DNA from: Bacteroidota bacterium
Lineage (GTDB): Bacteria > Bacteroidota > Rhodothermia > Rhodothermales > JAHQVL01
NCBI GenBank assembly: GCA_039111535.1
Contig: JBCCIM010000051.1
Location: 1 to 33,556 of the forward strand
Direction of reading: 5' to 3'
Length of the DNA: 33,556 nt
This document shows positions 1 through 33,556 of this stretch, one piece after another. The stretch's first letter is position 1; each line of letters begins with the position of its first letter. The notes below the pieces were generated by a model. The model ran no database searches and had not been told where the DNA came from. It worked only from the letters and a program-made list of their open reading frames with translations. The translations under genes and the position numbers were made by a program.

Positions 1-747
1 ATCTGCGTTTGCTACGGGCACGAGTTTGTCTTCATCGCCATGAATCACGGTTACGGGTTGGCGAATGTTAGCCCAAAGTGGCATCATCGCTTCGAGTTCG
101 GGTTCAAGGGCCAGTATTTCCCTGTTGCATACCAGCAGGCTGGTTGGAATTAGCCAGGAGATCGGAGGTGCCGCCGCAGGGTATTGATACCATTTCATGT
201 CTTCCAGCGCAGGATCTATCGACGCGGACAATAGCAGGAGCGATGCAACTTTTTCTGGCGCGTCCATTGCCATCCGTGCAATCACAGGGCCACCAAACGA
301 ATGACCGACGAGCAGAGCCGGCGCACCCGGACTCCGGCGTTCGAGGACATGCAACAAGGCTGCAGCCTGCTTTTCCAAAGACGGTTCATGTTCACCATCA
401 CCTGATTTTGCATACCCCGGCCTTGTCACGGCAATCATGTGAAACCGTTCGAGCAATACGGGACTAGTCAAATAGCGGGAAAAGTCTCCCCAATCACCGG
501 GCGATCCGTGCACAAACATGAGCGTCGGTTTTTCTGGATCTCCAATCTCTACAGTATGGACAGGTTGCCCCTCATATTCGATGACTTCTTCGCGCGGCGT
601 ATGTGAGAGTCCACTCAGTATTTCCATCGCATCTCCTTCCGGCACCAGGAATCCAAGCTGATTCACATAACTGACGGCCCCAGCGATTAAAAGCAGGAGC
701 ACCGCGCCAACAAAGATACTGAGTCGTTTAATACATCCTTTCATCAT
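1..747 (-). CDS. Alpha/beta hydrolase, membrane-anchored or exported (C-terminus cut by window edge)
   Basis: The 249 visible residues form an alpha/beta-hydrolase fold protein. Residues 1-28 are a basic then strongly hydrophobic segment (MMKGCIKRL, then a leucine/valine stretch), so the enzyme is exported or anchored in the inner membrane. FVHGSPGDW at 78-86 is the oxyanion-hole region, GHSFGG at 149-154 gives the nucleophile Ser150, and HGDEDKLVP at 236-244 gives the acid Asp240. The catalytic His lies beyond base 1. I chose the first of two consecutive ATG codons. Family knowledge supports hydrolysis of an ester or similar bond; the substrate cannot be told. It lies 80 bases downstream of the MetE-like gene on the same strand and may be cotranscribed with it. 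Confidence 0.85.
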   Translation of the reverse strand, partial: MMKGCIKRLSIFVGAVLLLLIAGAVSYVNQLGFLVPEGDAMEILSGLSHTPREEVIEYEGQPVHTVEIGDPEKPTLMFVHGSPGDWGDFSRYLTSPVLLERFHMIAVTRPGYAKSGDGEHEPSLEKQAAALLHVLERRSPGAPALLVGHSFGGPVIARMAMDAPEKVASLLLLSASIDPALEDMKWYQYPAAAPPISWLIPTSLLVCNREILALEPELEAMMPLWANIRQPVTVIHGDEDKLVPVANAD

Positions 748-827
748 GGAATAGGGTACGTGGGTTGAGCAGTTGATTGTTGCACCAGACGAAGGGAACT
801 GTATCAAACGGCGCGGTTGAATGCCCC

Positions 828-1820
828 CTAGCTGCCGGCAAACAGATCGCGGCCGGCAACAAGCGCACGCATTTTCCCATCAGCGACCGAACGGGGTAAC
901 ATCCAGAATCCACAGTCGGGATGGACGTACTTGATCCGTTCTTCGCCCACATAATTGGCGGCAACTTCAATGCGTCGGGCGACTTCCTCTGGTGATTCTA
1001 TGACCGTCGTTTTGATATCGATCACGCCAATCCCAAGTCCAATATGGGTATCCAAATCAACAAACCGCTCTAACTCTTTGTAACCGCGGAAGGCAAACTC
1101 CAGCACAAGGTGATCAGTGTGCAGGCTGTTCATGTACGTGAGCAGTGCTTGCCATGCCCCCTTCTGAATGGACTGCCCGCCATAGTTGCCAAAACAGAGG
1201 TGTACTGCCGGCGTATTTGGCACGGCATCCAGCATGATATTGATGGCTTCTGCGGCCCAGGTGCCTTCGTGTGGTGCACCAGGCAAGTTGGCTTCGTCAA
1301 GCTGCAGCACGTCTGCATCGATTAGCCGAATCTGTTGAGCAAGTGCCGAAGCGATGGCACGCGTGAGTTCGGGGCGTTGGCCGTAGTGTTTGTCGAACAG
1401 CGTTTTGCTCAACATGTGGGGGCCCGTTATGGTAAACTTGAGGGGTTGGGTTGTAAGTTGGCGTACGCGCGCATAGTCGCTCACCAGATCGAGCGTCCCT
1501 TCTGAAATTGGAGCTTCCACAACCCCGGCCGGCGCTTTCCGAAACCCCATGCCGGCCAATTTCTGGAAGTCCTCGATATCCTGCCGGCCCATGGTCGTGC
1601 GGATGCCACCCAGTTGTCGCACGAAGTAATCAATCATCCCATTGGTCTGCGGATGGTTGATGTCAAAGCGGTATAACTCCCCATCCGCTATCAAATCCAG
1701 CCCGGCTAATTCCTGCGTTTTCAGCACCACGGCGGTTGCATCAGCAAGGGCCTGTTCACTCGGTGCAGCCACCAGCCAGTCCAACATTGGATAGCTGCCT
1801 ACAACTGTTGTTTTAATCAT
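828..1820 (-). CDS. MetE-like cobalamin-independent methionine synthase C-terminal domain protein
   Basis: A 330-residue protein equivalent to the catalytic (C-terminal) barrel of cobalamin-independent methionine synthase; it lacks the N-terminal half of the roughly 750-residue MetE. The expected zinc ligands are visible: His207 and Cys209 in VHLCFGN, Glu241 in LEFAFRG, and Cys303 in HPDCGF. VGSYP at the N-terminus and ADGE at 45-48 are also typical. Stand-alone versions are known to transfer methyl groups to homocysteine from various donors or to act on other thiols. The gene overlaps the upstream oxidoreductase by ATGA, so the two are translationally coupled. That coupling to sugar catabolism is unusual and leaves the real methyl donor or acceptor open. 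Confidence 0.85.
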   Translation of the reverse strand: MIKTTVVGSYPMLDWLVAAPSEQALADATAVVLKTQELAGLDLIADGELYRFDINHPQTNGMIDYFVRQLGGIRTTMGRQDIEDFQKLAGMGFRKAPAGVVEAPISEGTLDLVSDYARVRQLTTQPLKFTITGPHMLSKTLFDKHYGQRPELTRAIASALAQQIRLIDADVLQLDEANLPGAPHEGTWAAEAINIMLDAVPNTPAVHLCFGNYGGQSIQKGAWQALLTYMNSLHTDHLVLEFAFRGYKELERFVDLDTHIGLGIGVIDIKTTVIESPEEVARRIEVAANYVGEERIKYVHPDCGFWMLPRSVADGKMRALVAGRDLFAGS

Positions 1821-2896
1821 AAAGTTACTGTAGAGGCGCCGGCGCTGTCGAGGCTGGCGCTTTTGAATCGTTCAACAAGCCAGGGCGTCCCGGATGCAGC
1901 GGCAGAACGTTGCATGGCCTCTACAACAGCCAGCGATTGCAATCCAACCCAGCCGTCGGTTTCTGGCAAGGTATGTTCCGCTACGGCCTCGCCAAAAGCC
2001 TCCATAATGAGGCGATAACTTTCAAACCCATTGAATTCATCGCGGACTTCGATGGGAGCACCGGGGTGCGTTGGCATGGCCTCTGCAAACGCAAGCGGCG
2101 TAAAGGTGAAACTGCCCGGCTGCAATTGCAAGGTCCCACGGGTGCCGGCAATCCGCAAAGAAAATAACTCCTGCGTGCAGTAGTTGCTGATCATCGTCCC
2201 GAGGCTACCGCCTGACACCCTGAAAATAGCACAGCTGCTGTCTACCAGGTCATCCCGTGTTATGGCTGACTGTGCGTACGCGGTAACCTCTTCGATGTAT
2301 CCAAGCAAGTAATGCACAAGATCAAACGCATGGATGGCAAGCTGGGTGACCGGCAGAATGGGGACGAGATCTGGTTTGCGGCGCCAGGAATCAACGGGGA
2401 GCCGCATGCCTGTAGGGGCTGAAAAATGTATTTCGGTACTAATCACCTGCCCGAGTTCGCCGCTTTCAAGACAAGCGCGGGCTTTTCTGGCTGTCTTCCA
2501 GAACCGCATGTTGTGCCCTACCATAAGCACGCGGCCTTTAGCCTCTGCTTTGGAAATCATAGTCATGCCTTCATCCAAATTGCTTGCAAGAGGCTTTTCG
2601 ACAAAGACATGGAGGTCAGCTTCCAGCGCGGCCAATACCTGCTTCCGGTGCAGGTGGTTCGGTGTTACCAAAACAACAGCTTCCAACTGGTCCATACGGA
2701 TCAGTTCTTCAAAAGAAATGGCGTTATAACATCCAAACCGCGTAGCAGCCAGCGCAGCTGCTTCCTTGTTCGGATCATACACTGCGATCACATCCAGATT
2801 GGATGCCTGCTCACATGCTTGTTGTATGGTGTTGCCGTGGCCGCCCAACCCTACAAGACCAATCCGCACAGGCTCGTTTGCTTCAGAAGGGGTCAT
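1817..2896 (-). CDS. Gfo/Idh/MocA family NAD(P)-dependent oxidoreductase
   Basis: 359 residues. The N-terminal Rossmann fold begins with RIGLVGLGGHGN (11-22, a GxGxxG dinucleotide-binding loop). VTPNHLH follows at 78-84, and the family signature EKPLA is at 100-104, where Lys101 is normally catalytic. The remainder is the alpha/beta substrate domain. Enzymes of this family oxidise or reduce a hydroxyl/keto group on sugars, inositols or sugar acids in the cytoplasm. Placement downstream of a sugar ABC importer and next to a sugar isomerase agrees with that. ThuB-like 3-keto-sugar chemistry is possible, since a ThuA-domain protein is encoded nearby, but the specific substrate is inference. The ATG start is followed by seven residues before the first strand. 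Confidence 0.9.
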   Translation of the reverse strand: MTPSEANEPVRIGLVGLGGHGNTIQQACEQASNLDVIAVYDPNKEAAALAATRFGCYNAISFEELIRMDQLEAVVLVTPNHLHRKQVLAALEADLHVFVEKPLASNLDEGMTMISKAEAKGRVLMVGHNMRFWKTARKARACLESGELGQVISTEIHFSAPTGMRLPVDSWRRKPDLVPILPVTQLAIHAFDLVHYLLGYIEEVTAYAQSAITRDDLVDSSCAIFRVSGGSLGTMISNYCTQELFSLRIAGTRGTLQLQPGSFTFTPLAFAEAMPTHPGAPIEVRDEFNGFESYRLIMEAFGEAVAEHTLPETDGWVGLQSLAVVEAMQRSAAASGTPWLVERFKSASLDSAGASTVTL

Positions 2897-2960
2897 AACA
2901 CTTGCGCCCGAAGGCGTATCGATAGATCAGGACTATCAAAAGCGGTGATTTACTGCATAT

Positions 2961-2976
2961 TACCAATTAAATGGTA
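2961..2976. promoter_or_regulatory. Candidate operator, TACCA-N6-TGGTA
   Basis: A dyad TACCA...TGGTA lies in the 146-base gap upstream of the oxidoreductase/MetE-like pair, in an AT-rich stretch that also contains TAATAT read on the minus strand. The 9-mer TACCATTTA from its minus strand recurs at 7295-7303, just upstream of the sugar-binding protein gene. This suggests a shared regulator site, but no regulator gene is adjacent and the spacing of the half-sites differs. Confidence 0.25.
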
Positions 2977-3042
2977 CGTATTTACGCGCAATTAAAGTAT
3001 TCGTTTTTTAAGAAACCTGTTAAGTCTGCTACCGGCGCGAGC

Positions 3043-3846
3043 CTACAACGCATCCAGCAGCGCTCTTAGCGCCTCGACACTGGCTTCACTGTTGCGCACC
3101 AACGGCTTACAGTGGGTTTCTATGGTTAGATGTTTGATCTTTTTATGGCCTGCAAGATCGGGCAATAACGTAGCCCAGGGGACAATGCCTTCACCCAACG
3201 GACACCAGGGTTCTGCTTCATCATCCGGCGTATAATCTTTCACGTGTACATTCACCAGATAGGGAGCAAGAATGGCAAACGCTTCAGCATCAGGTTTCTG
3301 TCCGCTCCAGTGAAGATTGGCGGGGTCCCAGTTTATACGGAGTGCGGGGTGGCCAATTTCTTCAAGCAGGGCAACCGATGAATCGGGGCGGTCGATCCAG
3401 AACGCCGGCTCATTTTCGAAAGCAACCACAAGATCAGCCGCCGCAGCCTGCTCTGCTATCTGCTCAAAGGCGCGCAATACGTGCAGTCGATTTGCCGGCG
3501 CGTTATCACAGCCATCAAACGCAAACGCGATAACGGTTTTGCAACCAAACCGCTGTGCAAGCTCAACCGTGCGAGGAAATACATCTTCAATTTCGCGCTT
3601 GCGCTGCACGGCTTCTTCCACGTTACCTTTAAAAATGCCGGGAGACACCGCTGTGATTTTGGTGCCGGCAAGTAACGCGTGATCAACCAGGTGAATCTCT
3701 TCGTCTGTAAAAAACGGAAACCGCCGCTCCTTCCCTTCCCGCAATTCAAACCGCTGGATACCCCAGTCGGCAGCCCGGTCAAGGGCTTCTCCCAGGTCGC
3801 GTGTGATCTCGTCACTCACGATACCTATTTCCAGTGCTCTATGCAT
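3043..3846 (-). CDS. Sugar phosphate isomerase/epimerase family TIM-barrel protein
   Basis: 267 residues, the normal size of xylose-isomerase-like TIM barrels (AP endonuclease 2 superfamily). Visible metal- and substrate-binding elements are FENEPAFW in the middle, INWDPANLHWSG (Asp and His), VHVKDY (His, Lys, Asp) and LTIETH near the end (Glu). There is no signal peptide, so it is cytoplasmic. Known members isomerise or epimerise ketoses, inosose or 3-keto sugars with a divalent metal. It is 52 bases downstream of the MalG-type permease and probably in the same transcript; the 146-base gap after it may start a second transcript. Confidence 0.85.
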   Translation of the reverse strand: MHRALEIGIVSDEITRDLGEALDRAADWGIQRFELREGKERRFPFFTDEEIHLVDHALLAGTKITAVSPGIFKGNVEEAVQRKREIEDVFPRTVELAQRFGCKTVIAFAFDGCDNAPANRLHVLRAFEQIAEQAAAADLVVAFENEPAFWIDRPDSSVALLEEIGHPALRINWDPANLHWSGQKPDAEAFAILAPYLVNVHVKDYTPDDEAEPWCPLGEGIVPWATLLPDLAGHKKIKHLTIETHCKPLVRNSEASVEALRALLDAL

Positions 3847-3898
3847 ATCGTTTTGCTGCTGTGCGTACCGGCCTTAATGCTGCAGGACCCCAGTCGCC

Positions 3899-4756
3899 CT
3901 ACCCTTTTAGTCCGCTTAATGTAACACCTTTGATAAATTGTCGCTGCATCAATAGAAAGAAGGCAATTACGGGGATGACTGCAACACTGGCTGCCGCCAT
4001 CATTTTGACAAATTCGGGGTTGTTGATATCTGAGAACCCAAGAATGCCTACTTCCAATGGTTTGAGTGTCTCGGTGTTGAGGGCAATGAGTGGCCAGAGG
4101 AAGTCGCTCCACGACCACATAAACAGAAAGATACTGTATGCTGCCAGCGTGGGTTTGATGAGGGGAAGCACAACATCCACATACATCCGCCAAACGCTAG
4201 CGCCGTCCATTCGGGCAGCATCCAGCAATTCGTCAGGAATGCCAACGATACTCTGTCGGAACAGGAAAATACCAAACGGCTCCATCAAACCAACCATGAC
4301 GATGGCCCAATACGTATCTACCCATCGCAAATCTACCATCAAGTCGTAAAGCGTCAACATCTTTACCTGAAACGGGACCATCAGGGTGATGAGGATCGCT
4401 GCAAAAATCCAGTTTCTGCCGGGGAAGTCTACTTTCGCAAAGATAAATCCAGCCAGTGAACAAAAGAACAGCCCGGGAATGAGCTTGAGGAGCGTGTAGC
4501 CGGCACTGTTCAGGAAATACCAGACCATCGGCCGTTCCGTAAATACTGCAACGTAGTTCTCCCATGTAAGCGGCTGGGGCAAAAGCCCGCGCAAGATCAA
4601 CCAGAACTGACGCGGCGTGTTAAAAAACGACTCTGCGTCAGCTGCTGTTTTCAATGAAGTCAACACCATCCATACCAGTGGCCCAAGCATGACAAATGCG
4701 CCGATGATCAGCACCAAGTGGGTAAGGAGGTTTGATATGTTTGAAGAGCGGTTCAA
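3899..4756 (-). CDS. Carbohydrate ABC transporter permease, MalG type
   Basis: 285 residues with six hydrophobic segments, the first at about 13-35. The cytoplasmic EAA loop that docks on the ATPase is at 176-201 (DELLDAARMDGAS, then LPLIKP), a very good match to the sugar-importer type. The C-terminus FIKGVTLSGLKG is typical of MalG/LacG proteins. The start is TTG: an in-frame TAA lies two codons upstream and the next Met is inside the first membrane segment, so TTG is the best choice although no Shine-Dalgarno sequence is visible. Unusually, it is separated from its MalF partner by a complete PLP-enzyme gene and then 185 bases of repetitive purine-rich sequence. Confidence 0.9.
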   Translation of the reverse strand: MNRSSNISNLLTHLVLIIGAFVMLGPLVWMVLTSLKTAADAESFFNTPRQFWLILRGLLPQPLTWENYVAVFTERPMVWYFLNSAGYTLLKLIPGLFFCSLAGFIFAKVDFPGRNWIFAAILITLMVPFQVKMLTLYDLMVDLRWVDTYWAIVMVGLMEPFGIFLFRQSIVGIPDELLDAARMDGASVWRMYVDVVLPLIKPTLAAYSIFLFMWSWSDFLWPLIALNTETLKPLEVGILGFSDINNPEFVKMMAAASVAVIPVIAFFLLMQRQFIKGVTLSGLKG

Positions 4757-4790
4757 GGGTTAATGGAGAGAGGTGGTTGGGGGGAAAAGA

Positions 4791-4832
4791 GGAGTTTGGA
4801 GTTTGGAGAGGGGAGGTTGGAGCGAAGAGTTG
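4791..4832 (+). repeat. Degenerate purine-rich heptanucleotide tandem array
   Basis: Six consecutive 7-mers fit the frame GGAGnnn: GGAGTTT, GGAGTTT, GGAGAGG, GGAGGTT, GGAGCGA, AGAGTTG. Similar low-complexity sequence (a run of G and A before it, and repeated ACGGA/ATACA words to about 4890) fills most of the gap between the MalG-type permease and the PLP enzyme. It is non-coding on either strand as far as I can see and sits directly before the TTG start of the permease. Confidence 0.7.
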
Positions 4833-4941
4833 GGCTCACTGATGATGGTAGTACGGAGAAACGGACATACAGAAAAACGGATACACGAAACCCCCTTCGT
4901 ACAACGCGCAAATCATTTTGCATTTCTTGTGATTGATCCAA

Positions 4942-6207
4942 TTATTTCCCCGCAGCTATCTGTTCAACGGCTTCCAAAACACGGTCACATTCAGCTTTGT
5001 TATTGAAAATGTGGGTTGAGACCCGCAACGCATCAAGGCCACGCTCGGTGACGATACGGCAACGTAGTTTAAAATCCTGGGCCAGTCGTCGGTACACTTC
5101 CCGGCAAGGCACGCCCGCGGTTTGGAAGGTTGTAATGCCGGCACGCAACGCAGGATCTTGCGGGGTCAACACGGTGACACTGTCGATTTCATCAAGGCCG
5201 TTATGTAAATAAACGCCAAGTGACTTGCCATAAGCAGCCACGCGTTCCATACCAATTTCGTTCAGCATACGGATTGCAGCCTGCATACCGACAATTTTGG
5301 TGGCATCGCGTGTCCCGCATTCATAGCGCACAGCTGTTTCATTGTACGCTAATTGATCGGGGATGTCGAAGGTGCCATTGTCAGAATACGCCCCAACTTC
5401 GGTGGGCATAACATCTTCGAGACGTTCCTGCCTGATGTATAACAAACCTGTACCATGGGTCGCCCCCATCCACTTGTGGCCACTTGTACCGTACGAGTCG
5501 CATCCGATCGATTCGAGATCAACAGGAAATGCGCCGGCAGACTGTGCTCCATCTACATGAAACCACAGGTTATTCGCCTGTGCCAGCCCAGCAATCTGCG
5601 TAACCGGCATCACAATGCCTGTTGGTGCCGTGAGATGGCTAACCTGAATTACGCGGGTTCGGGGCGAGATCAGTGCTTCAATACGGGCAAGGTTGCCCGC
5701 AGCGCTTTCCGGATCTGGTTCAAAAGCGCGTACCCGAATGCCGTGTTGTTTCTGCCGGCTCATCCACGGAATTGCGCCGCCCGGGTGCGCGTGGGTCTCG
5801 ATGATTACCTCGTCGCCGGGCTCCAAAAACGTGAGGCCAGAGGCTATCGTGGCATTGGCTTCGGTGGCATTGCGCGTGAAGGCAATGGTCTCTGGCGGTA
5901 CACGAAAAAAATCAGCTACGGGGTGTCGGGCTTCGGTGATTTTGCGGTGGCCATGTTCTGAGATTCGCTGCAGGTCCATCATCGTTTGCTGAACAGCATC
6001 AATGACGGCATAGGACGCCGGCCCGAGTCCGCCCGTATTCAGGTAAACGCGGTCGTGGGTCAGGGGATATTGCATCCGTACCTGCGCCCAATAGTCGTCG
6101 TCTGACACGGTTTTCGGATCTGGCAAGCGAAGATGTTTGCCGGCGCCCAGCATACCCAGGCCCATCACCGACAAAAAATTACGTCTTATCATTTGCATGG
6201 CATTCAA
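4942..6207 (-). CDS. Class V aminotransferase-fold PLP enzyme with Tat-like signal
   Basis: 421 residues. The N-terminus carries IRRNFLSVMGLGMLGAG, a twin-arginine motif plus a short hydrophobic core, so the folded enzyme is probably exported to the periplasm. PLP features are clear: HVDGAQ at 217-222 with Asp219 facing the pyridine nitrogen, and TSGHKWMGATHGTG at 241-254 with Lys245 as the Schiff-base lysine. The family includes cysteine desulfurase, kynureninase and isopenicillin N epimerase-like enzymes; the overall pattern is closest to the epimerase/desulfurase-like group. The gene starts 3 bases after the MalF-type gene stops, so the two are tightly coupled. The reaction is unknown. Translation could begin at Met1, Met4 or Met6 without changing the Tat motif. 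Confidence 0.88.
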   Translation of the reverse strand: MNAMQMIRRNFLSVMGLGMLGAGKHLRLPDPKTVSDDDYWAQVRMQYPLTHDRVYLNTGGLGPASYAVIDAVQQTMMDLQRISEHGHRKITEARHPVADFFRVPPETIAFTRNATEANATIASGLTFLEPGDEVIIETHAHPGGAIPWMSRQKQHGIRVRAFEPDPESAAGNLARIEALISPRTRVIQVSHLTAPTGIVMPVTQIAGLAQANNLWFHVDGAQSAGAFPVDLESIGCDSYGTSGHKWMGATHGTGLLYIRQERLEDVMPTEVGAYSDNGTFDIPDQLAYNETAVRYECGTRDATKIVGMQAAIRMLNEIGMERVAAYGKSLGVYLHNGLDEIDSVTVLTPQDPALRAGITTFQTAGVPCREVYRRLAQDFKLRCRIVTERGLDALRVSTHIFNNKAECDRVLEAVEQIAAGK

Positions 6208-6210
6208 AGT

Positions 6211-7143
6211 CTACTGGATACGGCGATTGAGGCGAAACTGCATAAACGTCAACAAGCCTACAACGAGCAACAGGATGACAGCTGCAGCAGAAGCGTACCC
6301 AATGTCGTCGTACTGTATCCCTTGTTCATAGATGTGATAGACCACCGTACGCGTTGCGTTCAGGGGACCGCCTTGTGTCATCGCCAATACCGTTGTAAAG
6401 ATCTGGAACGACCGGATGATCGCGGTCACACACACCAACAGCATAATGGGCCGAAGCTGTGGGAGTGTAATAAAGCGCAAGTTTTCCCAGCCGGTCGCCC
6501 CCTCGATACTCGACGCTTCGTAGTATGAATCTGGTATTGCCTGGATGGCTGCACCAAACAGAATCATGTCAAACCCCAGGTTTTTCCATATTGTCAGGGC
6601 AATTAGCGAAGGCAGCGCCAGTTCTTCGCTGAGTAACCATGCTTGCGCCGGCAATCCGACAAGGGAAAGCATGTAGTTCAACAGCCCATTGGACGCATAA
6701 AGCCAGCGCCACATCATGGTAGTGGCCAGTAGCGACGTAACAACCGGGATGAAATAAATCGCACGGTATACCCGCGCCCACCGTCCGGTTCGCTCTACCA
6801 GTACGGCACACCCCAACGCAAGGACAAACCCAATCCCAACCGCAAAGAAGACAAAAACCAGCGTATTCCAGAGGGCAGTCAGAAAAAGAGGATCCTGAAA
6901 TTGGCGTACGTAATGCGTAAAGCCGATAAACGGCGCGTCACGGCGCAACAGTCCGTATTCGGTAAAGCTTATAACAATGCTTTTGAGAATCGGGTAGTAC
7001 TGGAAAACAATAAAAAACACCACCACCGGCACGAGCATCAGCATAGCTACATGTGCCTCACGCCGGCCTCCCATAGCAAACAGCCAGCCAGCCTGTTTCC
7101 TGGCGGCGGATCGGTGCGATATTGGATTCCCGGGGTGTGACAT
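6211..7143 (-). CDS. Carbohydrate ABC transporter permease, MalF/UgpA type
   Basis: 310 residues, with a basic cytoplasmic N-terminus of about 30 residues followed by six hydrophobic segments beginning with AMLMLVPVVVFFIVF at 33-47. The EAA loop at 205-232 (DSYYEASSIEGAT, then TLPQLRP) has Ser-Ile-Glu-Gly where Ala-x-Asp-Gly is usual, a common MalF variation. It is the first gene of the minus-strand cluster and is divergent from the sugar-binding lipoprotein gene, with 189 bases between them. With that protein and the MalG-type permease it forms an importer; the ATPase must be encoded elsewhere, as is frequent where one MsmK/UgpC-type ATPase serves several importers. Confidence 0.92.
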   Translation of the reverse strand: MSHPGNPISHRSAARKQAGWLFAMGGRREAHVAMLMLVPVVVFFIVFQYYPILKSIVISFTEYGLLRRDAPFIGFTHYVRQFQDPLFLTALWNTLVFVFFAVGIGFVLALGCAVLVERTGRWARVYRAIYFIPVVTSLLATTMMWRWLYASNGLLNYMLSLVGLPAQAWLLSEELALPSLIALTIWKNLGFDMILFGAAIQAIPDSYYEASSIEGATGWENLRFITLPQLRPIMLLVCVTAIIRSFQIFTTVLAMTQGGPLNATRTVVYHIYEQGIQYDDIGYASAAAVILLLVVGLLTFMQFRLNRRIQ

Positions 7144-7212
7144 GTAGTTTCTTGACAGCCGCCAGTACGCTGGAGGCGGAGCAAAACTTATGTAAATTAA
7201 GACGCCAGTTTA

Positions 7213-7240
7213 ATGCCGAGTGTCGATTGCTGAGTGTCGA
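7213..7240 (+). repeat. Heptanucleotide repeat, ATGCCGA family
   Basis: Four in-register 7-mers: ATGCCGA, GTGTCGA, TTGCTGA, GTGTCGA, preceded by GTTTA. It lies in the divergent spacer between the MalF-type permease and the sugar-binding protein. The same GTTTA-ATGCCGA start is found on the minus strand at 19914-19925. Confidence 0.6.
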
Positions 7241-7332
7241 ATGATTTAGTTTCGGCAGTTGCGTCAAGCAATGGCACTACCGAATAGCACAACTTACCAT
7301 TTAGTTTTGGTCATCACAATTTCATTGGCGAC

Positions 7333-8634
7333 ATGCTGAGCCGATCTCTACTTCGTCTGATTTTACTAGTCGTCAGCCTGCTCCTGTGCGGGTGTAATGC
7401 GCCGGCGCCATCCGACAACAGCAAAAAGGTGGTTAGTGTATTTGTGCTGCCCATAAGTACTGACCAGGTAGGATTCTTCAACTGGGCTGAACAAACATTC
7501 GAAGCAGCTAACCCCGACGTCGACATACAGATTGAGCAATTCCCGGGGTCGTCTCTTAAAGATTATGAAATCAAGCTCAGACTCCGCTATGCAAGCGGCA
7601 ATGCGCCAGACATCTGGTACTTCAGGGAGAATGAACTGGCAGAATACGTGGCCCTGGACTTGCTCGCGCCGGCACCGCCATACATCGAAAAAATAGTACA
7701 GGAAAACAGTGTCAATGAAATGATTCGGCAAGCGCCCTACTTCGATGGCACCTGTTACGGGATTGTGCATCATGCCGGGTGGACGATGTTGTACTACAAC
7801 AAAGACCACTTTGCGGCAGCAGGACTCACCCGTCCCCCTAAAAACTGGCAGGAGTTGGTCGATTTTGCGGACCAGCTTACCCTGCGCGACGCAGATGACA
7901 CTATCACCCGGGCCGGCTTTTCGTTGCGCAAGACGGGCTACAAGCAGGGCACTGCCGAAAAATGGCTGACGTTCTTCTACTCAGCCGGCGGGACACCTTT
8001 CAACGCAGCTGGATCAGCCAGTTACTTCGACTCCCCTGCCGGCGAAGCAGCGTTCCAGTTTTACGGTTACATCCTCGAAAAAAACATCGACAGCGTAACG
8101 TTGGATGGAGATCAACGGGGGTTTGGGCAAGGCCGCGTTTCCATGTTCATCCGCGAAGACCACGTAATCCATTGGATGGCTGAGAACTTTCCTGACGTCA
8201 ACTACGGCGTTGCCCCCATCCCGCCCAAAGACAGCACCTTCACCTCATACTCTTCCGGCGGTGCTTTTCCGATGGTCGTCAATAGTGGCTCACCCAACAA
8301 AGAAATTGCCTGGCAATTCCTCGCGTTTCTCCTCTCGGATGAACCCTATCTCCGCTACGTACGCGCCGTTAATGCACAGCCGATTTTAAAATCTGTAGCA
8401 GTATTGCCCGAGTTTAACAGCGATCCGATGTTGCAAACGTATGCCAGGCAGTCCGTATATCTCCCGCCCAAGTTTGCACACGACAAAAACTCATTGGAAG
8501 TCATCGGTACCTACGTTGAGCGGTTTGCATACGGACACATGGACGCCGCGACTGCTGTACAGCGCATGCAATCAGAAATCAACACACAGATCCAGCTGGG
8601 ATTTGCGCGACAGCAGCGCGAAGTGATGCGCTAA
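7333..8634 (+). CDS. Sugar ABC transporter substrate-binding lipoprotein
   Basis: 433 residues. The N-terminus MLSRSLLRLILLVV leads to a lipobox ending LLCGC, so Cys21 is lipidated after cleavage. The mature part is a family 1 extracellular solute-binding protein: an N-terminal lobe with VDIQIEQFPG and APDIWYF, the typical GIVHHAGWTMLYYNKDHF hinge region, PPKNWQELVDFADQL, and a Gly/Ser-rich SSGGAFPMVV near the second hinge. It should capture an oligosaccharide or sugar derivative for the MalF/MalG-type permeases encoded divergently. The TAA stop overlaps the TAG stop of the convergent 1276-residue gene by two bases, leaving no room for a terminator between them. Confidence 0.93.
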   Translation: MLSRSLLRLILLVVSLLLCGCNAPAPSDNSKKVVSVFVLPISTDQVGFFNWAEQTFEAANPDVDIQIEQFPGSSLKDYEIKLRLRYASGNAPDIWYFRENELAEYVALDLLAPAPPYIEKIVQENSVNEMIRQAPYFDGTCYGIVHHAGWTMLYYNKDHFAAAGLTRPPKNWQELVDFADQLTLRDADDTITRAGFSLRKTGYKQGTAEKWLTFFYSAGGTPFNAAGSASYFDSPAGEAAFQFYGYILEKNIDSVTLDGDQRGFGQGRVSMFIREDHVIHWMAENFPDVNYGVAPIPPKDSTFTSYSSGGAFPMVVNSGSPNKEIAWQFLAFLLSDEPYLRYVRAVNAQPILKSVAVLPEFNSDPMLQTYARQSVYLPPKFAHDKNSLEVIGTYVERFAYGHMDAATAVQRMQSEINTQIQLGFARQQREVMR

Positions 8635-11600
8635 CGCACCACAACAAATTGCTGGATATGCTGCGCATCTTCCGTTTGCACGCGGCAGAAGTATACACCA
8701 CTTGCCAGGCCATCTGTATCGAGATCAATCTGATGCCGGCCTGACCCAAACAGTCCGTCGTAGAGCACACCCACCTGCCGGCCTAGCGCGTCATGCACTA
8801 TAACGGTAACTTTGCTCGTTTGGGGCAAATTGATGTGCACAACACCTTGATTACGCACCGGATTGGGATAAATGGCATCCACTGTAAATTCGGTAACTGG
8901 CGCACCATTATCTTCCTGAGGAATAGCAATAGCTTCAGGGTATAACTGTGTGTTGGGTACCGGCTGTTTGATGATCGTATCGCTACTCCACAGTAAATGC
9001 GCCTGCGCTGTACTCTGGGCATCGTAGTAGGTAACCTCCAGCTCATATGTATTGTCAGCGTTAAGCTGGATGGTCTGACTCGGCGTTTCAGTGACGCTCT
9101 GCACCTGCCATTTATCAATAATCAGTGCACCGTCGAGCCAAACGCGCATGCCATCGTCGCTACGGGCATAAAATGTGTATGCACCACTTTCATCAGGCAC
9201 TACAAAACCCTTCCACCGTGCGCTAAAGTTATCTGTCGGATAGCCTGCGATTGGACCATCTCCTGCCCAGTTAAAGTTGATCTGCGCATCATGTCTGATC
9301 TCACTGCTGCCTGTCAGATCCGGGGTACGGTAGTATTCTCCTTGCAAGCCCTGCACGGTTGCATCAGCCCGAACGCCAGGTCCGTGAAACACCACCCAGT
9401 TTACATTAAAAAGATCTGTTGCCCCTGGCTCATTTTCGAATACCAGATACAGCGTATGGGTACCACCGGGGTCTTCGACCGGGATGGTTACGTCTCGAAA
9501 CGTCTGCCACCCACCCGTAAACTCTACATGTGCATAGCCGAGTTCAGGGCCGTCCGGCGCGTCCAATCGAACAGCAATCCGCCCACCGCTGCCGGCAGAT
9601 GCAATACGGAACGTCATCCCAAAGATATCTTTGAGATTGATCGGGCCAATCGCAGCATAATCTCCATCATCGATAAATGCGAGATGGACTCCGCCACCAC
9701 GTGGATCCTGACTATCTTCGGTACGCACACCTTCTTGCTCCAGGTAATGCTCTGCTTCAAATCTGCGCGGCTGGAGAATGTGTAGTGCGCGAGAGGTAAG
9801 CTGTCCCACGCCGTTGTCTCCCTTGTCGGTATAAGAGGCCTCCATCACATAGAATAACCGATCTCCTTCTCCACCATGGTCCTCTTCTGAAGCCACAAAA
9901 GAGCCGGTGCATCCTGTTGCCTGATCAAGTGGGTGTGTATGGTCGTCATGCCCGATAAACAATTGCAGGTCCAGGTCATCACAAGCGATACCCCCCGTTT
10001 CTGTTGAGCCGTCTTCCGGGTCCATTGCACCCATGTTAAAGGCCACGGGCTCCCCCCAATCGAAAATAGATCCGTCAGCCGGCGAATCCAGCATGATGGT
10101 TGGATAAGAATTACCCACCACAATCTGAAAACTTGCTACAGAGACATTCTCTGCCGGGTCTGTGGCTGTGAGGGTTGCTGTAAACACGCCGTTTTCCGTG
10201 TAGGTATGAGATACTATTGGATCGGTTGCGTCTACCGTGCCGTCCGCTTCAAAGTCCCAGGCAAAGGTCAGCGGCTCGTTCGGATCCGGGTCGAAAGATC
10301 TCGATGCATCAAACTGTACCTCCAGGGGGGATTGGCCGGCCAGTGGCGCAACTTCTGCTTGAATCACGGGCGCCCTGGATCCTTGCACAAAGGATATTTT
10401 TGTCAACCGTGAGTCTTCATTGTTGCCGCCAAAGCCTGTCCCCCACTCAAGCAGGTAAAGGGCGCCATCGGGGCCAGCTTTCATGTCGATGGGCCGCAGA
10501 AATTCCTGGTTTGAGAGAAACGGTTGAATGTCGAGAATCCCGCCCTGATCATCGAGCTTGACTTCATGAATCCAGTTACGGGCCCACTCATAGATGAACA
10601 ACGTATCATCAAAGTAATCCGGCAGCCGCACTTGTATGTCTTGTGTCTCTTCTCTGTAGTACACAGGACCAGCGAGGGCTGTACGGCCAACGCCCTCAGT
10701 CACATCTGGAAACTCGGTTGAAGGATTGTAGGGATACCAGATCCATGCCGGCAGTGCGGGGGGCAGGTTGGTTGCGCCTGTGTTGTTGGGTGAGTCGTTG
10801 ACAGGTGCATCACAATTGAAAAGGCTGCCTGAAGTGCTGGCACTAAAATCATAGTCGCGGTACGACTTGTTGTCAGCTATACAGTAAGGCCATCCATAGT
10901 TGCCGGCTTCTTTGGCCTGATTCCATTCATCAAAACCCCGTGGTCCGCGGCTGGTATCATCGTTGCCGGCGTCTGGTCCGACATCTCCCCAATACAGCCA
11001 GCCTCGCCGGCTGTCAATCGAAAACCTGAACGGATTGCGGAGTCCCATGATGTAGATTTCGGGACGACCATCTGCAGGGTCTTCAAACAGATTACCTGTC
11101 GGAACGGTGTACGTGCCATCAGGCTGCGGGGTAATGCGCAGAATTTTACCGCGTAGGTCATTGGTATTGCTCGAAGATTTCTGTGCATCCCAGGCTTCAC
11201 GGCCAGGGCGTTCATCAATGGGCGCAAAACCACTCGATTCAAAGGGATTGGTGTTATCGCCAGTTGCAATAAACAGGTTACCCGCCGCATCGAAGCGCAT
11301 GGCACCACCAGAGTGGCAACACTGCTCTCGTTGCACCAAGATGTCCAACAGCAGCGCTTCGGAAGATATGTCAAGCGTGTTGCCCGTCATGGTGAAGCGC
11401 GACACGTACTGCTTGTCAGTTTCAGTGACCGGTGAATAGAAGAGATAGACCCAGTTGTTGGTTTCAAATTCAGGATCCAGCGCAATCCCAATCAGGCCGT
11501 CTTCATTGGAAGTCACCACATCAATGGTGCCGGCTGTTGTGGTCAGCGCCGTCTGGGGGTCATAGATTTGCAGGTCTCCCCCACGCTCCACGTAGAAGAC

Positions 11601-12461
11601 GCGCCCATCGGGAGCAATGTCCAACGCCATCGGGTTTTCTGTATTGTCATCCAGCGTAACCCGATCATAGTTGTCCCACACGGTACCGCCGCAGTCGCCG
11701 TCTATTTCACCGGCAGCGTATTCGATACCGTACAAAATGTGTTCTCTGAACAACGGCTCCGAAAAACTCTCGATGGTGTGTCCGCCTCCGGTATACCAGC
11801 TCCGGGCGCCTTCATATACCTGGCACCAGGCAATCGGGTGGTCAGCGCCCATGGTCCCTCCGTTGTACGATTTTTCGCTTAAGGTTGCGAGCACGTGCAC
11901 ATTGCCACGGGGATTATCCTGAAAGTTGTACCACTCATCAAAACGAGTCCAGCGCTCGGGCAGCATCTGCGTTGAGGGATGTTCATCATCAACAACATGT
12001 ATGGTACCTGGCATGTCTGGCGGATGGCTCTCAAAGTAGGCGCCCACCAGACCGCCGTAGAAGGGCCAATCGTATTCAGTATCCGCTGCGGCATGGATGC
12101 CCACAAACCCGCCGCCGGCGCGGATATACCGCTCAAATGCAGCCTGCTGGTCATCATTCAGGATATCTCCCGTTGTACTGAGAAAAATAACAACCTCGTA
12201 GTTAGCCAGGTTTGCATCGGTAAAGGCAGCAGCGTCTTCGGTTGCATCGAGCTCAAAATTGTGGATAACAGCCAGCTCTTTGATCGCTGCGATGCCGGCT
12301 TCGATGGAATCGTGGCGAAAGCCGGCCGTTTTTGAGAAAACCAACGCGGTAAACCCGTGCGGATCTTCGGGCGGCTCAGGCGTTGTTGGCTCTGGACCCA
12401 TGACCATGGCAGAAAACAAAAGGATACAGACAAGCCAGACCCATCGTTTTGGTGGCATCAT
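8631..12461 (-). CDS. Secreted ThuA / glucose-sorbosone dehydrogenase-like protein with PKD, CBM6, PA14 and T9SS sorting domain
   Basis: 1276 residues. A signal peptide (1-22) is followed by a Pro/Glu-rich linker. ThuA glutamine-amidotransferase-like domain: about 36-255 (FSKTAGFRHDS, GIHAAAD). Beta-propeller of the soluble glucose/sorbosone dehydrogenase family: about 260-690 (REQCCHSGGAMRFD, MGLRNPFRFSID, AGNYGWPYC). PKD domain: about 698-783. CBM6-like sugar-binding domain: about 900-1028 (RFEAEHYLEQEG, GGWQTFRDVTIPV). PA14: about 1036-1175 (GLQGEYYRTPDL). T9SS type A sorting domain: 1190-1276 (IYPNPV, DALGRQV, LASGVYFCRV). The protein should be exported by T9SS and act on sugars or polysaccharide at or outside the cell surface. 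Family precedent suggests PQQ-dependent sugar oxidation, but the domain is only dehydrogenase-like and activity is unproven. This architecture recurs in Bacteroidota. Confidence 0.92.
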   Translation of the reverse strand: MMPPKRWVWLVCILLFSAMVMGPEPTTPEPPEDPHGFTALVFSKTAGFRHDSIEAGIAAIKELAVIHNFELDATEDAAAFTDANLANYEVVIFLSTTGDILNDDQQAAFERYIRAGGGFVGIHAAADTEYDWPFYGGLVGAYFESHPPDMPGTIHVVDDEHPSTQMLPERWTRFDEWYNFQDNPRGNVHVLATLSEKSYNGGTMGADHPIAWCQVYEGARSWYTGGGHTIESFSEPLFREHILYGIEYAAGEIDGDCGGTVWDNYDRVTLDDNTENPMALDIAPDGRVFYVERGGDLQIYDPQTALTTTAGTIDVVTSNEDGLIGIALDPEFETNNWVYLFYSPVTETDKQYVSRFTMTGNTLDISSEALLLDILVQREQCCHSGGAMRFDAAGNLFIATGDNTNPFESSGFAPIDERPGREAWDAQKSSSNTNDLRGKILRITPQPDGTYTVPTGNLFEDPADGRPEIYIMGLRNPFRFSIDSRRGWLYWGDVGPDAGNDDTSRGPRGFDEWNQAKEAGNYGWPYCIADNKSYRDYDFSASTSGSLFNCDAPVNDSPNNTGATNLPPALPAWIWYPYNPSTEFPDVTEGVGRTALAGPVYYREETQDIQVRLPDYFDDTLFIYEWARNWIHEVKLDDQGGILDIQPFLSNQEFLRPIDMKAGPDGALYLLEWGTGFGGNNEDSRLTKISFVQGSRAPVIQAEVAPLAGQSPLEVQFDASRSFDPDPNEPLTFAWDFEADGTVDATDPIVSHTYTENGVFTATLTATDPAENVSVASFQIVVGNSYPTIMLDSPADGSIFDWGEPVAFNMGAMDPEDGSTETGGIACDDLDLQLFIGHDDHTHPLDQATGCTGSFVASEEDHGGEGDRLFYVMEASYTDKGDNGVGQLTSRALHILQPRRFEAEHYLEQEGVRTEDSQDPRGGGVHLAFIDDGDYAAIGPINLKDIFGMTFRIASAGSGGRIAVRLDAPDGPELGYAHVEFTGGWQTFRDVTIPVEDPGGTHTLYLVFENEPGATDLFNVNWVVFHGPGVRADATVQGLQGEYYRTPDLTGSSEIRHDAQINFNWAGDGPIAGYPTDNFSARWKGFVVPDESGAYTFYARSDDGMRVWLDGALIIDKWQVQSVTETPSQTIQLNADNTYELEVTYYDAQSTAQAHLLWSSDTIIKQPVPNTQLYPEAIAIPQEDNGAPVTEFTVDAIYPNPVRNQGVVHINLPQTSKVTVIVHDALGRQVGVLYDGLFGSGRHQIDLDTDGLASGVYFCRVQTEDAQHIQQFVVVR

Positions 12462-12502
12462 GGAGTACGTAATTTAAAGTGGTAGCTTAGAGAGGACGGT
12501 GC

Positions 12503-13051
12503 CTACTCCACCAGCCTTGCTGCATACTTCGCGCGGAGCTTAAGCACTTTGGGTGCAATAACTGCCATGCAATAAGGCTGATAGGTATTGTTTGCGAAGT
12601 AGTCCTGGTGGTAATCTTCCGCGGGGTAAAATTCGGGAAGCGGTACAACTTCAGTAACAATAGGATCACCAAAGGTATTATCCGCAGTAAGTCTGTCGAT
12701 AACAGCCTGCGCAGTCTTTTGCTGCTCCGCATTGTGGTACATAATGGTGGAGCGATACTGCGTCCCCCGGTCGTTGCCCTGGCGATTCAGGGTTGTGGGA
12801 TCGTGCATCGCAAAGAAGATCTCCAGCACTTCTTCATAGGTAATTTCAGCAGTATCAAAGGACACCTGAACAACTTCTGCATGTCCGGTGGTACCAGAGC
12901 AAACTTCCTTGTAAGTAGGATTGGGATTTTTGCCACCGGCATAGCCAGAAACCAGTTTCTGAATGCCCTTGAGGGGACTGAACACGGCTTCGATACACCA
13001 AAAACATCCGCCACCAAGCGTAGCAACTTCTGTATGCGCTGTCATTTTCAT
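12503..13051 (-). CDS. msrA: Peptide-methionine (S)-S-oxide reductase MsrA
   Basis: From the chosen start the protein is 182 residues, normal for MsrA. The catalytic motif GGGCFWC is at 13-19 with Cys16 as the nucleophile. Other hallmarks are SGYAGG, YKEVCSGTTGHAE, FFAMHDPTTLNRQGND, GTQYRS and AEDYHQDY. It repairs oxidised methionine in proteins, in the cytoplasm as no signal peptide is seen. The frame can be extended 11 codons to a TTG at 13084, but the ATG at 13051 fits the family better. A Cys in the C-terminal part (QPYCMAV) could be the resolving cysteine. No partner msrB is visible. Confidence 0.95.
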   Translation of the reverse strand: MKMTAHTEVATLGGGCFWCIEAVFSPLKGIQKLVSGYAGGKNPNPTYKEVCSGTTGHAEVVQVSFDTAEITYEEVLEIFFAMHDPTTLNRQGNDRGTQYRSTIMYHNAEQQKTAQAVIDRLTADNTFGDPIVTEVVPLPEFYPAEDYHQDYFANNTYQPYCMAVIAPKVLKLRAKYAARLVE

Positions 13052-13144
13052 CAAACCTGTTTGGATAGCACGCCAATTTAACAAACTTTCTACTTGAAAG
13101 CTTGGGCTATTACGTGCCCCTTCTTCGCGCAGCGTTACTGATAT

Positions 13145-14176
13145 TCAGGTAGAATTTCGTTTACGATGTGATCCAAAATTGCCAGTTCTTGCTGGGCCTT
13201 TTTTGTTTGCATTTACGGCCCACTTTGCCGTTGTAGCAACAATCAAATCGAGGGCCGGCACGGTGTAGACAAACTGCCCACCATACCCCCATGCAAGCAC
13301 AACTTCATCAGCGTTGCCATGGTCGAGGTACCACAGGTAGCCGTAGTCGACGTCGGTAAGGTCGCCATAGACAAAGTTGAGCGGCCACTGCACAGTTTGC
13401 ACCTGTTGCATCCAGGTTGTCGGCACCACTTGCGTACCGTTGTAGGCACCATCATCCAGCACAAGTTGACCAAGTTTTACCATGTCAACGGGCTTGAGCT
13501 GGATACCGTGACCGCCATAGGGATTGCCCTGTTTGTCGGCATCCCAGGCAGATTGCGTAATCCCCAACGGTCCAAACAGATGCGTGGCTGCAAAAGCATC
13601 GAGTGACATACCGGTGGCTTCGGCTACCATTACCCCAAGGATATGGGTTGCGCCCGTGTTGTAGGTATAGTACGTACCCGGCGTATGCGAAAGGGGCTTA
13701 TCGAGCACGTATTGCACCTGGTCCTGCGCGTTAATCCAGATTCCAAATTCATTGCCTCCTATTTCACTCCACTGAAATCCACCTGTCATTGTGAGCAGTT
13801 GCCCAACCGTAATTCCGGCTTTGTCATTCAAGTTTGCAGTACCTGCCAGGTGGTCGCCGATGGTATCATCGAGGCCGCCCATATGGCCTTCTTCAATAGC
13901 AATACCAACGAGAAGCGCTACAACGCTTTTGGTGACGGAACGGACATGTTTAAGGTCATTGGCGCTGGTGCCTGCAAAGTAGGATGCAGACACAATTTGC
14001 CCGTTGTGCATTGTGACCAAACTTTCCAGTCCCTTGATTTTGAGTTTGCCTCCACCGCCGCCGCCTCGCATGGCAGCAACATCATCTAATGCAGCTTCCT
14101 GGGTAGGCATTGTATCGCAAGAAACCAGTGCAAAACACAGGAAAAAACAGGTCAGGAGTCCACGAAAACGGGTCAT
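13145..14176 (-). CDS. Beta-lactamase-fold serine hydrolase lipoprotein, apparent frameshift near the C-terminus
   Basis: A class C beta-lactamase-related (COG1680-type) serine hydrolase. The start at 14176 is preferred because it gives a clean lipoprotein signal ending FALVSC (Cys20); the frame extends upstream to 14248 but adds an implausible leader. SVTK at 80-83 supplies the Ser nucleophile and Lys, PGTYYTYNTGATHILG corresponds to the second motif, and AWGYGGQFVYT to the third. As read, the protein ends in a basic, odd tail (TGNFGSHRKRNST). Removing one A from the A6 run (13199-13204) instead yields AQQELAILDHIVNEILPEYQ and a stop at 13135, a far more natural end. This is either an assembly error or a true indel. 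Physiological substrate unknown. Confidence 0.87.
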   Translation of the reverse strand: MTRFRGLLTCFFLCFALVSCDTMPTQEAALDDVAAMRGGGGGGKLKIKGLESLVTMHNGQIVSASYFAGTSANDLKHVRSVTKSVVALLVGIAIEEGHMGGLDDTIGDHLAGTANLNDKAGITVGQLLTMTGGFQWSEIGGNEFGIWINAQDQVQYVLDKPLSHTPGTYYTYNTGATHILGVMVAEATGMSLDAFAATHLFGPLGITQSAWDADKQGNPYGGHGIQLKPVDMVKLGQLVLDDGAYNGTQVVPTTWMQQVQTVQWPLNFVYGDLTDVDYGYLWYLDHGNADEVVLAWGYGGQFVYTVPALDLIVATTAKWAVNANKKGPARTGNFGSHRKRNST

Positions 14177-14269
14177 ACCAAAAGTTCGGGTAAATGGATA
14201 AATAATGCTACCAAGTATAAGGCGCAGGAAGTTAACGAAACATATCACTTTGGCGTATATTCGCCCACC

Positions 14270-14776
14270 CTAAAAAACGGGGTCGCCCAACGGGCTAACC
14301 GGGCAATTCTCGGCCTCGGGTTCAATGGTATAGATGATCGATGCAATTTTCCATCCAGCTGCTGTTTTCACCAGGTGAAACGCATCCGTACCACAATGGC
14401 TGAATGCCTCATCCTGGTAAAAATCATAGCGCGTCCAAACAGACGCCAGCATGCCATCTATGCGGATTTCGGGCTCCCAAACACGCTCCAACATGGGCGA
14501 CGTTGCTCCGCCCAGCATGGCTACATCCTGATCAACCATGCGCCAGCCATAGCCGGGTTCGCCGTCTTGCGTGAACAATGCAATGGCCGCCCCCTCTGGC
14601 AGCATCACATCTCGAAATGCCGTTGTATCCTGCGTCGAAATCGCATTAATAAACTGATCTACGGCCGCAGCAACCTGCGTAGCCTCAGGATTGACGGGTT
14701 GAGGAGGATCGGGGACTTCGCAAGCGCACAACAGCAAAAAACAGAATAGCAAAAAACAAAATGGGAGATATTTCAT
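14270..14776 (-). CDS. NTF2/SnoaL-like lipoprotein
   Basis: 168 residues. MKYLPFCFLLFCFLL is a lipoprotein signal with lipobox LCAC (Cys19), followed by a Pro-rich linker. Residues about 35-150 fit the cone-shaped NTF2/SnoaL fold: VAAAVDQFINAISTQDTTAFRDVM as the first helices, then VWEPEIRIDGMLASVWTRYDFY and GTDAFHLVKTAAGWKIASIIYTI as the final strands. Members may be small enzymes or binding proteins, and sequence alone does not decide. It lies between two other exported-protein genes on the same strand, 93 bases before the serine hydrolase start. Confidence 0.75.
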   Translation of the reverse strand: MKYLPFCFLLFCFLLLCACEVPDPPQPVNPEATQVAAAVDQFINAISTQDTTAFRDVMLPEGAAIALFTQDGEPGYGWRMVDQDVAMLGGATSPMLERVWEPEIRIDGMLASVWTRYDFYQDEAFSHCGTDAFHLVKTAAGWKIASIIYTIEPEAENCPVSPLGDPVF

Positions 14777-14791
14777 AGCGATCTGTAAATA

Positions 14792-14841
14792 AAAAGGGGC
14801 AAGCGCAAATTACACGTTCTTTGTGTAAAATGCGCTTGCCC
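14792..14841 (-). terminator. Rho-independent terminator of the DUF4097 gene
   Basis: An 11-bp perfect outer stem (GGGCAAGCGCA at 14797-14807 with TGCGCTTGCCC at 14831-14841) and an inner TACAC/GTGTA pair. Read on the minus strand the stem is followed by CTTTTTAT. It lies 46 bases past the stop of the DUF4097 gene and just before the NTF2-like gene. Confidence 0.8.
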
Positions 14842-14886
14842 ACGAAGAAAGCCGGAAGCAATCTCCCAAATTTTGGTCAGGTTAAA

Positions 14887-15693
14887 CTAACTACGTTTGA
14901 CGCTAACCCCACCGTTGGTTGTCATTACGCGAATTGTTTTGCCGCCACTGCCCAGTTTTGTGGTGATTTTGCGATCCAGGTTGCCTTGCACGGTAACCGG
15001 GAAATCAAATTTCAGCCGGCCATTAACCGTGCCGGTAACCAGCTTCGCAGAGTAATCTTCGGGTATTTTGAGGGTTACACCACCATTGGTTGTAGAAACA
15101 TCCAGCCCTTCCCCTTCCCACGAATCGCCGGTGAGGCGTACGCTAACGCCACCATTGGTGGTATGCCCGGACACATTGCCGGCCATATCCGAGAGCGAAA
15201 CGCCACCATTCAGCACATCAAAATCAACATCCCCATTGATTTCTTTAACCCGAACGCCGCCATTGTGCGTTTCGAGAGACAGGTCTGTTTCGTGCGGCAC
15301 ATAAATTTCAAAGCTCACAGATACCGAGGCTTTCCGGCCCCAGCGCGACATTTTCTGTGGCACGTCAGGTTCGATCGTTCTCCTGAGGCTCACTTCTACT
15401 TCCTCAACGAGTTCACGGGCCTGGCGTTCGGAACGCGCGCGTCCGGATACTTTAGCGCGCACGAGGATTTCGTTTTTATCCCAACCGATGATACTAATAC
15501 CACCATTTTGCCCCCCATCCACATTTACCTGGTCGCGCGACTTGAGTTCGTACTCGCGGACTTCGCAGTATTTTTCGAGGTTGTTATTCCAGTTGTCGTC
15601 ATCACACCAATCGTCATTTTGAGAGACGCGATCCTGTGCCATAGCCGGCACGGAAAGTAAAATCAACAGGGTGAAGGCTAGCAGTTTACGCAT
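14887..15693 (-). CDS. DUF4097 family secreted beta-helix-like protein
   Basis: 268 residues. Signal peptide MRKLLAFTLLILLSVPAMA, likely cut before QDRV. The body is a ladder of short beta repeats of the NGGV type (QNGGISI, HNGGVRV, LNGGVSL, TNGGVSV, TNGGVTL, and the final TNGGVSVKRS) spaced about 18-25 residues apart, the pattern of DUF4097 'putative adhesin' proteins, which are predicted to fold as right-handed beta-helices. Two cysteines early in the mature part (DDWCDDDN and EKYCEV) may pair. Function is unknown across the family; an envelope or extracellular location is expected. It has its own strong downstream terminator, so it may be a single-gene unit. Confidence 0.85.
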   Translation of the reverse strand: MRKLLAFTLLILLSVPAMAQDRVSQNDDWCDDDNWNNNLEKYCEVREYELKSRDQVNVDGGQNGGISIIGWDKNEILVRAKVSGRARSERQARELVEEVEVSLRRTIEPDVPQKMSRWGRKASVSVSFEIYVPHETDLSLETHNGGVRVKEINGDVDFDVLNGGVSLSDMAGNVSGHTTNGGVSVRLTGDSWEGEGLDVSTTNGGVTLKIPEDYSAKLVTGTVNGRLKFDFPVTVQGNLDRKITTKLGSGGKTIRVMTTNGGVSVKRS

Positions 15694-15877
15694 GATGAAA
15701 GGTCCAGCTTTTGATGAAGGAGAGGCTACAGCCTGCAGGAATACAGCTGCTAAATTTTTAAGCAGTACGTGAGTAGAATCGCTCAGGTTACACTATCCAG
15801 CCCCAGCACCTTTTAACGGGACCCAGACTTCTATACATTAGCTACGCATACCCTCTGGCCAACCAACGCCTTCACCT

Positions 15878-18157
15878 ATGACGCATACATTTACAAAAGG
15901 CATTTTTTATCCGGATTCTTCAACCACACCAAACGCCCATCTGGTTGAACGGACCGCTGCTGAAGCGCTTGCATCACATGCCGGCCAGGAGGCCGTACCA
16001 CGCCCGGCGATCTCCGGAGGGCTCTTTGTCTGTTTAGCAGAAAACTGCCCGGCACCTTTGCCGGCAGACAGGCCGCAAAATACGCCCTGGATGTATGCAC
16101 GTATCAGCGCTGAAGGCGTCGGCATACTGACCGCTTCCTACCCCTCGTTGCTTTATGCATTGGTTGGTTTGTTGATGGATGGATGTTTGCCCGAAGATGC
16201 CGAAATCGAGGCCGGCTGTATGTTACCAGCCTCTTTTGCCTGGCACAGGCCGTTGTACGACACCTCCCTGACGCAAATCGCCCGTACGGCGCAAGACTTT
16301 GACGCCACCAAGTACATTGCCACTTTGGCCCGTTGTGGCTTTACCCATGTAGAAGTCAACGGCCTTGCCTCTCACACGGCGTTTGAGCCAGGCGTCCCCG
16401 GTGAATATTACAGCCAGTTCTATTCTTATGGCCCCGGGCTTATGCAGTTTGTAGACAGTACAATTACACGCGGCATTTATGACACCAGCTACCTGCAAGC
16501 AAACCTGAACAGGCTCAAGAAATTGGCTGCTATTGGCCGTACATATGGGTTAACCCCGGGCCTGCTTGCCTATGAGCCGCGTACGCTCCCCGAAACCTTT
16601 TTTCAGAAATACCCAACGTTGCGCGGGGCAAGGGTTGACCATCCTTTTCGTTCGCGTATGCCCCGCTACACGCTCGCGCAGGACCACCCCGTTGCAAGGA
16701 CGCACTACAAAGAGCTGATCCAAAATCTGCTACAAGAAGTACCTGACCTTGGCTACCTTTCGGTATGGACAAACGACAGCGGCTCGGGGTTTGAGCACAC
16801 AGCTTCGCTTTATAGTGGTCGGAATGGTGGCCCCTACCTGATCCGGGAGTGGCGCAATCACGATAAAATTGCAAAAGCGGCCGGTGAAAGCGCTGTAGGT
16901 TGGCTGCGGCTGATCCAGGCATCTGCAGCTGAAATCAATCCAGCATTTGAGGTAAGCTTGCGCATTGAGCCCTTCAAAGTTGAACACGACACCATCGTTG
17001 CCGGCATGGGTGACGGCCTTACGCTCGAAGCACCTTCTTTGCTGGTAAAGGGATACCACCTGCCCTATCAGCACCCAAGGCTACCCGAAAATGATGGAAT
17101 CGCCGGCACCATGTTTCATACGACCATGGATGCTGATGAAAGCGAAAAGCTTGCACAATTCAGGGCTAGCGGTTTTGAGCCAATTGTACAGTATGCCCCA
17201 AGCTCAACCTTCAACATGGAGCCCCTGCTTGGCATCCCGTATCCGCGCATGGTATACAAAAAGCTCCAGGCACTCAGGCAATCGGATATAAAGCGGGTCA
17301 GCGCCATCGGAGGCCTGCTCAATCCACAGCAAACCCCCTACTGGCCCAATCTCGAAATACTGCGGCACGTTCAATTGGGGAATACCCAGCCTTACGAGTC
17401 CATGGTTGCTGACATCGCAAACCGGTGGGTCGAACCATCGCTAACAAAAGAACTGGTTCATGCTTGGCATACACTTGAAGACGGCCTTGCCTGGATGCCC
17501 TACTTACCCCTGTTCAGCAATTTCGGATTTGTGTGGTATCGCCTTTGGATCAGGCCTTTTATCCCCAACATTGAAGCCATTCCCGCAGCCGACCGACGCT
17601 ACTACGAGCGCTTCATGGTAACCATGCCGAACAATTCGAACATGAATGATTTGGGGAAAGATGTCTTGTTTCAGCTCGTTGATGAGACGTCTGGTGCCTA
17701 TATGGCGGATGCCTTTGACAAAGAGGCACTCCCACGGCTCCGAAAAGCTATCGAGATGATTGACAGGTTGGCCAAAGCTCAGGTACAGGAACCCGTGTTT
17801 GCAGACCTCCAGGTCAGGGCCCGCGCAGCGCTGTGCTGGGCTACAACCCAGCGAAATCTTTGTCATTGGGTTGTAAACGTTTATGGATATCTCAACACAA
17901 CAGCCTCTGAGAAACAGCGTATCTATACTGAAAACCTGCAAGCCATGATTGATGACGACCTTGCCAATACACAGGCATTGCTCGATTTGTGGCGCAACAG
18001 CAAAATCCAATTTATGATCACATCGGCGACTGGGGAAACGCCTTACATCTATGGCGCCAACCTGGGGGAGCACCTGGAGCGCAAACTTGCGCTAACAGCA
18101 GCTTTCCGCCATCATACGCCATACATCGACCGCGATATCATCTGGCGGCTTGCTTAG
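15878..18157 (+). CDS. Large cytoplasmic glycosidase-like protein of unknown function
   Basis: 759 residues, no signal peptide or membrane segment. I do not recognise a named family. Residues 1-130 resemble the small alpha/beta domain found before some glycosidase barrels (ISAEGVGILTASYPSLLYALVGLLMDG, like hexosaminidase/alpha-glucuronidase N-domains). From about 145 a TIM-barrel-like part follows: FTHVEVNGL (strand 1), YGLTPGLLAYEPRTL, VPDLGYLSVWTNDSGSGFEH (an acidic, potentially catalytic loop), FEVSLRIEPFKVEHD and FEPIVQYAPSSTFN. The last third is helix-rich with many Trp and Tyr. It may act on imported oligosaccharides, which would fit the upstream transporter cluster. Catalytic residues are guesses (Asp in WTNDS, Glu in LRIEPF). 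Confidence 0.8.
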   Translation: MTHTFTKGIFYPDSSTTPNAHLVERTAAEALASHAGQEAVPRPAISGGLFVCLAENCPAPLPADRPQNTPWMYARISAEGVGILTASYPSLLYALVGLLMDGCLPEDAEIEAGCMLPASFAWHRPLYDTSLTQIARTAQDFDATKYIATLARCGFTHVEVNGLASHTAFEPGVPGEYYSQFYSYGPGLMQFVDSTITRGIYDTSYLQANLNRLKKLAAIGRTYGLTPGLLAYEPRTLPETFFQKYPTLRGARVDHPFRSRMPRYTLAQDHPVARTHYKELIQNLLQEVPDLGYLSVWTNDSGSGFEHTASLYSGRNGGPYLIREWRNHDKIAKAAGESAVGWLRLIQASAAEINPAFEVSLRIEPFKVEHDTIVAGMGDGLTLEAPSLLVKGYHLPYQHPRLPENDGIAGTMFHTTMDADESEKLAQFRASGFEPIVQYAPSSTFNMEPLLGIPYPRMVYKKLQALRQSDIKRVSAIGGLLNPQQTPYWPNLEILRHVQLGNTQPYESMVADIANRWVEPSLTKELVHAWHTLEDGLAWMPYLPLFSNFGFVWYRLWIRPFIPNIEAIPAADRRYYERFMVTMPNNSNMNDLGKDVLFQLVDETSGAYMADAFDKEALPRLRKAIEMIDRLAKAQVQEPVFADLQVRARAALCWATTQRNLCHWVVNVYGYLNTTASEKQRIYTENLQAMIDDDLANTQALLDLWRNSKIQFMITSATGETPYIYGANLGEHLERKLALTAAFRHHTPYIDRDIIWRLA

Positions 18158-18236
18158 CGCCGGCGTATATCCCAGATCTTGCTGTTTGCAATATTTCGCA
18201 GTGCTTTTGCGATGCTGTTGCTTTGTCTATGGTGCA

Positions 18237-18260
18237 CTCTTGCATTCTGCAAGAGCTTTT
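18237..18260 (+). terminator. Terminator of the 759-residue protein gene
   Basis: Perfect 8-bp stem CTCTTGCA/TGCAAGAG with a 3-base loop TTC, followed by CTTTTC, 79 bases after the TAG stop of the 759-residue protein gene. Confidence 0.55.
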
Positions 18261-18633
18261 CGCTTATAAAGTCATTGCCTTTTTAGCCAAAAGCGCGGTG
18301 GGACTCAAGCGACTCTTCCTATCCATCAATCCACCTACATTCCTAAGTTATTTTTTCCTTAACAGGAGGGGAATAATGACAGTTTCTATTCTGCCATTCA
18401 GTCAATTTGTGACGACCCCTTTACGTGTTACTTGAACTCCCCCTCGGTTCTTGCAACAGGAAATTATGGCTCATATCCAAGCAGAGCCCTTACATGCGTC
18501 GGACTACCTTACCAGACGAATCGCGCTTGTTTATCCCTCTCTCTGATTAAACCAGCGCTGCCATGAGGTACGTACCGCCCGTAATTCCCGAGCATTTACG
18601 ACTTGCCCAAAAGCTTTTTTACCAAAGCCGACC
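18261..18633. other. Intergenic leader region upstream of the membrane-HTH gene
   Basis: 373 bases without a clear gene. It contains a 19-codon ORF with a strong ribosome-binding site (listed separately) and a second 26-codon ORF at 18466-18546 preceded by CAGGAAATT. No -10/-35 pair stands out. It may be a long 5' leader of the downstream gene. Confidence 0.35.
18376..18435 (+). CDS. Possible 19-residue small ORF with a strong Shine-Dalgarno sequence
   Basis: AGGAGG at 18364-18369 is placed six bases before ATG, one of the few ideal ribosome-binding sites in the window. The ORF encodes MTVSILPFSQFVTTPLRVT and then TGA. The peptide matches nothing I know. It could be a leader peptide for the downstream membrane-HTH gene, a real small protein or chance. 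Most genuine genes here lack such a site, which makes this one stand out. Confidence 0.25.
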   Translation: MTVSILPFSQFVTTPLRVT

Positions 18634-19692
18634 ATGAAAAAAAAGTTCGATTTTTACTGGACACAGCGGATCATTGATCTGTTGATGAAACTTGCAGGTG
18701 TCGTTGTTACGTCGGCTGCGACCCTTGAAGTAGCGGATACAGCATTCGGAAACATAGCTGAGCCCTGGCTGACAGTTATTAAAGTAGGTGCCCTGATTCT
18801 TATTGAATGTGCTTTTATTGCGTCGTGGTTAGCAATTGATACCCAGCACAGCGCTCCCATGCCGATGAAAGTTGCATGGGCGATCACGCTGATTGTGATT
18901 TACTTCGCCCTTCTGATCATTGCAATTAATCACGGTGAAGGCGCAGCCGGCTGGGCCTTTCGTGCGGTACTTCTCGTGATGATTCTTCGAAGCATTTATG
19001 AGGCCGGCGTTTACGAGGTCCTCAAAAACCAGCGCAAGGAAGAACGCAATATCCGGAGCAGCTTCAAAGTACGCCGCGTAGGCCGGCAGCTCGCCAAAAC
19101 CGATGCAATCAAGGCATTGAACATGGAAAGCGCCCAGGCCAATTATGCCCGCGAACTGGGTAGCGAAGTGGCCCGCGCCAAAATTGAAGCAGAGCACGAA
19201 GCTGCGCTGATCGACGTTAAATTGATGCGCGAACGCCTCATGGCTTCTGTACACGCAAAAGACAACCTCGCCCGTAAGAAATTCCAGGCGCAGATTCAGC
19301 TCGAAAGCAAGCAGGCGCAATTCCAGTTGAACGCAGCTAAAACGAAGCTTTCAAAAAACGGCTCAACATCCCTGCTCAATAGCCATAAAAATGGCAGCAA
19401 TGGAAGCTCCAACGGTAGCAGCAATGGAAGCTCCAACGGCAGCAGCAACGGTAAGTCTTACGACAGCACCAGCAAAGACGGCCCTAAAATGTCCAATAAA
19501 AAGGACCGGCTGAAAGAAATGCTGATGTGGGCCCTTATGGAAAACCCTAATCATTCCAAACAGGCCCTGAGCGCGCACATTGGTGCTTCTCCAGGTACCA
19601 TTCGCAAATACCTCGAAGAATTGCAGGATGAAGGCAAAGTGCAATCAACAAATAAAACGCGCTCAGGATATTCTGTAGTAGAAGCAGAATAA
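18634..19692 (+). CDS. Membrane protein with coiled coil, Asn-Gly-Ser repeat linker and C-terminal winged helix-turn-helix
   Basis: 352 residues, family not recognised. Hydrophobic segments lie at about 16-34, 45-68, 79-98 and 105-122. A charged, Ala/Glu/Lys-rich helical region (130-242, probably coiled coil) follows, then a low-complexity linker of NGSS units (253-275). A C-terminal domain at 286-350 looks like a winged HTH: DRLKEMLMWALMENPNHSKQ, ALSAHIGASPGTIRKYLEEL as the HTH proper, and QDEGKVQSTNKTRSGYSV as the wing. This suggests a membrane-tethered DNA-binding protein, possibly regulated by membrane state, proteolysis or tether length. It is bounded by terminators on both sides, so it is monocistronic. 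Confidence 0.85.
   Translation: MKKKFDFYWTQRIIDLLMKLAGVVVTSAATLEVADTAFGNIAEPWLTVIKVGALILIECAFIASWLAIDTQHSAPMPMKVAWAITLIVIYFALLIIAINHGEGAAGWAFRAVLLVMILRSIYEAGVYEVLKNQRKEERNIRSSFKVRRVGRQLAKTDAIKALNMESAQANYARELGSEVARAKIEAEHEAALIDVKLMRERLMASVHAKDNLARKKFQAQIQLESKQAQFQLNAAKTKLSKNGSTSLLNSHKNGSNGSSNGSSNGSSNGSSNGKSYDSTSKDGPKMSNKKDRLKEMLMWALMENPNHSKQALSAHIGASPGTIRKYLEELQDEGKVQSTNKTRSGYSVVEAE
19396..19455 (+). repeat. 24-bp in-frame tandem repeat encoding the NGSS linker
   Basis: Two nearly identical 24-base units (19396-19419 and 19420-19443, one T/C difference at the end) and a half copy to 19455. The unit is AGCAATGGAAGCTCC plus AACGG(T/C)AGC and encodes SNGSSNGS. Because 24 is a multiple of three, unit gain or loss changes linker length without breaking the frame. 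Confidence 0.85.
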
Positions 19693-19721
19693 CCAGCATA
19701 CTTGACCTGTACCCTGTTTAC

Positions 19722-19755
19722 AAAAGGCCGGTTCGAATCAACGAACCGGCCTTTT
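19722..19755. terminator. Strong bidirectional rho-independent terminator
   Basis: 14-bp perfect stem (AAAAGGCCGGTTCG with CGAACCGGCCTTTT) around a 6-base loop. The flanking A and T tracts make it functional in both directions. It serves the membrane-HTH gene ending at 19692 and can also stop transcription from the convergent PIG-L-like gene ending at 19960. Confidence 0.92.
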
Positions 19756-19892
19756 CTGTTTGAAACACTATTGATGCGCATTAAGGGTTGGAAGCAAGAT
19801 CCAGCTTTTTTCGTGTTTTCGTATATCAGTGCTTCTGTTCTGCCCGCCTGCGGCACCAATAGCAATGCTTGTGTATGCGTCTATTGCAAAAA

Positions 19893-19920
19893 ATATCAAT
19901 CGGCATTCGAATATCGGCAT
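19893..19920 (-). repeat. Heptanucleotide repeat, ATGCCGA family
   Basis: On the plus strand ATATCAA, TCGGCAT, TCGAATA, TCGGCAT, then TAAACGC. On the minus strand this reads GTTTA-ATGCCGA-TATTCGA-ATGCCGA-TTGATAT, the same arrangement as the repeat at 7213. It lies in the 267-base convergent spacer after the PIG-L-like gene. Confidence 0.6.
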
Positions 19921-19959
19921 TAAACGCGACCCTTCGTTCGCATGACTGGCGATTTATTG

Positions 19960-22653
19960 CTATGGTGTTTCTTTTCCATACGATAGCACGTTGGCAAAAA
20001 TCCGAAGCGCACCGGCAATACCGAACGGAGCCTGTCGCTGGATTGCATATGCAAAGTAGGTGAAGTGGCCGGCCTCTACTTCTGCCATCAACCAGCCGCC
20101 TTGCTGGGGCGCCTGTCCGGTATCGTTAGACGACACCAACGGCGTGTATGCTGCATCCCATTCGGTGAAAAACTTCGACCCGCGTTGTTCAACCCAGTGG
20201 TCAAAATCTGCTGCGGTGATTTTGTTGGGGAAATTAAACACGGGATGCATGGGCTCAAGGATTTCAACCGGTGCATCTTCTTCAGATATTTCCTCTGCAT
20301 TACGGGGGAGCCGGCCAGCAAAGGGTGCCATTGTCTGGGGCTGATACTCCGGCGTCTGGTACAACACGATGAGGTGCCCTCCCTGCTGCGCATAGTCCAT
20401 GAGACGCGCATTGAATTGCAACAAGTCTTGCCGCACGGCATAGGCCCGGGTACCAATAACAATGGCATCAAACGAATTGAGGTCTCCCGTTTCGAGCATA
20501 TCTGCGGCAAGCAGCGTAACCGTTGCCCCCAGTTGTTCAATGGCATCTGGTACTGCATCCCCTACCCCCATCACATATCCAATATGCAGCCCTTGTGCGA
20601 TATCTACGTCCAGTCCATGAACATCCACCTGGGCTTTGCCAAACAGGTAATGCTTCTCAAGACCCGGCTGATCGACCAGTTCGTATCCTTCCGAATAAGC
20701 TACGCCATCAGCGGTCATTGTTGCGCGCACAGGGTATACCTCCGTAGCCAATTCGTCAGCCGTAACACGAAACGCAAATTGCATCTGCTGCCCAGCGTGC
20801 CGTATGGCAACAGCGTGCGTAGCCGGCTCAACACGCCATCCTTCGGGCACAGAAAGTTGCAAGGCGCCACGAACCCCATCCGGATCATTGTTGATGACCT
20901 CAATCTCAACATCAAACACTGCGGGCTGAACATTGAGGGGAACGATCCGTGTAGCCGGCGCAGCATTCACGGCCACGCGAGGCGCAATTTTGAGGACATC
21001 CAGCGTATACCCATCCGGTAGATTTGCTGTTCTGGTGTACACAGGCGCGCGTAGTGAGAGGGCAACGCCAGAAATCTCGTACTGCAATACGATTTCCTGG
21101 GCAGGTTGCCCGCGGGGCGTAAAGCGCTCTGTTGTGGTCGGCATCTGATAACGATTCTGGTATATATTATCGCGCGAAAAGTACGTGCGCGAAAATGCTG
21201 CGTCTATAGATGCCTGAACGGATGTTTCTACCATAAACGGTTCGTTATCAACCAGCATGGTACCAGCAGCCTCTACAGGTGCAGCAACCAGGCTCGACTG
21301 GGCCGCCAAATCTACAGATGTGATGGTAACGGGCACAGGGGAGGGATTTAAGGCAGAGACGGCAACCTTGTACGTTTTCCCCGGAATTACAGCCCCCATT
21401 GTAGGGAGTGGCGCCCATGGACTTGTGCTCACAAAGGCATTCGACGGCAACGCAAGTGCGTTCACCTGCATTCCGAGCGCGGCGTGAATGGCATCTTCGA
21501 ATTGTACTGCTTTCACACGCAATAAAAAGTGGCTTTCATGTTGTGGGCTGATTTGTTCAAGCAACTCCCGCGTAAGCTGCAAGCCTTCAACCAATGCCGG
21601 CACCACGCGGTGCGGTGCATCCATTGTAAACAACGCAATGGCCTGCGCTACCTGCTCTTCCAACAACATCAGGCGTTCCAGTACAGAAGAATCGTGCGTT
21701 TCGCCAAACAGGGCAAACATACCGGAAAGCGAGGTGTCAATGCCATCAAACAGATCTGTTTCTTCACCCGCTACGGCATCCTGACGTTCGTAGTAATAAG
21801 GGGTCGCGCCAGCAGATTGGCGGTATCGGCCGCTCGTTTGCGACTTTTGCAAACTCAAGCCGAAGTACCCAAAATTCTGGTAGGAGTCGCCCAATCTCTG
21901 AGCGTATGCGCCGGGGTCAACGGTTACATTGTAGGGTTCATTTGGGCGTACACCACCCCGGTAGACCTTTAACGGTTTCCAGGGGCGCAGCTGATGATAA
22001 AACAGATCTTCAACAAATCGATCCGGATCACCAGCAGCTTCAACAGCCTCGTGCGTAATCCCACCAATGGCCTGATGATGTCCGTGACCATCGCGCGGCG
22101 ATCCATGAAAGCGAGAAACCACAACAAGCGGCCTGTTCAGCCTGATGACATGCACCATGTCCTGCAGAATCTGGTCGCGGCCCCAGTTTTTTATGGCTTC
22201 ATCCAGGGTCTTGGAATAGCCGTAATCGGTGAGTGACGTGAAATACTGGTCATCGAGCCCATAGTAGCGCGCAGATTGCCGGAGTTCTTCTGTACGAATC
22301 ATTCCCAGCGCATCAAACAGCTCAGCGCCGATTGCATTGGCACCGCCTTCTCCCCTGTTCAGCGTGAGCATAGACGTTCGATATCCTTTACCACGCCCAA
22401 GATAGGTCAACAAGCCAGCGTGTTCATCGTCTGGATGTGCCGTGGTATGCATCACACTGCCAATGGTGGAGAGTTTAAGCAAGCGTTCCCAGAGGCCGGC
22501 GCTGCCTCTGTCAGCCGCTATGGCATGTGGCCCCCGCTTATCGCCAAGGTTCATCAACACGCGATCCAATTTGGGCGGTTGAACGTCCTGGGCCATTACC
22601 TCAACGGCCAAGAGCGAGACAAGTAAGAAAATAGAGACGATGGATTTCATCAT
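19960..22653 (-). CDS. Exported PIG-L (LmbE-like) deacetylase family protein, long form
   Basis: 897 residues. Signal peptide MMKSIVSIFLLVSLLAVEVMA (cut before QDVQ). The PIG-L domain covers about 60-300: AHPDDE at 72-77 and HGHH at 190-193 supply the zinc ligands and general base, with LNRGEGGAN between them. The middle (about 400-690) is beta-sandwich-like (VPLNVQPAVFDVEIEVINN, VPEGWRVEPATHAV). The C-terminal 200 residues look like a glutamine-amidotransferase/ThuA-like Rossmann domain (FDAIVIGTRAYAVRQDL, GGHLIVLYQTPEYQP) without an evident catalytic triad. PIG-L enzymes remove N-acetyl groups from sugars. The long exported form is frequent in Bacteroidota and Planctomycetes; its substrate is not known. 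Confidence 0.9.
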   Translation of the reverse strand: MMKSIVSIFLLVSLLAVEVMAQDVQPPKLDRVLMNLGDKRGPHAIAADRGSAGLWERLLKLSTIGSVMHTTAHPDDEHAGLLTYLGRGKGYRTSMLTLNRGEGGANAIGAELFDALGMIRTEELRQSARYYGLDDQYFTSLTDYGYSKTLDEAIKNWGRDQILQDMVHVIRLNRPLVVVSRFHGSPRDGHGHHQAIGGITHEAVEAAGDPDRFVEDLFYHQLRPWKPLKVYRGGVRPNEPYNVTVDPGAYAQRLGDSYQNFGYFGLSLQKSQTSGRYRQSAGATPYYYERQDAVAGEETDLFDGIDTSLSGMFALFGETHDSSVLERLMLLEEQVAQAIALFTMDAPHRVVPALVEGLQLTRELLEQISPQHESHFLLRVKAVQFEDAIHAALGMQVNALALPSNAFVSTSPWAPLPTMGAVIPGKTYKVAVSALNPSPVPVTITSVDLAAQSSLVAAPVEAAGTMLVDNEPFMVETSVQASIDAAFSRTYFSRDNIYQNRYQMPTTTERFTPRGQPAQEIVLQYEISGVALSLRAPVYTRTANLPDGYTLDVLKIAPRVAVNAAPATRIVPLNVQPAVFDVEIEVINNDPDGVRGALQLSVPEGWRVEPATHAVAIRHAGQQMQFAFRVTADELATEVYPVRATMTADGVAYSEGYELVDQPGLEKHYLFGKAQVDVHGLDVDIAQGLHIGYVMGVGDAVPDAIEQLGATVTLLAADMLETGDLNSFDAIVIGTRAYAVRQDLLQFNARLMDYAQQGGHLIVLYQTPEYQPQTMAPFAGRLPRNAEEISEEDAPVEILEPMHPVFNFPNKITAADFDHWVEQRGSKFFTEWDAAYTPLVSSNDTGQAPQQGGWLMAEVEAGHFTYFAYAIQRQAPFGIAGALRIFANVLSYGKETP

Positions 22654-22725
22654 ACCAAATACCTACGTTTACCGCGCAAAAGATTGTAAAATATCCGCGT
22701 TGAACGTGGCAAAGCCAACTACATC

Positions 22726-23586
22726 ATGGGCACAGAATCGCCATTAACTATGTATGCGCGCGTTGCTGAAGTTTCTGTAGAAAAATATACAGAGTCAACC
22801 GTCGCCCAAAGGAATGATGTGGTTGCACTTGAAGAGCCACTTGAAATCGTTCTTTTAGCGTATCAGAAAAGAGCCCCTGTTCGCATACCCGTTGCTATAA
22901 CGATGCGCACGCCGGGTGACGATAAACATCTGTCGCTGGGACTCCTGTTTGCAGAAGGAATCATCTCATCCATGGATGACGTCACCCGTGTAGAAGAGGC
23001 GGCAGCAAATACCCGAGACAAACCGTTTACTACTGCCATCACCGTTTATTTAAAAGACCACGTACCTGTAGACCCTGCATCGTTTGCGCGGCAATTCCCC
23101 AGCACTTCCAGCTGTGGGATTTGTGGACGCTTGGAGCTACCCGATATTCGTACCAGAGAAAGCTCACAGGCCGGCCCGTCGGTCAAAACTTCGCTACTTT
23201 ACACATTACCGGCAAAAGCACGCCAGCGACAAACCTTGTTTCAACATACAGGCGGCATTCACAGTGCAGCCTTGTTTGACAGCGAAGGCAACCTCATGAT
23301 GGTGGCAGAAGACATCGGCCGGCACAACGCGCTGGATAAACTGATAGGAAGAGCCCTTGTAAACGGTACGCTGCTGTCAGATGCTATGCTACTTTTGAGC
23401 GGCCGGGTTAGCTATGAACTGATGCAAAAAGCAATTGCTGCCCGCATCAGGTGCGTATTCGCAATCGGTGCGCCATCTAGCCTCGCGGTTGAATTGGCGT
23501 GCACCTATGACGTGACACTCATTGGCTTTCTCAAAGAGAACAGATTCAATGTGTATGCCGGCAAACAACGTATACTGCCAACTTAA
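22726..23586 (+). CDS. fdhD: Formate dehydrogenase accessory sulfurtransferase FdhD
   Basis: 286 residues, the normal FdhD length. The active cysteine loop STSSCGICG is at 126-134 (Cys130 and Cys133), followed by TGGIHSAALF and the highly conserved EDIGRHNALDKLIG, then LLSGRVSYELMQKA. FdhD passes sulfur from the IscS cysteine desulfurase to the bis-MGD molybdenum cofactor of formate dehydrogenase or related oxidoreductases. No molybdoenzyme gene is in the window. The gene is divergent from the PIG-L-like gene with a 72-base spacer. Translation could instead start at Met9, but the chosen ATG is fully consistent. Confidence 0.96.
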   Translation: MGTESPLTMYARVAEVSVEKYTESTVAQRNDVVALEEPLEIVLLAYQKRAPVRIPVAITMRTPGDDKHLSLGLLFAEGIISSMDDVTRVEEAAANTRDKPFTTAITVYLKDHVPVDPASFARQFPSTSSCGICGRLELPDIRTRESSQAGPSVKTSLLYTLPAKARQRQTLFQHTGGIHSAALFDSEGNLMMVAEDIGRHNALDKLIGRALVNGTLLSDAMLLLSGRVSYELMQKAIAARIRCVFAIGAPSSLAVELACTYDVTLIGFLKENRFNVYAGKQRILPT

Positions 23587-23644
23587 TGCCTACGAGGCCG
23601 GCTGCAAAGAAAAGGGAGGTGCGGTCTAAAAGAGCTGTACTACA

Positions 23645-23677
23645 AAAAAACGCGCAGATGCCAGGCACCTGCGCGTT
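23645..23677 (-). terminator. Terminator of the first outer-membrane barrel gene
   Basis: 9-bp stem AACGCGCAG (23649-23657) with CTGCGCGTT (23669-23677). On the minus strand the stem is followed by a run of T (complement of the A run at 23644-23650). It lies 23 bases past the stop of the barrel gene ending at 23700, and fdhD converges on it. Confidence 0.85.
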
Positions 23678-23699
23678 AAAATCAAAAAACCGGGGTAGC

Positions 23700-24254
23700 C
23701 TAGCGGCCACTCAACGGAATACGTACGCCGGCGCCAATAACCAATTGGTCAAATCCACCAAGTACATATTTCAGTTCAGCATAGATGCGGCCAAACTCAA
23801 CACCATATTCAACACCACCGCCTATGTTCAGGCCGATTTCAGTGTCGCTTGTGTTGACCAACCCAAGAAACTGGCTGCCAGGACCATCTACATCGATAGA
23901 TACAATCCCAACGTTGATACCACCAATTCCATAGAGAATCAGCTGATCTGAACTAACCAGCATGTAATGGCCATTGAAGTTAATGGCAAACAGGTTGGTT
24001 TTGATTTCAGTATCTCCTGATGTCACCTTGTCACCAAAGAAATAGGTGATATCCGCGCCCACACGGATTTTATTTTCTTCGTTTACAACAAGGTGGCCGT
24101 TGGCCTGAAGGCCGAGGTTTTCAATACCTTCGCCAAACGCAAGTCCACCGCCAAACCACAGCTGTGCTGAGGCCTGCGAAGAGAACATGGTAAACAAGCC
24201 CAACATAAACAGAAAGGCTGTCAGGTTTTTGTAATTCTTACAACAGTTACACAT
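23700..24254 (-). CDS. Outer-membrane beta-barrel protein, paralogue A
   Basis: From the chosen ATG the protein is 184 residues. MCNCCKNYKNLTAFLFMLGLFTMFSSQASA is a signal peptide, cut before QLWFGG. The frame extends to 24344, but the extra 30 residues would bury the signal. The mature part is made of alternating amphipathic strands (LWFGGGLAFGEG, ENLGLQANGHLVV, TNLFAINFNGHYMLV, EIGLNIGGGVEYGV, RIYAELKYVLGG, QLVIGAGVRIPLSGR), typical of a small eight-strand outer-membrane barrel. The end FDQLVIGAGVRIPLSG is nearly the same as in the neighbouring gene at 24566-25117, so the two arose by tandem duplication. Each has its own terminator. Function unknown; structural or porin-like roles are possible. 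Confidence 0.85.
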   Translation of the reverse strand: MCNCCKNYKNLTAFLFMLGLFTMFSSQASAQLWFGGGLAFGEGIENLGLQANGHLVVNEENKIRVGADITYFFGDKVTSGDTEIKTNLFAINFNGHYMLVSSDQLILYGIGGINVGIVSIDVDGPGSQFLGLVNTSDTEIGLNIGGGVEYGVEFGRIYAELKYVLGGFDQLVIGAGVRIPLSGR

Positions 24255-24473
24255 AAGCCAGATTTTTTTATTAAGGGGGTGCACAATTACACGACCAAGC
24301 CAACACATGTATATTCTTTCAGCAGCGGGTCGAAGAAATATCAAGCCGGCTCATACAGTGCACTTGCGTGTATTTTCAAGTGCCTTTGGAAAATATGCCA
24401 ACTGGTGGATAGAGTCCAGTTTCTTTCCACATTCGCAAGGGAAATTCACCGAAGTAACGTCCTTTGAACCAAG

Positions 24474-24507
24474 AAAAGGTGCCGACCATGATGGGCCGGC
24501 ACCTTTT
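24474..24507 (-). terminator. Terminator of the second outer-membrane barrel gene
   Basis: Stem AAAAGGTGCCG (24474-24484) with CGGCACCTTTT (24497-24507), 11 bp perfect; on the minus strand it ends in CCTTTTCTT. It is 58 bases past the stop at 24566. The rest of the 311-base gap (24255-24565) shows no gene and must hold the promoter of paralogue A. Confidence 0.88.
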
Positions 24508-24565
24508 AAAACAAGCGGAATGACATCCAATTAAACAGACCCTGCCTGCTTAATTCTTCAATGAG

Positions 24566-25117
24566 CTAGTTGCCACCGATGGGCACCCGCACGCCGCCAC
24601 CAATAACAAGTTGGTCAAAACCACCCAGAACCAGCTTGGCTTCGCCATATGCGTAACCAAATCCTACATCAAACTGGACGCCAGCGCCGGCGTTTAATCC
24701 AATTTCTGTATCCGTAACAGAGCTTGCACCAAACAGCTCACCTGTTCCGCCAAAATCTGCTTCAAATTTAAAGAATCCGATATTGAGGCCCGCAAGCGCG
24801 TACGCCATCAACGTTTCTGTTGTTGAGAAAATGTAGTGCCCGTTTGCATTGATCGTAAACAGCGATACATCTACCCCGGGTGCATCATCCGGGAAAAACA
24901 AGGTCAGGTCACCTGCCAGGTTGATGCCCCGCTCTTCATCCAGCGGATATACACCATTGGCCTGAATACCAATGGCTTCAATGTCGGTACCGAATACAAG
25001 TCCACCACCCAGTAAAAACGGGCTCTGTGCTTTTACAGCAGGTGTAAAAATCACAACGGTGATAAAGAGAATGGCCAGAGATACTGCTTTTTTCAGCGAA
25101 TTACTTGCTGCGTACAT
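24566..25117 (-). CDS. Outer-membrane beta-barrel protein, paralogue B
   Basis: 183 residues. The signal peptide runs to about residue 30 (KKAVSLAILFITVVIFTPAVKA, cut before QSPF). The mature strands follow the same order as paralogue A: FLLGGGLVFGTD, EAIGIQANGVYPL, DVSLFTINANGHYIF, EIGLNAGAGVQFDV, GYAYGEAKLVLGG, QLVIGGGVRVPIGGN. The shared FDQLVIGxGVR ending contributes to the final strand, as expected for recognition by the BAM complex. The gene is monocistronic with its own terminator. I cannot assign a ligand. Retention of two diverged copies side by side suggests different expression or specificity. Confidence 0.85.
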   Translation of the reverse strand: MYAASNSLKKAVSLAILFITVVIFTPAVKAQSPFLLGGGLVFGTDIEAIGIQANGVYPLDEERGINLAGDLTLFFPDDAPGVDVSLFTINANGHYIFSTTETLMAYALAGLNIGFFKFEADFGGTGELFGASSVTDTEIGLNAGAGVQFDVGFGYAYGEAKLVLGGFDQLVIGGGVRVPIGGN

Positions 25118-25660
25118 AAAATTGTGGGTTAAATGTTTCTAATGATGAAAAGCCCTACTGCCGTAGATAAGTCCCGGGATGTGCTTAATAAAAACATGGC
25201 GGATTAAACATGTCCTGGGTGTAATCTATCCGCAGTAACGAAAAGCTACAAGAAAATAGGCGTAAAAGACCGGAAGTATGCGACACGCAAAAATTGCTCT
25301 TTGTATTTTCACATTTGGTAATCTTCACCATCAGTGATGAAATTCGTGGCCAGGTCTGTGTTTTACAGTAGACAGTATCATCCGGAACCAATACATCCTC
25401 TCTTACATAATGGCCCTTATCCTGTATTAAATACAGACTTTCGCACACTAACCTGGGAAATGCTTAGTGTGGTGGGATTCTTGCGCTGCTTTAAGCCAGC
25501 GTAACAATCAGAGAAAACATCTCGGCTGCATTAAGCATATTGCCGGCTTTGTGTGTATTTCCTGGTAGCAAGCCTGTTATTCTTTTCAGGGTATTTTGTG
25601 ATACTGATACCGCCCGGCCCCATAACATAGCCTGGTAACCCTTTACATAGTTTGAAATAC
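25118..25660. other. Long divergent intergenic region
   Basis: 543 bases between paralogue B and the first CarboxypepD_reg gene. Frames in it are short and have no recognisable protein content. A small hairpin CACACTAA/TTAGTGTG (25444-25451 with 25464-25471) is present without a T tract. Promoters for both flanking genes are expected here, but I cannot place them. Confidence 0.4.
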
Positions 25661-26815
25661 ATGAAACGCTCTCCTGCCTTTTTTGCCCTGCTGTTTGCAG
25701 GCCTCTTTTTTGCCTTCTCCGGAACTGCTGTACAAGCACAGCAGGTTCCTGCAGCTGTTATAACCGGAACGGTGGTAGATGCTGAAACAGGTACGCCGTT
25801 GGCCGGCGCGCACGTTTTTATCGCTGAGTCGATGATTGGTACAACAACCGATGGCGATGGTCGGTACCGGCTTGAGCGTGTGCCGCTTGGTGCGCACCGC
25901 CTCTACGCCTCCATCATCGGTTTCGAGCCTGCCTTCCGCGACATCATGCTGCGTGAATCGCGGAGTTTCACCTTTGATTTCCAGATGAACGAAAGCGTGG
26001 CCGAGCTTGATGGGATTACGGTAGAAGCCCAGGGTGACAAACGCTGGAAGCGCCGGCTGCAACGGTTTACTAAAATCTTTGTGGGTGAAACGCCCAACTC
26101 GCGAGACACTAAAATCCTGAACCCCGAAGTACTCGATTTTGCAGACAAAGGGGGGACTTTGCTCGCTTTTGCAAACGACATCATCCAAATTGAAAACAAA
26201 GCCCTCGGCTATCGCATCCAATACTTCCTCAAAGACTTTAAAGCGGAGCCGTCTCGGATTCAGTACGATGGTGAACCATTGTACGAAGAGATGACACCAG
26301 AGAGTCCTGAGCAGGCGGCTATGTGGGAAGAAAACCGACGCAAAGCCTTTTACGGCTCTTTCCGCCACTTTATGCTTGCTGCAATTTCTGGTAAAGCCAA
26401 AGAGCACGGATTTGAGACGTTCCAGCGCGCCACACCAGCCGGCGCGGCTGGCCAGGGTACGTTTGAACGCGGCTCAGCCATGAACAACCAGCGGGTGCCC
26501 TTTGATGTAACCAAGTTGCTCAAAGACACCGACAACCCCAACGAAAAGCTGCTCGAACTTGACGGCGCCATCGAACTCATTTTCAAAGGTGAGCTCGAAA
26601 GCAAAGCCTATGTCGAATGGCAAAAAACGTTCGGCGGCCCCGGTGGCATCCGCGGCGATCGTTACCAGAAATCGCTCTTTTGGCAAGAAAACGGGCCAAC
26701 GCTGGTCGACTACAAAGGCGACATCCTGAACCCTTACGGCGTTACCGTATCAGGACATCTTGCTTTTGAACGCGTGGCCGACGAGCTCCCCAAGGAATAC
26801 CGCCCATCCCGGTAG
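25661..26815 (+). CDS. Exported CarboxypepD_reg-like domain protein, paralogue 1
   Basis: 384 residues. Signal peptide MKRSPAFFALLFAGLFFAF...AVQA cut before QQVP; I prefer this ATG to a TTG three codons upstream. Residues about 28-118 are a CarboxypepD_reg-like beta-sandwich (TGTVVDAETGTPLAGAHVFI, TTTDGDGRYRLERVPLG, YASIIGFEP). The remainder is a conserved C-terminal region (KRWKRRLQRFTKIFVGETPNSR, ENKALGYRIQYFLKDF, YDGEPLYEEMTP, RRKAFYGSFRHFMLA, NPYGVTVSGHLAFERVADELPKEYRPS). There is no TonB plug or barrel, so it is not a SusC receptor. It is related over its full length to the next gene. Probably periplasmic or surface; role unknown. Confidence 0.85.
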   Translation: MKRSPAFFALLFAGLFFAFSGTAVQAQQVPAAVITGTVVDAETGTPLAGAHVFIAESMIGTTTDGDGRYRLERVPLGAHRLYASIIGFEPAFRDIMLRESRSFTFDFQMNESVAELDGITVEAQGDKRWKRRLQRFTKIFVGETPNSRDTKILNPEVLDFADKGGTLLAFANDIIQIENKALGYRIQYFLKDFKAEPSRIQYDGEPLYEEMTPESPEQAAMWEENRRKAFYGSFRHFMLAAISGKAKEHGFETFQRATPAGAAGQGTFERGSAMNNQRVPFDVTKLLKDTDNPNEKLLELDGAIELIFKGELESKAYVEWQKTFGGPGGIRGDRYQKSLFWQENGPTLVDYKGDILNPYGVTVSGHLAFERVADELPKEYRPSR

Positions 26816-26870
26816 GAATGCCGAATGCCGAATGCCGAATGCAAGATATTCCTTTGGCATTCGGCATTCC
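26815..26870 (+). repeat. ATGCCGA heptad array forming a hairpin directly after a stop codon
   Basis: Three perfect ATGCCGA units (26818-26838) start three bases after the TAG of paralogue 1 and face an opposite copy GGCATTCGGCATTCC (26856-26870). The arms GGAATGCCGAATGCC (26815-26829) and 26856-26870 are perfectly complementary over 15 bp, and a register shifted by two units leaves a 13-bp stem with a 14-base loop. There is no T tract, so it is not a classical terminator, but it could act as an mRNA 3' stabiliser or attenuator between the tandem paralogues. Confidence 0.8.
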
Positions 26871-26952
26871 TGGACTCGATATTCAGCAGCCAGAAACATA
26901 TCGTCTCGGGCGGTTTACATGAAAGTACAACCACCTTCTGACGTGCCTGCCC

Positions 26953-28110
26953 GTGAAGCACCCCATCGGACTCATAGCAATACTGCTGCTGCTCGTACCT
27001 GGCCACTTGATGGCGCAGTCCGATACCACGCTTGTATCTGGTCCTTTACCGGAAGCTAAGGCGGACCTTCTCTTGGCCGACACCACCGGCGCTGTTGTTG
27101 GAACTGCTACAGATGCAAGCACAGGCACGCCCCTGGCCGGCGCGCACGCCTTTGTCGGCGAAACAATGATCGGAACGGCAACTGATGCAGACGGCCGATT
27201 TGAGCTGACCAACGTCCCCCCTGGCCCGCACACCCTCTGGATCTCCATGATTGGTTTCGAGCCAGAGAAGCAAGACTTTATGGTTGGAGATACCACCAGC
27301 TTTACATTTGACCTCGCGCTAGAACCCATGGTTTTGGAGTTAGGGGAAGTGACTGTCAATGCAAGAAAGGACCGGCGTTGGAGGAAACGCTACAACACCT
27401 TTGAACGCCTCTTTCTGGGAGAATCTGATCTGTCAGATTTTGTGACCATCACAAATAAAGAGGTCCTCGATTTTGACGCAAACTGGTTGGGCCGCTTCTC
27501 GGCTAAAGCTGCTGAGTCGTTACTCATCGAAAATGAGGCGCTCGGCTACCGTGTTCAATACGTGTTAAAAGAGTTTTCCAGAGAAGGCATTACCATCAGA
27601 TATGATGGCGATCCTTTTTTTGAAGAGATGGAGCCTGCAACAGCGGAGCAGGCACTTATGTGGGACGAGAACAGGAAAGCAGCTTTTCTTGGCTCATTCA
27701 AACACTTCCTCCTTGCCCTATTGAAGGGCAACACCTATGAAGCCGGCTTCAGGCTTAAGCAAATTCCATCCGTAGATGACATCCGCAACCAGAACCGTCG
27801 CTTCAGCATTGACCCCGATGACTTGTTACGCGCCGGCGAAAAGCCCGGTGATTTGTTGCTGGCTTTCCGCGGGGTTATCGAAATCACGTACGTCAATGAG
27901 TATGAAGGCGCGGACTACCAGAAATGGCAAGGTAGTTCACCACACCGCCGGCAGCAACACCAGCGTTCGTGGATTCGGCTTACAACCGGCCCTACCCTTA
28001 TAGATCCAATAGGCGAAATTGTAGACCCGTACGGGGTCACAGTATATGGCTATTATGCCTTTGAACGGGTAGCCAATGATCTACCAAAAGAATATCGCAT
28101 CGACGGCTAA
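26953..28110 (+). CDS. Exported CarboxypepD_reg-like domain protein, paralogue 2
   Basis: 385 residues from a GTG start, which directly gives a good signal peptide (MKHPIGLIAILLLLVPGHLMA, cut before QSDT); no in-frame ATG is nearer. A linker of about 25 residues precedes the CarboxypepD_reg-like domain (VVGTATDASTGTPLAGAHAF, TATDADGRFELTNVPPG, WISMIGFEPE). The C-terminal region matches paralogue 1 (RRWRKRYNTFERLFLGES, ENEALGYRVQYVLKEF, YDGDPFFEEMEP, RKAAFLGSFKHFLLALL, DPYGVTVYGYYAFERVANDLPKEYRI). Its TAA stop touches the TGA of the convergent yraN gene. The 137-base gap from paralogue 1 contains the heptad hairpin, so the two may be cotranscribed with differential stability. Confidence 0.85.
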   Translation: MKHPIGLIAILLLLVPGHLMAQSDTTLVSGPLPEAKADLLLADTTGAVVGTATDASTGTPLAGAHAFVGETMIGTATDADGRFELTNVPPGPHTLWISMIGFEPEKQDFMVGDTTSFTFDLALEPMVLELGEVTVNARKDRRWRKRYNTFERLFLGESDLSDFVTITNKEVLDFDANWLGRFSAKAAESLLIENEALGYRVQYVLKEFSREGITIRYDGDPFFEEMEPATAEQALMWDENRKAAFLGSFKHFLLALLKGNTYEAGFRLKQIPSVDDIRNQNRRFSIDPDDLLRAGEKPGDLLLAFRGVIEITYVNEYEGADYQKWQGSSPHRRQQHQRSWIRLTTGPTLIDPIGEIVDPYGVTVYGYYAFERVANDLPKEYRIDG

Positions 28111-28482
28111 TCAGTAGTCTAACACATCGCGTACGTGCTCGATATACGGCACCCCCTTTCGGATCTCAACCCCAATAACATCGAACCGGCAAACGCGATC
28201 TTCAAGGTTATGGGTTAAGAGGTAATGATCAGCAGCACGTTGCACCAGGGCCAGTTTTTGTGGGGTTACCGCCTCTAGCGGTTTGCCGAACGTGCGCGTT
28301 GTACGTGTTTTCACCTCAACAAAGACGAGATCGCCAATCGCATGGCCGGCTTCAGGCTGGTCTTCACACACCAAATCAATTTCAGCAGCGTGCGCTCTGT
28401 AGTTTTGGGCAAGGATGACAAAGCCGTTTGCGCGTAAATACCGCGCCGCCAACATCTCACCAAAGTCGCCCGTACGCTTCAT
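28111..28482 (-). CDS. yraN: UPF0102 family protein YraN, predicted endonuclease-fold
   Basis: 123 residues, the typical length. GDFGEMLAARYLRANGFVIL forms the N-terminal helix and strand, HAAEIDLVCED carries the conserved Glu-x-Asp of the PD-(D/E)XK-like core, and LVFVEVKTR supplies the Glu-x-Lys. ALVQRAADHYLL and CRFDVIGVE follow. The protein is widely conserved near rnhB or rsmI in other bacteria; here it sits next to a GbsR-type regulator instead. Nuclease activity is predicted from the fold, not shown by sequence. It converges on the paralogue 2 gene with no spacer. Confidence 0.92.
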   Translation of the reverse strand: MKRTGDFGEMLAARYLRANGFVILAQNYRAHAAEIDLVCEDQPEAGHAIGDLVFVEVKTRTTRTFGKPLEAVTPQKLALVQRAADHYLLTHNLEDRVCRFDVIGVEIRKGVPYIEHVRDVLDY

Positions 28483-28509
28483 ACGGCAACCACCTGAAGC
28501 TTTGCCGGC

Positions 28510-29139
28510 TCAGGATTCGTCCGGACCAGAAGTGAATCTGCGGGCCATTTCGATAAGCTGCTTGGCCTCGTCGAGGTTGCGGCTTTGCACAAAGGGGAGC
28601 AGCGATTTGGAGAAGCCTTCAAAGACATCCATTAACTCGATCAGATTGCTTATGCGCGCTGCAAACTGCTCTTCTTCAGGGGAAAGCATCTCGCGTTGGC
28701 CTTCATCATCTCCTGTCAAAATCTGCCGGCACCCCAACAGTTGTTGCTTCACCGGCTGCAGTTCACGTTTTTCGCGTTCTTTAACAACACGCGTAGTAAT
28801 CTTCCAGACGTCTTTTTCTGCTGTATAGTAGTCTTTGCGCGACCCAGACTGATGTACTTTCCGAACCAGGTCCCAATTGATCAGGGACCTCAGGTTCATG
28901 TTTGCATTCCCACGGCTGATCTGCAGGTGCAGCATAATTTCATCGGTGTCCATGGCGTTTTCCGAAGCATAGAGCAACGCATGGATTTGTGCCATGGTGC
29001 GGTTGATACCCCAGCGCGATGCCATCTCTCCCCAGAAAAGAATGAAGCGCTGTAGCGCTTCCTGATGGGCAGGACGTAAAGCGGACCGCTCTGTGTTCTT
29101 GAGCATGTTTTTCTTCCTCAGATCGAGCTTCTCCTGCAT
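28510..29139 (-). CDS. GbsR/MarR-family transcriptional regulator
   Basis: 209 residues. The region about 25-115 is a winged HTH of the GbsR type: RFILFWGEMASRWGINRTMAQIHALLYAS, then MDTDEIMLHLQISRGNANMNLRSLINWDLV as helix-turn-helix and recognition helix, and VHQSGSRKDYYTAEKDVW as the wing. A long helical C-terminus (VVKEREKRELQPVKQQLL, EEEQFAARISNLIELMDVFEG) is probably the dimerisation part. Related GbsR proteins repress osmoprotectant genes; many homologues have unknown ligands. It lies 27 bases upstream of yraN on the same strand and is divergent from the SAM hydrolase gene across a 309-base spacer, which it may control. Met12 is an alternative start. Confidence 0.9.
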   Translation of the reverse strand: MQEKLDLRKKNMLKNTERSALRPAHQEALQRFILFWGEMASRWGINRTMAQIHALLYASENAMDTDEIMLHLQISRGNANMNLRSLINWDLVRKVHQSGSRKDYYTAEKDVWKITTRVVKEREKRELQPVKQQLLGCRQILTGDDEGQREMLSPEEEQFAARISNLIELMDVFEGFSKSLLPFVQSRNLDEAKQLIEMARRFTSGPDES

Positions 29140-29448
29140 CTATGAGAAATTCCGTTGACGATAGTATCCGCTTTGAAAAAGTCGGGCAGGATGTTAGTTC
29201 CTATAAGGCTAGCTATTTTCAATATAAAATGAAAGCATTGTACTGCGCAGTTTTACGTAACTTCGGAGACAATGGGAAGAAAGTAGCCCGGTAAGTGCAA
29301 AGATCCGGAGCGAACGCTTTTTTAAACGACCATTTTGCACGATCTTCAGGTATGCAAACAAAGGCCGGCTTCAGCTTACGGTTTCCCCAACGCTGATGCT
29401 GTGTGTTGTGCCGCTTATTTTTGAGTTATCGCCCAGTATACCCGCCCT
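29140..29448. other. Divergent intergenic region between the GbsR-type regulator and SAM hydrolase genes
   Basis: 309 bases, no gene seen. It contains an AT-rich block (TTTTCAATATAAAATG around 29216-29231) suited to a promoter for the minus-strand regulator, and an imperfectly bounded inverted repeat GTGCAAA/TTTGCAC (29295-29301 and 29334-29340) that could be a regulator site. Both are weak guesses. Confidence 0.3.
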
Positions 29449-30240
29449 GTGAATCGATTAATAACGCTGACGTCAGATTTTGGCCTGCATGATGCCTACG
29501 TTGCTATCATGAAAGGTGTGATGCTTAACATTTCACCAGAGGCTCGGTTGCTCGACATCACCCACGGTGTGAGTCCGCAAGATGTCATGGAAGCAGCTTT
29601 TGTCCTCAGAAATGCGATCCCTTACTTTCCGGAAGACACCATCCACCTTGCCGTTGTAGATCCGGGTGTTGGTACCAGCCGCAAGGCCATTGCGCTTAGA
29701 AAAGGCCGGCAATGGTTTGTGGGGCCAGACAATGGATTGTTCTCTCTCGTGCTCAATAGCGAACCACCGGACGAAGCCGTCGTGCTCGACAACCCTGCGT
29801 ACTGGTTAACAGATGCGCCTGCAAACACTTTCCATGGCCGCGATATTTTTGCCCCCGTTGCGGCCCATCTGTCTACCGGTAAGTCCCTCAGCGTACTCGG
29901 CACGCCAATCGATAGCATCGCCCCGCTACACTGGGCCTTGCCCATTGCAGACAAACAAGGGATTCAGGGGTGGGTTGTACATGTAGACAGGTTTGGGAAT
30001 TGTGTCACCAATATTTCTCGCTCGCTGATCAACAAGCAGCGTAACGGCAAAGCCGTCAAATGTTATGTCGGTTCGACCATCCTGAACAGCATTTTAACGA
30101 CCTACGGCAATACCGAGACCGGCGAACCGTTGATGTTATTTGACAGCAACGAATTGTTGGAAATCGCTGTAAACACGGGGAACGCATCGGACTTGTTGAA
30201 CATTCGAAAGGGATCACCCGTTAATCTGGTCTTTTCCTGA
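29449..30240 (+). CDS. S-adenosyl-L-methionine hydrolase (DUF62 / SAM hydroxide adenosyltransferase)
   Basis: 263 residues from a GTG start. All hallmarks of the DUF62 family are present in order: LTSDFGLHDAYVAIMKG with Asp10, LLDITHGVSPQD, VVDPGVGTSRKAI, FVGPDNGLFS, FHGRDIFAPVAAHL and DRFGNCVTNI in the C-terminal barrel. Characterised members use water or hydroxide to split SAM into adenosine and methionine; related halogenases use chloride or fluoride. The Asp/Arg/His set here (GRDIF, DITH) points to the hydroxide type. It is cytoplasmic. The next gene on the same strand begins 61 bases later and may be cotranscribed. Confidence 0.93.
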   Translation: MNRLITLTSDFGLHDAYVAIMKGVMLNISPEARLLDITHGVSPQDVMEAAFVLRNAIPYFPEDTIHLAVVDPGVGTSRKAIALRKGRQWFVGPDNGLFSLVLNSEPPDEAVVLDNPAYWLTDAPANTFHGRDIFAPVAAHLSTGKSLSVLGTPIDSIAPLHWALPIADKQGIQGWVVHVDRFGNCVTNISRSLINKQRNGKAVKCYVGSTILNSILTTYGNTETGEPLMLFDSNELLEIAVNTGNASDLLNIRKGSPVNLVFS

Positions 30241-30301
30241 AGCATCGCCCTGTTTTTCTAAGCTGGATATTGATTTTCACCGGCATGGCCGGCCTATATT
30301 T

Positions 30302-31564
30302 ATGAGCAGTTCTTCTTCTACGGAGTACGAATTTCAAGGCATGATGAAGCACCTGGAGTCATTATACGCCATGGCCCAGGTCCTTACCCTCGATGCCTCG
30401 CGGGCTGAGGCGCTGGTTCAGGCTACCTTCGACAGGGCCCTTCGGATTCGAGAGAAAAACCTGGTTGCTCCCGGCGATCGCCGACACATGTTGCAGCTCC
30501 TGATACAAGTGTATCACGAACAGAAACAAACACCTCCCCCCCTGCCGGCACCTAACGAAGTACCACCGCCACCATCACAGACCAAAGCCAGCTTTAAACA
30601 ACACATTCTAAACCAGTACCTTCGCCAGGCAGTACCAGCAAGCTTTGCCGCACTAAGCGATCTTGACCGCGTTGTACTCTCCATGTGCGAAGCCAACGGC
30701 CTGTCAAATGCAGACGCTGCGCTTATCCTGAGTGGCGACTCGGATAGTGTGAACCAGCAGCGCATGCTGGCGCGGCAGCGGTTTGCGGAAAATATCACAG
30801 CCAATGCGCCGGCAACGGTTGCTGACATCCTCAACGAAACCAAACCTGCAGACTGGATTCCCCAGGCACTTCGCCGCGCACTGAAATCCGAACTGAATGC
30901 CGTCCCCCCCACCCTCGAACCTAAAATTCAGGCCTCTTTTTCGAGCCACAACCCGGAAGCTGCGCGCCGCGCCCTTTCAGCAGACACAACCAGGAAAGCC
31001 GAAAATGCAAATCAAAACAGGCTTTCTCGGGGCCTCATGACCATCTTCCTCATTCTCGCTGCCGGCTTTATCGGATACATCGGATCGAGTGTATTGATGA
31101 AACAACCCGATGCCAATTTGCTCACCCTGTCTGCTTCCCAGGCTCCCCGCGTAGAAACGGTACTGGCAACTGCAGACCAGGCTGAAGCTGAAAAATTTGT
31201 ACAACAGCAAATGCGCTGGCGACTGACCCTCCCCGACATTGAGCAAAGTGAATTCACTGGCGTTGGCATTAGCGAAATTGCTGATGATGTGCGTGTACCG
31301 GTTTTCCTGTACAAAGACAACATGGACGCAAAGAGCGAATACATCACCCTCTATGCATTTACTTATGCCCTGCTCGATGAATACCCGGACCGGATTCAGC
31401 TACAAAGCGATATCCTGCAGGCCATTACACGGGAAGAGCAATTTGATTTGCGTGACCTGAACGAAAAACAGAAATTTGTGATCTGGCGAAAACGGGATGA
31501 TATTTTCATGGCGGTAACGTCTATCGACCCCGAAGCATTGCGTGACCGGATAACCGTTAACTAG
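30302..31564 (+). CDS. Membrane protein with sigma-factor-like N-terminus and anti-sigma-like C-terminus
   Basis: 420 residues, not a family I can name. Residues 20-49 (LYAMAQVLTLDASRAEALVQATFDRALRI in part) resemble region 2 of ECF sigma factors (LY...A..LT.D...AEDLVQ.TF.RAL). Residues 117-163 (ALSDLDRVVLSMCEANGLSN, ADAALILSGDSDSVNQQRML) resemble region 4. A Pro-rich linker (77-91) separates them. One membrane segment is at 243-263. The C-terminal domain (330-420) has VPVFLYKDN, YITLYAFTYAL, FVIWRKRDDIFMAVTSIDPEALRD, a pattern like the outer domain of ECF anti-sigma factors. A self-tethered or degenerate sigma/anti-sigma fusion is my inference. No zinc-finger HxxxCxxC is seen. Confidence 0.82.
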   Translation: MSSSSSTEYEFQGMMKHLESLYAMAQVLTLDASRAEALVQATFDRALRIREKNLVAPGDRRHMLQLLIQVYHEQKQTPPPLPAPNEVPPPPSQTKASFKQHILNQYLRQAVPASFAALSDLDRVVLSMCEANGLSNADAALILSGDSDSVNQQRMLARQRFAENITANAPATVADILNETKPADWIPQALRRALKSELNAVPPTLEPKIQASFSSHNPEAARRALSADTTRKAENANQNRLSRGLMTIFLILAAGFIGYIGSSVLMKQPDANLLTLSASQAPRVETVLATADQAEAEKFVQQQMRWRLTLPDIEQSEFTGVGISEIADDVRVPVFLYKDNMDAKSEYITLYAFTYALLDEYPDRIQLQSDILQAITREEQFDLRDLNEKQKFVIWRKRDDIFMAVTSIDPEALRDRITVN

Positions 31565-31928
31565 AGGGATTGCTTTTTGTGACAAGCCGCCTTCTTGACA
31601 TGCTCTAAGCCCTTTAGTAAAATTATCATTGGCTAATTAAGGCTGAAATCATCATTTCAAGTGTTATCTCTTTACTATTCTTTTTAATACACTTCTTTGT
31701 TACCTACACAATATCTGGATATTCTTAGTACTTGAAATAGTTACCATTTTTCGGATTCAAATACGGACCTACTCCCTACTCTGTTAATTTGGAATCACAC
31801 ATTACCGAGTTAGCCAATTTTGTCACGACAATAAGTTGAGCTTTAGGTTTAAAAAAACACAATCCAGGAAAAAACGAAAAACACAACATGTGCAATTTAT
31901 TGCACGATCCTCATATATTCATACCAAC
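31565..31928. other. AT-rich intergenic region marking a compositional switch
   Basis: About 360 bases with strongly raised A+T, no recognisable gene, and long T and A runs. It includes an inverted repeat ATTTCAAGT/ACTTGAAAT (31654-31662 and 31730-31738) and, just before the downstream ATG, the palindrome GTGCAAT-TT-ATTGCAC (31890-31905), which could be an operator or a translational hairpin. A TTG at 31836 opens the same frame as the next gene and would add a basic 31-residue N-terminus. Confidence 0.4.
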
Positions 31929-33365
31929 ATGGACCAACAAAGGAAACAGATATATTTTGGGCGGCATGGAGAACAACTACTAAAATGGCTGTCACATGAT
32001 TGGGTTAACATTGGTCCATCAGTATGCATAGTAGAAGGCTTTTCGGGAGTCGGTAAAAAAAATGTAGCACTTCGACTTTTAAGTCAACTCGAAGAGACGA
32101 ATTACATTCCAATCTTGGTAGACACCCTGGATAGTGAAAGTACCTTAATAGATGATTTGCTTCTGAATTTAGCGGAGGAACTGGAGCTCAAAGGAGTTTC
32201 GAAACTTGTTGATGCAATAGACCAAGGCAAAGATCTTCTCCATGCATTTCAGCAAGTACTCATGCAACCTGTAGTTATTGTAATCGATAATTTTCAGCGC
32301 GCTTTAAATACGAGTTCAGGTAGACCAACAAAGCTCCTTGAAAATCTTTTAAAAAGAATATCAAACAGAGAACAAAGCGGAAGACTTCTACTGCTGAGCA
32401 ACCGTAGTGTCGAACGCGCACGTTGGTCAGAATCCATTGAAAAACGCATACTTTATGCACTCGAACAAGATGAAGCAGAAGAGTTACTTGCGCAGTTATT
32501 AAAGAAGGGTAAAAGAGAAAAGGAGATACCCTCAGAACGTCGAGCCGACATTGTAGCGGCTTTGGGAAGAAACCCACGAGCAATACATACTTTAGTAGAA
32601 AGCTTGAGATGGACTTCAATTGAAGAGCTCATTGGTGAAAACCCAAATCTCTGGGAAATTCGAGATAGGGACGTTTCGTCAGAGTTGCTGCGCGAACTAG
32701 AAAAAACGCTTTTACTTAATACTCTGAAGCATCTCTCAGAACCCGCTCTCAGAACTTTGAATGCACTGACCGTTTATAGAAAATCAATTTCAAGTGGGCC
32801 CTTCAAACACATGTTTGCGGACCAAGATCAAGGTCCGCAGATGAGGACTGAATTGATCAACATGTTTCTGATCGATCATAATGTAGGTTGGTACACACTC
32901 CACCCACTCGTGCGCGAGATAACACTAGATAGGCTAAGGGCACAACCTGATAAATTGCGCGGCTTACACTCATTGGCTGCCAATCACTATGCCAGTAAAT
33001 TTAAAGGCCACTCTCTTGAAGGTAAAGCGAAATTGGGTGGGTCATATGTCGAAGCGCGGTATCATCTAGTCAGAGCTAAGAGAGAGGAAGAATTAGGAAA
33101 AATTGCGCGTAACTTTGAACATTATGTACGGCAGAGTTTCAGTGATACCTCTAAAGTGCCCAAAGACCCTAACGAGCTGAATGAACGCATTGCTCTGCTC
33201 TCAGGCTTGTTAAAGCACCAGGGTGCTAAAGGATTAGAGTACCACTTAGCCCGTTGTTATGTAAAGAGGTCCAAGCAGGGTGATCGGCGAAAGGCACTTT
33301 TGCATTTACGGTCTGCAACTGGCATATATGCCGAGCTTTTATCCTTGGCCCTGAACGTTGAGTAA
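31929..33365 (+). CDS. STAND/NB-ARC-type ATP-binding protein, probably horizontally acquired
   Basis: 478 residues from the ATG. IYFGRHGEQLLKWL at 8-21 matches the start of many STAND domains. The P-loop is VEGFSGVGKKN (35-45), with Lys44 where Ser/Thr is expected. Walker B is VVIVIDNF at 115-122, the sensor strand LLLLSNRS at 153-160, and the GxP-type helix ALGRNPRAIHTL at 211-222. A winged-helix part (about 262-330) ends with the MHD-like YTLHPLVRE. The C-terminal 150 residues are helical, with a TPR-like start (YHLARCYVKRS...RRKALLHLRSA). No effector domain is seen. The region is AT-rich (24/60 G+C in one sampled line against 34/60 in the previous gene). STAND proteins act in signalling or phage defence; the role here is unknown. 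Confidence 0.85.
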   Translation: MDQQRKQIYFGRHGEQLLKWLSHDWVNIGPSVCIVEGFSGVGKKNVALRLLSQLEETNYIPILVDTLDSESTLIDDLLLNLAEELELKGVSKLVDAIDQGKDLLHAFQQVLMQPVVIVIDNFQRALNTSSGRPTKLLENLLKRISNREQSGRLLLLSNRSVERARWSESIEKRILYALEQDEAEELLAQLLKKGKREKEIPSERRADIVAALGRNPRAIHTLVESLRWTSIEELIGENPNLWEIRDRDVSSELLRELEKTLLLNTLKHLSEPALRTLNALTVYRKSISSGPFKHMFADQDQGPQMRTELINMFLIDHNVGWYTLHPLVREITLDRLRAQPDKLRGLHSLAANHYASKFKGHSLEGKAKLGGSYVEARYHLVRAKREEELGKIARNFEHYVRQSFSDTSKVPKDPNELNERIALLSGLLKHQGAKGLEYHLARCYVKRSKQGDRRKALLHLRSATGIYAELLSLALNVE

Positions 33366-33556
33366 CTCCTTGTATGTATAAGCACATATACCGTTGAGTT
33401 CAGTTGGATCTCGGACCCTAATTCAGGAGTTGGCTACTTCATGCTAGCCGTAGGCAATTTGCTACGCTAGCACAAACGTTCTAGACAGTCTGACACTACA
33501 GAACACGTGGCACACGTGCATGCTGAAACCTGTGGGTTGTAGTGGGCAGTGGAGGC
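33366..33556. other. Non-coding tail of the window
   Basis: 191 bases after the STAND gene. It holds a bulged hairpin (GCTAG + CGTAG at 33443-33453 with CTACG + CTAGC at 33462-33471, no T tract) and two CACGTG palindromes (33504-33509 and 33513-33518). No gene start is visible on either strand. Confidence 0.35.

Follow-up and report, generated by a model that had tools for sequence, protein, structure and literature searches.

The window examined here is a 33,556-nucleotide stretch of DNA from a member of the order Rhodothermales (Bacteroidota), and its features are given as positions on the forward (+) strand, on which the fusion gene, its domains and the SAM_HAT gene described below are read. 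At positions 30302..31564 lies a gene that begins with an ATG at 30302, terminates with a stop codon at 31562-31564 and encodes a protein of 420 amino acids, in which a sigma-like domain, a membrane helix and an anti-sigma outer domain appear to be joined. This description is based upon the open reading frame, its relatives and an AlphaFold2 (AF2) model. A sequence-only reading of the window had placed a frame at 30302-31564 and proposed that a region-2-like segment, a Pro-rich linker, a region-4-like segment, a single membrane helix and an outer domain follow one another in one chain. The coordinates were borne out, and all of these parts were recognized in the sequence and in the AF2 model. 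It had also called for a search for other members, and relatives of the protein were found in 47 of 60 genomes of the order. The named records among them comprise Rhodothermus, Roseithermus and many metagenome-assembled genomes, which places the family in the Rhodothermales. When the window protein is scanned alone, its match to the Pfam model Sigma70_r4_2 (22.2 bits, 1.1e-4) falls below the curated cut-off of 25.7, and no match was found to Sigma70_r2 (PF04542), a model with 31 hits elsewhere in this genome. Over residues 8-164 the lone protein does match a small number of NCBIfam ECF models, the best at 7.9e-6. With scores of this kind, the sigma part would escape annotation of single sequences.

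The fusion gene has a conserved upstream partner, a gene for SAM hydroxide adenosyltransferase (SAM_HAT; 29449..30240), identified by its Pfam matches (PF01887/PF20257), by synteny and by 4-nt overlaps with the fusion gene. In essentially all loci whose context could be read, the fusion gene follows SAM_HAT, and the upstream context also includes YraN and, in many of these loci, a GbsR/MarR-type regulator on the opposite strand. SAM_HAT and the fusion gene are 61 nt apart in the window. In several genera (e.g., loci L041, L043, L047, L048, L062, and L066), the SAM_HAT stop and the start of the fusion gene share 4 nt, and these overlaps point to an operon, with translational coupling of SAM breakdown with the membrane protein. 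Elsewhere in the window, two adjacent genes (25652-26815 and 26953-28110) encode paralogous secreted proteins with an N-terminal stretch that, judged by eye, is carboxypeptidase-regulatory-like. Immediately past the fusion gene, at 31565-33556, the DNA becomes poorer in GC, at 0.36-0.45 compared with about 0.52 before. The open reading frame at 31836-33365 encodes an AAA-type ATPase of 509 amino acids (AAA_22, 3e-8) for which there was no PADLOC match, and the stretch as a whole looks like a horizontally acquired one.

The AF2 model of the whole protein, made from an alignment of 17 sequences (mean pLDDT 83), has sigma2 helices in residues 4-76, sigma4 helices in residues 92-167, more helices in residues 171-228, a membrane helix at residues 242-265 and an alpha/beta domain at residues 272-420. 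The sigma2-like domain (residues 4-76; 30311..30529) is made up of helices 4-15, 18-29, 32-49, and 60-76, which VIA-align superimposes on ECF sigma2. It is followed by a Pro-rich linker at about residues 77-97 (30530..30592), evident in the sequence and modeled with lower confidence, and by a sigma4-like helix-turn-helix domain (residues 98-167; 30593..30802) that matches Sigma70_r4_2 at E 1e-4 and, in Foldseek, region 4 of E. coli sigma-E with a TM score of 0.81. A profile made from 23 aligned relatives matched solved ECF sigma factors across both domains with an E value of 6.8e-12 (SigE), and both Foldseek and VIA-align returned ECF sigmas over residues 3-177, among them SigH (Z 11.7 in VIA-align). 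We read the high overall rmsd as reflecting a free angle between the modeled sigma2 and sigma4 domains. Profile and model comparisons thus agree in predicting that residues 3-177 carry the ECF sigma fold, consisting of sigma2, a Pro-rich linker and sigma4. The sigma2 and sigma4 helices on which the sequence-only reading had staked itself beforehand, in residues 15-165, were predicted by AF2 and matched by VIA-align.

Between the sigma-like half and the membrane lies a stretch (residues 188-243; 30863..31030) that is probably a remnant of the last helix of an anti-sigma domain, together with a "PP-L---I" stretch. The hhalign match of the family to anti-sigmas starts at residue 188, and the cytoplasmic piece is weak alone (2% probability, not significant). 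The single membrane helix (residues 242-265; 31025..31096), seen in the AF2 model, has a hydropathy peak of 2.14, with four Lys or Arg residues before it and two after it. The charge around the helix predicts an N-in/C-out topology. The outer domain (residues 272-420; 31115..31561) was also predicted alone, with a pLDDT of 94.5, and in family alignments it is conserved more strongly than the sigma part. Its most conserved motif, W-R-x-R-D-D-I (residues 395-401; 31484..31504), consists of invariant or nearly invariant columns. No Pfam family was found for the outer domain, and there was no match to it among PDB sequences. The best match of its predicted fold is the C-terminal domain of RseB/MucB (VIA-align Z 7.7, 3.0 Å over 91 residues), the next unrelated rows having a Z of about 5. 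This likeness between a model and a known fold is suggestive only and no proof. RseB and MucB are separate periplasmic proteins, unlike the outer domain of the fusion, and no sequence match to them was found. Kinases also appear in the fold lists (Z 4.8 and below), and we discounted them as generic sheet matches.

We searched 296 genomes of the phylum with a profile of the outer domain (A4). Outside the order, the domain sits in proteins of about 275-330 amino acids. Four of these (L119, L120, L137, and L138) are classical membrane anti-sigmas that have an H-C-C motif in addition to the outer domain, and their genes overlap an ECF sigma gene or lie less than 100 nt from it. The zf-HC2 domain scores above the Pfam cut-off in L119 and L137 and slightly below it in L138. 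In L121-L134 the outer domain stands behind a Cys-less domain, which in one case nearly passes the RseA_N threshold. When the fusion family was aligned to the anti-sigmas with hhalign, residues 188-419 of the fusion corresponded to anti-sigma residues 52-274 (99.7%, E 2e-25). Based upon the outer-domain profile, the zf-HC2 matches and the hhalign result, the outer domain is homologous to that of zinc anti-sigma factors (ZAS), likewise behind one membrane helix. Homology of the C-terminal domain to anti-sigma proteins, the other test that the sequence-only reading had set for itself, was thereby found, and its statement that a zinc-binding anti-sigma motif is absent also held: when the cytoplasmic parts of the window protein and of 31 relatives were checked, none had CxxC or H-x3-C-x2-C. 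The alignment begins past the zinc-binding part of the anti-sigma, which would explain why the fusion lacks the motif. As a separate observation, the RseA-like proteins L121-L134, which come from the same class outside the order, have no adjoining sigma gene, and the ortholog of the partner sigma is encoded elsewhere in the genome. These may possibly be anti-sigmas that act in trans.

The sigma part is most similar to the partners of these same anti-sigmas. When its profile was used to rank 41 ECF sigmas, the partners of L119, L120, L137, and L138 came out on top (56.5, 50.3, 50.1, and 48.3 bits), and no other ECF scored above 40.2 bits; among these were the ECFs of the window's own genome, which we collected by a family search. 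A tree was built that comprised 15 fusions together with 20 partner-sigma orthologs and 29 further ECFs. In it the fusions form one group (100/100) with long branches, and fusions and orthologs together split from the 29 other ECFs (100/99). The ortholog sigmas form no clade of their own in the best tree, and constraining them to one clade was not rejected (p-AU 0.35), so that the fusions may sit inside or beside the ortholog group. By these comparisons, the nearest relatives of the two halves of the fusion are the partners in a single sigma/anti-sigma pair that occurs outside the order. In many loci outside the class, too, a gene for an anti-sigma-like protein comes after the ortholog sigma gene. 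Within the class but outside the order, the ortholog sigma was found in 24 genomes at E <1e-65 and in 96 at 1e-30 or better, and no free ortholog was among the matches from the genomes of the order that were searched. When the threshold was relaxed, the closest match in the order to the ortholog sigma had an E value of 4e-24 and 41% identity, and representatives of such matches group with the other ECFs in the sigma tree. It would appear that the order carries the fusion instead of a free sigma that is conserved across the class and the phylum outside it.

The unfused pair outside the order, an ECF sigma and a zf-HC2/RseA-like anti-sigma (L119, L120, L137, and L138, with the Cys-less L121-L134), shares with the fusion a homologous sigma, membrane helix and outer domain, and is the probable ancestor of the fusion. 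It differs in being encoded by two genes, in having intact promoter-recognition residues and, in the operon-encoded forms, in having a zinc-binding domain. The simplest history is that the pair was fused into one chain. The operon would have fused in the ancestor of the order, with the junction probably inside the cytoplasmic domain of the anti-sigma, such that the zinc-binding helices were lost. Because the cytoplasmic piece is not significant alone, we place the exact junction only tentatively. No match to SAM_HAT was obtained in the unfused loci, and we infer that the pair reached the SAM_HAT neighborhood around the time of fusion.

Alignment of the 15 fusions to the ortholog sigmas revealed what the sigma part has lost. 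In the sigma2-like domain, the region 2.4 residues K110, N111, N115, and R118, which serve in -10 recognition, are kept in none of the 15 fusions. In the sigma4-like domain, the -35 recognition residues of region 4.2 fare similarly, with S204, H207, and G209 absent from all of them, R203 retained in one and R205 in four. On average the 2.4 and 4.2 helices each have a net charge of +5.5 in the orthologs, against -0.3 and 0.0, respectively, in the fusions. In region 2.2, D79 is found in 2/15 fusions and Q82 in 1/15; the sigma70 counterparts of these two residues bind the clamp helix of RNA polymerase. Hydrophobic core positions are retained (L80 in all 15 fusions, L180 and A67 in 14 each). In addition, several members match models of the sigma-like domain of PhyR (PhyR_sigma-like and PhyR_sigma2; best 1.8e-7) better than they match Sigma70_r2 (best 0.017). 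From the absence of the conserved -10 and -35 contact residues, the sigma part would seem no longer to read promoters. The sequence-only reading had offered two alternatives, a degenerate sigma part that may serve as a decoy or an active one released by proteolysis. The lost contact residues speak for degeneration and, by the same token, disfavor the active form.

The selective constraint on the sigma part varies. Among seven genomes of genus g5, Nei-Gojobori estimates of dN/dS were mostly 0.12-0.25 for the sigma part (the exceptions being one near-identical pair at 0.54 and one distant pair at 0.33) and 0.05-0.19 for the outer domain. In genus g15, the corresponding ranges were 0.25-0.73 and 0.23-0.77. 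The sigma part is thus clearly constrained in g5 and less so in g15. It is present in 31 of the 44 members sampled, across most families of the order. In a tree of the outer domain rooted on the anti-sigmas, members without a sigma part occur in two places (family f14, and families f9 and f12 together) among sigma-bearing ones. The simplest reading of this tree is that the sigma part was lost at least twice from a fused ancestor, while the rest of the protein, membrane helix and outer domain, stayed in place behind SAM_HAT; the sigma part would accordingly be dispensable in those lineages. In the sigma-less members, no more than about 65 nt separate the SAM_HAT stop from the gene start, and the membrane helix is reached after 15-160 residues, a distance short enough to indicate that the sigma part is truly absent. 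Other members depart from the common form in their own ways. In the SAM_HAT-linked gene at L135 4323-5273 (G005), from family f4, the membrane helix is preceded by no more than a brief HTH-like segment, which may be a sigma part that has been reduced further. In the complete chromosome of Roseithermus sacchariphilus (L031 5300-7300, L074 3641-5290), the sigma and membrane/outer parts are in different frames, through either a real frameshift or a sequencing error, and a similar split is present in L032 (G024).

How the protein is understood depends upon what the sigma part now does. One could suppose that its resemblance to a sigma factor is a generic helical or helix-turn-helix coincidence in an unrelated membrane regulator, as the lone window sequence, lying under the curated cut-offs and missed by PF04542, might suggest. 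We give this very little credence. A profile match across two domains (E 7e-12) accompanied by a two-domain fold match, a specific likeness to the sigmas that pair with the same anti-sigma, and the 100/99 split in the tree leave the idea already nearly refuted. A better-founded precedent is that of working fusions. In Pseudomonas putida, an active sigma is set free from IutY (ECF243) when Prc and RseP cleave the protein, and the ECF48, ECF52 and ECF53 fusions combine zinc fingers with membrane helices (PMC8999054, PMC5411451, PMC5826349). Like the fusion described here, IutY, SCO4117 (ECF52), ECF48, and ECF53 have an N-terminal ECF sigma followed by a membrane helix and an outer part derived from an anti-sigma. 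Our protein might be a membrane-tethered ECF sigma that is released by site-1/site-2 (RseP) proteolysis, as are IutY or SCO4117, and has an altered promoter specificity. The order of its parts is that of the known fusions (PMC8999054), site-2-type (RseP-type) M50 proteases are encoded in the genome, and the sigma fold is retained and under selection. We nevertheless think such a role quite improbable. In the known fusions the sigma either works or should be freed by proteolysis. The 15 members compared here have lost all or nearly all of the -10/-35 contacts and of the positive charge on the two DNA helices, together with most of the region 2.2 residues that would bind RNA polymerase; and two lineages have discarded the sigma part altogether. 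Furthermore, the ECF52-type fusions keep a zinc finger, and the window family has no zinc site and is tied to SAM_HAT.

The reading that we favor, with modest confidence, is that of a fused sigma/anti-sigma protein whose sigma part has become an envelope-anchored mimic, and not a promoter-reading sigma factor. The loss of the promoter-reading residues combined with purifying selection in g5 makes a mimic preferable to a releasable sigma. The known sigma mimic PhyR of the Alphaproteobacteria offers a parallel: it too has a sigma-shaped domain that does not itself read promoters, and, as noted above, several members match its models. PhyR is soluble, has a receiver domain and binds NepR; the fusion has a membrane anchor instead, and no receiver domain was detected in it by Pfam or in the AF2 model. 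In the fusion, the outer domain would still sense the envelope, or be protected or cleaved in the way usual for such domains of anti-sigmas. On the cytoplasmic side, the sigma-shaped domain would bind a protein partner at the membrane, and not RNA polymerase. The putative partner may be a different anti-sigma factor or a new binding protein connected with SAM metabolism. The three zf-HC2 proteins of the window genome that match nearly the whole model each sit behind their own ECF gene, so that a mimic would lack an obvious orphan among the zinc anti-sigmas as its target, which counts against this reading. So do the losses of the sigma part, of which there were at least two, and the looser constraint in g15. 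The losses and the looser constraint also favor the main rival, in which the sigma part is a fading relic, a structural cap that is being lost, and what still matters is confined to the membrane helix and the outer domain in their coupling to SAM_HAT. That f14 and f9 with f12 independently dropped the sigma part and kept the rest behind SAM_HAT, that the C-terminal domain is the better conserved of the two, and that the RNA polymerase contacts D79 and Q82 have largely gone are all as a relic would have it. The low dN/dS of the sigma part in most comparisons among the seven g5 genomes is not, nor is the persistence of the domain in 31 of 44 members from most families, as a relic dating from the ancestor of the order should have eroded further. 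We consider a relic unlikely, while taking it more seriously than a released sigma.

Fusions of a sigma with its anti-sigma are already known; a fused sigma that is blind to promoters appears to be new. In the ECF-fusion literature consulted (reviews of classification and evolution), we came across neither an account of this family nor one of a fusion whose sigma part lost promoter-recognition residues, and a literature search on membrane-bound sigma factors returned nothing relevant. The broader proposal, that in this one order a switch widespread in the class collapsed into a promoter-blind transmembrane sigma mimic, which passes on envelope signals through protein binding and is coupled to SAM breakdown, is one to which we would assign slightly worse than even chances. 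As single-sequence scans miss the sigma part, other collapsed sigma/anti-sigma switches may have been overlooked. The family would be a natural example of an entire sigma/anti-sigma circuit condensed into one molecule, its transcription function apparently given up, with the fused, degenerate and sigma-less states still alive in related genera. It thereby allows tests of how a sigma might be repurposed as a protein-binding module, of what an anti-sigma outer domain senses alone, and of how a lineage copes without a sigma that its relatives keep.
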